From: Providencia vermicola
GTDB taxonomy: Bacteria > Pseudomonadota > Gammaproteobacteria > Enterobacterales > Enterobacteriaceae
Length of the DNA stretch: 64,000 bases
Direction: 5' to 3'
Assembly (NCBI RefSeq): GCF_020381325.1
Contig: NZ_JAGSPI010000002.1
Location: 1-64,000 of the forward strand
Below, piece after piece: positions 1 to 64,000 of this stretch. The notes below the pieces were generated by a model that made no database searches, was not told the origin of the DNA, and saw only the letters and a list, made by a program, of their open reading frames with translations. The position numbers and the translations under genes are program-made. Position 1 is the stretch's first letter, and the number at the start of each line of letters is the position of its first letter.

Positions 1-472
<472 letters not shown>

Positions 473-706
473 AAAAGCTTGATGCTCAAAGAATGTTTAC
501 TGTCGCCTGATTTCCAAAGAAACCAGATTACCTATTAGTTCATATATATGAATTAACGTGTTAGTCACTCTTCAAGACTTAAAATCAAATATTTTTTTGA
601 TAGTGTCCTGTGAGTGCCCACACAGATTGTCTGATAAATTGTTAAAGAGCGTTGCAGCATTTCGTATTGAAATTTGACCTTCTGGGTCGTTGCTGCGAGG
701 AGGCGT
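473..706 (-). promoter_or_regulatory. rrn leader with boxA antitermination site
   Basis: Untranslated leader between the P2 promoter and the mature 16S 5' end. On the minus strand boxA (GCTCTTTAAC, 641-650) is followed by the conserved ACAATTTATCAGACAATC stretch. In E. coli this binds NusB/NusE and prevents Rho termination in rRNA operons. The remainder contains the 5' strand of the RNase III processing stem. Open frames crossing this stretch are not genes. Confidence 0.85.
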
Positions 707-734
707 ATAATACGTTTTCCTCCGTGAGAGTCAA
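707..734 (-). promoter_or_regulatory. rrn P2 promoter
   Basis: Minus strand: -35 TTGACT (729-734), 16-bp spacer, -10 TATTAT (707-712), followed by the conserved ACGCCTCCTCGC discriminator. This is the downstream promoter of the rRNA operon. Confidence 0.85.
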
Positions 735-826
735 GCAATTTTTTGCTTTTTCTTTTCAGAATCTCTCGCTGCCGTTTCAGTGTTCACCGCGCTTTGCGTT
801 GTCTTGTTCCCGGTCAGTGGATGCGC

Positions 827-880
827 ATTATAGGGAGTCAGAAAAATCTGGCAAGTGTTTTTTAAAACTTTTTTTCTGAC
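827..880 (-). promoter_or_regulatory. rrn P1 promoter with UP element
   Basis: Minus strand: -35 TTGCCA (849-854), 16-bp spacer, -10 TATAAT (827-832), GC-rich GCGC discriminator as expected for stringent control. Immediately upstream (about 855-880) is an A/T-tract UP element. P1 and P2 are separated by ~115 bp, the usual enterobacterial arrangement. The ~25 bp left before the gmhB stop codon leave little room for upstream Fis sites unless they lie inside gmhB. Confidence 0.85.
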
Positions 881-903
881 TGCTCGCTTATCACCCAAAA
901 TGA

Positions 904-1470
904 CTATTTTTTGATTCTTTTTAGCGTTTCAGGCAGGTCTGCAATGCTATTAATCACGAAATCGGCACTATTCATGGCTTCTTCTGTCACAGGTTCGCCA
1001 CTTTTAACTAACACTGTCGCCCCAACTTTTGCTGCTTTACCTGCTAAAATATCTGCGAGTTTATCACCAACCATTATAGAAGCTGCCATATCTATATTTA
1101 AGAAAGCCTGAGCATCTAATAACATGCCAGGTTTTGGTTTACGACAATTACAGTCTTGGCGATATTCTTCAACATCTGACTCAGCGTGATGTGGGCAGAA
1201 ATAAATGCCGTCCAGGTCAACACCACGATCGGCAAGCGACCAGTCCATCCATTCGGTTAATTGCATAAATTGGTCTTCGGTATAAATGCCACGACCAATA
1301 CCCGATTGATTTGTGACAACCACTAATGCATAACCCATTTTTTTTAATTCCAACATGGCTTCAATTGCGCCTTCAATAAATTCGAAGTCATCTATTTTAT
1401 GTACATAGCCATGATCGATATTAATTGTTCCGTCTCTGTCTAAAAAGACTGCTGGTATCCCGTTACTCAC
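904..1470 (-). CDS. gmhB: D-glycero-beta-D-manno-heptose-1,7-bisphosphate 7-phosphatase
   Basis: Removes the 7-phosphate from heptose bisphosphate in the ADP-heptose pathway that supplies the LPS inner core; cytoplasmic HAD-family phosphatase. With the start used here (GTG, preceded by GAGGAG at 7-nt spacing) the protein has 188 residues (E. coli 191). The HAD signature FLDRDGT places the nucleophile and acid at Asp11 and Asp13; the zinc loop CPHH...CNC is present, and VGDK near residue 130 supplies the Mg-binding acid. An upstream in-frame TTG is possible but would overlap the ribosome-binding site. It is transcribed towards the rRNA operon, as in E. coli. Confidence 0.95.
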
Positions 1471-1553
1471 CTGTTTACTCCTCAAACTAAATATCTTTTT
1501 AGTATCTCACGAAAAGAAATGAAATGAGAATAGAATAAATCGCACAATCTTTA

Positions 1554-1584
1554 TTGACTTAGACGTCTAGACGCCTTAACATCC
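1554..1584 (+). promoter_or_regulatory. metNIQ promoter with tandem MetJ boxes
   Basis: Two adjacent 8-bp met boxes, AGACGTCT (1561-1568, perfect consensus) and AGACGCCT (1569-1576, 7/8), with a weaker third half TAACATCC. They fill the spacer between a -35 TTGACT (1554-1559) and a -10-like TAACAT (1577-1582), so bound MetJ plus S-adenosylmethionine would occlude RNA polymerase. Box sequences are seen directly; repression by MetJ is inferred from the E. coli regulon. Confidence 0.88.
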
Positions 1585-1640
1585 AACCATATTAGATACA
1601 CTATCTAAAGAACAATTCAGATAAAAGTTAGAAAACATAA

Positions 1641-2672
1641 ATGATAAAGCTCTCAAATATAAATAAAGTTTTCCAGCAAGGAAGCCGTAGCATCCAAGCG
1701 CTGACTGATATTAGCTTGCATGTACCTTCTGGTCAGATATATGGCGTTATTGGTGCTTCAGGCGCAGGTAAAAGTACGTTAATTCGTTGCGTGAACATGC
1801 TAGAGCGCCCAACCTCAGGCCAAGTTGTTGTTGATGGGCAAGATTTAACATTAATGACAGAAAAAGCGTTGACGAGAGCACGCCGCGGTATTGGCATGAT
1901 TTTCCAACATTTTAACTTATTATCTTCGCGCACTGTTTTTGATAATGTTGCTTTACCACTAGAACTCGACAATACGCCTAAAGACAAAATTAAAGAGCGA
2001 GTTGATGAGCTATTAGAGTTAGTCGGTTTAAGTGAAAAGAAAGAGGCTTATCCTGCTAATTTATCTGGTGGGCAAAAGCAACGTGTTGCAATCGCGCGGG
2101 CTTTAGCAAATTCACCAAAAGTTTTACTGTGTGACGAAGCGACTAGCGCATTAGACCCTGCAACAACGCGTTCCATTTTAGAACTATTAAAAGACATTAA
2201 CCGTCGTTTAGGGTTAACCATCTTATTAATCACTCACGAAATGGATGTCGTAAAACGTATTTGCGACCAAGTTGCAGTGATTAGTGGCGGTCAATTAATC
2301 GAACAAGATAAAGTGAGCGAAGTGTTCTCTCACCCGAAAACACCTGTTGCACAGGCTTTTATTCAGTCAACGTTAGTTATTGATATTCCAGATGACTATA
2401 AAGAGCGTATGAGTACAGAGGCTGGTAAAGATTTATCGCCATTAGTGAAATTAGAATTTACAGGTCAATCCGTTGATGCACCACTAATTTCAATGGCAGT
2501 ACGTAAGTTTGATATTGATATTAATATTTTAAGCTCTCAGATTGATTACGCAGGCGGCGTAAAATTTGGTGTGATGCTAGCTGAGCTACATGGCATTAAT
2601 GGTGGTGTTGAGTCCACAATTGAATTTTTGAAAGAGCACCACGTGAAAGTAGAGGTTTTGGGTTATGTCTGA
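1641..2672 (+). CDS. metN: Methionine ABC transporter, ATP-binding subunit
   Basis: ATPase of the high-affinity D/L-methionine importer MetNIQ. 343 residues, the same as E. coli. Walker [10 protein letters not shown] at 38-46, ABC signature LSGGQ at 141-145, Walker B VLLCDE at 161-166, H-loop in LLITHEMD. The last ~80 residues form the C-terminal regulatory domain that in E. coli MetN binds methionine and inhibits transport. First gene of metNIQ; its end overlaps metI by 8 nt. Regulated by the MetJ boxes just upstream. Confidence 0.97.
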
Positions 2673-3318
2673 GAGAATGATTTATTTGCTGATTAACGGC
2701 ACCATCGACACTATCACAATGACCTTTGTTTCTGGCTTTTTAGGCTTTGTTTTAGGCTTACCATTAGGTGTTTTGCTTTATATTACGCGTAAAGACCAAG
2801 TGATGGAAAATGTCGGTTTATATCGTGCACTTGCCGTTATAATTAATATTTTCCGTTCAGTACCATTTATTATTTTACTCGTTTGGATTATTCCATTAAC
2901 GTCATTTTTAGTGGGTACAACCATTGGTTTAAAAGCCGCTATCGTCCCTTTAACCATTGGTGCCGCGCCATTTATTGCACGTATGGTTGAGAATGCGTTA
3001 TTAGAAATTCCAAGTGGTTTGATTGAATCAGCACGTGCCATGGGGGCAACGCCTCTTCAGATCATTCGTAAGATATTGATCCCTGAAGCAATGCCAAGCC
3101 TGATTAACGCAGCAACTATTACTTTAATTATGTTAGTTGGTTATTCCGCAATGGGCGGCGCAGTAGGAGCCGGTGGTTTGGGTCAAATCGCTTTGCAATA
3201 TGGTTACCAAACCTATAACCCTGTTGTGATGAATACCGTAATTGTTCTTCTTGTCATTTTAGTAAACGCAATCCAGTTTGGTGGCGAGTACTTAATGAAA
3301 AAAGTTTCACATCGATAG
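2665..3318 (+). CDS. metI: Methionine ABC transporter, permease subunit
   Basis: Inner-membrane channel of MetNIQ, 217 residues as in E. coli. Five hydrophobic segments; the EAA loop that contacts MetN lies at about 121-144 ([16 protein letters not shown]). The ATG overlaps the last codons of metN, suggesting translational coupling. Nothing unusual in the sequence. Confidence 0.97.
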
Positions 3319-3378
3319 TCAGTAAAATAGCGGCGCCATTAAGGTGCTTATAAAGTCCGTATGAAAGGGGTAATACCA

Positions 3379-4200
3379 ATGTCTATTAAATTAAAATCTA
3401 TCGCAGTTGTCGGCGCGCTATTAGGCACACTCGTTTTAGCGGGCTGTGGCGAAAAAGAAAAAGATGCTAACAGCATTAAAGTTGGTGTGATCATGGGCAA
3501 AGAATTAGAAGTTGCTGAAGTCGCACAAAAAGTTGCTAAAGAAAAATACGGTTTAGATGTTGAGCTGGTTTCATTTAATGATTTCGTATTACCAAACGAA
3601 GCATTAAGCAAAGGCGATATTGATTTAAACGCCTTTCAACACAAGCCATACCTTGATCAACAAATTAAAGATCGTAATTATAAGTTAGTACCAGTTGGCA
3701 ATACGTTTATTTACCCAATTGCTGCTTACTCTAAAAAAATCAAATCTGTTGATGAGTTAGCTGATGGCTCACAAATCGCATTACCGAATGACCCAACAAA
3801 CTTAGGTCGTTCTTTACTGCTACTGCAACAACAAGGTTTAATTAAACTAAAAGATGGCACAGGTTTAATGCCTACTGTCCTGGATGTTGTTGAGAATCCA
3901 AAAGGTCTGAAGTTTGTTGAACTAGAAGCGCCACAGCTACCACGCGCACTTGATGACCAAAAAATTGCTTTAGCTATCATCAATACAACTTGGGCTAGCA
4001 GCGCAACACCTAAACTGACGCCTGCAAAAGATGGTTTATTTGTTGAAGATAAAGATTCTCCGTATGTGAATATTATTGTTGCCCGTGAAGACAATAAAGA
4101 TAACGAAAATGTAAAGAAATTTATCCAAGCTTATCAATCAGATGAAGTTGCTAACAAAGCTAACGAAGTTTTTGATGGTGGCGCAGTTAAAGGCTGGTAA
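3379..4200 (+). CDS. metQ: Methionine-binding lipoprotein
   Basis: Substrate-binding protein of the methionine importer, exported and lipid-anchored on the periplasmic face. The start is the second in-frame ATG (3379), because AAAGGGG lies 8-9 nt before it; the ATG at 3361 is upstream of that site. 273 residues; signal peptide with lipobox LAGC, lipidated Cys23. The rest is a NlpA/MetQ-type binding fold. It is followed by a Rho-independent terminator, so metNIQ appears to be a three-gene operon. Confidence 0.95.
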   Translation: MSIKLKSIAVVGALLGTLVLAGCGEKEKDANSIKVGVIMGKELEVAEVAQKVAKEKYGLDVELVSFNDFVLPNEALSKGDIDLNAFQHKPYLDQQIKDRNYKLVPVGNTFIYPIAAYSKKIKSVDELADGSQIALPNDPTNLGRSLLLLQQQGLIKLKDGTGLMPTVLDVVENPKGLKFVELEAPQLPRALDDQKIALAIINTTWASSATPKLTPAKDGLFVEDKDSPYVNIIVAREDNKDNENVKKFIQAYQSDEVANKANEVFDGGAVKGW

Positions 4201-4225
4201 TCTTTTTTATTATTAAAAAAACGAT

Positions 4226-4263
4226 TAAAATACCAGATGGCTCCGTGCCACCTGGTATTTTTT
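4226..4263 (+). terminator. Rho-independent terminator after metQ
   Basis: Stem ATACCAG-A-TGGC / GCCA-C-CTGGTAT with a TCCGT loop and one A/C mismatch, followed by a run of T. Confidence 0.85.
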
Positions 4264-4325
4264 GCAATTTATAGACTATAAAAATAACGATATTTTATTG
4301 AATCATATAAGAAAGGTAATAACTT

Positions 4326-4730
4326 ATGAGACTGTTATTGCTCACCTTAGCGGCGTTCACGTTAGCTGGGTGTGGGATTAACCAATACACGAGTCCAGGG
4401 GCAAACAAAGGTTTCACGAGTATGAAATTGTCTAAGCCTGTGCCAAGTGTGACTGAAGAACCAGAAACAGCAAATGTTAAATTAATGAATAGCCCTGAAG
4501 AACTCCTAGGGATGCCTTTCAAAGATTTAGGTATTGTTTCTGGTGAGTCTTGCAGAGAAAGCGTTCAAAGCCCTCCTGCAAATCTAAATACAGCGAAAAA
4601 CAGTATGTTATCACAAGCTGCTTTTATCGCTGCTGATGCTGTCCTTTTGCACCAATGCCAGACAATGACCGCTCCTGGTTGTTATCAAGCAACGATTTGT
4701 GAAGGTAGCGCATTAAAAATTGTTGAATAA
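4326..4730 (+). CDS. rcsF: Rcs stress sensor outer-membrane lipoprotein
   Basis: RcsF senses envelope damage and releases the Rcs phosphorelay by acting on IgaA; it is threaded through BamA-OmpA complexes, and bamA is also in this window. 134 residues, equal to E. coli. Lipobox LAGC with Cys16, a proline-containing linker, then the folded domain from about residue 55. Four cysteines (76, 111, 119, 125) correspond to the two non-consecutive disulfides of RcsF. AAAGG precedes the ATG. Its last bases overlap a possible upstream start of trmO. Confidence 0.95.
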   Translation: MRLLLLTLAAFTLAGCGINQYTSPGANKGFTSMKLSKPVPSVTEEPETANVKLMNSPEELLGMPFKDLGIVSGESCRESVQSPPANLNTAKNSMLSQAAFIAADAVLLHQCQTMTAPGCYQATICEGSALKIVE

Positions 4731-4737
4731 CCGTCAC

Positions 4738-5457
4738 ATGCAATCTTTTCAATTTGACGCTATTGGTCATATCGAATCTCCATATAAAGAAAAGTTTGCC
4801 ATCCCGCGCCAACCTGGGCTTGTTCCAGGTGGTGTAGGACGTCTACACCTTCATCCCCCTTTCAATGATGCCAATACCGTTCGTGGCTTAATGCAGTTTA
4901 GTCATATCTGGGTAATTTTTGTTTTTCATCAAACAATGAAAGGCGGCTGGAAACCATTAGTTCGCCCACCTCGTCTCGGTGGTAATGATAAAATGGGTGT
5001 GTTTGCAACTCGTTCAACATTTAGACCAAATCCAATTGGTATGTCCCTTGTTCAGTTAAAAGGAATTTCCATCAAAAATAACCAAGCTATACTCGAGCTT
5101 GGCAGTCTGGATCTCGTTGACGGTACGCCTGTCATTGATATCAAGCCTTATTTACCTTTTGCAGAGGCAATACCAGAAGCAGCTGCGGGATATGCTCAGG
5201 ATGCACCTTCAGATAATATGCAGGTTATATTCACACAAGCCGTTGAAAACCAATTAGCCTCTTATCAACATCAATATCCGGCTCTAAAGCAATTTATTGA
5301 ACAAGTTTTGATGCAAGACCCTCGCCCTGCGTATAAAAAACAATCTACTGAAATTCGTGACTATGCAGTTCATTTATTAGATTTTAATATTCGTTGGCGA
5401 GTATTTAATGGTGTGACTGAAGTATTCGCTATCGAACCCTATGAAAAAACGTGTTAA
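4738..5457 (+). CDS. trmO: tRNA (N6-threonylcarbamoyladenosine-37) methyltransferase
   Basis: TrmO (formerly TsaA/YaeB) adds a methyl group from SAM to t6A37 of tRNA-Thr(GGU). 239 residues; the start is the ATG 5 nt after the rcsF stop, giving MQSFQF, which aligns with the E. coli N terminus. Family motifs are visible: HQTMKGGWKPLVRPPRLGG, GVFATRSTFRPNPIGMS and GSLDLVDGTPVIDIKPY. Very likely cotranscribed with rcsF, as in E. coli. Confidence 0.95.
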   Translation: MQSFQFDAIGHIESPYKEKFAIPRQPGLVPGGVGRLHLHPPFNDANTVRGLMQFSHIWVIFVFHQTMKGGWKPLVRPPRLGGNDKMGVFATRSTFRPNPIGMSLVQLKGISIKNNQAILELGSLDLVDGTPVIDIKPYLPFAEAIPEAAAGYAQDAPSDNMQVIFTQAVENQLASYQHQYPALKQFIEQVLMQDPRPAYKKQSTEIRDYAVHLLDFNIRWRVFNGVTEVFAIEPYEKTC

Positions 5458-5556
5458 CCCCTTTTGGCGAGTCTCAGTCGCTGGTAGACTAGCTCTCTAT
5501 ATACTTTGGTAAGCAAGCGGCTTGCCATAATTTGTTGTTCTAATGGAACCTATACA

Positions 5557-7275
5557 ATGCGTACTAGCAAATATCTGCTCTCAACTCTAAAAGAGACCCC
5601 TGCGGATGCAGAAGTTATCAGCCACCAGCTGATGCTGCGTGCAGGAATGATCCGTAAACTTGCCTCTGGTCTGTATGACTGGTTACCCACAGGCGTGCGT
5701 GTTCTGCGTAAAGTCGAAAACATCGTCCGTGAAGAAATGGAAAATGCAGGCGCTATCGAGGTATCTTTACCTGTCGTTCAGCCTGCAGATTTATGGCAAG
5801 AAAGTGGACGTTGGGAACAGTATGGTCCTGAGTTACTGCGTTTTGTTGACCGCGGTGAGCGCCCGTTTGTCCTTGGTCCAACCCATGAAGAAGTGATCAC
5901 TGATTTAGTGCGTAACGAAATCACGTCTTATAAACAACTGCCATTAAATTTATTCCAAATTCAAACCAAATTCCGTGATGAAGTTCGCCCACGTTTTGGC
6001 GTCATGCGTTCACGCGAATTTATTATGAAAGATGCATACTCTTTCCACATTAGCCAAGAATCATTGCAAGAAACCTATGATGCAATGTACGAAGCATATA
6101 GCAAAATTTTCACGCGTATTGGCTTTGATTTCAGAGCGGTTCAAGCAGACACTGGTTCCATCGGTGGTAGTGCATCTCACGAATTCCAAGTGTTAGCAAA
6201 AAACGGTGAAGATGATGTTATTTTCTCCACTGAGTCTGACTATGCCGCAAATATCGAATTTGCCGAAGCATTAGCGCCAACCACGCCACGCGGGGCACCA
6301 ACCGAAGAGCTTCGTTTAGTCGATACACCAAATGCAAAAACAATTGCTGAGTTGGTTGAGCAATTTAACTTACCTGTTGAGAAAACAGTTAAGACTCTCA
6401 TTGTTCATGCCGAAAAAGATTCAGGTCATACGTTAGTGGCACTATTAATCCGCGGCGATCATGAACTAAATGAAGTTAAAGCTGAAAAACATCCTTTAGT
6501 CGCTAGTCCACTTGAGTTTGCAACAGAAGCTGAGATCAGAAATGCAGTGAATGCCGGCCCAGGATCACTAGGCCCGATCAATATGCCTCTACCGATTGTT
6601 ATCGATCGCAGTGTTGCAGTGATGAGTGACTTTGGTGCAGGTGCAAATGTTGATGGTAAACATTACTTTGGCATCAACTGGGAACGTGATTTAGCATTAC
6701 CTGAAACTTATGATTTGCGCAATGTCGTCGAAGGTGATCCAAGCCCAGACGGTAAAGGTGTACTACAAATTAAACGTGGTATCGAAGTTGGTCATATTTT
6801 CCAATTAGGTACCAAATACTCAGAAGCGATGAAAGCATCTGTACAGAACGAAGAAGGTCACAACCAAATCGTCACCATGGGTTGTTATGGTATTGGTGTA
6901 ACACGTATCGTCGCCGCAGCTATTGAACAAAGCCATGATGATCGTGGAATTATTTGGCCAGATGCAATTGCACCTTTCCAAGTTGCTATTTTGCCAATGA
7001 ACATGCACAAATCTTATCGCGTTAAAGAAGTCGCTGAAAAACTGTATGCAGACTTAAAAGCAAACGGCATTGATGTGATTTTTGATGACCGTAAAGAACG
7101 CCCAGGTGTGATGTTTGCAGATATGGAGCTGATTGGTGTTCCATACACTATCGTGATTGGTGACCGCAACTTAGATAACAACCAGATTGAATATAAATCA
7201 CGCCGCAGTGATGATAAAGAATTGGTTGGCTTAGAAAATGTCGTTAGTTTCCTTAAAGGTAAGCTCGGCAAATAA
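5557..7275 (+). CDS. proS: Prolyl-tRNA synthetase
   Basis: Charges tRNA-Pro, cytoplasmic. 572 residues from the ATG beginning [11 protein letters not shown], equal to E. coli ProS; the frame is open further upstream but that extension has no family counterpart. Bacterial-type layout: class II catalytic core with motif 2 ([17 protein letters not shown]), the editing (INS) insertion at about residues 225-400 that hydrolyses Ala-tRNA-Pro, motif 3 (GCYGIGVTR), then the anticodon-binding domain (from about 470) with [18 protein letters not shown]. Ends in a strong terminator. Confidence 0.97.
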
Positions 7276-7298
7276 GTTAGGTTAAAAGCCAAAAAATA

Positions 7299-7338
7299 GA
7301 GCCCAAATTCTAGTCATATTGAATTTGGGCTTTTTTTT
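7299..7338 (+). terminator. Bidirectional terminator between proS and chbG
   Basis: Perfect 11-bp stem AGCCCAAATTC / GAATTTGGGCT with a 10-nt loop and eight T on the plus strand; A-rich upstream side also allows termination of the convergent chb transcript. It overlaps the chbG stop codon. Confidence 0.85.
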
Positions 7339-8092
7339 AAATATCTCGGTAGGAACCAACTTTAAAACCACGAGCTATTATTTGTGATTTTAAATTTTCC
7401 GAGGTTAATACTTCCAACTCATTTAAACGTGGATAAGCGTAGTTGCTTTTTAATAACGCATTATCAATAAAAGCGGGATGACTCATGACCTCAATAGAGT
7501 GGTGGCCCTGTGCTTTGGCTTCATCAATAATCTTCAAAAACAATGTTTCTGAAATCTCATCACCATAAAACTCACTACTGAAACAGTCAGTGCTTGCCAC
7601 TTGATATGACAATGGTGGCCAATTTTTTTCTAATTGGCGGTCTACACGCAATGCAACTCCCTGTTCTTGTGCAAAACCCACGACTATTGGGAAAATTCCT
7701 TCAATCATATGTACATGATGATGGCTATCAATATGGCTGGGCTTTTGGCCAAAAATTTCAATAAATTTGTGATATTGCAGATTCAGTTCTTGTTCAATCT
7801 CAGATAAAGGTAAATCATTAATATCGATATCCCACAGCCATTTACCCAACATTCCATTCCGACTGAGAGTCGGCATTGATGAAAAAGGCTTACCTGCCGT
7901 TAAAACAAAATGCATTCCCACCGCTAAACTCGGATTTTCATGACTTAATTTAGCCGCGTGAGATATGGCAGGCATATTCATCATTGCACTCGTTGAATTA
8001 ACAACGCCATTGCGATGAGATTCGATAATGCCGTAATTCACAGCTTCGCATAATCCAAAATCATCGGCATTCACAATAAGTAATGAAGCCAT
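7337..8092 (-). CDS. chbG: Chitooligosaccharide deacetylase ChbG
   Basis: YdjC-family deacetylase that removes one acetyl group from chitobiose-6-phosphate and chitotriose-6-phosphate; in E. coli the deacetylated product is both the ChbR inducer and the ChbF substrate. 251 residues (E. coli 249). Metal and catalytic residues visible: NADDFG with Asp10/Asp11 and HIDSHHHVH at 120-128. AAGGGAG sits 7 nt before the ATG. Last gene of chbBCARFG, 35 nt after chbF. Confidence 0.96.
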   Translation of the reverse strand: MASLLIVNADDFGLCEAVNYGIIESHRNGVVNSTSAMMNMPAISHAAKLSHENPSLAVGMHFVLTAGKPFSSMPTLSRNGMLGKWLWDIDINDLPLSEIEQELNLQYHKFIEIFGQKPSHIDSHHHVHMIEGIFPIVVGFAQEQGVALRVDRQLEKNWPPLSYQVASTDCFSSEFYGDEISETLFLKIIDEAKAQGHHSIEVMSHPAFIDNALLKSNYAYPRLNELEVLTSENLKSQIIARGFKVGSYRDI

Positions 8093-8127
8093 TTGTTCTC
8101 CCTTAATGCTATAAGCAATTTAACTAA

Positions 8128-9480
8128 TTAACTTTCCTGCTCAAGTTGTTGTATAGCTGCTGCAAAGTTCGGCAGGTGTTTTTTATGGGCGATAAGTAGT
8201 TCTTTCGAAATTAAACGCGCATCATTATCGGAGTGAATTAATGGGTTCAAATTCATCGCCAGTAATACATCATTAAACTGACCATTGACAGCTGCTTGGC
8301 TAGTAGCAATTTCAAAGTTTTTTAAGGTATAAATTAAGCCAAGTACTTTATCATCAAAATGCGTTACTCGTGGGTGCGGTTTCGCACCATCACGCCCAAG
8401 TAGGCAAGTCATTTCCACCGTCCAATCTTCAGGAATATTATCAATATGCCCCTGATGTGGAATATTAACGTAATGCTCCGTATTTTTATCGTTATAAATC
8501 GCGTTAATGACTTCACAAGCTGCATCCGAATAATAGGCTCCACCACGTAACTCAAGCTCTTTAGGTTTCACATATAGTGATGGATCCTTATAAAGTTCAA
8601 ATAGCCGATGCTCTACTTTTTGCACTATTTGAGCTCGAGCCCCACCTTTATAATATTCACCAAGCTCGATAGCTAACATTTCTTTTGGTTTAAAGTAATA
8701 CAGTAAATAAGAACAAGGGATCAGATTTAAGCTGCGAATTAGTCCTTCTTCAAACGCAAGGTCAGTGATGTTTTTTACTGAGTTGGCACTTAACGTACCT
8801 GACGCAATACCATTTAATAGCTCATCAAAACGAGAAACTCCATTAACAATCACATCCTTGATAAAAACCATATGGTTTAAACCGAATAAGTCGATGGATA
8901 ACTCATCGTTATCTGACAGATTAAGAACATCTGTAATAAACATTTTCATGCCAATAGGAATATTACACACACCAATAAAACGCTTAAAGTTAGTGTGCCG
9001 GTAAACCGCTTCTGTCACCATCCCGGCAGGGTTAGTAAAATTAATCACCCATGCATTAGGGCAAATTTCTTCCACATCTTTAATAATGTCAAAAATAACT
9101 GGGATGGTACGCAACCCTTTAAATAATCCTCCAGCACCATTGGTTTCTTGGCCTAGATAACCATGCTTTAATGGAATAGACTCATCTAATTCACGAGCTT
9201 TTAATTGGCCGACCCTTAATTGCGTAGTCACAAAATCAGCATCTTTAAGTGCTTCTTTGCGATCCAATGTCTTCACTATTTTTAATGGAATGTTTGCATG
9301 TTTAACCATGCGTTCGCATAAATCAAAAATAATCTCTAGTTTTTCTTTGCCTTCCTCAACATCCACCAACCATAACTCAGTGATCGGAAGCTCATGGTAA
9401 CGTTTAATAAAACCTTCGAGTAATTCAGGTGTATAGCTACTACCGCCACCAATCGTGACAACTTTTAACTTCTGAGTCAT
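8128..9480 (-). CDS. chbF: 6-phospho-beta-glucosidase / chitobiose-6-phosphate hydrolase (GH4)
   Basis: Cytoplasmic GH4 enzyme that cleaves the phosphorylated, monodeacetylated disaccharide using NAD+ and a divalent metal. 450 residues from the ATG beginning MTQKLKVVTIGG, equal to E. coli ChbF; an upstream extension of the frame is not conserved. NAD-binding GGGSSYTPEL at 11-20; metal-binding CNIP at 172-175 and GLNH at 200-203. Follows chbR with a gap of about 120 nt. Confidence 0.96.
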   Translation of the reverse strand: MTQKLKVVTIGGGSSYTPELLEGFIKRYHELPITELWLVDVEEGKEKLEIIFDLCERMVKHANIPLKIVKTLDRKEALKDADFVTTQLRVGQLKARELDESIPLKHGYLGQETNGAGGLFKGLRTIPVIFDIIKDVEEICPNAWVINFTNPAGMVTEAVYRHTNFKRFIGVCNIPIGMKMFITDVLNLSDNDELSIDLFGLNHMVFIKDVIVNGVSRFDELLNGIASGTLSANSVKNITDLAFEEGLIRSLNLIPCSYLLYYFKPKEMLAIELGEYYKGGARAQIVQKVEHRLFELYKDPSLYVKPKELELRGGAYYSDAACEVINAIYNDKNTEHYVNIPHQGHIDNIPEDWTVEMTCLLGRDGAKPHPRVTHFDDKVLGLIYTLKNFEIATSQAAVNGQFNDVLLAMNLNPLIHSDNDARLISKELLIAHKKHLPNFAAAIQQLEQES

Positions 9481-9601
9481 ATTAACCTCATAGAACCTTA
9501 TACAATAGACATAGAAAGGCACACCATCTTTATTAGAAAAGATGGTTATGCTTGAATTTTTTAATTAAGAATGTTTTGAAACTTAGTTTAATTAATACTA
9601 A

Positions 9602-10465
9602 TTAACCCACCATTTTCTGCTCAACACTGTATAAATTTTTCCGATAATCACTTGGCGTCAGTGAGGTTGACTCTTTAAATTTTTTCACAAATAAACTTGG
9701 GCTACTGTAACCAGACTCAAATGCAATATCGGTAATCGAATAGTTGGTAATTTCTAATTGTTTTTTAGCAAAATTAATTCTGATATCGTTAATAATTTGC
9801 ATTGGTGTTTTACCATAAAAACGTTTTGTCGCCCTTGTTAAATACTCTTGTGATTTCCCCGTCATAGTGATCATATTTTGCAGAGCACTTTCACTGAACA
9901 TCGCAATATCGTGCATGTCTTCAAGTGTATTTTTAAGCCATTGAGGAGCATCATCTTGCAGGCTTTTTTCGCGAAAATGACGTAATCTATTGACGACATT
10001 AAACGTGACTAATTCAATAAACTCATTAAATTCGCTATCTCTAAAATTTAAAGAGGCGATGACGGACTCAATATAAGCCATAAATTCATTTTTTAATGGA
10101 TAGCTTTGTGACGCAACAAAGCAGCTTGGTAATAATGGCAAATAGTGTTTATCAAAAAACGATTTGCTAATTCCAACATTTAATATTCGAGTTGGCCCAA
10201 AGTCATAAGCACTTTCGTGATATGAGCCAATAGGTAAAAAAACAAAATCCCCTCGCTCTAATAATATCTTTTTTCCATTAATAAATTGGTAACAACGCCC
10301 CGTTAATACAATCGTATATTCATAATAGTCATGTTGATGCAGTCCACTTGCACTCTCAACTTTATTATAAATAAAGACATGAAAGGTTTTATTGTTAAAC
10401 AGTTCGCTTTCTTGAACTAATTTAATTTCAGCATTAGTGTCAGTTCTTTTCATCAGTGTCTGCAT
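9602..10465 (-). CDS. chbR: AraC-family regulator of the chb operon
   Basis: Dual regulator: represses the chb operon without inducer and activates it when deacetylated chitobiose-6-phosphate is present (known for E. coli). About 287 residues: an N-terminal cupin ([15 protein letters not shown]) and a C-terminal double helix-turn-helix AraC domain (from about residue 185: [20 protein letters not shown]... [21 protein letters not shown]). Two adjacent ATGs exist; I use the second because AGGGG lies 6 nt before it. Encoded inside the operon, as in E. coli. Confidence 0.94.
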
Positions 10466-10477
10466 CATTATCCCCTT

Positions 10478-10822
10478 TTAACGGTTTAATTTTTCATGTA
10501 GCTCAATTAATTCAGTAATCAATTCGCGAGCTAGCATGGCATTCATTAAATGATCTTGAGCATGAACAAGGACTAAACTAACTTTAATTCTGCCCTCCCC
10601 CATGTCGCTTTCAATGAGCTGAGTTTGTACTTTATGTGCTTCATTCAAAGAAGAGTGGGATTGCTCCATTAAACTTTTGGCCGTGGCGAAGTCGCCCTCT
10701 TTAGCCTTTCTTAATGCGGTATAAGCTAAACTTCTCGCTTGACCTGCATTAATAATTAAACCCATGACAACTTCTTCTAATTCATTAGTTTCATCTTCTT
10801 GAATATCATCGAGTTCAAACAT
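10478..10822 (-). CDS. chbA: PTS chitobiose-specific IIA component
   Basis: Receives phosphate from HPr and passes it to ChbB. 114 residues, all-helical lactose/cellobiose IIA fold. The phosphorylated residue corresponds to His87 in VLVHAQDH (His89 in E. coli). The acidic N-terminal tail is typical of the family. Third gene of the operon, 44 nt after chbC and 12 nt before chbR. Confidence 0.96.
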   Translation of the reverse strand: MFELDDIQEDETNELEEVVMGLIINAGQARSLAYTALRKAKEGDFATAKSLMEQSHSSLNEAHKVQTQLIESDMGEGRIKVSLVLVHAQDHLMNAMLARELITELIELHEKLNR

Positions 10823-10866
10823 ATTTTTATCTCTACTTAAATGGGAGGAGCAAGCTCCTCCGTTTT

Positions 10867-12228
10867 TTAAAACTTCAGTGCATTAGCAATATCTTCTTCG
10901 CTTTCTTCTTCATCTATCGTGTTTTGGGCTTTATTCGAAATCACCACAAATGGTAGATAAACCAGAACAGCAACACCAAGGTTAAATAAAGCAAGTAGTA
11001 AGGCGGCAATACTTCCATTGGTGTTAAAGAAGGCAGCTAAGCCTGTTGGCATTGTCCACGGTGCAATATTGGTCACTGGTGGGATAATCCCTAAAGAATA
11101 CGCTGCTACCATTATTCCAGCCAATAAAGGCTGAATCAGAATAAATGGAATAAACATAACTGGGTTCATGATGATAGGTAATCCAAAAATAATTGGCTCA
11201 TTTATTTGGAAAATACCCGCTGGTAACGCTAATTTTGCGACTTGGCGGTGATCTGCACGACGTGAAGCAATAAAGATAGCAATGATCAGCCCTAATGTTG
11301 CCCCTGTTCCGCCTAAGAAGACGTAGGAATCAAGCATTGGTTTTGCCCACATATGGAAAGATTTACCCGCAGCAATTGCCGCATCGACCGAACCATACTC
11401 CGCATATAATGAGACGTTTTCCAGTGCCCATGGCGTCATAATCCCACTATCTAAGGCCGTCAAGGCAAGTGAACCGTGAATACCGAAGAACCACAGCAAT
11501 GACGTAAATACCACATAAGCCCAACCAACGACATTCCCCATTGATGCGAGAGGAGTCGACACCGTATCCATAATAATCTGGTGGAAATTTGTACTAATGC
11601 CGCTAGAAAGCGCCCATGACACAATCCCCATTATTGATAAGATAATAAAACCAGGAATAAGTGCAGAGAATGAACGGGAAACAGATGGAGGTACGCTATC
11701 AGGTAATTTAATCACCCAGTTACGACGTACAATAAATGCAAACATTTCGGCAACCACTAACCCCAAAATAATACCCGAAATGATATTTGCCCCACCCAAC
11801 CAATTCGCGCCAACAGCATAAGCACCATTCACTTCGTAAGGTGTCACCGTCATAAAAGCAGCAACAGCCAGTAGACCTGCGGCTAATGGGTCAACTTTTC
11901 GCTCTTCAGCTAATGCCATCGAGATAAAAAAGGGCGCCATGAGGGACATAATACCTAGTGTCCCGTTATACACATTCCCCCCTATCGCTTTAAATCCATT
12001 TAAAGTTTCAATTGTCGATGGTTCTAATCTCACACCCAATGAGTAGAAGAACGACCCAGCATCAAAGCTTAAAAACACATTATTAATTAATACAAACATT
12101 GCCCCGACTAATGTCAGCGGCATAATACGAATAAAACCATTCTTTATTGCATTAACGTGAGGTTGCTTTCCCAATCTAACTGCGAAGGGCAGAAGCACCT
12201 TTTCAAGCGAAGTGATAACAAGACTCAT
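10867..12228 (-). CDS. chbC: PTS chitobiose-specific IIC permease
   Basis: Inner-membrane channel that imports chitobiose, cellobiose and related disaccharides with phosphorylation. 453 residues from the ATG preceded by GAGGGTA; the frame continues upstream but the extra ~18 residues are not conserved. Multiple transmembrane segments; family sequences [19 protein letters not shown] near the N terminus and [17 protein letters not shown] around residue 335. The C-terminal tail is acidic and nearly identical to E. coli ChbC. Confidence 0.96.
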
Positions 12229-12336
12229 AAAAATACCCTCGATTTTTTGAGTGTGCTCCATTCTGATTAGGCTAATCTGCAATAAATAGCACTAAGATTG
12301 ATGGAGTTATTATTGAGTAGGGGTAGCTCTCTAATG

Positions 12337-12657
12337 TTAATTTGCTGTATGTTTTTTTATGCTTGCAACGGCTGCTTTTAATACCCCAAGTCCATCCACT
12401 TTGCCGTATAACAATGAATCAATCACCTCGACAGGCTTATTGGGTAGTATTTTTTGAATATCCGTTAACATCCAAGCAATTTGAGGGCCGAGTAAAACTA
12501 AATCTGCGTCAACACCTTTCTCATTCGCTAAACTTTCAGGGAAAGCCTCTATGTTGACAGGTACATCATATTTTTCTGCTTGTTGCCTCATTTTGTTAAC
12601 TAACAATGAAGTAGACATGCCAGCAGAACAAAATAAATAGATATTTTTCTTCTTCAT
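12337..12657 (-). CDS. chbB: PTS chitobiose-specific IIB component
   Basis: Transfers phosphate from ChbA to the incoming sugar. 106 residues; phospho-accepting Cys10 in the P-loop-like [10 protein letters not shown]. First gene of the chb operon. AAGGA lies just upstream of the ATG. Confidence 0.96.
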
Positions 12658-12980
12658 TCCTTATCCTTTGATTTGTTCTATTTTTTAGTTACCGCTTAGA
12701 TTTATAAGTTTTTTTACAGACTTACGGCTTTTCTTAAATCAACAAACTAAAAATTAAAATTATTTCTAGTTGAATGGAGTATACGGACTTCCCTTAGTTT
12801 ACGATATTTCATTGTTATCAAAAATTGTCTCTGATTGACCAACTGCTATGATAACCCTCACAAAATAAGCAAATATTTTGCGACAATAAAAAAGTTATAC
12901 TGATATCAAAAAAAGGAATGCTTGAAGGAGTACAGATATAGATAAGGTGTTTTTCTATTGATATTTTAAGACGTTAAATA
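12658..12980 (-). promoter_or_regulatory. chb operon control region with CRP-like site
   Basis: Non-coding region upstream of chbB. On the plus strand TATGA-TAACCC-TCACA (12847-12862) differs from the CRP palindrome TGTGA-N6-TCACA at one position. A possible -10 for chbB is TATACT on the minus strand (12778-12783); the -35 is poor, as expected for an activator-dependent promoter. A sequence near 12875-12890 (TATTTTGCGACAATAA) has some resemblance to NagC sites but I would not rely on it. ChbR sites could not be located with confidence. Confidence 0.6.
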
Positions 12981-13010
12981 AAAAAGCCCAATATTTCTAT
13001 TGAGCTTTTT
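12981..13010 (-). terminator. Terminator between nlpE and chb operon
   Basis: Stem AAAAAGCCCAATA / TATTGAGCTTTTT with one mismatch and loop TTTC; the minus-strand copy ends in a run of T. It separates nlpE transcription from the chb operon downstream. Confidence 0.8.
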
Positions 13011-13033
13011 AAGGGAGATACATGCCATCTAAA

Positions 13034-13690
13034 TTATTTGCAAGATGCCGTTTTATCAAATTTAATTTGCCCTGTTTGAACAAGTGCAGGGTCAAATTGA
13101 CCATCTTCCATTGATGGACGAACCGTATAATAGCCTTCAACTTCAACATAAACAGGTGTTCCGCCATCAACGCCTGTTTCGCTGTACGCTTTTTCTAGCT
13201 CAATACCCGAAGCAGAATATTGACGCCCTGTATCACACTCTGTAAATACTGCGGCATCCGCCATATAGCGATATTTCCCTATTTTTTTACTTGGCTGAAC
13301 ACGGTTTAACGTATAGTTCAGTTCCGTTTCAATTGGGTTACCTTCTAAATCCAGCAAAGTGACGGACTCACCATTATCGGCTTTAGCAAAAAAGGTATTC
13401 TCACCTTGCGGATTAGTAGTACGGAGCTTATTACCTTCAAGGTTCCATTTGCCTGCTTCATGGAAGCCGCTGTTGCCGTCTTTTGTTCCCAAGTAAATCA
13501 ATTGTTCTACATAACTACCATCTTGGTTAACTAACAATGTTGCTTCAATGCCTGAGCAATCTGCACAAGGTAATACCCCAGTATAGACCTGATCAACTGG
13601 CGTTTTATTGGTATTTTGCGCACTACTTTGGCAGCCTGCTAATGCCACTGTACCAACCGTCATTAAGACTAATAATAGTGATTTTTTCAT
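13034..13690 (-). CDS. nlpE: Surface-sensing/copper-related lipoprotein NlpE
   Basis: Outer-membrane lipoprotein that activates the Cpx envelope-stress response on surface contact, lipoprotein-sorting failure or redox defects (E. coli). 218 residues; start chosen at MKKSLL, preceded by GGGAA. Lipobox ALAGC, Cys20 lipidated. N-terminal domain contains CADC (Cys42/Cys45); the C-terminal domain has a Cys in FTEC and another two residues from the end (Cys217), matching the second disulfide. It is the full-length two-domain form. The E. coli neighbours yaeQ/arfB are absent here. Confidence 0.92.
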   Translation of the reverse strand: MKKSLLLVLMTVGTVALAGCQSSAQNTNKTPVDQVYTGVLPCADCSGIEATLLVNQDGSYVEQLIYLGTKDGNSGFHEAGKWNLEGNKLRTTNPQGENTFFAKADNGESVTLLDLEGNPIETELNYTLNRVQPSKKIGKYRYMADAAVFTECDTGRQYSASGIELEKAYSETGVDGGTPVYVEVEGYYTVRPSMEDGQFDPALVQTGQIKFDKTASCK

Positions 13691-13926
13691 GATAATTCCC
13701 TTGAAATCATTCGTTTTTAACTCGTTTACCAATATTAATCATCATAGCATCTCAAGCCATAAAAGAATGGAAACAGTAACATAATTCAGACATAACTGAT
13801 AAAAAAATACCACGCATTAATTGGATGAATAAGAATTATCTTTTTCATCCAGTAGCGATTATAGTTATTAAAATTACTATGCTATTATCGTACTAAGCAT
13901 TTTTTTGCTTGATACAACATGTTCAA

Positions 13927-13954
13927 GGCGGCAATAACCGCCACTAACACAGTG
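13927..13954 (+). promoter_or_regulatory. Paired hairpins in the rof leader
   Basis: Two small consecutive stems just before the rof Shine-Dalgarno: GGCGG/CCGCC with loop CAATAA and CACT/AGTG with loop AACAC. They end 10 nt before the ATG, and GAGGG follows. A role in controlling rof translation is only inference. Confidence 0.4.
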
Positions 13955-13964
13955 GTGAGGGAAT

Positions 13965-14228
13965 ATGTCTACAGATACTGAATATCAACCTATCAATTGT
14001 GATGATTACGAATATCTAGAAATTGCATGCCAACGTCAGTTGAAGTTGCAAATAAAACTTAATGACGGCGAGAATATTGAAGGGCAAGCCAGTGATTTGC
14101 TCCTACGAAAAAAAGTCGAGTACCTGATTGTTGAAACACATGAAGGAACCAAGGAGCTACGACTGGATTGCATTAATTCCTTCAGTCATCCTGAAATCGG
14201 CACAATTGTTGTCGACCACTCCCACTAA
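13965..14228 (+). CDS. rof: Rho-binding antiterminator Rof
   Basis: Rof (YaeO) binds Rho and blocks its loading on RNA. 87 residues, Sm-like fold; conserved NCDDYEYLEIAC near the N terminus and ELRLDCINSFSHPEIGTIVV in the C-terminal half. GAGGG lies 5 nt before the ATG. Divergent from nlpE and convergent with tilS. The small yaeP frame that overlaps rof upstream in E. coli is not seen. Confidence 0.93.
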   Translation: MSTDTEYQPINCDDYEYLEIACQRQLKLQIKLNDGENIEGQASDLLLRKKVEYLIVETHEGTKELRLDCINSFSHPEIGTIVVDHSH

Positions 14229-14252
14229 TACTCACAATTTGAGTTCTTCTTA

Positions 14253-14286
14253 CCCCTTATGATGGTCACAGTCATAAGGGGTTTCT
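14253..14286 (+). terminator. Terminator between rof and tilS
   Basis: Perfect stem CCCCTTATGA / TCATAAGGGG with a 9-nt loop, then TTTCTTATT. Serves rof and may also serve convergent tilS. Confidence 0.8.
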
Positions 14287-14288
14287 TA

Positions 14289-15641
14289 TTATAAAGCTAA
14301 CTGAAATCTCGATTCCTGCTGCCAATCTATTGCAATCCCCAATAATTCATCATTCATTAACCCTTCTGGTGTGATAAAACAACCCACTGCCGTAATCAGT
14401 TGGTCATTGTAATAAATCAGTGGGATACGCTCCCGCATCCATGGCGCAATGCCCAATTCCTGCCATATTTTTTTACTGCTTCTTGAACGGTGCCGCCCCA
14501 CAATATTAAGTGCGCCTTGCAAACCAAAACGCACAGTCACTTTTTCATCTGGCTCCGGAGGGCGAATTTGCCCTTGCCCATCCATAACCTGTAGTCGCCC
14601 AAGTGATTCAGGTAGTTCAAACGAAGCGGGATATGACCACGCATATTGCTGCCCCACCAAGTTTTCAATACGTGGAACTATCCACAATACACCTTGGTAA
14701 CGGCGAACTTCAACCTGCCCTAGACGGCAAACAGGTTCAGCATCTTGTCTGGCAAGCGCCACTTCTTGCCAAATACGCTCTAACTGGTTAAATGGCGGCA
14801 TCGGGAGTTGATGCAACCCAATCCAGCGGCGGATCAACGCGTTACGTTTCGCCGAAGAACAGTGCTGTAATTCATCAATAAATAAACCACCTCGGTAATC
14901 AATCATACCTTCAAGCGTTTCTTGCAATAACTCATCCAGCAAGGATTCTTGCTCCGCACATAGCAATGCACTACGAGCAATAGCATTGGACATATGCGGC
15001 CAACGAGCAGTTAAACGGGGTAAAATATGCAGCCGAAGGAAATTGCGGTCATAACGATCATCTTGGTTGCTATCATCCTCCACCCAAGGTAACTGCTGCT
15101 CTTGCATGTATGCTTCTAAATCAATACGGGCGACGGTTAATAATGGGCGCAACAATTGTGTTTGCCCTTGTGGCGTAACAAAGGGCAGAGATTCAGGCAT
15201 TGATGATAACCCCGCAGGACCACTTCCACGTTTTAAAGCTAATAAAAATGTTTCTGCTTGGTCATCCAAATGCTGAGCAGTCACCAACACTTCATCAACA
15301 TCAAGTTCTTCACGGTAAGCCTGATAACGAGCATCTCGCGCAGCGGCCTCAATACCTTTTTCACTAGGATCAATGAAAACAGGGCGGCAAACAAAGGGAA
15401 CCTCCCATTGTTGGCATAGCTGCGCACAATGCTGCGCCCACGCATTTGCCTTAGTATTTAGGCCATGGTGGACATGGATAGCGCGAATACTTAATGATGA
15501 GTCATTATTTTTCTTGAGCTGACAAAGGGCATGTAACAAGACTGTTGAGTCAATTCCACCACTAAACCCAACGAGTATTTTTTTATAATCACCAATTTTT
15601 TCACGTACTCGCTCAATGACCATGGATGATATCTGTTCCAT
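14289..15641 (-). CDS. tilS: tRNA(Ile)-lysidine synthetase
   Basis: Converts C34 of tRNA-Ile(CAU) to lysidine so that it reads AUA; essential in most bacteria. 450 residues (E. coli 432). PP-loop SGGIDS at 27-32 for ATP, followed by the HHG and the AARDARY stretch of the N-terminal domain, then the C-terminal tRNA-binding domains (SSKKIWQELGIAPWMRERIPLIY). Starts 17 nt after the EamA permease gene and is probably cotranscribed with it. Confidence 0.95.
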   Translation of the reverse strand: MEQISSMVIERVREKIGDYKKILVGFSGGIDSTVLLHALCQLKKNNDSSLSIRAIHVHHGLNTKANAWAQHCAQLCQQWEVPFVCRPVFIDPSEKGIEAAARDARYQAYREELDVDEVLVTAQHLDDQAETFLLALKRGSGPAGLSSMPESLPFVTPQGQTQLLRPLLTVARIDLEAYMQEQQLPWVEDDSNQDDRYDRNFLRLHILPRLTARWPHMSNAIARSALLCAEQESLLDELLQETLEGMIDYRGGLFIDELQHCSSAKRNALIRRWIGLHQLPMPPFNQLERIWQEVALARQDAEPVCRLGQVEVRRYQGVLWIVPRIENLVGQQYAWSYPASFELPESLGRLQVMDGQGQIRPPEPDEKVTVRFGLQGALNIVGRHRSRSSKKIWQELGIAPWMRERIPLIYYNDQLITAVGCFITPEGLMNDELLGIAIDWQQESRFQLAL

Positions 15642-15658
15642 TCATTCGCCCTTTTTAG

Positions 15659-16549
15659 CTATTGCTGATTGCGGCGTTTTGCACCAACACATAAAACACC
15701 TGAAATAATCACTAACATAACCCCAATAATATACGCGATTTCAAATGGGTCACTTAAAAGTAAAACTAACCACAACACAGATAATACAGGGGATAAAAAT
15801 ACCACTGAGGCAATTTTTGTTGAATTCCCTGTATTCATTGCTTTAAACCACAAGATATAAGACACACCATTAATGAGTACCCCATTAATCAGCGTCGGCC
15901 AAAATGTACCTTGGGACGGCAACTGCATTTCACTAAATGACAACAGGAGAACCAATGAAGTCAATGTCGAGAAGATAAATAACCAGACTGTACTAATATA
16001 CGGATCAATAGAATATTGGCGTGAAAATACTGACATTAAAGCAAAGCAAAATGCACCACTAAACACTAACAATAATGCTATTGGGTTATCCACATGCAAT
16101 TGGGTGATTTGCCCTTTAGTAAACGTGATAATAACGGCAATAAAACCAACTACAACCCCCACAATTTGCCGCCCCGACAATCTATCTTTTAATAATATTA
16201 CCGATAAAAGAATAATAATGAGTGGCCAGCTATATTGGATCACCAAAACGGCGATACCATTTTCTATGGAATAACCGTAGTACAATAACAAATAGAAAAG
16301 GCAATCAAGAAATCCAAGAACAAAGACTTTGCCTAAAATATTTCTAGGTAAAATCAACAATTTGGCAGGCGTATAGCCTGATGCCAGTGCCACCGCGATA
16401 ACGGCAATGACCGAAATGAGATTTGACCAAAATAGAAATTGGAAACTATCCATCCCGTCTTGCCCAAAGCGTGAAACTATTGGGATAAAGCTCCAAATCA
16501 ATACGCAAGAAAAAGCATAAATTAAATAATTATATTGTCGCACTGCCAT
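15659..16549 (-). CDS. EamA/DMT-family transporter
   Basis: Predicted inner-membrane permease of the drug/metabolite transporter superfamily, 296 residues, about ten hydrophobic segments arranged as two EamA repeats (roughly 8-140 and 155-288). A positively charged C terminus (GAKRRNQQ) fits the inside. Substrate cannot be told from sequence. It occupies the tilS-accA gap where E. coli has yaeR and ldcC, and lies 17 nt upstream of tilS on the same strand. Confidence 0.85.
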   Translation of the reverse strand: MAVRQYNYLIYAFSCVLIWSFIPIVSRFGQDGMDSFQFLFWSNLISVIAVIAVALASGYTPAKLLILPRNILGKVFVLGFLDCLFYLLLYYGYSIENGIAVLVIQYSWPLIIILLSVILLKDRLSGRQIVGVVVGFIAVIITFTKGQITQLHVDNPIALLLVFSGAFCFALMSVFSRQYSIDPYISTVWLFIFSTLTSLVLLLSFSEMQLPSQGTFWPTLINGVLINGVSYILWFKAMNTGNSTKIASVVFLSPVLSVLWLVLLLSDPFEIAYIIGVMLVIISGVLCVGAKRRNQQ

Positions 16550-16596
16550 ACCTATTTTTTATTATTCGTTGTGAGTATTGATAATGTTCAATAAAA

Positions 16597-16632
16597 AACG
16601 GGAGTTAGCAAAAGCGAACTCCCGTTTTATCT
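16597..16632 (-). terminator. Terminator after accA
   Basis: Stem AACGGGAGTT / AACTCCCGTT with T run on the minus strand (A-run at 16593-16598) and TTTTAT on the plus strand. It separates accA from the EamA-tilS unit. Confidence 0.85.
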
Positions 16633-16652
16633 AATATAGGATTTGCTAGAAA

Positions 16653-17612
16653 TTAGCAATAACCATATTCCATCAAGCGCTGATAACGACGGTCTTTTAA
16701 TGCATCCGCATCTAAAATTTCCAGCTCGTTAAGGTCTTCAATGATACGTGCTTTTAGATGTGCGGCTATTTCATCGTAGTTACGATGTGCACCACCTAAA
16801 GGCTCAGAAATAACGTTATCAATCAGTTTTAGTTCTTTCAGGCGCGGTGCTGTAATTCCCATCGCTTCAGCCGCCAATGGGGCTTTGTCTGCGCTTTTCC
16901 ACAGAATGGATGCACAACCTTCAGGTGAAATAACGGAATAAGTGCTGTATTGCAGCATGTTCACTTTATCACCCACACCAATGGCTAACGCACCACCAGA
17001 ACCGCCTTCACCAATGACAGTACAAATTACTGGTACAGATAAACGTGACATTTCACGCAAGTTACGTGCTATCGCTTCTGATTGACCACGCTCTTCTGCA
17101 CCAACACCTGGGTAGGCCCCTGGAGTATCAATGAAAGTGATAATAGGCAGATTAAAACGCTCAGCCAGTTCCATCAGGCGCAGCGCCTTACGGTAACCTT
17201 CAGGGGCTGGCATACCAAAATTACGACGGATTTTTTCTTTCGTTTCACGCCCTTTTTGGTGCCCGATAATCATCACTGGACGCCCCTCTAAACGCGCCAA
17301 ACCACCGACAATGGCTTTGTCGTCAGCATAAGCACGGTCACCCGCTAATTCTTGGAAGTCCGTGAAAATGCGAGAAATGTAGTCCAGTGTATAAGGACGA
17401 CGAGGATGACGAGCGAGTTTAGCAATTTGCCAAGCACCCAGATCAGAGAAAATTTTACGTGTCAGTTCAACACTTTTTTCACGTAAACGAGCAACCTCTT
17501 CATCAAGGTTGACCTCTAAGTTGTTATCTTGACGGCTTACGGCTTTTAGAGAATCAATTTTTGCCTCTAATTCCGCAATTGGCTGTTCAAAATCAAGAAA
17601 ATCCAGACTCAT
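16653..17612 (-). CDS. accA: Acetyl-CoA carboxylase carboxyltransferase, alpha subunit
   Basis: With AccD transfers the carboxyl group from biotin to acetyl-CoA, the first committed step of fatty-acid synthesis. 319 residues, identical in length to E. coli. Crotonase-like fold; the [15 protein letters not shown] segment around residue 200 forms the acyl-CoA oxyanion pocket. Last gene of the dnaE transcription unit, 12 nt after dnaE. Confidence 0.97.
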
Positions 17613-17624
17613 AATATTCCTATT

Positions 17625-20600
17625 TTAGTCAAATTCTAATTCTACCTGCTCACTACCCAGCAGAGTTCGAAGATCGTTCAGAAGGGGATCCACGGGTGTC
17701 ACACGCCAAACAACGCCAAATTTAAGCTTGGCTCTGGCATCGTCCTTCTGGTAATACAGATGAACCGGGATAGTGCCCGAACGGTGAGGTTCAAGCGCAC
17801 TGCGCAACCGGTTCAGTAATTGATCGTTAATTTGTTTATCTGACAGTGAAATCGCAAGTCCGCGTGCATATTTCTCCCTTGCCTCACTAATGTCCATTAA
17901 CTCACGTACTGTCATTTTATTACCACCATTGAAATCATCAAAGCTGACCTGACCGGTGGCTATCAGGATATTGTCTTTTTCCAACATATGTTGGTATTTA
18001 TCAAGTGCATCTGAAAATAGCATAATATCCAGACGACCGGAACGATCATCAAGCGTGCAGATACCTATTCTATTCCCACGCTTGGTCGTAATCACTTTAG
18101 CTGAAAGTACTAAACCTACCACAGTTGTCACTTGACCACGAGGGGTTGGGTTCACATCTTTTAATCTAAGGCCATTAGTATAGCGTTCTATTTCACTCAA
18201 GTATCGTGTTATTGGATGGCCCGTTAAATATAAGCCTAGGGTTTCCCTTTCCCCATCCAATACCACTTGTTCTGGCCATTTTGGCACGCTTGCGTACGAG
18301 CTTTCCACTTGCTCTGGCGCTTCAGCTAATACCCCAAACATATCTGCTTGGCCAATCGCTTCAGCTTTCGCATGTTGATCAGCAGCTTTAAGTGCATCCT
18401 CAAGGGAAGACATCAAAGCCGCACGGTGAGGGCCTAATCGATCAAACGCCCCTGCCATGATCAACTTTTCCATCACGCGGCGGTTAATTTTTTTAATATC
18501 AACACGGGCGCAAAGGTCAAAAATTTCTTTGAAAATCCCACCTTGTTGGCGAGCTTCGACGATGGCTTCAATTGGGCCTTCCCCTACCCCTTTGATGGCA
18601 CCGATTCCGTAAACTATCTCACCTTCGTCATTCACATGGAAGTGATAAAGCCCACTATTGATATCTGGCGGTAATACCTTCAAGCCCATTCGCCAGCATT
18701 CATCAACTAAACCAACGACTTTTTCTGTATTATCCATATCCGCGGTCATTACCGCGGCCATAAATTCAGCAGGGTAGTGTGCTTTTAACCACAGTGTTTG
18801 ATAAGAAACCAATGCATACGCTGCAGAATGCGATTTGTTAAACCCATAACCCGCAAATTTCTCTACCAAGTCGAAGATTTTCATCGACAATTCGCCGTCA
18901 ACACCGTTTTTGATTGAGCCTTCTTCAAAAACAGAGCGCTGCTTCGCCATCTCTTCTGGTTTCTTTTTACCCATAGCTCGGCGCAACATATCCGCACCAC
19001 CAAGAGTATAACCCGCAAGAACCTGCGCAATCTGCATAACTTGCTCTTGGTATAAAATAATACCATAAGTTGGCTCAAGAACAGGTTTTAACGATTCATG
19101 TTGCCATTGTACATCAGGGTATGAAATCTCTTCACGACCATGTTTTCGGTCGATAAAGTTATCTACCATGCCTGATTGCAAAGGACCAGGGCGAAATAAC
19201 GCAACCAGAGCGATCATGTCCTCAAAACAGTCAGGACGTAACCGTTTAATTAAGTCCTTCATTCCACGGGATTCTAACTGGAACACCGCCGTGGTCTCAG
19301 AACGTTGCAGCATATCAAAACTTTTTTGGTCGTGTAATGGAATCGCTGCAATATCAATTGGTTCTAAGTTTTTCTTAGCCCGACGAGCGTTAATCATCTC
19401 TAACGCCCAGTTAATGATCGTTAACGTCCGTAAACCAAGGAAGTCGAATTTCACTAACCCAGCATATTCAACGTCGTTTTTGTCGAATTGTGTAACAGGG
19501 TTATTCCCTTCTGCATCGCAATACAGTGGGGCAAAATCAGTAATTTTAGTTGGTGCGATAACCACACCACCAGCGTGTTTACCTGCGTTTCGAGTCACCC
19601 CTTCAAGTTTTCGCGCCATATCAATCAACGCTTTAACTTCTTCATCTGCTTCATAAATTTCAGGAAGCTGTGGCTCTGCTTCAAAAGCTTTTTCTAATGT
19701 CATTCCTGGGTCAGGGGGAACTAATTTAGAAATTCTATCCACAAAGCCATAAGGGTGCCCAAGGACACGCCCTACGTCACGAATAACCGCTTTTGCCGCC
19801 ATCGTACCGAAGGTAATAATTTGTGATACCGCATCACGACCATACATTTGCGCCACGTGATCAATAACTTGGTCACGTTTTTCCATACAGAAGTCGACGT
19901 CAAAGTCAGGCATTGAAACCCGTTCAGGATTCAAGAAACGCTCAAACAGTAAGTCAAATTCTAATGGATCAAGATCCGTTATTTTAAGTGCATAAGCCAC
20001 TAATGACCCCGCACCAGATCCCCTTCCAGGCCCAACAGGAACACCGTTATCTTTTGACCATTGGATAAATTCCATCACGATCAAGAAGTAACCTGGGAAG
20101 CCCATTTGGTTAATTACATTGAGTTCAATGTCCAGACGTTCATCATATTCAGGACGTTTTTCTGCACGCACTTTTTCGTCAGGGAATAAAAATTCAAGGC
20201 GTTCTTCGAGCCCTTCTTTTGACCGCATAACCAAGAAATCTTCGGTTTTCATATCCCCTGTTGGGAATTGCGGTAAGAAGTATTCACCAAGACGAATAGT
20301 TACGTTACAACGCTTAGCAATCTCTACACTGTTCTCTAATGCTTCAGGAATGTCGGCAAAAAGCTCGCACATTTCTTCTTCAGTACGTAAGTATTGCTGA
20401 GGGCTATAGTTTTTCGGCCTTTTTGGGTCGGCAAGCGTGAATCCATCATGGATGGCAACACGAATTTCGTGAGCATCAAAATCGCTGCTTTCAATAAAAC
20501 AGACGTCATTAGTCGCAACGACGGGTAAACCTTTTTTTGTCGCCAATTCGACGGCTGCATGAAGATAACTTTCTTCATCTGGGCGGCCTGTTCTCACTAA

Positions 20601-21107
20601 CTCAAGGTAATAACAACCCGGAAAATGCGTTTCATAAAATTCAAGACATTCGTCTACAAGAGCTTGATTGCCGCGCAATAGAAATTGACCGACATCCCCT
20701 TTACGCCCACCAGAGAGCAAGATAAGCCCCTCTTTGTGCTTTGCCAGCCACTCACGCTTAATCGTCGGCCCAATTGCACCATAACCTTTTTGGTAAGCTT
20801 CTGAAATCAGCAGAGTCAGGTTTTGATACCCTTCATTATTGCGAGCGAGAACGGTTAGGTGAGAGATTTCATCGCCTAATAACTCACTTTCAACATAAAA
20901 ATCAGCCCCGATGATCGGCTTGATCCCTGCACCATGAGCAGCACCATAGAATCTGACTAACCCACAAAGGTTAGTAAAATCAGTAATTGCAAAGGCAGGC
21001 ATGCCCATCGCCGCAACTTTTTTGACTAATGGGCCTGTTTTAGCGAGCCCATCAATCATGGAGTAGTCACTGTGCACACGCAAATGAATAAAACGAGGTG
21101 ATGCCAT
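17625..21107 (-). CDS. dnaE: DNA polymerase III alpha subunit
   Basis: Replicative polymerase. 1160 residues, the same as E. coli. N-terminal PHP domain ([11 protein letters not shown]), the catalytic palm with [13 protein letters not shown] near residue 400 carrying two of the three metal-binding aspartates, the [14 protein letters not shown] segment just before it, a tandem HhH and OB-fold region, and the beta-clamp-binding QADMF around residue 920. The C terminus ends QVELEFD, the tau-binding tail. Lies 11 nt after rnhB. Confidence 0.98.
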
Positions 21108-21118
21108 CGATTAAATAC

Positions 21119-21712
21119 CTATTTTTGACTGTCTAAAGCTCGTCTCACAGGAGCAAAGCTTTTACGATGGAATTCGGTTGCACCATACTGCGCCAATTTT
21201 TCTAAGTGATATGCGGTTGGGTAGCCTTTATGCTTTGCAAAGCCATATTCTGGAAATGCTTTGTCCAGCTCAACCATCTCCCTATCCCGTACCACTTTCG
21301 CTAAAATGGATGCTGCGCTTATTTCTTGCACAAGGCTATCGCCTTTGACCACCGCCTGTGAAGGCATTGGTAGTTCAGGGCAGCGATTGCCATCAATTAA
21401 AACAAATTCAGGGACGATAGATAACCCTGCAACGGCACGCTGCATGGCTAACATCGTCGCATGTAATATATTTATTTTATCAATTTCTTCAGGTTCTGCA
21501 CGGCCAATACACCAGCACAACGCTTTTTCTTTAATTTCGTCGAATAGTTTCTCGCGTTTCTTTTCGCTGATTTTTTTAGAGTCGGCGAGCCCTGCAATCG
21601 GGTTATTCGGGTCAAGGATTACCGCAGCGGTGACTACCGCTCCGACTAATGGCCCGCGTCCGACTTCATCAACGCCAGCAATTAAGTTGGCTTTGGGATA
21701 GATAAATTCCAT
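21119..21712 (-). CDS. rnhB: Ribonuclease HII
   Basis: Cuts RNA in RNA-DNA hybrids and initiates removal of misincorporated ribonucleotides. 197 residues (E. coli 198). Catalytic DEVGRG at 15-20 (Asp15, Glu16); a further acid in [10 protein letters not shown]. The ATG shares its A with the lpxB stop codon (TAATG), so translation is likely coupled. Confidence 0.97.
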
Positions 21713-22863
21713 TAATTTCTAACCAAATCGAGTACTGCTTGTGCAGCTTGTTTATCTGCATCACAACGGATTAGTTGATGCAGATGTAAAAAAGTTTCTT
21801 TTAATTTATCAACTCGCTCTCCCCCTTCCAATAATGGAAGCAGTTCCTGCGCCAGTTTTTCTGGCTGACACTCTTCTTGCAGCAGTTCTTTGACAATTTC
21901 TTTTTCAGCAAGCAGATTTGGCAAGGAAACATATGGGGTTTTGACTAAGCGCTTAGCAAGCCAAAAAGTGAATGGTTTCATTCGGTAACCAACCACCATA
22001 GGACATTTAGTCAGCATGCATTCTAAGGCTGCGGTTCCCGATGCTAACAGTGTAGCATCCGCCGCTATCATCGCATCACGGGCTTGCCCATCTAGAATAT
22101 GCACAGATAATTCGGGTGCAGCAGTGGCTTTTATGGTATCAAATTGCTGGCGACGCTTTGAATTAACCAACGGTACCACAATGTGCAAATCAGGGAAGCG
22201 TTGTTGGAGTATTTGCGCCGTTTGTAAAAAATCGGCACTCAACATTTCGACTTCTGAATGACGGCTTCCAGGCAATAATGCGAGGCATTTTGCATTTTCG
22301 GGAATGCCGAGGCGTTCTCGCGCAGCAAGTTTATCTGGGTTCAACGGGATCGCATCCGCCATCGTGTGGCCAATAAAGCGACAAGGCACATCAAAACGAT
22401 CGTAAAACGCTTTTTCGAAGGGTAAAAATGCTAAGACTAAATGAGTGGAGCGACCAATTTTAAATACGCGTTTTTGTCGCCATGCCCAAACGGAAGGGCT
22501 AACGTAATGAATGGTTTTAATGCCTTTCGCTTTTAAGCGCCCTTCAAGAGTGATGTTAAAATCAGGGGCATCAATTCCGACAAAAATGTCGGGTTGTAAC
22601 TGCGTAAAACGCTGGGTCAAGTCTTTACGAATGGATAATAAGCGAGGTAACCGGCCGAGAACTTCAACAATCCCCATCACGGCTAATTCTTCCATTTCAT
22701 ACCAAGCTTCACAGCCTTCAGCTTGCATCAACGGGCCTGCTACACCAACAAAGCGCGCATTAGGCACTTGTTCTTTAAGTGCACGAATAAGCCCTGCACC
22801 GAGAATATCACCAGATGTCTCTCCGGCAACAAGGCCAATAGTAAGTGGACGGTTATCAATCAC
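21712..22863 (-). CDS. lpxB: Lipid-A-disaccharide synthase
   Basis: GT19 glycosyltransferase that joins UDP-2,3-diacylglucosamine and lipid X at the inner membrane. 383 residues (E. coli 382). [13 protein letters not shown] near the N terminus, [12 protein letters not shown] around 125, and the donor-site [12 protein letters not shown] around 270. Positioned between lpxA and rnhB as in E. coli. Confidence 0.97.
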
Positions 22864-22916
22864 CGAAATTCGCTCCTTAATAAAGGCCTAGTCACGTTAA
22901 CCACAGTACCTTGTGA

Positions 22917-23714
22917 TTAACGGATAATACCACGCTTAGATTGTGCAGAATCTTCTAAGAAATCACTAAACACTTTAACATGTTCGTTTACTTTTGCCGC
23001 TTCTGCGATTTCTTCACGCGCTTCTTCTAATGATTTACCTGAACGATACAACGTCTTGTATGCATTACGAATAGCATGCAGTGATTCTTTTTCAAAACCA
23101 CGACGTTTTAAACCTTCAAGGTTTAAGCCAAATGGTGTTGCATGGTTACCTTGTGCAATAACATAAGGAGGCACATCTTGTGCCACACCAGAGCAGCCAC
23201 CAACCATAACATGAGCACCAATTTTACAAAATTGATGCACCGCAGTCATGCCACCTATAATCGCGTAATCGCCTAACGTGACATGGCCACCAAGGGTTCC
23301 GTTATTTGCAATAATGCAGCGATTACCAATGATACAATCGTGAGCTATATGCACGTTAACCATCAATAGGTTATCGTCACCCACTTTTGTTAGGCCAATA
23401 TCTTGGACGGTACCACGGTGGATAGTCACGCTTTCTCTAATGCGGTTTCTATCACCAATTTCAACACGAGTTGGTTCGCCTTGGTACTTCAAGTCTTGGT
23501 TAATTTCACCGATTGAAGCAAACTGGAAAATGACATTATCGCGGCCAATTTTAGTATGGCCATTAACGACAACGTGAGATTTCAGCTCAGTGCCTTCGCC
23601 AATTTCAACATTCGCGCCAATATAACAAAAAGGGCCAATACGCACATTGGCTCCAATAATCGCACCCTCTTCAACAATGGAGGAAGGATGGATATAGGCA
23701 GTATTGTCAATCAT
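22917..23714 (-). CDS. lpxA: UDP-N-acetylglucosamine acyltransferase
   Basis: First enzyme of lipid A synthesis; transfers a 3-hydroxyacyl chain from ACP to UDP-GlcNAc. 265 residues (E. coli 262) from the ATG one base after the fabZ stop. Left-handed beta-helix of hexapeptide repeats; catalytic His125 in VHIAHDC. The three extra residues fall in the C-terminal helical part. Confidence 0.97.
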
Positions 23715-23715
23715 A

Positions 23716-24168
23716 TCAGACCTCACGGCGACGGGCGCACATCATTTCTGCTTCGCAGGCCACTTCTCCATCAACTTTTGCAACGCCTTTAAAACGTGCG
23801 ACTCCGCGACGTTCTTTAATAAATTCAACTTCTAAGACCATTTGGTCCCCAGGTAGAACAGGACGTTTAAAACGTGCATTGTCTATCGCTGCAAAATAAT
23901 ACAGTTCACCCGGCTCTAATTTTCCGACGCTTTTAAATGCTAGAATACCTGTTGCTTGCGCCATTGCTTCTAAAATTAAAACACCTGGGAAAATCGGTTT
24001 ACCAGGGAAATGCCCTTGGAAAAATGGCTCGTTGAAGGAAACATTTTTAACTGCGCGCAAAGATTTGCCTTCTTCAAAATCCAATACACGGTCAACCAAA
24101 AGAAATGGGTAACGGTGTGGAAGGAGCTCTAAAATTTCTTCAATATTCAGAGTATGATTATCACTCAT
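23716..24168 (-). CDS. fabZ: (3R)-hydroxymyristoyl-ACP dehydratase
   Basis: Dehydrates beta-hydroxyacyl-ACP in fatty-acid elongation and competes with LpxA/LpxD for hydroxymyristoyl-ACP. 150 residues; hot-dog fold with His53 in QGHFPG and Glu67 in LILEAMAQ. Placed between lpxD and lpxA, the classic arrangement linking phospholipid and lipid A supply. Confidence 0.97.
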
Positions 24169-24297
24169 CGAAATACTCTTCCTGTCTATTAATACGGTTA
24201 TTATTAACGAATCGGCCTGCTTTAACCTTAAATTAGGTTAACTGGCAGGCCGGAAAACGTAACTCAGATAACTATTTTAGCCTGAATTACAAAATGA

Positions 24298-25335
24298 TTA
24301 CTGATTTTTTTGATTTTGGCTATCTAATTCACGTTCAACATTTTTCAGTCGCTTATTCATCTCATTGATACTTAAGACTAAAGCAGCTGTTTTACGCCAA
24401 ACTTTATTAGGTTGTAAAGGGATGCCTGAAGAGTAAACACCAGGTTCAGTGATAGGACGCATGACCATTCCCATTCCCGTTACTGTGACCTTATCGCAAA
24501 TTTCCATATGACCGTTGATCACACTCGCGCCACCAATCATACAGTAACGGCCGATTTTTAAGCTGCCAGCCATAATTACGCCGCCAGCAACTGCGGTATT
24601 ATCACCAATAATGACATTATGTGCAATTTGGCACTGGTTATCGATAATAACCCCATTGCCAATCACTGTGTTATCAAGTGCACCGCGGTCAATTGTTGTA
24701 CTTGCGCCGATCTCAACACGATCGCCGATGATCACGGTGCCTAATTGTGGGATTTTGATCCAATTACCGCGATCATTTGCATAGCCAAAGCCATCTGACC
24801 CGATCACAGTACCTGATTGCACCAAGCAGTGTTCGCCAATTTCAATATTGTGGTAAACGCTGACATTTGCCCATAAACGAGTGCCAGCCCCAATACGTGT
24901 GTTTTTACCCACAAAACAACCCGCGCCAATCACCACGTTATCACCCAGTACAACACCACTTTCGATAACGGCATTTGCGCCAATTGCGACATTTTTACCG
25001 AGTGTTGCATCATTGGCAATCACTGCGGATGCATGAATATCTTCAGCCGGGCTTGGCGTGGTATCCATGATTTGTGCCATCCGTGCATAGGCTAAGTACG
25101 GGTTATCAACAACCAGTGCTGCGACTTTGCAGGATTCGAGATCTTTTGCTGTGAGAACCACTGCAGCAGCTTGGCAATCGGCCAATTTGTCGCTGTAACG
25201 GCTATCAGATAAAAAAGTTATCTGTTGATTATTCGCTGAATGCATAGGTGCAATACTGGTGATGACGATATCGCCATCACCATGTAATTGTGCATTCAAC
25301 TGCTGAGCAAGATCAGCCAATCGAATTGAAGACAT
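24298..25335 (-). CDS. lpxD: UDP-3-O-(3-hydroxymyristoyl)glucosamine N-acyltransferase
   Basis: Adds the second hydroxyacyl chain in lipid A synthesis. 345 residues (E. coli 341). N-terminal uridine-binding domain, a long left-handed beta-helix, catalytic His239 in QCQIAHN, C-terminal helix. Three bases after skp. Confidence 0.97.
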
Positions 25336-25338
25336 CTA

Positions 25339-25833
25339 TTATTTAACCTGTTTTTGAACCTGACTCGTGATGTCGATGCTATCTTTTGCATATGCAACTG
25401 CGTTTGCATCGATAACGACATCGTAGCCTTCTTTAGCGGCAACAGACTTAATAGAGTCCTGAATACGAGTTAAAATCTTATTACGCTCTTCACCTTGACG
25501 ACGACGGTTGTCTTCTTCAAATTTCTGCGCTTTTTCAGCAAAAGTGTCACGTTTAGTCATGAGTTCGGATTCAAGTTTTTCGCGCTCGCTTTGCTTCATG
25601 GTAGCACCATCACGACGCAGTTTTTCTACGCGTGATTGCAGGTCTTTTTCCAGATTCTGCAATTCAGTCGCACGGCTTTTGAATTCGCTTTCAAGCTGTT
25701 TAGCAACGGCTTCACGCGCAGGCATATTTTGGAAAATTTCACCAACGTTTACGATAGCGATTTTTTCAGCATAAGCCCCCGCAGACATTGCTAAAGCAAT
25801 ACTCACACCCGCTGCACACAACAATTTTTTCAC
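25339..25833 (-). CDS. skp: Periplasmic chaperone Skp
   Basis: Trimeric jellyfish-shaped chaperone that carries unfolded outer-membrane proteins to BamA. 164 residues; signal peptide likely cleaved after AYA (residue 22). The middle is a long charged coiled coil (about 45-120), as expected for the tentacles. Lies ~90 nt after bamA and 3 nt before lpxD. Confidence 0.96.
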   Translation of the reverse strand: MKKLLCAAGVSIALAMSAGAYAEKIAIVNVGEIFQNMPAREAVAKQLESEFKSRATELQNLEKDLQSRVEKLRRDGATMKQSEREKLESELMTKRDTFAEKAQKFEEDNRRRQGEERNKILTRIQDSIKSVAAKEGYDVVIDANAVAYAKDSIDITSQVQKQVK

Positions 25834-25922
25834 ACTAAACTCCTTAGCCCATATGTATGGTTGGAAATTTTGGTTGCCCCCATAACATTATGGGGGCCTT
25901 CATAGATAGAAACTGGACTAGA

Positions 25923-28337
25923 TTACCACGTTCTACCAATATTAAATTGGAACTGTTCTGATTTATCCCCTTCGTAGTCCTTAATCGGCTGCGCATAAGA
26001 GAAGACCAGAGGTCCAAGTGGGGACATCCACTGTAAAGCCACACCCGCTGAAGCACGGACATTAGACGCCTTACCGTAGTCAGGCATACCCGCGCGCCAA
26101 TCGGATGGAATACTATTCCAGTTAGTATCCCATACAGTACCCGCATCAACGAAAAGAGAGGTACGAACTGAGTTCGAATATTTCTCATCGAGGAACGGTG
26201 TAGGGGTAATTAACTCAAACGATGCTGCATACATGGCATTACCACCAACTGCATCACTCGATGGGCTACCTGGCTCAGGACCATCTTTTCCATTAATTTT
26301 CTTCAAGTAAACCGCTTTCGGACCGATATTGTTCGAGCGGAAACCACGAATGGTACTCGAACCACCCGCATAGAAGTTTTCATAGAATGGCATTTGCTTG
26401 CTGCCGATACCGTCACCATAACCTGCTTGAGCACGACCCAGCACAACCCATGTTTCATCTTCATTTAATGGATAGTACTGCGCAGTATCAAAACGCAACT
26501 TATAGTATTCGTTATCAGAACCAGGAATAGTCACTTTACCAGAGACATTCGTTTTATTACCTGAAGTTGGGAAGAAACCACGGTTTAACGAGTTGTAAGT
26601 CCAGCCTAAGTTAAGCGTAAAGTCATCCGCATCAAAGCTTTCTTTATTACGGCCATTTTCTGTAATTGGTGGATTTTTCCCCATAGAATCAAGGTAATCC
26701 CACATCGCAGCTTGAGCACGCATATCAGAAAGACGGTTATGAACATAACCCGCACCCACACGGAAAGAGTTATTTTCATTGAATGGGAAGCTTAAGAAGC
26801 TATCTAAGCCATACGTTTTGTTGTTATAGCCAGACAGGTCAGCATCTTTCGCACTAAAGTCGTTATAGAAAACGCGACCACCCAAGCTCACACCATTAAC
26901 AGTGAAATAAGGGTCAGTAAAGGAGAACTCAACGTTAGTTGAATAGTCATTTTTACTTGCGTTGATACCAACCGCGTTACCAGTACCTAACCAGTTATCT
27001 TGCGTAACACCGACTTGGAAGCTCACGCCACTTTCTGTACCGAAACCGATACCGAAGTTCATCGAGCCTGTATTACGTTCTTTAACTTTATAGATTACAT
27101 CAACTTGATCAGGGCTGCCTGGCACACGCTGAGTTTCAACATCAACAGTTTCGAAATACCCTGTACGATTCAGACGTTCTTTACCAAGCTCGACAAGGTC
27201 ATTCCCCAGCCATGCTCCTTCCATTTGACGCATTTCGCGACGTAGGACAGTATCTTTACTAGTGTCATTACCTTGGAAACGAATTTCACGAACGTAGAAA
27301 CGGTTACCTGCATCAATGTTCAGATGTAATTTAACTGTTTTATCGGTGTCGTTAATTTCAGGCTGAGTCATCACTCGTGGATAGGCATAACCATAACGAC
27401 CAAACAATTCTTTGATCTGGTTTTCCATCCGCGTCACTTGCGCACCATTGTATAACTCACCTGGTGTAATTGTGATCAGCTCTTTGATTTCATTTAAATG
27501 TTCAGCCGTATTACCATTAATTTCAACGCCAGAAATTTTGTACTGGTCGCCTTCAGTAATGTTAATCGTGATGTAAATACCTTTTTTGTCTGGGGTCAGA
27601 CTAACTTGGGTAGAATCAATATTAAAACGTGCATAACCGCGATCAAGGTAGAAACTGCGCAGCGTTTCTAAGTCGCCCGCCAGTTTTTGCTTCTGATATT
27701 TTTGGTCTGCCGCAAGGTTCCACCATGGGACATCATCACGTAATTGCAGCTTGTTAACCAATTCAGCAGTCGTGTAGTTTTTGTTCCCCACAATGTTAAT
27801 CTGCTGAATTTGCGCAGAAACACCTTCGGAGAATACAAATTTTAAATCCACACGATTACGCGGTAATGGTGTCACAACGGCTTTCACTGTCGCGTTGTAT
27901 TTACCCACACTGTAGTAAAAGTCTTCTAAGCCTTTTTCAATATTCGCGATTGTCGTGCGGTCAAGTGCCTCACCCACGCGGATATTTGAAGCCTCCAAGT
28001 TCTGCTTGAGCATATCGTCTTTAACAGATTTATTACCTGTAAACGTGATGCTTGCGATGGTTGGCCGCTCTTTAACTTGAACGATCAGCGTGTTTCCATC
28101 ACGCAGGACCCTAACATCTTCGAAGTTACCCGTTGAAAATAATGATCGAATCGAACGACTAATATCGTCGTTATCAATCGAATCACCCACCCTAACAGGC
28201 ATGTTCAATAATGCTGCACCAACGGCGACGCGTTGTAGACCTTCGAAACGAATGTCTTTAACTACGAATCCGTCTGAACCGTATGCAGTGGCGCTGCCTA
28301 GAAGCAGCGACGCTATGAGCAACTTTTTCATCGCCAT
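25923..28337 (-). CDS. bamA: Outer-membrane protein assembly factor BamA
   Basis: Core of the BAM complex that inserts beta-barrel proteins. 804 residues (E. coli 810). Signal peptide 1-20, five POTRA domains to about residue 420, then the 16-strand barrel ending in FNIGRTW with the C-terminal aromatic. The conserved IRGF of loop L6 is present (near residue 660). The segment after it, which in E. coli L6 holds a disulfide-bonded cysteine pair, is shorter and has no cysteine; the protein as a whole has none. Confidence 0.97.
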
Positions 28338-28378
28338 CGTTGTTATGCGTATTCCTTACTGGTCCCCAGCTTACAAAA

Positions 28379-29731
28379 TTAGAAGCGAGAGAAATCATTA
28401 AAAAGTGCAAGTCCCATTAACAGAATCAATGCCATTGCACCTATCCGAAAACTAAAGTCTTGTACTCGCTCAGACACTGGACTTCCCTTAATTTTTTCAA
28501 TTAATAAGAAGAGCAAATGCCCCCCATCTAAAACAGGCAAGGGAAACAGATTGATGATACCTAAATTCACGCTAATAAGCGCAATAAACATCAAATAATA
28601 TACCAAGCCTGATTCGGCTGATACCCCCGCTCCTTTCGCGATAGATATCGGACCGCTTAAGTTATTGAGTTTGACATCCCCAACAACCAATTTACCCATC
28701 ATGTTGACCGTTAGCTTCATCAACTGCCACGTTTTATCACTTGCTTGGTAAAACGCAGAAAATGGCCCGTATTGCTGTACCATTTTATATTCATCTGCCA
28801 ACGGTAACACTGAAAGTTCCACCCCCGCAAATCCAATTTTCTCACCACGCTGCCCATCTTGGCTATCTGGCGTTAAGGTGAGTGAAATACGTTGTGAAGA
28901 ACGTTCAATCTCTAATTTTAACGGTGTTCCTGGATTCATACGAATAATTCGAGTCACAGGGTTCCAATACCCAAGTTCCTCACCATTAACACTCACAATT
29001 CTATCGCCTGGAATTAAGCCCGCCCGTTCACCAGCTTGACCTACGGTTACTTTTTGAATCACAGGGTCGATTCTGACTGAAACTGGCATAATGCCCAGTG
29101 ACAAAATCGGATCTTGCTTTTCAGGGTCAAATTTCCAGTCAGTTAAATCAACTGTTTTAGTTATGGGTTCACTATACCCTTGTGGCAACACTTGCGCAGT
29201 TAACTCGCGATCACCTATTTTACCAACTAATGCTAAGCGCGCCGAATTCCAATCAGGTGTTTCGATACCATCAATGGATTTTAGTTCCATTTTTGGTTCA
29301 AAATTCGCAACTGCTGCAATCGAACCAGGTTTTATATCCTCAATAACTGGCTTCACAGAAGGAACACCAATCATAAAGACTATCCAGTAGACAACAATAG
29401 CCAACAAAAAGTTCGCAATTGGACCAGCACTAATAATTGCCGCGCGTTGCCCTACCGTTTTATTGTTAAATGCTTCATGTCGGCGTTCAGGAGAAACGTC
29501 ACCAACACGTTCATCCAACATTTTGACATAACCGCCCAGCGGGATTAACGCCAAAACAAACTCAGTACCGTGTTTATCTACTTTACGCCACAACGTTTTA
29601 CCAAAACCAATGGAGAAACGCTCAACATAAACGCCACAGCGGCGTGCAACCCAATAATGGCCAAATTCGTGTACGGTTATCAGCACACCAATTGCAATAA
29701 TAAATGCCGCTAAGCTCCAAATAAATCCCAT
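28379..29731 (-). CDS. rseP: Sigma-E regulator intramembrane metalloprotease RseP
   Basis: Site-2 protease that cleaves RseA after DegS to release sigma-E, and clears signal-peptide remnants. 450 residues, as in E. coli. Zinc motif HEFGH at 21-25 in the first membrane helix, two periplasmic PDZ domains, LDGGH motif near residue 400. Eight bases after cdsA. Confidence 0.97.
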
Positions 29732-29739
29732 TTATCTTC

Positions 29740-30600
29740 CTACAGCCCAAAGCCGTTAAAAATTAACAAATTCAGCCCAGCAAATACTGGAATTGCTGCA
29801 GTTAAGCTATCGATACGGTCAAGAATACCACCGTGACCAGGGATTAAATGACTACTGTCTTTAATACCAGATTGGCGCTTAAACATACTTTCCGTTAAAT
29901 CGCCAAATACAGATACTACAACAACAATAATTGAAGTCACTAGCAAATAATCTGGCATAGCAGGGATTGGCGCATATGCACTAAATACCCAAGAAATAAT
30001 CCCGGCAGTGATTAAACCACCAACGAGGCCTTCCCACGTTTTGCCTGGAGAGACTTTTGGGGCCATTTTATTACGGCCAATCGTACGACCAAAGGCATAA
30101 GCACCAGAGTCCGCTCCCCATACCAATAACATGACATACAGTAGCCACCATGCACCAATAGCGGTGTCATTCTGGTAGCCCACGGTACGCAGTGCCATCA
30201 TTCCGCAGTAAAAAGGGATTATAGTTAATACCCCAAATAATAAGCGAATAATAACAGACTTACCCCATGAAGCTGATGCTGGATAAGTGACAACAAGGAT
30301 AATAGCAACCCCCCACCAGACCAGCCCTGCCCATAGTCCATAAAGGATCATTGGCGCATTGGATAATACCGTGATGTCAGGGATTGAAAATTGTATTGCA
30401 AGTAATATTGCAGCAAAAACAACCGCTAAGCTAATTCGTTTAACTTGTGAATGCCATCCTGCAAATTGCGCCCATTCCCAAGCACCTAGTGCAGAAACCG
30501 CAATCACAACTAAACCAAAATTCGCTGGAGAAAGAAAAAACAACGCCGCAATAACAATTGGTATCAATACTATCGCAGTAAGCAAACGATATTTCAGCAC
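29740..30600 (-). CDS. cdsA: Phosphatidate cytidylyltransferase
   Basis: Makes CDP-diacylglycerol, precursor of all phospholipids. 286 residues, multi-spanning; the CTP-transferase signature lies near the C terminus (VFGDLTESMFKRQSGIKDS ... PGHGGILDRIDS). Nine bases after uppS. Confidence 0.97.
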   Translation of the reverse strand: MLKYRLLTAIVLIPIVIAALFFLSPANFGLVVIAVSALGAWEWAQFAGWHSQVKRISLAVVFAAILLAIQFSIPDITVLSNAPMILYGLWAGLVWWGVAIILVVTYPASASWGKSVIIRLLFGVLTIIPFYCGMMALRTVGYQNDTAIGAWWLLYVMLLVWGADSGAYAFGRTIGRNKMAPKVSPGKTWEGLVGGLITAGIISWVFSAYAPIPAMPDYLLVTSIIVVVVSVFGDLTESMFKRQSGIKDSSHLIPGHGGILDRIDSLTAAIPVFAGLNLLIFNGFGL

Positions 30601-30609
30601 ATCTATCCC

Positions 30610-31365
30610 CTATTCTTTGACGAGTTCGTCATCTGATTCAGCCCCACCATAACGACGCTCGCGCTTACTAAATGCATCAACCGCATCCTGAAACACCATT
30701 TCATCAAAATCTGGCCACAAAACGTTGGTGAAATAAAATTCCGCATAAGCGACTTGCCATAATAGGAAGTTGCTAATTCGATGTTCTCCCCCTGTTCTGA
30801 TGACTAAGTCGACATTCTCTTGGTCATGCATACAGATTGAGTTATTAATAGAGTCTTCATTGATATCATCAATAGAAAGCTCACCACTTTGCACTTTTGC
30901 AAAGATTTGCTTCACACTGTTGGCGATATCCCAGCGCCCACCATAGTTCGCTGCAATATTTAATATTAAGCCTGTATTGTTTTGCGTCAGTGCTTCTGCT
31001 TTATCAATGCGTTTTCTAAGACGCTCGCTAAAGCGGTCAATATCCCCTATCACTTTTAATTTAACATTGTTCTTGTGTAGGTTTTTGACTTCATTATCGA
31101 GTGCAAAAACGAATAATTCCATCAACGAACTGACTTCTTTTTCAGGCCTTCGCCAATTTTCACTGCTAAATGCATAAAGCGTGAGCGAGCTGATTTTATT
31201 TTTTACCGCAAAACGCACAGAGTTACGTACAGATTCAACACCTGCCTTATGGCCTGTTATTCTGAGTTTTCCTCTCTGTTTTGCCCATCGCCCATTACCA
31301 TCCATAATGATAGCGACATGCTTAGGCATCATCGATTCAGAGAGATTTTCACCACTAGAGTTCAT
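30610..31365 (-). CDS. uppS: Undecaprenyl diphosphate synthase
   Basis: Cis-prenyltransferase that builds the C55 carrier used for peptidoglycan and O-antigen. Also named ispU. 251 residues; catalytic Asp22 in MDGNGRWAKQR, LYAFSSENWRRP around 85-95, RTGGEHRISNFLLWQ near 195. Heads the uppS-cdsA-rseP-bamA run; a gap of 186 nt to dxr contains no recognisable terminator. Confidence 0.97.
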   Translation of the reverse strand: MNSSGENLSESMMPKHVAIIMDGNGRWAKQRGKLRITGHKAGVESVRNSVRFAVKNKISSLTLYAFSSENWRRPEKEVSSLMELFVFALDNEVKNLHKNNVKLKVIGDIDRFSERLRKRIDKAEALTQNNTGLILNIAANYGGRWDIANSVKQIFAKVQSGELSIDDINEDSINNSICMHDQENVDLVIRTGGEHRISNFLLWQVAYAEFYFTNVLWPDFDEMVFQDAVDAFSKRERRYGGAESDDELVKE

Positions 31366-31551
31366 TAAATGTTAATCCTTGTGAGTACCGCTTTGAGAAT
31401 ACCACTCAATAATAACCACTATTATTAAGTTTGCTGATAAGACACATCCTTAATTCTCTGCTAAATACTAGGTTATCTTTCTTTTTTTAAACGCATCACA
31501 TATTAAAGATAAATTATGGTTATCAGCAACTAAATAAATCACATACCAAGC

Positions 31552-32745
31552 TTAAACTGTCTGAGCGATTATTTTTATCGCATCACGACGTGCACATTCA
31601 TCGATTTCTAAGACCTCTTCAATAGAAACAGGTTCAGAAAAAACTTGGTTTTCTAATATTTTGTGATTAATTTTCGCGATATCTGTAAAACGAATTTTCC
31701 CTTCAAGGAACGCCGCTACCGTCATTTCATTTGCCCCATTTAGTGCTGTTGTCGCTGCTTGCCCTTGATGACACGCATCAATAGCAAGTTTCAAACAAGG
31801 GTAGCGCTGATAATCAGGTTGCACAAATGTTAATGATGAAAGGCTAGCGAAATCAAGCGGTTTTGCACCTGACATAATACGCTGCGGGTAAGCCATGCTA
31901 TACGAAATTGGGGTGCGCATATCAGGGGTACCAAGCTGTGCGATGACACTACCATCTCGGTATCTCACCATTGAGTGGATCACCGATTGTGGGTGAATAA
32001 TCACTTCCATCTGTTCAGCATTTGCATTGAAGAAATAACAGGCTTCAATATATTCTAGCCCTTTATTCATCATAGTCGCTGAATCAACTGAAATTTTACG
32101 TCCCATCGACCAATTCGGGTGATTACACGCTTCATCTGGCGTCACGTTATCAAAGTGCGATAGTGGCGTATCTCTAAATGGGCCACCTGAGCCTGTTAAA
32201 ACAATACTGGAAATACCTGAAGCCGTTAAATCAGCAAAACCTAAGTTAAGCTGAATAATTTCAGGTAAACTTTGGAAGATAGCATTATGTTCACTATCAA
32301 TTGGAAAGACTGAGGCATTATGTTGACGAATCTCATTAAAGAATAAACGGCCACTGGTAATTAAAGACTCTTTATTCGCTAATAATATTCTTTTACCTTT
32401 GCGGATCGCTGCCAAAGTGGGTAATAACCCAGCAACACCCGTAATTGCTGACATCACTTGGTCTGCCTCATCAAGGCCTGCAAGGTCAATTGCCGCTTTT
32501 TTGCCCGACAACACTTCTGTTTTGTTATTATTCTCAGATAAAATTGCCCGTAACGCCTTAGCCGATGACTCATCCGCCATGGCGGCATATTTCGGATTAA
32601 ACTCAAGACACTGCTTGGCCATTTCGGCAACATTTTTACCTGCAACAAGGGCAAGAACTTGGAATTTTTCAGGATTTTGACGAACAACAGAAAGTGTATT
32701 AGTACCAATTGAACCTGTTGAACCCAGGACTGTCAGACGTTTCAT
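31552..32745 (-). CDS. dxr: 1-deoxy-D-xylulose 5-phosphate reductoisomerase
   Basis: Second step of the MEP isoprenoid pathway (also named ispC), feeding the UppS substrate. 397 residues (E. coli 398). NADPH-binding GSTGSIG at 8-14; metal-binding SEHNA region around 150 (DSEHNAIFQ) and the substrate loop with KEYIEAC-like [11 protein letters not shown] around 230. Confidence 0.97.
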
Positions 32746-32833
32746 AGTGATCAGATACTCTGTATTAATTCAATACTGAGATTATATCAGCTTAGTGATA
32801 AGAAAGGATTTTTTAATGGGTACGAAAAATAAT

Positions 32834-32878
32834 AAAGCCACGCTAACGCACACTTTTCGAGCTTACGTTGGTGGCTTT
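32834..32878 (-). terminator. Terminator after frr
   Basis: On the minus strand AAAGCCAC and AACG pair with CGTT and GTGGCTTT across a loop of about 20 nt, followed by ATTATTTTT. Located between frr and dxr. Confidence 0.75.
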
Positions 32879-32892
32879 ACTACCAAGATGGA

Positions 32893-33450
32893 TTAAAACT
32901 CCATCAACTCTGCTTCTTTTTGCGCTAGTGATTCATCCACTTTCTTGATGTAGTTATCAGTCAGCTTTTGAATGTCATCTTGTGAACGACGCTCATCATC
33001 TTCACTGATTTCTTTATCTTTTAGCAGCGCTTTTACTTTGTCATTAGCGTCACGACGCACGTTACGAACAGCGATACGACCTTGTTCCGCTTCACCACGA
33101 ACCACTTTAATTAAGTCTTTACGACGTTCTTCCGTTAACGGAGGAAGTGGAACACGGATAACGGTACCAGCGGAAGATGGATTCAAGCCTAAATCAGACG
33201 CCATAATCGCTTTTTCAATCGCAGGTGACATGCTACGGTCAAAAACAGAAATAGCTAATGTACGTGAATCTTCAACTGTCACGTTAGCTAATTGGCGCAA
33301 TGGTGTCGCTGAGCCATAATATTCAACAGTGATACCATCTAATAAACTTGGAGATGCACGGCCTGTACGAACTTTGCTGATTTGGTTTTTGAATGCTTCA
33401 AGGCTCTTTTCCATACGGTCTTGAGCATCTTTTTGGATTTCGTTAATCAC
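32893..33450 (-). CDS. frr: Ribosome recycling factor
   Basis: With EF-G splits post-termination ribosomes. 185 residues, tRNA-like two-domain fold; conserved [15 protein letters not shown] (about 26-40), [20 protein letters not shown] in the middle and [13 protein letters not shown] in the C-terminal half. Confidence 0.97.
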
Positions 33451-33558
33451 GTTTTCAACCCTTAAGAACTGATTATTAAAGGCCGCAATGCGACCTCGCT
33501 TAAATTGTCTGAATTTATCTTAGATAATACATTTAAACTCAGGCTGTGTCTCTGAGTA

Positions 33559-34287
33559 TTAGTTGTGAGAAATCAGAGTACCTTCGTTTTCGCCCATGAC
33601 AACACGGCGTAATGCACCTGGTTTATTCATATTGAAAACACGAATTGGTAAGTTATGATCGCGAGCTAATGTGAAGGCAGCTAAGTCCATCACTTTTAAT
33701 TCACGTTCCAAAACCTCTTGATAATTCAGGTTTTCATATAATACGGCATCAGGGTCTTTTGCTGGATCAGCTGAATAGACACCATCAACTTTTGTGGCTT
33801 TTAACACAACATCCGCTTCAATTTCAATACCGCGTAAACACGCTGCAGAGTCTGTTGTAAAGAATGGATTACCTGTTCCCGCAGAAAAAATAACAACACG
33901 GCCGTGACGTAGCAAGCTGATGGCTTCCGCCCAGCTGTAATTATCACAGACGCCGTTTAATGGAATAGCAGACATCAGTCTTGCATTCACATAAGCACGG
34001 TGCAAAGCATCGCGCATAGCGAGTCCGTTCATCACCGTGGCTAACATACCCATGTGGTCGCCGACAACACGGTTCATACCAGCTTGTGCCAAACCAGCAC
34101 CACGAAACAGGTTACCACCGCCAATAACCACACCGACCTGTATACCCAGTTCTATGAGTTCTTTGATTTCCTGAGCCATACGATCTAAAACGCTAGCATC
34201 GATACCAAAACCTTCTGCGCCTTGTAAGGCTTCGCCACTTAATTTAAGCAGAATACGCTGATAAACGGGTTTTGCATTGGTAGCCAT
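33559..34287 (-). CDS. pyrH: Uridylate kinase
   Basis: UMP kinase of the amino-acid-kinase family, activated by GTP and inhibited by UTP. 242 residues (E. coli 241). LLKLSGEAL near residue 15, [13 protein letters not shown] around 55 and [13 protein letters not shown] around 135 are family hallmarks. Followed by frr after ~110 nt. Confidence 0.97.
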
Positions 34288-34478
34288 GGTGTTCTGTCCT
34301 AACAGATTATTTATTGTGGTAACATACGCAGAACACGCAGGTTCTACATACCTAAATTTGAATAGATTTTTAAACCTTAATTACCCACGTAATATTTCAA
34401 GCCAAAAGATAACGTTGATGGTCTCTCATACCCGCTAACTCATGTTTGTTTACTTGAAAGAAACGTGAATAAAACAGA

Positions 34479-34496
34479 GCCGCCAATTGGCGGCCC
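34479..34496 (-). terminator. Terminator after tsf
   Basis: Stem GCCGCC / GGCGGC with an AATT loop, followed on the minus strand by TCTGTTTTATT. Confidence 0.75.
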
Positions 34497-34504
34497 TTAG
34501 TTGA

Positions 34505-35356
34505 TTACTTGCTCATCGCAGCAACTTCTGCTGCAAAGTCAGTTTCAACTTTCTCGATACCTTCACCAACTTCGAAACGAAGGAAACCAGAAACAGTAGC
34601 ACCTTTCTCTTTCAGTAAGTCACCAACAGATTTGCTTGGATCCATAACGAAAGGTTGGCCAGTCAAAGAGATTTCGCCAGTGAATTTGTTCATGCGACCG
34701 ATAACCATTTTTTCAGCGATTTCGCGTGGTTTACCTGATTGCATTGCGATGTCTAACTGAATTTGGTGCTCGTGAGCAACAACATCAGCTGGAACGTTGT
34801 CTGGAGTCACATATTCAGGTTTGCTTGCAGCGATGTGCATAGCGATGTGTTTCAGTAATTCTTCGTCTGCGCCTTCGCCAGCGACTAAAACACCAATACG
34901 AGCACCGTGCAGGTAGCTACCTACTTGTGCGCCTTCCAGAATAGCAACGCGACGAATATTGATGTTTTCACCAATTTTCGCAACTAATGTTGTACGAGCT
35001 TCTTCGAATTTTGCTTTCAGCGCGTCGATGTCAGCATTTTTATCAGCAACAACAGAAGCTAAAACTTCTTTACCGAATGCTAAGAAACCTGCGTCTTTAG
35101 CAACGAAGTCAGTTTCACAGTTCAGCTCAACCAGAGCACCTGTTTTACCATCGTTGAAAACTTCAGTCAGGATAACACCTTCAGCTGCAACACGGCCTGC
35201 TTTTTTAGCCGCTTTTGCTTGACCTGATTTACGCATGTTATCAATCGCTAATTCGATGTCGCCATTAGCTTCAACAAGTGCTTTTTTACATTCCATCATA
35301 CCTGCGCCAGTACGTTCGCGCAGTTCTTTTACCAATGCAGCGGTAATTCCAGACAT
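34505..35356 (-). CDS. tsf: Translation elongation factor Ts
   Basis: Nucleotide exchange factor for EF-Tu. 283 residues starting [19 protein letters not shown]; the upstream extension of the frame is in the rpsB-tsf spacer and is not conserved. TDFVAKD around residue 80 is the EF-Tu-contacting motif. Cotranscribed with rpsB, with a strong hairpin between them. Confidence 0.97.
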
Positions 35357-35422
35357 GTGATTTATTCCTCGATATTCCCCGTGAGAGTCTTCCCCACGTG
35401 GATAGTTCTGATTCATATATAA

Positions 35423-35446
35423 AAGGGGCCTAAATCAGGCCCCTTC
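35423..35446 (-). terminator. Attenuator-like hairpin between rpsB and tsf
   Basis: Perfect AAGGGGCC / GGCCCCTT stem with a TAAATCA loop and TTATAT following on the minus strand. It resembles a terminator that would reduce tsf relative to rpsB readthrough. Confidence 0.75.
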
Positions 35447-35499
35447 TAACATATAGCAGTACCTGTATAGCAATACCTGTTAATAAGGTTAGAACCTTA

Positions 35500-36225
<726 letters not shown>

Positions 36226-36492
36226 TTAATACCTCTGTATTTAAGTAATTGGGGTTATGCCTCCACGAATCCCATACTACCGACTCTATAGCTGCGTCTA
36301 AACGCATAAGAGCACCCCGGCGCACGTGTCGATTCGTGTGTGTTATACACAATTGAGTTTAAGTTTCGCAAATCCAATTCCCTTTTCAGGAAACCTCATT
36401 TTGCTGCCATAAATTGACATTTCAATGAAGACGAGAAGAAATAATATGGATTGCCGGCGCGCTTTATACCATAAAACCAACTTAGAAGCCAA
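36226..36492 (-). promoter_or_regulatory. rpsB-tsf promoter and leader (probable S2-responsive 5' UTR)
   Basis: Minus strand: -35 TTGGCT (36487-36492), 18-bp spacer, -10 TATAAA (36463-36468), then a GCGCGCC discriminator typical of stringently controlled promoters. This gives a 5' UTR of about 230 nt. In E. coli the rpsB leader is the target of S2 autoregulation and overlaps the element called t44; that this leader works likewise is inference. A second TATAAT (36585-36590) further upstream might be another promoter. Small open frames in this leader are not conserved genes. Confidence 0.65.
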
Positions 36493-36885
36493 CTTTTGTT
36501 GATTTTTTCACACATAAAAATGCGTGAAAAATGGATTTTATGGTTCGCATTTCGCCTATCTAATACGTGATCCGTATTGGATTAATTATAGACCTTTTTT
36601 GATGGGATGAAAAAGCCCTATTTTTATAGTGGATACTCATTCACTTACGGACTTTTTTTTGCATTTTGTGCGGTTAAAAGCTCAAAATGAACAAGCCGCT
36701 CGCGTCTGTTACCTTATTCTAATAGCAACTTCAACTCTCGAACCTTTCGATAGCTAGTTGGCAGAAAATGCGGTGGCTGTTACCATAAGTGTTATTAATG
36801 CTAAAAAATGGTCTCAAAAACCCATTTTCAACCTCTCATTTTTTAACATGTCATCAATCATTGCTGGCATGAATGGACTGAACTC
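36493..36885. other. Non-coding spacer between rpsB leader and map
   Basis: Divergent region of ~390 nt. Contains an inverted repeat AATACG-TGATC-CGTATT (36562-36578) immediately downstream of a minus-strand TATAAT, and several T-runs. I could not identify the map promoter or a small gene with confidence. Confidence 0.5.
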
Positions 36886-37683
36886 ATGGCTATTATTATC
36901 AAAACTGAAGAAGATATTCAGAAAATGCGTGTTGCTGGCCGCTTAGCTGCCGAAGTATTAGAAATGATCGCACCGCATGTGGTACCCGGTGTTAGCACGG
37001 GTGAGCTGGACAGACTTTGCCATCAACACATTGTTGATACACAACAAGCTATTCCAGCATGCCTGAACTACCATGGTTTTCCAAAATCCGTTTGTATTTC
37101 CGTTAATGATGTTATCTGCCACGGTATTCCAAGCGATGAAAAAATCCTAAAAGACGGTGATATCGTGAATATCGATGTCACTGTGATTAAAGATGGCTTT
37201 CACGGCGATACTTCAATGATGTTTATTGTTGGAAAACCAACTATTCAAGGCGAACGCCTGTGCCAAGTCACCCAAGAAAGCCTATATTTAGCCATTCGTA
37301 TGGTTAAGCCTGGCATTCGCCTACGTACCATCGGTAAAGCGATTCAAGAATTCGTTGAAAAACAAAGTTTCTCCGTTGTTCGTGAATATTGTGGTCACGG
37401 TATTGGCGAAGGTTTCCATGAAGAGCCACAAGTGCTGCATTATGATGCAGATGACAGTGGCGTTATTCTGCAAAAAGGCATGGCATTCACCATCGAACCT
37501 ATGGTTAATACAGGCGACCACCGTATTCGCACGATGAAAGATGGCTGGACGGTAAAAACTAAAGATCGCGGCTGGTCTGCACAATATGAGCACACCTTAG
37601 TTGTCACCGACAATGGCTGTGAGATCCTTACACTGCGTAAAGAAGAAGAGCCGTTTATTTCTGCGGTTTTAGTTAACGAATAA
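36886..37683 (+). CDS. map: Methionine aminopeptidase, type I
   Basis: Removes the N-terminal methionine co-translationally; essential. 265 residues (E. coli 264). Full ligand set in the pita-bread fold: His79, Asp97, Asp108, His171, His178, Glu204, Glu235. Start is the ATG beginning MAIIIKTEED; the Shine-Dalgarno is weak. Followed by a terminator. Confidence 0.97.
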   Translation: MAIIIKTEEDIQKMRVAGRLAAEVLEMIAPHVVPGVSTGELDRLCHQHIVDTQQAIPACLNYHGFPKSVCISVNDVICHGIPSDEKILKDGDIVNIDVTVIKDGFHGDTSMMFIVGKPTIQGERLCQVTQESLYLAIRMVKPGIRLRTIGKAIQEFVEKQSFSVVREYCGHGIGEGFHEEPQVLHYDADDSGVILQKGMAFTIEPMVNTGDHRIRTMKDGWTVKTKDRGWSAQYEHTLVVTDNGCEILTLRKEEEPFISAVLVNE

Positions 37684-37691
37684 ATTTCCCC

Positions 37692-37720
37692 AAGAACCCT
37701 CAATTAAGGGGGTTCTTCCT
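37692..37720 (+). terminator. Terminator after map
   Basis: AAGAACCC pairs with GGGTTCTT around CTCAATTAAGG, followed by TTCCTCTGTT. The T-tract is imperfect. Confidence 0.6.
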
Positions 37721-37791
37721 CTGTTCATCTTTCATAAAAAACCGTAAGCTGGTCGTAGTTTCTTTATGGCTATCAATACGGAAAGATAAAG

Positions 37792-40428
37792 ATGACGGCA
37801 TCCTCTGCAACATATCTTGCACCAAACCACTTCACTGCCCACGACCTTGACCTCATTACCTTAAGGCAACATGTTGATGATTTTGACCGTTGGCTTGAAG
37901 ACAGCTTTAATCAAGGTAAAAATGTGGTTGATTTAATTCACATTCGTAGTGATTACCTTGATGCTTTGCTGACAAGGCTTTGGCAGGCTTTCGCATTCGA
38001 CAAACAAGCAAATATGTCCCTTGTGGCTGTCGGGGGGTATGGTCGACATGAACTCCATCCACTTTCTGATATTGATATTTTAATTCTCAGTAAACAGCCA
38101 CTTCCTGAAGATATCGCCACAAAAATTGGCCAATTTATCACGTTACTGTGGGACTTGCGCTTTGATATTGGGCATAGCGTCCGTTCTCTTGCTGAATGTA
38201 TCGAAGCAGGCAATGCCGATTTAACAACAGCAACCAATTTAATCGAATCACGGCTTATTTGCGGTGATATCACCCTTTTCTTATCGCTACAAAAAACCAT
38301 TTTCAGTGATGACTTTTGGCCATCAGCCACCTTTTTTGCAGCAAAAATTGCTGAGCAACAAGAGCGCCACCAGCGCTACCACAGTACTAGTTATAATTTA
38401 GAACCCGACATCAAAAGCAGCCCTGGCGGCCTACGGGATATTCATACCTTACTTTGGGTTGGAAGGCGCCATTTTGGTGCGACCACAGTAGATGAGATGG
38501 TTGGTTTTGGTTTTTTGACTGAAGAAGAACGCCAAGAGCTCAAAGAATGCCTCACTTTTTTATGGAAAATTCGTTTCGCGCTCCACTTAGTGGTGAAGCG
38601 CCACGATAACCGTTTACTGTTCGATCGCCAATTTAGCGTCGCACGTTTATTAGGCTATGACGGTGAAAAAAATCAGCCTGTAGAACGCATGATGAAAGAT
38701 TTTTATCGTGTGACTCGCCGCGTGAGGGAGCTAAATCAAATGTTATTACAGCTATTTGATGAAGCGATTTTAACCCTTAAGCCAAATGAAAAACCGCGAC
38801 CGATTGATTCACAATTTCAATTACGCGGCACATTAATTGATGTCATTGATGAAAACCTATTTATCAACCAACCTGCTGCCATTTTAAAAATGTTCTACCA
38901 AATGGCTCGCTATCCAAACATCACGGGTATCTATTCCACAACATTGCGCCTACTGCGCTTTGCCCGACGAAACTTGAGCGTGCCACTGTGTGAAATCCCT
39001 GAAGCACGCAAGTTGTTCCTAAAGATTCTTCGCCACCCGCGAGCAATTAAAGGCGCATTTGTCCCCATGCACCTGCACAGCGTACTTAGCGCCTATACGC
39101 CGCTTTGGAGCAACATTGTTGGGCAAATGCAGTTTGACTTGTTTCACGCCTATACCGTTGACGAGCACACCATCCGTGTTTTACAAAAAATCGATAGTTT
39201 TACGCTTGAAGAAAACCGTCGGGAACACCCTTTGTGTGTCAGCGTTTACCCTAAACTGCTGCAGCCTGAAATTTTACGCCTTGCGGCTATCTTCCATGAT
39301 ATCGCCAAAGGTCGTTCAGGGGATCACTCAGATTTAGGCGCTGATTTTGTGTATGACTTTGCGCTACTGCATGATTTATCAGCAAAAGAAGCTGAGCTCA
39401 CTGCATGGCTTGTTAAAAACCACTTATTGATGTCAGTTACAGCTCAACGCCGAGATATTCAAGACCCTGATGTTATCAAGCAATTTGCAGGTGAAGTAAA
39501 ATCGGTTTCTCGACTTAACTATTTGATGTGTTTAACGGTTGCAGATATTTGTGCCACCAATAGCACTCTATGGAACAGCTGGAAGCAGAGCTTAATTCGC
39601 GAACTTTTCCTATCAACGGAACATCAGCTCAACCAAGGCATGCAAAGTACGCCAGATTTACGGGAGCGCATTCGCCATCACCGCAATCAAGCGTTATCTC
39701 TGCTTCGCCCCCTCGCAATTGATGAAGAGAAACTGCAAAAACTGTGGTCACGCTGCCATGCCGACTATTTTTTACGCCACACCCCGTCACAGCTCGCTTG
39801 GCATGCCAAAAATCTGTTAAATCATGATTTAACTCAGCCTTTAGTGCTGATCAGCACTCAACCGAAACATGGTGGAACAGAAATTTTTATCTGGTGTCAC
39901 GATAAATCTCATCTGTTTGCCGCCGTAGCCAGTGAACTAGACCGTCGCAATTTAAGTATTCACAGTGCTCAAATATTCACCAACAAAGACAATATGGCGA
40001 TGGATACTTTTGTCGTACTTGAGCCAAATGGATCGCCGCTCGCCAAAGACCGTTATGACCACATACGCAAAATGTTGTTACTGGCGGTACAGCAACCTGA
40101 AATTTCCCTGCCGAAACAACGTACATTGCCCTCTAAATTACGCCATTTTACGGTTCCTACCAAGGTCAACTTCTTACACTCCACCAATGAACGCCGCACC
40201 TACATGGAATTATTCGCGTTAGACCAGCCAGGTTTGCTGGCAAGAATTGGTCATATTTTTGCACAGCTAGAAATTTCTTTATACGGCGCGAGGATCACCA
40301 CAATTGGTGAAAAAGTAGAGGATTTCTTTGTGTTAGCAGATAAAGAACACAAAGCACTCGATAAAAAAATGCAACAAGCGTTATCAGAAAGGTTGACAGA
40401 AGCCCTACAATCGAAGGATAAAATATAA
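37792..40428 (+). CDS. glnD: PII uridylyltransferase / uridylyl-removing enzyme
   Basis: Nitrogen-status sensor that uridylylates and deuridylylates GlnB and GlnK in response to glutamine. 878 residues (E. coli 890). Nucleotidyltransferase domain with [19 protein letters not shown] (about 80-100), HD domain with [15 protein letters not shown] (near 500) for UMP removal, and two C-terminal ACT domains (from about 695 and 800). GGAAAG precedes the ATG. Confidence 0.97.
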
Positions 40429-40490
40429 CGTTCATCACATTTTTATGGTGAACGCTCACTTTTATGTTATTCAAGAGGGAAATACAATCA

Positions 40491-41318
40491 ATGCAGCATT
40501 TACAAGCGATCATTGAAAACGCATTTGAAGACCGTGCTAACATCACACCAAACACGGTTTCAGCCTCCGTTAAACAAGCTGTTTTGGACACTATCGCGTT
40601 ATTAGATAGCGGTAAACTGCGTGTTGCCGAAAAAATAGCAGGTGTCTGGGTCACTCACCAATGGTTAAAAAAGGCCGTCTTACTGTCATTTCGTATCCAA
40701 GACAACCAAGTGATTGACGGTGCTGAAAGTCGTTATTTCGATAAAGTGCCAATGAAATTTGCCGATTACGACCAAACACGCTTCGAAAAAGAAGGTTTTC
40801 GCGTTGTACCACCTGCCGCGGTTCGTAAAGGTGCCTATATCGCCAAAAACAGTGTACTTATGCCATCTTATGTCAATATTGGAGCCTATGTCGATGAAGG
40901 AACAATGGTCGACACTTGGGCAACTGTAGGCTCTTGCGCGCAAATTGGTAAAAACGTGCATTTATCCGGCGGTGTCGGTATTGGTGGCGTGTTAGAACCA
41001 TTACAAGCGAATCCAACCATTATCGAAGACAACTGCTTTATTGGCGCACGCTCTGAAGTTGTTGAAGGTGTCATTGTCGAGGAAGGCTCGGTGATTTCCA
41101 TGGGTGTCTATTTAGGGCAAAGCACTAAAATTTATGACCGTGAAACGGGCGAAATTTTTTATGGTCGAGTTCCTGCTGGGTCTGTCGTTGTATCGGGCAA
41201 TTTACCGTCGAAAGAGGGTAACTACAGCTTATATTGTGCAGTCATCGTCAAGAAAGTGGATGAAAAAACACGCGGAAAAGTTGGCATCAATGAATTATTA
41301 AGAACTATTGATGAATAA
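40491..41318 (+). CDS. dapD: Tetrahydrodipicolinate N-succinyltransferase
   Basis: Lysine and diaminopimelate biosynthesis, succinylase branch. 275 residues (E. coli 274) from the ATG beginning [12 protein letters not shown], preceded by GAGGGA; an in-frame ATG upstream covers that site. Left-handed beta-helix with [17 protein letters not shown] and [20 protein letters not shown]. Downstream of glnD as in E. coli. Confidence 0.97.
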
Positions 41319-41731
41319 CTAGTTTTCTAACTGTTTCTCCTCCTAAACCTTTTACTGCTGTTTTTTGAATCACTTAGCAGTAATCTGGTAAAACGAAGCT
41401 ATCCCGAAATGCATACGCTGTATGCAACTCGGGTGGCCAAGTTTCCCTATCTTCCCCATAACTCCTTTTTCTTTTCACCGTTTTATTGCAAAGAGAAGTT
41501 GGTCAATTTCGAGAAATCGCGCATAATATGTTCGTGGCTTTTGCCGTTTACCATCAATAAAACTGTATTATTTTATTTTTCATTATCATGATGCTATTTA
41601 CGTAATGGCTTAATGTTATTTACGTCTTTAGGTCAATAGCACAGTACAAGAGAAATAAACTGGTATTGTTACGGCCTGTTCACACGATTATTCTGTTCAC
41701 CGACTCTGACTCTACAGTTAAGCGAGCTAAC
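41319..41731 (+). promoter_or_regulatory. dapD-yaeH spacer with promoter and an unexplained stem-loop
   Basis: Contains a strong two-part stem-loop at 41403-41433 (CCCGA/TCGGG outside, TGCATAC/GTATGCA inside, GCT loop) with no T-run, so not an obvious terminator. A promoter follows: -35 TTGGTC (41499-41504), 17-bp spacer, -10 CATAAT (41522-41527), which would give yaeH a leader of about 200 nt. Near 41600-41630 an ATTTACGT direct repeat occurs. No coding sequence seen. Confidence 0.55.
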
Positions 41732-42112
41732 ATGTACGATAATTTGAAAAGTTTAGGCATTAGTAACCCTCAGGATATCGACCGCTATACCCTGCGCCAA
41801 GAAGCAAATAACGATATTTTGAAAATTTACTTCCGTAAAGACAAAGGGGAATTTTTTGCCAAAAGTGTAAAATTCAAATACCCACGCCAACGTAAAACTA
41901 TCGCGGATGGTGGTAATAATTTCAAAGAGATCCACGAAATTAACACCAACCTTCGCTATGCCATTGAAGAACTTGATCAAATTTGCCAAACAGATAAAAC
42001 TGACATTGATTTAAAACACAAAATCCTTGATGACTTACGTCATTTAGAACATGTGGTTTCAAACAAAATTGCAGAAATTGAAGCTGACTTAGAAAAACTG
42101 ACTCGTAAGTAA
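41732..42112 (+). CDS. yaeH: DUF3461 family protein YaeH
   Basis: Function unknown. 126 residues from [10 protein letters not shown], aligning with E. coli YaeH (128). Highly conserved [21 protein letters not shown] and [10 protein letters not shown]; the C-terminal 40 residues form a charged predicted coiled coil ([20 protein letters not shown]). The extension upstream of this ATG is not conserved. Confidence 0.92.
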
Positions 42113-42190
42113 CTGACCTGCCAAATAATTTACTGCGCCGTGAAACCACCTGAATTCGTATCGAAAAGGGTTATTCCACGGTGCAGGTGC

Positions 42191-42643
42191 TTACAGTAAT
42201 TCACTCCACGCTTCAACCCACGGTTTTGCAAACTCTTCTGGAACATCCACTTCAATAGCGTCAATAAAAAGAATATCACCAATACGCGTAGCTGATTGTT
42301 CAGTCAGCACTTCATCAAAACGCAACCCAGCACCACAAAAACTTTCATAACTGCTATCACCTAAGGCAATTAACCCATAACGTAAATCAGGTTGGTAACC
42401 AACAACATCATTGATTTCATTAAAAAGTGGTGCAATAGAGTCAGGTAAATCACCTTGTCCTGTAGAGGAAGTCACGATTAACGCAATTTCATTTCCTGAA
42501 TTGTATAATTGCCAATCATTCAGAGTGGGTTCGTCAAAAACAACCACTTCATGCCCTCGTTCCTCTAAGATTTCTTGTGCTATTTCTGCCACAGCTAAAG
42601 AGTTGCCATAGACAGTACCAACAAAGATACCTATTTTTGACAT
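42191..42643 (-). CDS. yqcA: Flavodoxin YqcA
   Basis: FMN-binding short-chain flavodoxin, 150 residues. Phosphate-binding loop GTVYGNSLAVA at 8-18, flavin loops TSSTGQGDLPDS around 60 and ALGDSSYESFCGAG around 95. Third gene of yqcC-truC-yqcA, the conserved enterobacterial order. Confidence 0.93.
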   Translation of the reverse strand: MSKIGIFVGTVYGNSLAVAEIAQEILEERGHEVVVFDEPTLNDWQLYNSGNEIALIVTSSTGQGDLPDSIAPLFNEINDVVGYQPDLRYGLIALGDSSYESFCGAGLRFDEVLTEQSATRIGDILFIDAIEVDVPEEFAKPWVEAWSELL

Positions 42644-42664
42644 AACGCCTCCCTCTAAATTTAT

Positions 42665-43423
42665 TTAAACTGATGGATTAATAACTTTCATACTTAAATT
42701 AGCGACTTGTGCTGACCACCCAAACTGCTCAATCAGTGATATCCATTGTGCATCCCAAGGTGCAACCAGCGATATATTTTCTTCTGTTATAGGATGACTT
42801 AAATTTAATTGACTTGCGTGCAACATCAGGCGCGATACAGAGAAATGTTCTGTTACCCCTCGATTTTGGCGTAAGTCACCATGTTTACTATCCCCAATAA
42901 TTGGGTGGCGTAAGTGAGACATATGCCGCCTGAGCTGATGTTTTCGACCTGTTTGTGGTGTTAATTCGACTAAACTAAACCGTGCCGTTTCATAGCGACC
43001 GATGGCCACAGGGCATTCCACCGTCGCAATTGGACGGCAATGGGTAATGCACTCTTGTAGCACAGGCTCCCGGGTGGCATGTTTGTCTGCAATTTTGTCT
43101 AACTCTTCCAGTAAAGGGTAATCAATTGTTTGCTCATCAGTCAGATAGCCACGCACAATGGCATGATACGTTTTCTCTAACTGATGTTTTTCAAACTGAG
43201 TAGCTAGCAACCTCGCAATGTCACTCGATAACGCAAATAATAAAATACCCGATGTCGGTCTATCGAGACGGTGAATGGGATAAACATATTGGCCAATTTG
43301 GTCACGCAATGTTTGCATCACAAAAACAGTTTCTTTGCTATCTAACCAACTGCGGTGAACTAACATACCTGCGGGTTTATTCACCGCAATCATATATTCA
43401 TCTTGATAAATGATTTCTAACAT
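42665..43423 (-). CDS. truC: tRNA pseudouridine(65) synthase
   Basis: Makes pseudouridine 65 in tRNA-Ile and tRNA-Asp. 252 residues. RluA-family catalytic Asp54 in HRLDRPTSG; TGRKHQLRRHMSHLRHPIIGD is the second family motif. The ATG is 3 nt past the yqcC stop with AGGTG upstream. The following yqcA starts 21 nt downstream. Confidence 0.95.
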   Translation of the reverse strand: MLEIIYQDEYMIAVNKPAGMLVHRSWLDSKETVFVMQTLRDQIGQYVYPIHRLDRPTSGILLFALSSDIARLLATQFEKHQLEKTYHAIVRGYLTDEQTIDYPLLEELDKIADKHATREPVLQECITHCRPIATVECPVAIGRYETARFSLVELTPQTGRKHQLRRHMSHLRHPIIGDSKHGDLRQNRGVTEHFSVSRLMLHASQLNLSHPITEENISLVAPWDAQWISLIEQFGWSAQVANLSMKVINPSV

Positions 43424-43426
43424 CAA

Positions 43427-43762
43427 TCACCTGTTTGAATCAGTTGAAAAAATGCCGTCTAGCTCACGCAAGTGCTGGATAATAGCCACATATTGCTCTT
43501 CTTCATCGTGCTTATAGGCTTCTTCAAAATACGGCGCGATAGCAAAATTTGCAGGTAACGTGCCACCTTGGTCAATAATCGCTTGTAAACGTGGAATTAA
43601 GATCCATTGTAGCCATTCCAGTGCTTCCATCGTATCAATGCAAAATGGCTCGACACTCTTAAACGCATCCTGTTCAGGTGGATGCTCACGCCACAATAAT
43701 TTTAATTTCATTTCCTCTTCGAGATGGCGAAGCTTTTCAACAATGCGTTGTTCTGTGTTCAT
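43427..43762 (-). CDS. yqcC: YqcC family protein
   Basis: Small DUF446-family protein of unknown function, 111 residues (E. coli 109). Recognisable stretch EALEWLQWILIPRLQAIIDQGGTLP (central part) and PYFEEAYK. Upstream of truC with coupled spacing. Confidence 0.92.
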   Translation of the reverse strand: MNTEQRIVEKLRHLEEEMKLKLLWREHPPEQDAFKSVEPFCIDTMEALEWLQWILIPRLQAIIDQGGTLPANFAIAPYFEEAYKHDEEEQYVAIIQHLRELDGIFSTDSNR

Positions 43763-44001
43763 ATTTAACCCTTTTAGCCTTTATGCTGCGAAATATACTG
43801 TAATTTTGCCAATGATTCTGTCGGATAAATGGGGTTGTTCTATCTTATATACAAGCGGGTTTACTTCTATTGCATTTATTTATTCCAAATAAATATAATT
43901 CAATAAGTTTCGTTGATGTTTTGTTAGGGTGTACACAGATATAATAAAATGTTTTTTTAATTGAATTTTAGCGAAATAATTAACAATAAAATGGTCTATC
44001 T

Positions 44002-44889
44002 ATGGGATTACTAAAGCAGTGGCGCAAGGAAAATAAGGCATGGAAGGCCTTCAGTGGTAAATATGTTGAACTCAAAAGAAAAATTCGCATAGCGAAGCTC
44101 CCTTCTGTGCAATATCAGCAGTACCAAGGCATGTGTCAGACATATCAAAGTGCTCAGCTCGCTTCTGAAATTGACGGAGTACCCCATTTTATTGAGCGCC
44201 CAATTAATAAATATCTACATAAAGCTTGGAGTGGAAAGCAAAAATTGCTGACAGCAAGCTATACACTAGATTTAATTGAAAAAACCTTTACCCCTGAAGC
44301 CGTAGAAAAAATGTTTTCGGCAAAACGTGAAGGGTTAACTGTTGCAAATATTGAGCTGAAATCTGGTGATTTTGCACAGCTCACCTTGATTTATTCTCAA
44401 TACCCAAGAGAAGGCGATCTTACCTTACACCTGCGCAATGAAACGGGTGATGATATCTATTTAATGAGTTTTTCTTTTGGGCCTGAAGGGCAACTCTATG
44501 TTTGCTCACTGCAAGGCCCATCAACCGACCAAAGTGTTGAGCAAGTTCGTCTAATCACCAAACAAATGCATGGAATGAGGCCTAAAAACCTATTAATGTC
44601 TGCAGTTTATGCTGTCGCGGCCTATTTCAAAGTGACATCAATCCAAGGCATTTCAAACAATAGCCATATTAAGAGCCAACACTTAAAATCGAGCTATGAT
44701 ACTTTTTGGCAAGAATGTAGTGCAACATTAGCTTCTGATGGTTGGTACCAGCTTCCATTACAAGAGCCAGTTCGTGATATAGAATCCGTGAAAAGCCAAC
44801 GTCGTGCTGAATTTCGTCGACGTGAAGCACTTCGTGATGCGATGAGCCAAGAAATTATTGCATCACTCAGTGCGAACTCAGTGAAGTAA
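44002..44889 (+). CDS. VirK/YbjX family protein (DUF535)
   Basis: 295 residues. The DUF535 signature is clear: SFSFGPEGQLYVCSLQGP followed by a LITKQMHGMRPKNLL stretch around 165-205. Family members VirK and YbjX are linked in Shigella and Salmonella to virulence, antimicrobial-peptide resistance and the PhoPQ regulon; no biochemical activity is established. No signal peptide or membrane segment is obvious. The C terminus is rich in Arg/Glu (about 265-285). In E. coli no such gene lies between yqcC and csrB; here it is convergent with csrB. I found no convincing PhoP box upstream. Confidence 0.85.
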   Translation: MGLLKQWRKENKAWKAFSGKYVELKRKIRIAKLPSVQYQQYQGMCQTYQSAQLASEIDGVPHFIERPINKYLHKAWSGKQKLLTASYTLDLIEKTFTPEAVEKMFSAKREGLTVANIELKSGDFAQLTLIYSQYPREGDLTLHLRNETGDDIYLMSFSFGPEGQLYVCSLQGPSTDQSVEQVRLITKQMHGMRPKNLLMSAVYAVAAYFKVTSIQGISNNSHIKSQHLKSSYDTFWQECSATLASDGWYQLPLQEPVRDIESVKSQRRAEFRRREALRDAMSQEIIASLSANSVK

Positions 44890-44916
44890 CAATCCGTTGA
44901 TTACAAGCTAGAATAA

Positions 44917-45135
44917 CAAAAAAAGCCAGCCGGCCTAAATCAGGCCGACTGGCTTAACATTACATTTTAGATTTTAATGCATCCTGCAAAACGACATCCT
45001 GTCGTTCAACATCCTGTTGAATAAAACAATTTAATAGGTTGTTCCTGCCTATTAAGCAGTCCATCGCTTTGTTTTTTCATTTTTTATACATTACGATGTA
45101 TAAAAAGCTAAACGAACTTACCCTGTCCAGCGGCA
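44917..45135 (-). ncRNA. csrB: CsrB-type CsrA-sequestering small RNA
   Basis: Minus-strand transcript between syd and the virK-like gene, the E. coli csrB position next to syd. It has six GGA motifs. Three are in consecutive stem-loops with a GGA loop: stems TTCAACA (45005-45021), AACGACA (44990-45006) and TGCA (44978-44988), the first two reading ACAGGATGT, which matches the high-affinity CsrA site. A fourth lies in the loop of an 8-bp stem (45031-45055), a fifth in an AAGC/GCTT stem (45054-45069), a sixth near the 5' end (45126-45128). An 11-bp stem without GGA is at 45081-45106. It ends in a terminator with seven U. The 5' end is estimated from a weak -10 (TACATT, 45140-45145). About 220 nt, against 369 in E. 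coli. Confidence 0.85.
44918..44955 (-). terminator. csrB terminator
   Basis: AAGCCAG-CGGCCT pairs with AGGCCG-CTGGCTT (one A/C mismatch, loop AAATC); the T-run is on the minus strand only (44918-44924), so it ends csrB rather than the convergent virK-like gene. Confidence 0.9.
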
Positions 45136-45298
45136 TAAGAATGTATTAAATCTATTAATGAAACAACCTAGCTGAGCAAACAAAAATTAATTTTAAAAAG
45201 CGGTGTTCCCATTATTGGTAGTAACGTCATGAAATTAAAAGTTAATTAATTATCATTTTAATAAAATCAAATAACTTTGAGAAATTACTTAACCCAAT

Positions 45299-45316
45299 TG
45301 TAAGTTTTGACTTACA
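45299..45316. promoter_or_regulatory. UvrY/GacA-type upstream activating box of csrB
   Basis: Perfect palindrome TGTAAG-TTTTGA-CTTACA, the TGTAAG-N6-CTTACA consensus of GacA/UvrY sites found upstream of csrB/rsm RNAs. It lies ~170 bp upstream of the estimated csrB start and 19 bp beyond the syd stop codon. Sequence seen directly; binding by UvrY is inferred from known systems. Confidence 0.85.
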
Positions 45317-45334
45317 ACATTCATCCTAAAATAC

Positions 45335-45895
45335 TTACTCCTGAGGCTCAACAATAGGGAGTAACTCTTCAATAAAACTCGCTAAATTTGGTGAAAGTAC
45401 GCGCCGCTCTTGGCTACCAAATTTTTCTAAGATCACCTCCCCTGTTAAATTACACAGCGAGATTATTTCAATTTCAGAGTCTATTGTGGCAATAAACAAA
45501 GTTGGCGATAACTTTAAACGCTTTTGAGTGACTAAATGCCCAATTAAATTTTCTTGTAAGCGAATAAAATCCTCTTCATTCCATACTTGTACCAAACTTA
45601 AGGTAATATCACGAAATGTGGCTTTCATGTCCCCAGCCAGCTGAGTGGTATAAAAATGATGAATATCGTCTTGTAAACTGATATCCAATGCCGTAGCGAC
45701 TTTATTTAAATGTGCGTCCTTAATGGGAAATGCTTGCGGCTCCCAATAAACCCAGTTCTCGCCAGTTCTCACGACACAAGGAGAAGGAATACCATATAAA
45801 TCAACAGATGCAGGTGGTAACCCCGTTTGTTGTTCCCACGCTGAAATATAATTTTGAGTAAAACGCTGTAACGCTTGAGAGAGTATTGTATTCAT
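45335..45895 (-). CDS. syd: SecY-interacting protein Syd
   Basis: Peripheral cytoplasmic protein that binds SecY and monitors translocon assembly. 186 residues (E. coli 181). Conserved PPASVDLYGIPSPCV and NWVYWEPQAFP; C terminus variable. Divergent from queF and upstream of csrB on the same strand. Confidence 0.94.
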   Translation of the reverse strand: MNTILSQALQRFTQNYISAWEQQTGLPPASVDLYGIPSPCVVRTGENWVYWEPQAFPIKDAHLNKVATALDISLQDDIHHFYTTQLAGDMKATFRDITLSLVQVWNEEDFIRLQENLIGHLVTQKRLKLSPTLFIATIDSEIEIISLCNLTGEVILEKFGSQERRVLSPNLASFIEELLPIVEPQE

Positions 45896-46038
45896 AATTA
45901 CGTAATTTTTACGGCTAGCCTAAATTGAAAGACGTCAATATGATGGATAAATGGTATTATGACAGATGTTTGCAGGCGAATAAAATGTACTCATTGCGCC
46001 TTTTAGCCTCATTTTGTTTATGAAGTATAAGGATCACT

Positions 46039-46884
46039 ATGTCACACTACCAGAACAATCCCGCTCTTGACAATTTAACCCTCGGGAAAAAAACGGCGTA
46101 TCACGACCAATACGATGCCTCGCTACTACAGCCCGTCCCTAGGAGCTTAAACCGTGATCCGCTGGATATTTATGCAAATTCGCTGCCATTTCATGGTGCT
46201 GACATTTGGACCTTATATGAACTTTCTTGGCTAAATCAACGTGGCGTTCCCCAAGTGGCTATTGGTTCAATCAGTGTGGATGCAACAAGTGACAACCTGA
46301 TTGAGTCTAAAAGTTTTAAGCTCTATCTCAACAGTTTTAATCAAACTCGCTTTGAAACTTGGGAAAATGTGCGAAGCGTTTTGCAAAATGACTTAAGCCA
46401 CTGTGCTAATGGCAAAGTTGACGTTACACTTCATAAGCTAGAAGCTTTTTCTCATCAGCCAATCTTACCCTTTAAAGGGCTATGTATTGATGAGCAAGAC
46501 ATTACTATCGAACAATACGAGTTTAATCGTGACTATCTAGCCAATTGTACTCAAGAACCGATTGTTGAAGAAACATTAGTCAGTCATTTGCTAAAATCGA
46601 ATTGTTTGATTACAAATCAACCTGACTGGGGCTCTGTACAAATCCACTACCATGGCCCTAAAATCAATCATGAAGCACTCTTACGCTATTTAGTTTCGTT
46701 TCGCCATCATAATGAGTTTCATGAGCAGTGTGTTGAACGAATTTTTAACGACATTATGCAACTGTGTAAACCCGAAAAATTGAGTGTTTACGCGCGTTAT
46801 ACCCGCCGCGGGGGGCTGGACATTAACCCATGGCGTAGCAATGAAATTTTTGAACCTGAACTTGGCCGTTTGGCTCGCCAATAA
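46039..46884 (+). CDS. queF: NADPH-dependent 7-cyano-7-deazaguanine reductase
   Basis: Reduces preQ0 to preQ1 in queuosine synthesis. 281 residues, long two-domain QueF type (E. coli 282). Active-site Cys189 forming the thioimide and Asp196 in [28 protein letters not shown] near the C terminus binds NADPH. Good Shine-Dalgarno (AAGGA) before the ATG. Confidence 0.96.
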
Positions 46885-46992
46885 GTACACATGTAGTTAA
46901 AAAATGCTTGAAAAACAGTTGAAAAGTAAATGCACTAGTGCATTTGCGGTACAATTCACCTATCAAGAACCCATGGGGTAAAGGAGTACTAC

Positions 46993-48360
46993 TTGATTAC
47001 GCATATCAGTCCATTAGGATCTATGGATCTACTCTCGCAACTTGAAGTTGACATGCTTAAACGCACTGCAAGTAGCGATTTATACCAGTTATTTAGAAAC
47101 TGCTCACTCGCGGTTTTACATTCTGGAAGCCTTACTGATAGCAGTAAAGAGCTACTAGAAAAAAGCAAAGACTTTGATATCAATGTATTACGCCGTGAGC
47201 GTGGTGTAAAACTTGAGCTTATTGAGCCGCCAGAAAAAGCATTTGTTGACGGGAAAATTATTCGTACTTTACAAGCTAACTTATTTGCAGTTTTACGCGA
47301 TATTTTATTCGTTCACGCGCAAATAAACCAAGCTAAAGAGCAACTCCATTTTGATACAGAAAATGGTACGCACATCACCAATATGATTTTCTCTATCCTA
47401 CGCAATGCTCGTGCATTACATATTGATGATGACCCAAGCATGATAGTTTGCTGGGGCGGCCACTCAATAAATGAAATTGAATATCAATATGGCCGTAAAG
47501 TCGGTAACGAACTGGGTTTACGTGAACTGAATATCTGTACAGGCTGTGGGCCTGGTGCGATGGAAGCACCAATGAAAGGTGCGGCTGTTGGTCATGCCCA
47601 ACAACAGTATAAAGATAGTCGTTTCATTGGCTTAACCGAACCTTCAATCATCGCAGCAGAGCCACCTAACCCATTAGTTAACGAATTAATTATTATGCCT
47701 GACATCGAAAAACGGTTAGAAGCGTTCGTCCGTTTAGGTCACGGTATTATTATCTTCCCTGGTGGCGTTGGTACCGCTGAAGAGTTGCTGTATTTGCTGG
47801 GCATCTTGATGGATCCTGCCAATAAAGAGCAAGTTCTCCCACTTATTTTAACGGGCCCAAAAGAAAGTGCTGAATACTTTGAAGTCCTCGATGATTTTAT
47901 CCGACATACTTTAGGGGATGATGCGAGCAAACACTATCAAATTATTATCGATGATGCTCAAGAAGTGGCGCGTGTGATGAAAAGAAGCATGCCACAAGTA
48001 AAAGAGAATCGACGTAGCACAGGCGATGCATACAGCTTCAACTGGTCAATTAAAATTGCGCACGACTTGCAGCACCCGTTTGAGCCAACACATGAAAATA
48101 TGGCCTCACTGAACCTTCATCCAGGGCAAGCACCTGAAAAGTTGGCTTCAGATTTACGCCGTGCGTTCTCGGGTATCGTTGCAGGTAATGTGAAGGAGTT
48201 TGGTATGAAAGCCATTGAAAAACATGGTCCATTCAAAATTCACGGTGATAGCGATCTCATGAGGCGTATGGATGTGTTACTCCAAGGCTTTGTTGAGCAA
48301 CATCGAATGAAATTACCAGGTGGTACTGCATACGAGCCTTGCTATGAAATCGTAAAATAA
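46993..48360 (+). CDS. ppnN: Pyrimidine/purine nucleotide 5'-monophosphate nucleosidase
   Basis: PpnN (YgdH) cleaves nucleoside monophosphates to base plus ribose 5-phosphate and is stimulated by (p)ppGpp in E. coli. 455 residues. LOG-type motifs: [14 protein letters not shown] (about 180) and PGGVGTAEE (about 257). Starts at TTG, supported by AAAGGAG 6-7 nt upstream and by the conserved [12 protein letters not shown] terminus. E. coli sdaCB, which follow ppnN there, are missing; xni comes next. Confidence 0.95.
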
Positions 48361-48378
48361 ATCTGTAATGGCGTATTT

Positions 48379-49134
48379 ATGATCCATTTATTAATTATTG
48401 ATGCATTAAATTTAATACGCCGCATCCATGCGGTGCAAGGAAGCCCGTGTGGAGAAACCTGTCTATCTGCGATATCACAATTGCTCACTCATACAGATGC
48501 CACACACATTGTCGCGGTGTTTGATGAAGAAGGTCGCCATCAAAGCTGGCGTCATGAAAAACTCCCTGATTACAAAGCAGGTCGGTCGCCGATGCCTGAA
48601 GATTTGCATGCTGAGCTCCCTGCTCTAATGGCTTTATTTACGGAAAAAGGCATTCATTGTTGGCAGTCTGCAGGGGATGAGGCTGATGATTTAGCGGCCA
48701 CGTTAGCAACGCGTATCGCAGGAGCTGGGCACACCGTTACCATCGTTTCCACCGATAAAGGTTATTGTCAGTTGCTTTCGCCTAATCTACGCATTCGCGA
48801 TTATTTCCAAAAACGTTGGCTAGATATTCCTTTTATCGAAAAGGAATTTGGGGTTTCTCCTGAGCAACTTCCTGATTATTGGGGACTTGCGGGGATCAGT
48901 AGCAGCAAAGTTCCAGGTGTCGCAGGTATTGGCCCAAAAAGTGCGGCAATACTATTGCAGCAATATCACTCTATCGAAAACTTATTTGCGAATTTAGATA
49001 AACTGGAAGAAAAGTGGCAAAAAAAGCTAGTTAATCAACAAGAAATTGCATTAATTTGCCGCGATATTGCCACATTAAGAACGGATATTGCACTGCAAGG
49101 AAATTTAAACCAGCTACGTTATATAGGCAACTGA
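48379..49134 (+). CDS. xni: Flap endonuclease Xni (ExoIX)
   Basis: 5'-nuclease-like flap endonuclease, 251 residues. FEN fold with [12 protein letters not shown] at the N terminus, [21 protein letters not shown] metal ligands around 100-110, and a helix-hairpin-helix [10 protein letters not shown] near 190. It starts 18 nt after ppnN and is probably cotranscribed. Confidence 0.94.
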
Positions 49135-49143
49135 TCAAAACAA

Positions 49144-49175
49144 AAAGGCCGCTGAGTTAATTAGAGGCCTTTCTT
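49144..49175 (+). terminator. Terminator between xni and rlmM
   Basis: AAAGGCC / GGCCTTT stem with a 15-nt loop, followed by CTTATT; usable by both convergent genes. Confidence 0.6.
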
Positions 49176-49189
49176 ATTGGTTTTATAAA

Positions 49190-50293
49190 TTAATAATATT
49201 CACGCGCCATTGGGTTTGCTGACCAAATACGCATCACATGCACAGTCACTTCTTCACGATCATGATAAAGCTGCTTAGCTTGAATGAGCACGTTTACACC
49301 CCGTTCTTTCAGCTGTACCTGCATCTTTTCTAATATGTGTGAAACTTCTTCATAGCGCTTTTTCATTGGCAGTTTTAGGTTAAATATGGCCTCACGACAC
49401 CAACCTTGAGCTAACCAATCCGTCATCAATGCAGCTACCTTTGCTGGCTTCTCAACCATATCACACACTAACCATGTGATGTTTTGCGATGAAGGTTGAA
49501 ACTTAAAGCCATCTACACGGTGATGAGTAACTTGCCCTGTATCCATCAAACTTTCTGCCATCGGGCCATTATCAACCGCATGAACCATCATGCTGCGTTT
49601 CACTAGTTGATAAGTCCAGCCACCTGGGCAAGCGCCTAAATCGACTGCTTTCATCCCACTGGCAAGACGCTCATCCCACTCTTCATAAGGAATAAAGACG
49701 TGAAATGCTTCTTCTAACTTCAAGGTAGAACGGCTGGGCGCATCTGATGGAAATTTTAAACGCGGAATCCCCATATAAAAATTTGAGCTATTATTGGTAT
49801 ATGAATACCCCGTATAACAGCAACCTGGGGCAATAAAAAACACGTGGATCACGGGTCTTTTGAAATTCTCAAGTGGAAGTAAGATTTTTTCTTTACGCAA
49901 CGCATTACGTAGAGGCACCGTAAATTTACGGCAAAACTTCATCAATTCTTTGGATTCGTTGGTATCTGCGACTTCCACCCGAATATCACCTGCTCTCACC
50001 ACTTGTTGGCTTAGTGCATTGACTATTGGGGTGATACGATCTTCTGGTGGCAGGTCTTTTAATAAATCACCAACCACAATCATTTGGCGAGCAAAAATTA
50101 GCTCGCGAAAAGGCAATGTACGGGCGAGGGTGTCTGCATCTTCAGCTTGGTAGCACTCAAAAATGACATAACCACTATTTTCTTTTACACGGGCAAAACC
50201 ATAAATTTCTTTTTGCCCTGCTTTGTCCGTAATCTCTGCTGCGCACTCTTTTTCAAAGCCTGGTCGACAATAAAGTGCAATCTTATTACTCAT
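49190..50293 (-). CDS. rlmM: 23S rRNA 2'-O-ribose C2498 methyltransferase
   Basis: Methylates C2498 near the peptidyl-transferase centre. 367 residues (E. coli 366). N-terminal THUMP domain, then a Rossmann methyltransferase domain with [15 protein letters not shown] (around 220) binding SAM and a K-D-K-E type set ([19 protein letters not shown]). Overlaps ygdD by 8 nt. Confidence 0.95.
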
Positions 50294-50681
50294 TGCGTGA
50301 CGCCGATTTCCTTAGACGCATAGCGCCAATAACTACTAACAACCAACCAATCAGGAAACAAACTCCCCCTATTGGCGTAAAATAAGAAAAGTATTTTACC
50401 TGCAATAGGGCCATACAATAAAGGCTACCGCTAAAAAGAAGTATCCCAACAGAGAAAAAAACACCTGACCAATAAAACCATAGGATCACTTTACGTAATA
50501 AAATTGCGCCTAATACCATTAATGCAATAGTATGCAACATCTGATAACGCAATCCAGTTTCAATCCAGTCCATTTGATGGACACTCATAATTGACGATAA
50601 CGCATGAGAACCAATAGCCCCAAAAGCAACAGTAAAAAAGCCACTAATTCCAGCGAAAATTAACATCAAACGACTATTCAC
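50286..50681 (-). CDS. ygdD: DUF423 membrane protein YgdD
   Basis: 131-residue inner-membrane protein with four predicted transmembrane segments; function unknown. Family motif FGAIGSHAL near residue 22 and [11 protein letters not shown] around 45. Sits between gcvA and rlmM as in E. coli. Confidence 0.93.
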
Positions 50682-50708
50682 AGTAACACCTTTTGTTTAA
50701 ATACTTGA

Positions 50709-51650
50709 TTACTGAATAAGCGCCACATCTTGGTCACCCGTAATAAAACCCAATTTTTCTTGTTCACTCGCTGCTTGCGCAAGGATCCACTGGCGAAATG
50801 CAGCTATTTTGCCTAAATCTGCTTGGCTTTCTTGGCAAACTAAATAAAACGCATTTTTACTAACTAACACCTCGCTAAAGGGACAAACCAAACGCCCTGC
50901 GTCAATTTCATTCTTTGCCATTACATTATTGGTTAATGCAACACCTTGTCCATGTACTGCCGCTTGAATCACCATAGCACTATGGCTAAAAATCGGCCCT
51001 TGTTGTACATTCACTATATTCTGTAGCTCTAGCTGTTTAACGTACGCTTGCCAGTCTCTTCGAGAAGAATCATGAAGCAGTGTATGTTTTGCTAAATCTT
51101 CTGGATTTTTTAGTTGGTTTTCCCCTGTCATTAATGACGGAGCACAAACTGGCATTAAATATTCAGCGTAAAGCCTATCAGTTCTTAAACCAGACCAATT
51201 TCCTCGACCATAAAAAATCGCCACATCCACATCATCTGCGAGTTTATCTTCTTCTCTATCAACGGCTTGAATGCGAACATCAATACCTGGGTAAGCTTGG
51301 TTAAACCCCGAAAGCCTAGGTACCAACCATTGGATAGCAAAACTGGGTGATAAACTCACCGTTAATGCACCTTTGGCACTTCTTGCTTGCAACTTACGTG
51401 TTGCTTCATTTAAAGAAGAAAATATTTCTTTAATATCAAGGTAATAACTTTGCCCTTCCTCCGTTAACAGTAATGATCGATTACGTCGACGAAATAACTT
51501 CAAGCCAAGGAAGTCTTCCAAACTTTTCATTTGATGACTGACAGCAGCTTGAGTGACAAATAATTCTTCTGCTGCCTTAGTAAAACTTAAATGACGCGCA
51601 GCGGCATCAAACACTCTCAGGGCATTCAGTGGCGGTAATCTTTTAGACAT
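50709..51650 (-). CDS. gcvA: Glycine cleavage system transcriptional regulator GcvA
   Basis: LysR-type regulator: activates gcvTHP with glycine, represses with purines, and activates gcvB. 313 residues from the ATG giving MSKRLPPLNALRVFDAAARH; AGAAG precedes it. N-terminal winged helix with AAEELFVTQAAVSHQMKSLE, then periplasmic-binding-like effector domain. Divergent from gcvB with ~100 bp between. Confidence 0.96.
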   Translation of the reverse strand: MSKRLPPLNALRVFDAAARHLSFTKAAEELFVTQAAVSHQMKSLEDFLGLKLFRRRNRSLLLTEEGQSYYLDIKEIFSSLNEATRKLQARSAKGALTVSLSPSFAIQWLVPRLSGFNQAYPGIDVRIQAVDREEDKLADDVDVAIFYGRGNWSGLRTDRLYAEYLMPVCAPSLMTGENQLKNPEDLAKHTLLHDSSRRDWQAYVKQLELQNIVNVQQGPIFSHSAMVIQAAVHGQGVALTNNVMAKNEIDAGRLVCPFSEVLVSKNAFYLVCQESQADLGKIAAFRQWILAQAASEQEKLGFITGDQDVALIQ

Positions 51651-51716
51651 AATCACTTCTACTCGGCATCTCGTTATGCATTAGTTTTTTTCATCCGAAG
51701 CATTATAATTTGTCCC

Positions 51717-51745
51717 TTGAGGATCTGCCAGTAAATACCTATAGT
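51717..51745 (+). promoter_or_regulatory. gcvB promoter
   Basis: -35 TTGAGG (51717-51722), 17-bp spacer, -10 TATAGT (51740-51745), start at 51752. GcvA sites are expected upstream in the gcvA-gcvB spacer; AT-rich sequence is present but I did not pin them. Confidence 0.75.
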
Positions 51746-51751
51746 ATGCGC

Positions 51752-51954
51752 ACTTCCTAAGCCGGAACGAAAAGTTACAGAGTTTAGTTACTTTGAAACT
51801 TTTGGCTTTGTGGTTGTGATGTTGTGTTTGCAAGTTGTCTGGTTGAACCAGACTTTGTAGCTTTTGCTACTGTTTTTTTCACTTCCTGTACATTTACCCT
51901 GTCTGTCCATAGTGATTTTTTATAGTGCACCGCCAAAACGCGGTGCTTTTTTTT
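51752..51954 (+). ncRNA. gcvB: GcvB small RNA
   Basis: Hfq-dependent small RNA that represses amino-acid and peptide transporter mRNAs. About 203 nt, starting ACTTCC and divergent from gcvA. The G/U-rich R1 seed region (GTGGTTGTGATGTTGTG, about 51806-51825), the conserved ACTTCCTGTACATTTACCC R2 region (from 51882) and the terminator GCACCGC/GCGGTGC plus eight T (51927-51954) are all present and close to E. coli. Confidence 0.96.
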
Positions 51955-52350
51955 GATTTTTTTTACTGGTATTTACTTAGGGAAAATGAAAAATTTAACT
52001 TAGTAAATACAAATAGCTACAGATAATTACTAGTGTACCGAAAAAACTTTAAGTTAGATATTTAAGATAATTCCTGAAAATAATTCAGTTTATGCTTTCT
52101 AAAAAAGAACTCTCAAACAAAAAGGATTACTTTGCGGTGCAATACACGGAATCACCCAAAAAAATTTACTTTTGATATTGCTAATAAGTAATACCAAACG
52201 TAACAAAATATTTCAATGTTTTGATTGAAAATGACAAGTTTAAATTAATCAAAAAATAATCAATAATGTACGGATAAATGTACATCTCTGTAGACAATAC
52301 CCACAACTATCAGATAACACAGATAATTATTGACTAAAAAGAAAAAACCT
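51955..52350. other. AT-rich spacer between gcvB and csdA
   Basis: No gene recognised. A 9-bp inverted repeat GTATTTACT / AGTAAATAC (51969-51977 and 52002-52010) has a 24-nt loop. The csdA promoter could not be placed with confidence. Confidence 0.5.
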
Positions 52351-53556
52351 ATGGATCATTTTAGCGCTACCGCATTTCGCCAATTATTTCCTGCAATAAA
52401 TTCCTCAACATTATTTTTTGATAGTGCAGCAACTGCATTGAAACCAATTGCAATGATTGAGGCTTCAAATGATTACTATCGCTTATCTGGTAGCTCGGTT
52501 TACCGCGGTCAATCACCAGAGTCATTAAAATTAACTCGCGATTATGAATTAGGCCGTATTCGAACGGCAAAATTTATTAATGCCGCCAGTGAAAATAATA
52601 TAATTTGGACACGAGGTACCACCGAGTCGATTAATTTGATTGCTCAGAGTTATTTTCGGCCAATCTTACAAGCCGGTGATGAGATCATTGTCAGCGAAAT
52701 AGAACACCATTCAAATTTATTACCTTGGATGATAGTTGCTAAGCAAACTGGCGCTAAAATTATAAAATGGCCCATCGAACAAGATGCCTCACTCAGTTTA
52801 GCGACGCTAAAATCACTGCTGAATAACAAAACCAAAGCCATTGCTATTACACAAATGTCGAACGTCACTGGCTTTCAGCCTGACTTATCAGCAATCACTC
52901 ATCTCGCCCATCAAATAGGTGCCCTGGTTATCGTTGATGGCGCACAAGGCGCTGTACACAGCCCTATTGATGTTAGTGCTGAAGATATCGACTTTTATGT
53001 TTTTTCCGCCCATAAGCTGTATGGCCCTACAGGCCTTGGTGTTTGTTATGGAAAAACCGCATTATTAGAAGCCATGGCCCCTTGGCACGGCGGGGGAAAA
53101 ATGTTGACTGAGGTGAATTTTGAAGGTTTCACGCCAGCCCCCATTCCTCAATGTTTTGAAGCAGGCACTCCTAATATTGCTGGCGTTATTGCTTTTTCAG
53201 CCGTTCTTGAGTGGATTCGATCTATCGATTTAGTACAAGCAGAAGCTTATACTTGCTCACTTATCGAACAAGCCAATAAAAAACTCTCACGCATTCCTGG
53301 TTTTATTGGTTATAGTGTGCCTAATTCACCATTACTTTCATTCAATTTTGAAAGTATTCACCATAGCGATTTAGGTGTGCTCTTGACTGAACAGCATATT
53401 GCATTACGCTATGGACAACATTGTGCTCAACCTTTAATGGATGCCTTGAATATTAGTGGCTGCATACGCATCTCTGTGATGCCATATAATAACCTACAAG
53501 ATATTGATAAACTTATTAATGCAGTTACTCGCTCACTTTCAATACTCAATGACTAA
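52351..53556 (+). CDS. csdA: Cysteine desulfurase CsdA
   Basis: PLP-dependent enzyme that passes sulfur from cysteine to CsdE. 401 residues, as in E. coli, from MDHFSATAFRQLF; an in-frame TTG 7 codons upstream is a less likely start. DSAATALKP near residue 25, PLP-lysine in SAHKLYGP (around 220), active Cys in RYGQHCAQP (around 355). First of the CSD trio csdA-csdE-tcdA. Confidence 0.95.
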   Translation: MDHFSATAFRQLFPAINSSTLFFDSAATALKPIAMIEASNDYYRLSGSSVYRGQSPESLKLTRDYELGRIRTAKFINAASENNIIWTRGTTESINLIAQSYFRPILQAGDEIIVSEIEHHSNLLPWMIVAKQTGAKIIKWPIEQDASLSLATLKSLLNNKTKAIAITQMSNVTGFQPDLSAITHLAHQIGALVIVDGAQGAVHSPIDVSAEDIDFYVFSAHKLYGPTGLGVCYGKTALLEAMAPWHGGGKMLTEVNFEGFTPAPIPQCFEAGTPNIAGVIAFSAVLEWIRSIDLVQAEAYTCSLIEQANKKLSRIPGFIGYSVPNSPLLSFNFESIHHSDLGVLLTEQHIALRYGQHCAQPLMDALNISGCIRISVMPYNNLQDIDKLINAVTRSLSILND

Positions 53557-53585
53557 ATCAATACTAAAGATAAAAAGGAAGCCTA

Positions 53586-54044
53586 ATGACTTCGACTAAA
53601 TATGAGCTTGCTCCGCACCCTTTTGGTACAGAGATTAAAATTCAGGAAATAGTTGAACAGTTTTCCACACATAAAGCCTGGGAAGATAAGTACCGTTTGC
53701 TTATCCAATTAGCGAGACAATTACCTACACTAACTGATGATGAGAAACAACAAACTCAAGAAGTGAAAGGCTGTGAAAACCGAGTGTGGATTGGCGCAAT
53801 ACTCAATGATGATGAAACTTTCCATTTCTATGGCGACAGTGAAGGCCGCGTTGTAAAAGGGCTTTTTGCGATTTTATTAGCTGCTATTGAACAAAAAACA
53901 GCGAAAGAAATTATGGAATTCGATTTCACTGAATTGTTGGAACAAACAGGCTTGCCTAGTCAGCTCAGCGAATCTCGTCAAAATGGTATTCAATCATTAA
54001 TTACGGCAATTCGAAATATTTCCAATGAAATGACGCCTGCCTAA
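53586..54044 (+). CDS. csdE: Sulfur acceptor protein CsdE
   Basis: SufE-like acceptor of persulfide sulfur from CsdA; known also to interact with TcdA. 152 residues (E. coli 147). Acceptor Cys63 in VKGCENRVW. AAGGAAG just upstream of the ATG; 29 nt after csdA. Confidence 0.95.
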   Translation: MTSTKYELAPHPFGTEIKIQEIVEQFSTHKAWEDKYRLLIQLARQLPTLTDDEKQQTQEVKGCENRVWIGAILNDDETFHFYGDSEGRVVKGLFAILLAAIEQKTAKEIMEFDFTELLEQTGLPSQLSESRQNGIQSLITAIRNISNEMTPA

Positions 54045-54051
54045 TCAACGA

Positions 54052-54079
54052 AAGAGGCTATCTATCGCAATAGCCTCTT
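54052..54079 (+). terminator. Bidirectional terminator between csdE and tcdA
   Basis: Perfect stem AAGAGGCTAT / ATAGCCTCTT with an 8-nt loop between convergent genes; T-runs are short. Confidence 0.7.
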
Positions 54080-54081
54080 CA

Positions 54082-54903
54082 CTATTTAATGTTTTTTTCT
54101 GCATCTCTTTGGGCTTTCGCCATCATTTTTTTCAACGCATGTGCTACAGCAATAAAGCCAAAGCTTGCTGTGACCATGGTGACTGCCCCAAAACCTGATG
54201 CACAATCCATTCTTTTTGAACCTTCTGCAGTACTTTTTGCAGCGCAGACACTGCCATCACTTTGTGGATAAACAAGCTGTTCCGTGGAAAACACGCAATC
54301 AATTCCTAGCTTGCCTTTACCATTTTTAACCACATTAAAGTCCGACTTTAACCGCTCACGAAGCTTTGCCGCTAATGGGTCTTGAATAGTTTTCGCCAGA
54401 TCTACCACTTGTATTTGTGTGGGATCTATTTGACCACCAGCCCCACCGGTTGTGACTATAGGGATTTTATATCGCCTACAATAAGCCAGTAGTGCCGCTT
54501 TAGGCCGAACACTATCGATTGCATCAATAACGTAATCAAACCCCGTACTGAAGTACTGAGCGACATTATCGACAGTGATGAAATCATCAATGACATTCAC
54601 CACACACTCTGGGTTAATCTCCAAAATCCTCGCTTTCATCACCTCAACCTTCGGTAAGCCAACGGTTGATTTAATAGCATGTAATTGACGGTTAGTATTC
54701 GTGACGCAAATATCATCCATATCAATTAAGGTGATTGCACCAATCCCAGAACGAGCTAATGCCTCAGCTGCCCATACACCAACCCCCCCCACACCGACGA
54801 CACAGACATGAGAGCGCGCAAAAAGATGAAGGGCTTTTTGCCCATATAAACGCCCGATCCCAGCAAAACGCTGCATCCAAGCATCTGAAAGCTCAGCTTG
54901 CAT
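54082..54903 (-). CDS. tcdA: tRNA threonylcarbamoyladenosine dehydratase
   Basis: TcdA (CsdL) cyclises t6A37 to ct6A37 using ATP; E1-like fold. 273 residues. ATP-binding GVGGVG at 37-42, DMDDICVTNTNRQ (about 60-75), and DAIDSVRPKAALLAYC. The start is taken at the ATG; an in-frame TTG four codons upstream is close to AAGG and less likely. Convergent with csdE, its functional partner. Confidence 0.95.
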   Translation of the reverse strand: MQAELSDAWMQRFAGIGRLYGQKALHLFARSHVCVVGVGGVGVWAAEALARSGIGAITLIDMDDICVTNTNRQLHAIKSTVGLPKVEVMKARILEINPECVVNVIDDFITVDNVAQYFSTGFDYVIDAIDSVRPKAALLAYCRRYKIPIVTTGGAGGQIDPTQIQVVDLAKTIQDPLAAKLRERLKSDFNVVKNGKGKLGIDCVFSTEQLVYPQSDGSVCAAKSTAEGSKRMDCASGFGAVTMVTASFGFIAVAHALKKMMAKAQRDAEKNIK

Positions 54904-54933
54904 AATAACAAACAACCTTAGTTAAGACGGTAA

Positions 54934-56043
54934 TTACATTGCACCAAAAAGGGGCTGACTCTTTTTCAGCACCCAGACGCGTCCATAATGGTTATAAAAG
55001 CCAGCCATTTTGCCTGCGTCATGGCCTGTTCCATGGTAAATATCGAAGTGGTGGCCTTTAATCGCTCCCCCTACATCCAAGGCAACCATCATACGCATTT
55101 CGTATTGCCCCGTAAATTTACCATTACCATCTAAAACAGGAATTTCCGCCAGCAATGCCGTTCCTGCTGGGATCAAGGTTTTATCAGACGCAACTGACGC
55201 TTTTGCTATCAACGGAACTGCGCTAGCGCCTCTTACTGGTACAAAAGATTGTGGTTTGAAGAAAACAAACGATGCATTTTCCTCCAATAATTGACGAACT
55301 TCTTGCTCACTATGGCTATTTGTCCAATCGTGGATAGCTTGTAAAGACATTTGGCTTAATGGCACTTCGCCACGGTCAACAAGAACTTTACCGATACTTT
55401 TATACGCGTGTCCATTTTTCCCCGCATACCCAAAGAAATTCAGCGGACTACCATCACCAAAATCGACATAGCCACTCCCTTGAACTTCCATCATAAAATT
55501 ATCTACAGCGGAATTACTGTAAGCCAAAATGAGGTTATTACTCAAAGCGCCATTATAGATAGCAGCTCGGCTAGGTAACCGCGATTTCCCTTTTGGGGGC
55601 ATGCCATATAATGGATGGCGAAATTCCCCTTGTGGTGAACGTCTTGCTTCAATAACAGGTGTGTAATACCCCGTAAATTGAACGTTCCCGTAATTATCAG
55701 CCCCTTCCATTTGGAATGCCGATAAATTGAAGTTGGCGAGCTGTGCCGGGTTTCCACCAGCCATTAACCAATTTTCAATTGCATGATAGGTATCACGGTT
55801 GTTTTGGAATAAACGCGGAGATGCATTTTTAATTTCAATAATTTGTTGATTAAAGTCAGGGGCGTTTATTGGTTTACCTTGAACATTTACCTGATTAACT
55901 TTCTGTAAATCTTCAACAAGACGACCATCTTTGTATTGTTGGCCTTTATCCGTTGGGTGAGTTTGGCATCCTGCCAACAATGAAAAAAAGATACCTGTGA
56001 CTATCCACTTATTTACTGCTGACCATTTTTTCACCGATAGCAT
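54934..56043 (-). CDS. mltA: Membrane-bound lytic murein transglycosylase A
   Basis: Outer-membrane lipoprotein that cleaves glycan strands, leaving 1,6-anhydro ends. 369 residues with the start used (MLSVKKW, preceded by GAAGG at 8-nt spacing; two further in-frame ATGs lie upstream). Lipobox LLAGC about 25 residues in. Family sequences MEGADNYGNVQFTGYYTPV and, near the C terminus, VALDVGGAIKGHHFDIYHG with the catalytic Asp region. Confidence 0.94.
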   Translation of the reverse strand: MLSVKKWSAVNKWIVTGIFFSLLAGCQTHPTDKGQQYKDGRLVEDLQKVNQVNVQGKPINAPDFNQQIIEIKNASPRLFQNNRDTYHAIENWLMAGGNPAQLANFNLSAFQMEGADNYGNVQFTGYYTPVIEARRSPQGEFRHPLYGMPPKGKSRLPSRAAIYNGALSNNLILAYSNSAVDNFMMEVQGSGYVDFGDGSPLNFFGYAGKNGHAYKSIGKVLVDRGEVPLSQMSLQAIHDWTNSHSEQEVRQLLEENASFVFFKPQSFVPVRGASAVPLIAKASVASDKTLIPAGTALLAEIPVLDGNGKFTGQYEMRMMVALDVGGAIKGHHFDIYHGTGHDAGKMAGFYNHYGRVWVLKKSQPLFGAM

Positions 56044-56265
56044 ATTAATTACCTTCATTAATTCTAAGTTCATGCTCCACCATCCAAATACAACCCACCA
56101 TCCAATATGAAACGCACAATAGCAAACCCAAAATGGGAATGAAACGAGTAAACATATTTAGTTAAATTATTTTTCTTTACCGCCCCTTCAAAGTTCAAAA
56201 AATAAGCATAACGTGCGTATTTTGTTCTGTAGAGTGCTAAAAATGAAAAAAAAACACGAAAAAAC

Positions 56266-56293
56266 TTGCATCAGATCTCATCCCGAGTATAGT
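56266..56293 (+). promoter_or_regulatory. Promoter of the initiator tRNA cluster
   Basis: -35 TTGCAT (56266-56271), 16-bp spacer, -10 TATAGT (56288-56293), followed by GCCCGCT, a GC-rich discriminator typical of stringently controlled stable RNA. No further strong promoter is seen between the three tRNAs. Confidence 0.8.
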
Positions 56294-56306
56294 GCCCGCT
56301 ATCGGA

Positions 56307-56383
<77 letters not shown>

Positions 56384-56439
56384 ATACTGAGTTAATCAGT
56401 AAAGTAGTAAAAAAATCAAAACGTTGTAAAGAATTCAGT

Positions 56440-56516
<77 letters not shown>

Positions 56517-56535
56517 ATTTTTTTACTTCTTCAGT

Positions 56536-56612
<77 letters not shown>

Positions 56613-56725
56613 TTTCTTCTCCTAGCACCACACTCTCAAAAATATTAATCACCGCATTTATTTTTACAAATAAAAAAGGCGACTCGCTTTTTGCTTATCA
56701 CCTGTTTGTTTACCGTTCATTATGG

Positions 56726-57976
56726 CTAGTTGCGGATCGCTAACTCACCACCATTGCGGAAGTAAGCTTTTACTCCTTCAAAGATAGACTCTGCCATTTG
56801 TTGTTGGAACTTGGCCGTCTTCAGCTTACGCTCTTCTTCTAAGTTACTGATAAACGCGGTTTCAACTAATATTGATGGAATTTCAGGTGCTTTGAGTACC
56901 GCAAACCCAGCTTGATCAACCTTATTTTTGTGTAATCGGTTGACTTTCCCCATACGTTTGAGTACTTCATCGCCAAATTTCAAACTATCATTAATCGTTG
57001 CTGTCTGGACTAAATCCAACATTGTGTGGTCAAGATACACATCACCACTCTTACTTACACCACCAATTAAATCGGCCTCATTCTGAGTTTGAGCAAGGTA
57101 GCGAGCCGTATTACTGGTTGCTCCTTTAGTCGATAATGCAAACACCGATGAGCCATGTGCTGAACGATTAGTAAATGCATCTGCGTGAATTGAAACAAAT
57201 AAATCAGCCTGCATCTTACGTGCTTTTGCAACACGCACTTTAAGAGGAATGAACACATCCTCATTACGTGTCATGTATGCACGCATTTTAGGGTCTTTAT
57301 CAATCAACGCTTTTAAGCGCCGTGCAATCTGCAAAACAACATCTTTTTCACGTGTTTTATATTTCCCTATCGCACCAGGGTCTTCCCCTCCGTGCCCAGG
57401 GTCAATCATAATAATAATTGGGCGATCCGTCCCTGCTTTACCTGGTTTTTTCGCTTGCACTGGCATACTTTCTTCGAGGTCACCTTTATTGTAGTCCTCG
57501 AGTAATGCTAATAATGGATCATCGCTAGTATCCACACCTTTACCTGGATAGAAATCAAGGACTAAACGGTGTTTAAACTCCCCCACAGGCGACATGGTAA
57601 AGAATTGTGGGGTCACTTTATTTTTCACTTCAAAAACAAGGCGTACGGTTTTAGGATCAAATTGCCCCACTCTAACCAATTTGAGGTAAGGGTCACGTGT
57701 TTGAATTTGAGTTCCCATCTGCTTAAGTACGTTATTTAACTGTACGCCCTCAAGGTCAACAACAATCCGCTCTGGATTATTCAGCACAAACTGGCGGTAC
57801 TTTAGCGGAACGCTTGATTCAAGCGTTACACGAGTGTAACTCGATGCAGGCCAAATACGCACAGCAATCACGCTGCTATTAGCAGAAAAACCGAATGGGC
57901 TAACGCTCAGTAACATAACTGCGGCGGCGCCTTGAATAAAACGGCGCTTAGATGGGCTGTGATCTTGCTGACTCAT
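56726..57976 (-). CDS. amiC: N-acetylmuramoyl-L-alanine amidase AmiC
   Basis: Periplasmic zinc amidase that splits septal peptidoglycan, activated by NlpD. 416 residues from the ATG giving [16 protein letters not shown]. The KRRFIQG in front of a hydrophobic stretch is a Tat signal, as in E. coli AmiC. AMIN domain (about 45-150), then amidase_3 with [11 protein letters not shown] and IHADAF zinc ligands and VETAFISN near the C terminus. Convergent with the tRNA cluster. Confidence 0.95.
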
Positions 57977-58170
57977 CAATAATTCCGAACCTAGAACTGA
58001 AAAATAAATTGATATTAGACTATATGCCAATTAATTGGCCAGAAATAAGCACTCTAACTAATCATGTGCTCTCTGTCATTAATAATACACATTTATATTT
58101 AAAGATATGTAACTCTTAAAAATATATTTGTTATTTTTTATACCATCTTTTACTTGATATTTTTCGCCAA

Positions 58171-58209
58171 AAAGAATAAAAATACATTATTAACGAATAA
58201 AAATTCATT
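58171..58209 (+). promoter_or_regulatory. Tandem ARG boxes upstream of argA
   Basis: Two 18-bp ArgR half-operators separated by exactly 3 bp: 58171-58188 (two mismatches at fixed positions) and 58192-58209, AACGAATAAAAATTCATT (one mismatch at a fixed position). The 3-bp spacing is that of known ArgR operators. They end 13 bp before the argA ATG, next to the GAGGG. Repression by arginine-bound ArgR is inferred. Confidence 0.85.
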
Positions 58210-58222
58210 AAAGAGGGTTGTT

Positions 58223-59566
58223 ATGAAAGAGCGCAGCACCGAGTTGGTTGATGAGTTTCGCCATTCGGTACCTTATATAAACGCCCACCGCGGCAAAAAT
58301 TTTATCATTATGCTTGGTGGTGAAGCGATTGCGCATGAGAATTTCCCAAGTATTGTCAATGATATAGGATTATTACATAGTTTAGGGATCCGAATTATTG
58401 TGGTCTATGGTGCTCGCCCTCAGATTGAGGATATTCTAGCAGAGCACAAATATGATGCGGTTTACCACAAACATACCCGTGTGACTGATTCGAATACACT
58501 TGAATATGTTAAGCAGGCATCTGGTGCATTACAGCTTGATATTACCGCTCGCTTATCAATGAGTTTAAGTAATACACCATTACAAGGTGCCCATATTAAT
58601 GTAGTCAGTGGTAATTTTGTCATTGCACAGCCACTTGGTATCGATGATGGCGTTGATTACTGCCACAGTGGAAGAATCCGCCGCATCAATGAAGAAGCCA
58701 TTAATAATCAATTAGATAATGGTTCTATTGTTTTAATTGGCCCTGTTGCGGTTTCCGTTACTGGGGAAAGTTTTAATCTGACCTCAGAAGAAATTGCGAC
58801 TCAACTCGCTGTAAAAATGAAGGCCGAGAAACTGATCGGTTTCTGCTCCTCTCAAGGTGTCGCAGATAAAGAGGGGAATATCTTATCTGAATTGTTCCCT
58901 AATGAAGCAGAAAACAGAATTCAAGAACTTGAATCTGAAGGGGATTACTACTCTGGAACTGTACGTTTCCTGCGTGGCGCAGCAAAGGCTTGCCGCCGTG
59001 GGGTACGTCGTAGCCACCTATTAAGCTATCAAGAAAATGGCTCGCTGATTCAAGAATTATTCTCTCGTGACGGTATTGGTACTCAAATCGTAATGGAAAG
59101 TGCTGAACAAATTCGCCGTGCAAATATCAATGACATTGGGGGCATTTTAGAACTCATTCGCCCTTTAGAGCAGCAAGGAATACTTGTTCGCCGCTCACGG
59201 GAACAACTTGAAATGGAAATCGATAAATTCACGATTATTGAACGAGATAATTTAGTGATAGCTTGCGCTGCTCTTTACCCATACCCGGAAGAAAAGCTAG
59301 GGGAAATGGCTTGTGTTGCCGTTCACCCGGATTACCGTAGTTCTGCTCGAGGAGAGGAGCTACTTCACCGTGTTGCAGTACAGGCAAAACAATTAGGCTT
59401 AGATAAACTATTTGTATTAACGACTCGTAGTATCCATTGGTTCCAAGAGCGTGGTTTTACCCCTGCTGAAATTGAGATGCTGCCATTGAAAAAGCAAGCT
59501 TTATATAATTACCAACGCCGCTCTAAAATTTTGATCTTGGATCTAAAGAGCCAATCTGATAAGTAA
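58223..59566 (+). CDS. argA: N-acetylglutamate synthase
   Basis: First step of arginine synthesis, feedback-inhibited by arginine. 447 residues (E. coli 443) from [18 protein letters not shown], preceded by GAGGG; the frame is open further upstream across the ARG boxes and is not coding there. Amino-acid-kinase-like domain ([22 protein letters not shown]) and C-terminal GNAT acetyltransferase domain from about 295 ([17 protein letters not shown]). Confidence 0.97.
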
Positions 59567-59612
59567 CCCTCTCTATTTACAATAGAATAAGTGTTGGTTA
59601 GTGCAGTTAATA

Positions 59613-59643
59613 CCCCAAATTATTCATGGATGTCTAATTTGGG
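59613..59643 (+). terminator. Bidirectional terminator between argA and the acidic protein gene
   Basis: Perfect stem CCCCAAATTA / TAATTTGGGG with an 11-nt loop between convergent genes. No long T-run. Confidence 0.65.
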
Positions 59644-59675
59644 GGCATATTATTAACTCGTTAATATCGACTTAA

Positions 59676-60245
59676 TTAAGCAATCTGTACAATTCTTGCT
59701 TTTTCACAAAGCGGATTGGCCTCTAAATGCGGCTTTATTGCCGCTTCCATTTCAGCAAAAGAGCTACCATAGAAGTAGAATGCCGTTTCTGTTGGGCCAT
59801 CCCACACGCCGTGAATGCTACCAATATCTTCAACTGCGTCATCTAATACATCAAAAACGTCGTTAATGTCACCATTTTCGTAAACTTCATCAGCAAGCTC
59901 TGTACCATTAAAATAAACGGCTAAACCTTCGTGCTCACCAAAGTCGATACGAACATCTTCACCATGAATAAATAAACGAGACCCTTTTGGCGCTAGCATT
60001 GAGGTAAATAGCTGGATTATCATGCTAATATTTTCATCACTTGCGTCAGCGATGGCCAATTCAATATCACATTCCTGTGCTTCACCATTATCACCTAATA
60101 GTGTGCCGCCACCTGTGACATGAATATCCTTACCCAGACTTTTCATGACTTCATCAAATGCATCTTCTAAATCTGCACGCCTAACAGGTTCTAATCTCGC
60201 ATTTAACGTAATGGTTACTGCGGTCATCTCTTGCTGGTTATCCAT
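59676..60245 (-). CDS. Acidic protein of unknown function
   Basis: Not recognised. 189 residues, strongly acidic, no signal peptide or membrane segment. The pattern suggests two similar alpha/beta halves: residues 8-95 (beta VTITLNARL, helix RADLEDAFDEVMKSLG, beta pair around GGGTLLGDNGEAQECDIELAI, helix, beta SRLFI) and 105-189 (GLAVYFNG, helix DVFDVLDDAVED, beta around ETAFYFYGS, helix, ARIVQI), each resembling a ferredoxin-like unit by eye. It follows recD by ~70 nt on the same strand and may be cotranscribed with recB-recD. E. coli has no gene here. Good codon-like composition and clean start (GGTAATGAT) argue it is real. Confidence 0.75.
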   Translation of the reverse strand: MDNQQEMTAVTITLNARLEPVRRADLEDAFDEVMKSLGKDIHVTGGGTLLGDNGEAQECDIELAIADASDENISMIIQLFTSMLAPKGSRLFIHGEDVRIDFGEHEGLAVYFNGTELADEVYENGDINDVFDVLDDAVEDIGSIHGVWDGPTETAFYFYGSSFAEMEAAIKPHLEANPLCEKARIVQIA

Positions 60246-60315
60246 ATCATTACCTTTAAATCATTATTATTAACAAGTTAAGTGGTTTTATTACCTATAC
60301 TATCACTTGTCATGG

Positions 60316-62163
60316 TTACACTAACTGTCTCGTTAGCCCACTACGGCGTTTTGTTGGTGTTTCGATTGCCCGACGTAATATCTTCGGATTGCTATAAAGG
60401 GAAAGTTCTTTTTTTGCTCGAGTGATTGCGGTGTATACCAATTCTCGAGTAATAACGGGTGAATATAATTGGGGCAGAACGAATGCGGTATGAGTAAATT
60501 CCGAACCTTGTGATTTATGAACCGTCATCACATAAGCGGTTTCATGTGAAGGAAGTCGATTTGGCTGAACTCCGCGAATGCTCCCATCAGGAAACTGAAA
60601 ATAAGCTCTAAGCGCGCCTTCTTCATCAGGCAAAATAATGCCAATATCGCCATTAAAAAGCCCTAATGGGCTATCATTACGGCTGATCATTATAGGCCGA
60701 CCTGCATAATGTTTATTCAAATGGTTATAAGGCCGATTGATTAGCCCTTGACGATGAAGTAGCTTTTCTAGTTTATCGTTTAGCCCAACGACACCAAAAG
60801 GCCCTTCTCTTAGCGCGGTTAACAACCGATATTGATTAAACTTAGATAAAATTTCTTCGGGCGTTTTATTTGCTTTTACTGCAAGTAAGTAATCTTCATA
60901 GCAAGCTGAAGCATCAAATAAAATTTTCACATAATCATCTGCGGTCTCTTGTACATAATTATGCACATCCACTACCCCTTGGTTTAACAGCTTCTGAGCC
61001 CGAACGGAATTACCATCGTTAACAGCAAAAGCGAGTTGCCCAATACCTGATTGTGCTGAAAAACGATAACTTTTGCGTAATAAGCACAAACTATCACGAA
61101 TAACAGGGCCTTCAACTGACGAGTATTCACCTAGTGAATAACCTGTAATTTCCGCCAATTGCTTCGCTCTTTCAGGGCTATAGCCAATATCTGCAAACTG
61201 GCAGATATCTCCGAGTACCGCTCCTGCTTCTACTGATGCAAGCTGGTCTTTATCACCCAGAAATATCAATTTTGCCTGTTCAGGTAGCGCCTCAATCAAT
61301 TTTGCCATCATCGGTAAATCAACCATCGATGCTTCATCGATAATTAAGACATCCAATGACAATAAATTATTGCGATTAAAGCGAAATTGTTGACTTTCTG
61401 GTTGAGCCCCTAATAATCGATGCAACGTCTTTGCTTGATTTGGCAAAATTTCACGCTCTTTTTCAGTCAGAGGCATGCCTTTCATCGCATTACCAAGGGA
61501 TTCCGTTAACCTTGCCGCTGCTTTCCCTGTTGGAGCCGCCAGCTCAATCTTTAACTGATTCTCCTTTTGCGTTTCCAGCTTAATTAAAGCAGCCAGTATG
61601 CGGGCAACTGTCGTGGTTTTTCCCGTACCTGGCCCCCCTGAAATAATGGAAACTTGACTGGTTACTGCAACTGCCGCTGCAATCTTTTGCCAATCAATAC
61701 TTTCTGAAATAGGAAAGAGAGTATCTAACACGGTTTGAATTTGTTGATTCTGACTATTTTTCACTGACCTGTTAGAGAAAAAATGAGCAACACACTGCTC
61801 ATACTGCCACATACGTTGAAAATATAAATAATCCCCCGAAAGCAATAACGGGGAGAGGCTATTTTCTGATGTTAAAGAGACCGCATGCGCATTTTGCACA
61901 GCTTGATAAAGTGTTTTTTTGTCAGGCTGCCCCATTCTTTGCCAAAAATCATTTGCAAGCTCTTGATGACGCCCTGAAAATAGATTATCCAATGTCACGT
62001 CGGATAATGCTAAACACACATGTCCTGTCATGGTTTCCGCACTCAAAAGCGCAGCAACAACCAATAAAATGGGATTGTTTTCATCAGCAATACTGTAAGC
62101 AAATTGCACATCTAAAGGCGTAAAAACTCGCTCTTCAATCCCTCGATTAAAAAGAGATTTCAT
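60316..62163 (-). CDS. recD: Exonuclease V subunit RecD
   Basis: 5'-3' helicase of RecBCD, needed for nuclease control at Chi. 615 residues (E. coli 608). Walker A GGPGTGKTTTV around 170, Walker B LIIDEASMVDLPMM around 280, YVMTVHKSQGSEF near the C terminus. The start is the ATG at 62163, overlapping the recB stop as TAATG and 7 nt after AAGGAGG; an ATG two codons upstream is too close to that site. Confidence 0.96.
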   Translation of the reverse strand: MKSLFNRGIEERVFTPLDVQFAYSIADENNPILLVVAALLSAETMTGHVCLALSDVTLDNLFSGRHQELANDFWQRMGQPDKKTLYQAVQNAHAVSLTSENSLSPLLLSGDYLYFQRMWQYEQCVAHFFSNRSVKNSQNQQIQTVLDTLFPISESIDWQKIAAAVAVTSQVSIISGGPGTGKTTTVARILAALIKLETQKENQLKIELAAPTGKAAARLTESLGNAMKGMPLTEKEREILPNQAKTLHRLLGAQPESQQFRFNRNNLLSLDVLIIDEASMVDLPMMAKLIEALPEQAKLIFLGDKDQLASVEAGAVLGDICQFADIGYSPERAKQLAEITGYSLGEYSSVEGPVIRDSLCLLRKSYRFSAQSGIGQLAFAVNDGNSVRAQKLLNQGVVDVHNYVQETADDYVKILFDASACYEDYLLAVKANKTPEEILSKFNQYRLLTALREGPFGVVGLNDKLEKLLHRQGLINRPYNHLNKHYAGRPIMISRNDSPLGLFNGDIGIILPDEEGALRAYFQFPDGSIRGVQPNRLPSHETAYVMTVHKSQGSEFTHTAFVLPQLYSPVITRELVYTAITRAKKELSLYSNPKILRRAIETPTKRRSGLTRQLV

Positions 62164-64000
62164 TAGCATACCTCCTTATCGGGTGTATCGCTAAACAGTT
62201 GCTCGATAGCTTGAATAAACGCTTTTTCTGGGCGATAAAAGAAAATGCCATTCTGTGAATTAACGTTATTAATTCCTCTTAAAAAGAGATAATACACACC
62301 ACCAAAATGCGTTTCGTAATCGTAGTCAGGTAAGCGCTGTTTTAAATAGCGATGTAGCGCCAAGGAATACAATTGATATTGTAAATCATAGCGGTGATCA
62401 ATCATTGCTTCAGCCATCGCCTCTTGCGTGTAGAATGAAGCATCTTCACCAAGGTAATTCGATTTATAATCAAGTAAATAGAATTTTCCATTCCAATAAA
62501 AAGTTAAATCGATAAAGCCTTTTAAAATCCCCTGCACTTTTTCAAAATTTAATGGCGGACATCGTTTAGATAACGGATCATAGCGATGCGTTACGTTATC
62601 TAAGCTTTTCGCATTAATGATGGCGTCAATGGGCAAATAAAACTGCATTTCATCAAGCTGATCTTGTAACGGCAATACGGATAAACAAAGCCCATCGTCA
62701 GAAAGGGGAGCATCTACGATTGCTTTTAACCATTCTTGCAACATGGGCGCCCATTTAACATCAAACCCCGAACCTTCAAGCTTTTCAGTTAACCACTCGA
62801 GTAAAACTGGCTCGCTAAAGCCAATTTCCTCCATCAAGGTATGCAAAAAAGTTCCAGGTGATGCGCCTTTAGGAAACTGATGAGGCGTTAAGATGTTATC
62901 GATTTCATCTTCTTGTTGTTCGATATCAACACTCGCTTCGACATCCATTTTAGGTGCCAATGAGTTTGCAAACTGTAATGGAGAAACTGTTTGCTCATCT
63001 TCTACATGGCTAGCACCATAACTAAGCCCTGAATAGCTGGTTACCCGCCAGTGATCGTCAAAGTAACGAGTTAGTTCCCTCGCCATTAAATCGCCATGAG
63101 TTTCTTTGTCTAACACAAGTCTTTCAGGTTCAAACTGACCAATAGGAATAACGTCAATAATCTCATTGCCAATCTCATTTAACATATTATTTAGCAGCAG
63201 ATGATCACCTGGCTCTCCTTTTTGGATAACGTAGCCAAGGGCTGATAAATGTAAATCCGTTTCACCACTTTTCTTTCTGTTTCCCTTTATTAACGGAGCA
63301 ATACCGACGCTACAGTGATAAATTGCACGAGTTAATGCTACATACAGCAAACGGAGATCTTCAGCTAAACGTTCTTCATCTGCTAAAATAACGGTTTCTT
63401 CACTATCTTCTAAATCTAACCTCGTACCATAATCATTCCTATCATGATATAAGCCTTTAGATTGCGGTAAGAAATTGCTAGCGAAAGGTAACCACACAAT
63501 TTTATATTCAAGGCCTTTTGATTTGTGGATTGTACTAATTTGAACAAGGTGCTTATCGCTTTCCAAGCGCATCTGCTGTGCGTCCGATTGATGATCGGGA
63601 TGAGCAATTTGTTGTGCTAACCAGCGAGTTAGTGTGTGCTCACCTTCAAGTTGAACTGACATTTCCTGCAATAACTCACCGATATGCATAACATCCATCA
63701 AACGCCTTTCACCATCAATTGAAGATAATAATGTTTCAGCAATATGGCGCTGTGACATTATCATTCTCAACATTGGCAATACACCTCGTTTTTGCCAGAC
63801 GGTAGAATAGCGAGAAAATTCATCAACGAGATTTTCCCATGCTTTCTCATCATGGTTGAGTTCATCAATCTCTTTCGCGGTTAGCCCTAAAATCCCTGTT
63901 GCTAATGCACTTCGTAGCACGCGCTCTTTTTCAGGTGTCAATACTGCCTGTAGCAGCCACAATAAATCCCTCGCTTCAGGTGTTGAAAATACACTTTCCC
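62163..64000 (-). CDS. recB: Exonuclease V subunit RecB, C-terminal part (partial)
   Basis: 3'-5' helicase and nuclease subunit of RecBCD. The gene runs off the right edge; the last ~611 codons are present and the frame remains open to 64000, so any start codon seen here is internal. Helicase motifs VQISTIHKSKGLEYKIVWLP and LRLLYVALTRA (motif VI) are visible, followed by the linker and the C-terminal nuclease domain with GILKGFIDLTFYWNGKFYLL then DYKSN, which carries the Asp-Asp-Lys catalytic set of E. coli RecB. Overlaps recD. Confidence 0.96.
   Translation of the reverse strand, partial: ESVFSTPEARDLLWLLQAVLTPEKERVLRSALATGILGLTAKEIDELNHDEKAWENLVDEFSRYSTVWQKRGVLPMLRMIMSQRHIAETLLSSIDGERRLMDVMHIGELLQEMSVQLEGEHTLTRWLAQQIAHPDHQSDAQQMRLESDKHLVQISTIHKSKGLEYKIVWLPFASNFLPQSKGLYHDRNDYGTRLDLEDSEETVILADEERLAEDLRLLYVALTRAIYHCSVGIAPLIKGNRKKSGETDLHLSALGYVIQKGEPGDHLLLNNMLNEIGNEIIDVIPIGQFEPERLVLDKETHGDLMARELTRYFDDHWRVTSYSGLSYGASHVEDEQTVSPLQFANSLAPKMDVEASVDIEQQEDEIDNILTPHQFPKGASPGTFLHTLMEEIGFSEPVLLEWLTEKLEGSGFDVKWAPMLQEWLKAIVDAPLSDDGLCLSVLPLQDQLDEMQFYLPIDAIINAKSLDNVTHRYDPLSKRCPPLNFEKVQGILKGFIDLTFYWNGKFYLLDYKSNYLGEDASFYTQEAMAEAMIDHRYDLQYQLYSLALHRYLKQRLPDYDYETHFGGVYYLFLRGINNVNSQNGIFFYRPEKAFIQAIEQLFSDTPDKEVC

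What the first reader, a model, noticed from the sequence alone, without database searches (positions are those of the whole stretch)
44917..45316. A compact CsrB-type RNA between syd and a virK-like gene
The gap of 445 nt has no coding sequence, but its minus strand contains six GGA motifs, three in stem-loops with the high-affinity CsrA arrangement (ACA-GGA-TGT or similar), a strong terminator on that strand only, and a perfect UvrY/GacA box upstream. Its position next to syd matches E. coli csrB. It would be ~220 nt, with about six binding sites instead of the ~20 in E. coli, so covariance or sequence searches tuned to long CsrB may miss it. If real, CsrA titration in this genus would work with far fewer sites per RNA, probably with a second RNA (csrC) elsewhere.
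Basis: partly seen in the sequence, partly recalled or inferred. Interest (0 to 1): 0.8.

Follow-up and report, generated by a model that had tools for sequence, protein, structure and literature searches.

The report
Shrunken CsrB RNA in Providencia
The gap next to the gene syd encodes a small RNA that very probably soaks up the global regulator CsrA, like the E. coli RNA CsrB, but in the genus Providencia it has shrunk to about 200 bases with only four constant binding sites, and the switch protein expected to turn it on has lost its phosphate-accepting residues in the three species looked at.

Summary
A minus-strand RNA gene (about 44918-45131) lies between a DUF535 gene and syd, with a perfect UvrY box at 45299-45316, the only perfect one in the 4.24-Mb genome. 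All 24 genomes of the genus (Providencia) that were searched carry it there: box, promoter-like motif, GGA hairpins, terminator; two of the three GGA hairpins covary. Rfam CsrB (RF00018) passes its cut-off in 0 of 24. Four GGA sites are constant; the window has six. The syd-csrB place shows stepwise shrinkage in 74 measured loci: seven other genera 314-527 nt and 19-29 GGA, Xenorhabdus and Photorhabdus 9-13, Proteus 6-9, Providencia and Moellerella 4-6. Best reading: a reduced CsrB ortholog that sequesters CsrA; transcript and binding are untested. Outside the window: in this species and two relatives the uvrC-linked UvrY has lost its phospho-acceptor Asp, Thr and Lys yet evolves under purifying selection, so the compact csrB may be driven without the usual phosphorelay. 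BarA was not tested genome-wide.

The parts
44918..45131 (-). compact CsrB RNA, about 214 nt; start estimated by aligning by eye with the start of long csrB genes, could lie up to 45142
   Evidence: R1 model 186.6 bits here (this sequence is one of those that built the model); present in 24 of 24 genus genomes
45299..45316 (.). UvrY/GacA inverted repeat TGTAAG-N6-CTTACA, centre about 176 nt upstream of the estimated start
   Evidence: TGTARG-N6-CNTACA in 24 of 24 genus loci, 171-175 nt before the ATTCTTA motif; consensus and position at E. coli csrB in PMC4682653 passages
45134..45170 (-). conserved promoter-like region (TAGGTTGTTTCATTAAT ... TTAATACATTCTTATG); not mapped
   Evidence: alignment of 23 of 24 loci; ATTCTTA in 24 of 24 (the motif was used to set the start, no locus was dropped for lacking it)
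45107..45131 (-). 5' stem-loop holding GGA1 (45126-45128), GGA within a stem with G-U pairs; GGA present in 18 of 24
45060..45062 (-). GGA2, constant in 24 of 24; loop of a weak helix in the consensus fold, partly paired in the window's own fold
45043..45045 (-). GGA3 in the loop of a further hairpin; present only in this species and its two nearest relatives (3 of 24)
45006..45020 (-). hairpin with AACA-GGA-TGTT (GGA4), GGA 24 of 24, changes on both sides in three pairs
44992..45004 (-). hairpin CGACA-GGA-TGTCG (GGA5), GGA 23 of 24 in register, change on both sides in one pair
44978..44988 (-). hairpin TGCA-GGA-TGCA (GGA6), GGA 23 of 24 in register, no pair with a change on both sides
44918..44955 (-). 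intrinsic terminator with T run
45335..45895 (-). syd, upstream neighbour on the same strand
   Evidence: Pfam Syd 222.5 bits

Best explanation
It is the Providencia ortholog of csrB, reduced in length and in number of CsrA sites. UvrY binding at the far-upstream box activates transcription of a ~210-nt RNA that ends at an intrinsic terminator. Its three GGA triloop hairpins and one or more further GGA bind CsrA dimers and so release CsrA's mRNA targets, probably only two or three dimers per RNA. Shown here: position, conservation, partial covariation, fewer sites along the lineage, one CsrA gene, no second RNA by the tests used. Inferred: transcription, CsrA binding, activation by UvrY, stoichiometry. 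In this species and two relatives the UvrY encoded next to uvrC lacks the residues normally needed for phosphorylation, so activation is probably not through the standard phospho-switch.
For: 24 of 24 genus genomes have it at the syd-downstream place, model E 6e-26 or better (the model was built from these). GGA loops constant while stems covary: 30 cells with both sides changed versus 9.3 +/- 3.6 shuffled, covariation score 0.230 versus 0.152 +/- 0.011, 91.0% paired versus 86.9%, none of 500 shuffles as high on these three; slid controls at most 0.099. Box in 24 of 24 at 171-175 nt from the motif. The same place holds RF00018 csrB in E. coli (genes) and in 8 of 20 loci. Graded shrinkage over 74 of 80 named loci. 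One csrA, 56 of 59 aligned residues identical to the solved chain 1y00. Photorhabdus asymbiotica has a highly expressed putative csrB of 210 nt in RNA-seq (PMC4683029, passages).
Against: No transcript or binding data. RF00018 is not met. GGA count alone P 0.032. On two further measures, pairs with both sides changed (7 versus 3.9) and further pair types (22 versus 19.1), 6 and 11 of 500 shuffles reach the observed value, and shuffles ignore relatedness; hairpin 6 has no pair changed on both sides. The minimum-energy fold of the whole window RNA forms only one of the three GGA triloop hairpins; a sub-fragment forms two. The A-U next to the loop of hairpin 5 is a standard pair in only 8 of 22 distinct sequences. 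The lost phospho-acceptor in UvrY raises doubt about how the gene is switched on.
Confidence: 0.9

Rival explanations
1. A csrB relic in decay: transcribed or not, it no longer controls CsrA meaningfully, and the remaining sites are residues of the ancestral long RNA.
For: Fewer sites step by step along the lineage; Morganella has an even smaller region without a recognisable box.
Against: Four GGA sites, box and promoter motif constant over 24 genomes while linkers drift, with changes on both sides in stems.
Confidence: 0.06
2. A base-pairing sRNA unrelated to CsrA, with GGA loops used for something else.
For: Below-threshold Rfam matches are to other sRNAs and rest mostly on the terminator.
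Against: No match at a gathering score in the gap; the constant elements are the box and the GGA loops; positional orthology with csrB.
Confidence: 0.03
3. A 3' regulatory region of syd rather than a separate RNA.
For: Same strand as syd and directly downstream.
Against: Own conserved promoter-like motif and a UvrY box just after the syd stop codon, near-constant spacing from box to motif.
Confidence: 0.03

Closest known systems
E. coli CsrB (Rfam RF00018)
   Same: position between yqcC and syd, UvrY inverted repeat far upstream (PMC4682653 passages), GGA hairpins, intrinsic terminator
   Different: about 214 nt with 6 GGA here (4-7 in 23 genus loci) instead of ~360 nt (PMC7911923 passage) with about 20 (recalled); below the Rfam cut-off; a DUF535 gene lies between it and yqcC; no csrC partner found by the tests used
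putative csrB of Photorhabdus asymbiotica (210 nt, RNA-seq, PMC4683029, passages)
   Same: csrB place, similar length, compact
   Different: Photorhabdus loci have 10-12 GGA (8 of 10 loci measured); the RNA appears there in a passing remark
Pseudomonas RsmX, RsmY, RsmZ
   Same: what it works like: short, 6-10 GGA (PMC7911923, passages), titration of a CsrA-type protein; GacA-type box (recalled)
   Different: no Rfam match to any such family; those occur as sets of several RNAs at other places (places recalled)

Membership tests
CsrB/RsmB RNA (RF00018) | score above the family gathering cut-off (71 bits) | tested here: not met
   0 of 24 genus genomes over cut-off, best 16.3 bits and at another place; none in own genome at E 0.001; E. 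coli control met
CsrB/RsmB RNA (RF00018) | gene directly downstream of syd, same strand | tested here: met
   csrB at the same place in E. coli and in 8 of 20 loci
CsrB/RsmB RNA (RF00018) | UvrY/GacA inverted repeat about 180 nt upstream | tested here: met
   E. coli position from PMC4682653
CsrB/RsmB RNA (RF00018) | repeated GGA in hairpin loops | tested here: met
   three conserved triloop hairpins, two with changes on both sides; far fewer GGA than in long CsrB
CsrB/RsmB RNA (RF00018) | binds and sequesters CsrA | not testable with these tools
   only a csrA gene near-identical to a solved CsrA was shown
CsrC (RF00084) | Rfam match in the window, or a csrC at the yihI place | tested here: not met
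   cmscan of window and of the yihI locus, no match; RF00084 was not run over the whole genome
RsmX/RsmY/RsmZ type | Rfam match to any such family | tested here: not met
   cmscan of all 4227 families at gathering score and of 44700-45600 to E 10

The most novel reading that the evidence does not exclude
In this Providencia clade the Csr switch is rewired: one minimal CsrB with four core CsrA sites is the only Csr RNA, and it is driven by a UvrY whose receiver can no longer be phosphorylated, so CsrA titration is set by UvrY amount or another ligand and not by the BarA phosphorelay.
Probability: 0.4. Interest if true: 0.75.

Novelty: new variant of a known kind. Interest (0 to 1): 0.55.

Why it matters
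The syd-csrB place across these bacteria is a natural dose series, from 19-29 GGA down to 4-6, with CsrA itself nearly unchanged in the one genome examined. It makes the question of how many sites a CsrA sponge needs directly testable, offers a model for annotating this RNA in Providencia and Moellerella where Rfam's CsrB fails, shows that Proteus, Xenorhabdus, Photorhabdus and Morganella need the same, and points to a response regulator that seems to have kept its target site while losing its phospho-switch.

Tried and rejected
Rfam scans for an existing family: nothing at gathering score in the gap; weak hits rest mostly on the terminator. A second Csr RNA: degenerate boxes at background (9 places versus 8 for the backward control); two of those places were read, one inside an SbcC-like ORF, one upstream of an acid-phosphatase-like gene (labels recalled), without GGA clusters; the other six were not read; model R1 gave nothing near the main hit (next in the own genome 31.6 bits, not followed up); the yihI place has no csrC; the loci of csrA, uvrY and the box gave only tRNAs with Rfam. 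The RNAalifold pairing of ATTCTTA with the region of GGA6 was set aside: the motif is more likely promoter than RNA. The terminator was left out of the pair count because the alignment shifts it. BarA: no frame near 920 aa other than an RcsC-like one of 951 (label recalled, from its place facing an RcsB-like gene) among the 27 matches, but E. coli BarA's receiver scores only about as well as that of the ArcB-like ORF (22.4 versus 24.0 bits), so this is weak; 400 kb of contig C3 plus the window gave BarA matches only in that ArcB-like ORF and no RlmD match; the rest of the genome was not tested. The four G005 stretches fetched for uvrY did not contain it.

Full report
What is there. Between a DUF535 (VirK-like) gene (44002-44889, +) and syd (45335-45895, -; Pfam assignments) lies a 445-nt gap without an ORF of 40 aa. 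Its minus strand carries nine GGA, its plus strand none. A perfect TGTAAG-N6-CTTACA lies at 45299-45316; it is the only one in the 4.24-Mb genome. About 176 nt further on (box centre to 45131) comes the start of an RNA that I place at 45131 by aligning, by eye, the GCTGGACAGGG of the window with the GTCGACAGG-like start of long csrB genes seen; a start up to 45142 is possible. It ends at a 15-pair terminator with a T run. For E. coli csrB the passages of PMC4682653 that I saw give the repeat TGTGAGAGATCTCTTACA centred at -183/-182 and the consensus TGTAAGNNNNNNCTTACA.

Chance. Six GGA in 214 nt is only twice the shuffled mean (3.03, P 0.032), but three GGA triloops on stems of at least three pairs are rare (mean 0.19, P 0.0004). 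A pattern of three CAGGA with short spacing matches nowhere else in the genome. The RNA also folds better than 200 dinucleotide shuffles (z -5.87).

Organism. Of the 24 genus loci, 11 are identical over 500 central bases to records of the genome-contig scan, all 11 Providencia; the single strong R1 match outside the genus (G174) is Moellerella wisconsensis by the same comparison. The genus is therefore taken as Providencia.

Conservation within the genus. syd was found in 46 of 60 relatives, including all 24 genus genomes (in two of these, G010 and G012, the syd frame is broken). The RNA region was extracted in 23 by a motif; the 24th, L016, was placed by hand. The box fits TGTARG-N6-CNTACA in 24 of 24, 171-175 nt before the ATTCTTA motif. 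On the 24-sequence alignment the GGA sites at columns 94, 145, 160 and 177 are present in 24, 24, 23 and 23 sequences; the 5' site in 18; the site in the extra hairpin of the window in 3. Per RNA there are 4-7 GGA in the 23 extracted loci. Named structure, 22 distinct sequences: 91.0% of cells paired versus 86.9% shuffled, 30 cells changed on both sides versus 9.3, covariation score 0.230 versus 0.152, none of 500 shuffles as high; slid controls at most 0.099. On the number of pairs changed on both sides and of further pair types 6 and 11 of 500 shuffles reach the observed value. The changes on both sides fall in the 5' stem (3 pairs), hairpin 4 (3) and hairpin 5 (1), none in hairpin 6. Shuffles ignore relatedness, so this supports but does not prove the structure. 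Against it: the minimum-energy fold of the whole window RNA forms only the first of the three GGA triloop hairpins, a sub-fragment two.

Why searches miss it. RF00018 is over its cut-off in 0 of 24 genus genomes. It is found at this place in E. coli (380.4 bits) and in 8 of 20 other syd loci; the 12 without it are the 3 from Providencia, 1 Moellerella, 2 Morganella, 2 Proteus, 2 Xenorhabdus and 2 Photorhabdus (names or, for L001 and L088, from their genus label). A model built here (R1) finds the place in 24 of 24 genus genomes with E 6e-26 or better (these sequences built the model). In 392 genomes of the family, 43 match at E 0.01: 5 of the genus, Moellerella (E 3.6e-16) and 37 others at 4.6e-4 or weaker, which I did not follow (stricter filters, so weak relatives may be lost).

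Lineage. 74 could be measured by one rule (start 175 nt after the box, or 200 nt after syd where no box was matched; end at the best terminator-like hairpin) and 6 were dropped, five without a recognised terminator and one too short. Length and GGA counts: Providencia 11 loci, 193-219 nt, 4-6; Moellerella 1, 206 nt, 5; Proteus 10, 203-209, 6-9; Photorhabdus 8, 232-242, 10-12; Xenorhabdus 21, 199-280, 9-13; seven other genera 18 loci, 314-527, 19-29. Morganella (5 loci) has no recognisable box, so its start was set by distance and its numbers (70-88 nt, 3-4) are rough. The 11 Providencia loci are among the 24 above. The simplest reading is stepwise loss of CsrA sites in this lineage; no tree was built.

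A second RNA. I found no support: no second perfect box, degenerate boxes at background level, no further CAGGA cluster, no csrC before yihI, no second good R1 match. RF00084 was not run over the whole genome, so a divergent second RNA is not excluded.

CsrA and UvrY. One csrA, 61 aa, beside an alaS-like ORF (label recalled), aligns with 56 of 59 residues identical to the solved chain 1y00, E. coli CsrA by recall. The best UvrY in the genome, directly before uvrC as in E. coli, scores 177 bits against a cut-off of 280, while E. coli UvrY scores 451. Aligned with E. coli, residues D54, T82 and K104 are S, N, V here, N, N, I in G007 and N, N, V in G006; identity is 30 or 31 of 120 in the receiver but 41 of 63 in the DNA-binding domain. 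Substitution rates between the three (receiver dN 0.033-0.054, dS 0.47-0.72) show purifying selection, so the gene is not decaying. That these residues are the conserved phosphorylation residues of receivers is general knowledge of the family. [quoted passage not shown] coli, though only a ~2-fold effect in vitro with a preparation that already held about 7% phosphorylated protein (passages). Only 3 of 24 genus genomes were examined. An Asp two positions after site 54 is present and could be considered, but the Thr and Lys are lost too. BarA remains untested genome-wide.

How it most likely works. UvrY at the far-upstream box, in a form that does not need phosphate, activates a ~210-nt RNA whose GGA loops take up CsrA, freeing its mRNAs. 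Shown: gene anatomy and conservation. Inferred: transcription, binding, activation, stoichiometry.

Print. Searches: csrB with Providencia (7 papers), CsrA and sRNA with Providencia (82, 6), UvrY with Providencia (54, 5), csrB with GGA motifs and these genera (71, 0); and, with capped lists, Proteus with csrB/csrC (17, 20 of 237 listed), Photorhabdus/Xenorhabdus with csrB/syd (49, 15 of 1,037), CsrA-regulating small RNAs (50, 15 of 22), Proteus with RsmA/UvrY/BarA (68, 12 of 108), Rsm GGA numbers (72, 10 of 48), UvrY with atypical-regulator terms (83, 10 of 408). In these listings, and in the passages I opened of PMC4683029, PMC4682653, PMC7911923, PMC11004495, PMC9861413 and PMC8144298, I saw no description of this RNA or of the altered UvrY; the other listed papers were not opened, and the library lacks most subscription papers. 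PMC4683029 reports a 210-nt csrB-like transcript in Photorhabdus asymbiotica, so compact csrB as such is not wholly new. I recall, without a call, a 2006 genome survey of CsrA-regulating RNAs that may include some of these genera.

Verdict. A real, conserved, reduced CsrB; a new variant of a known kind. RF00018 membership by its model is not met; orthology by place and design, and working like CsrB, are well supported.

Noticed in passing
L186:1495-2178 (own genome C2, before uvrC); L192:8252-8935 (G007); G006 across L193/L194: UvrY ortholog with receiver residues D54, T82, K104 replaced, DNA-binding domain conserved, under purifying selection.
   Followed up: partly
44002-44889: A DUF535 (VirK-like) gene lies between csrB and yqcC; in E. 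coli (L200) and, by eye, in the Proteus sequences yqcC follows csrB directly.
   Followed up: no
L080, L081, L082, L085; L119, L120, L128, L161, L166: Morganella: the syd-downstream region has only a few GGA (in the sequences read, ACACGGATGT or a variant and GACAGGATGTT), a strong hairpin and no recognisable UvrY box; csrB may be nearly lost or rebuilt.
   Followed up: partly
L015 (G012), L024 (G010): syd reading frame interrupted in two Providencia genomes, possibly assembly errors.
   Followed up: no
L104:961-1207: Two 121-nt direct repeats, 97% identical, close together before yihI; repeats of a similar kind, by eye, follow csrB in L010.
   Followed up: no
window 51752-51954, 36254-36360, 56307-56609, 1-472: Rfam matches GcvB, t44 (before an rpsB-like ORF), three tRNA genes in a row and a partial 16S rRNA.
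   Followed up: no
window 20021-20073, minus: Second place in the window with three GGA triloop hairpins within 60 nt, inside a dnaE-like ORF (label recalled).
   Followed up: no
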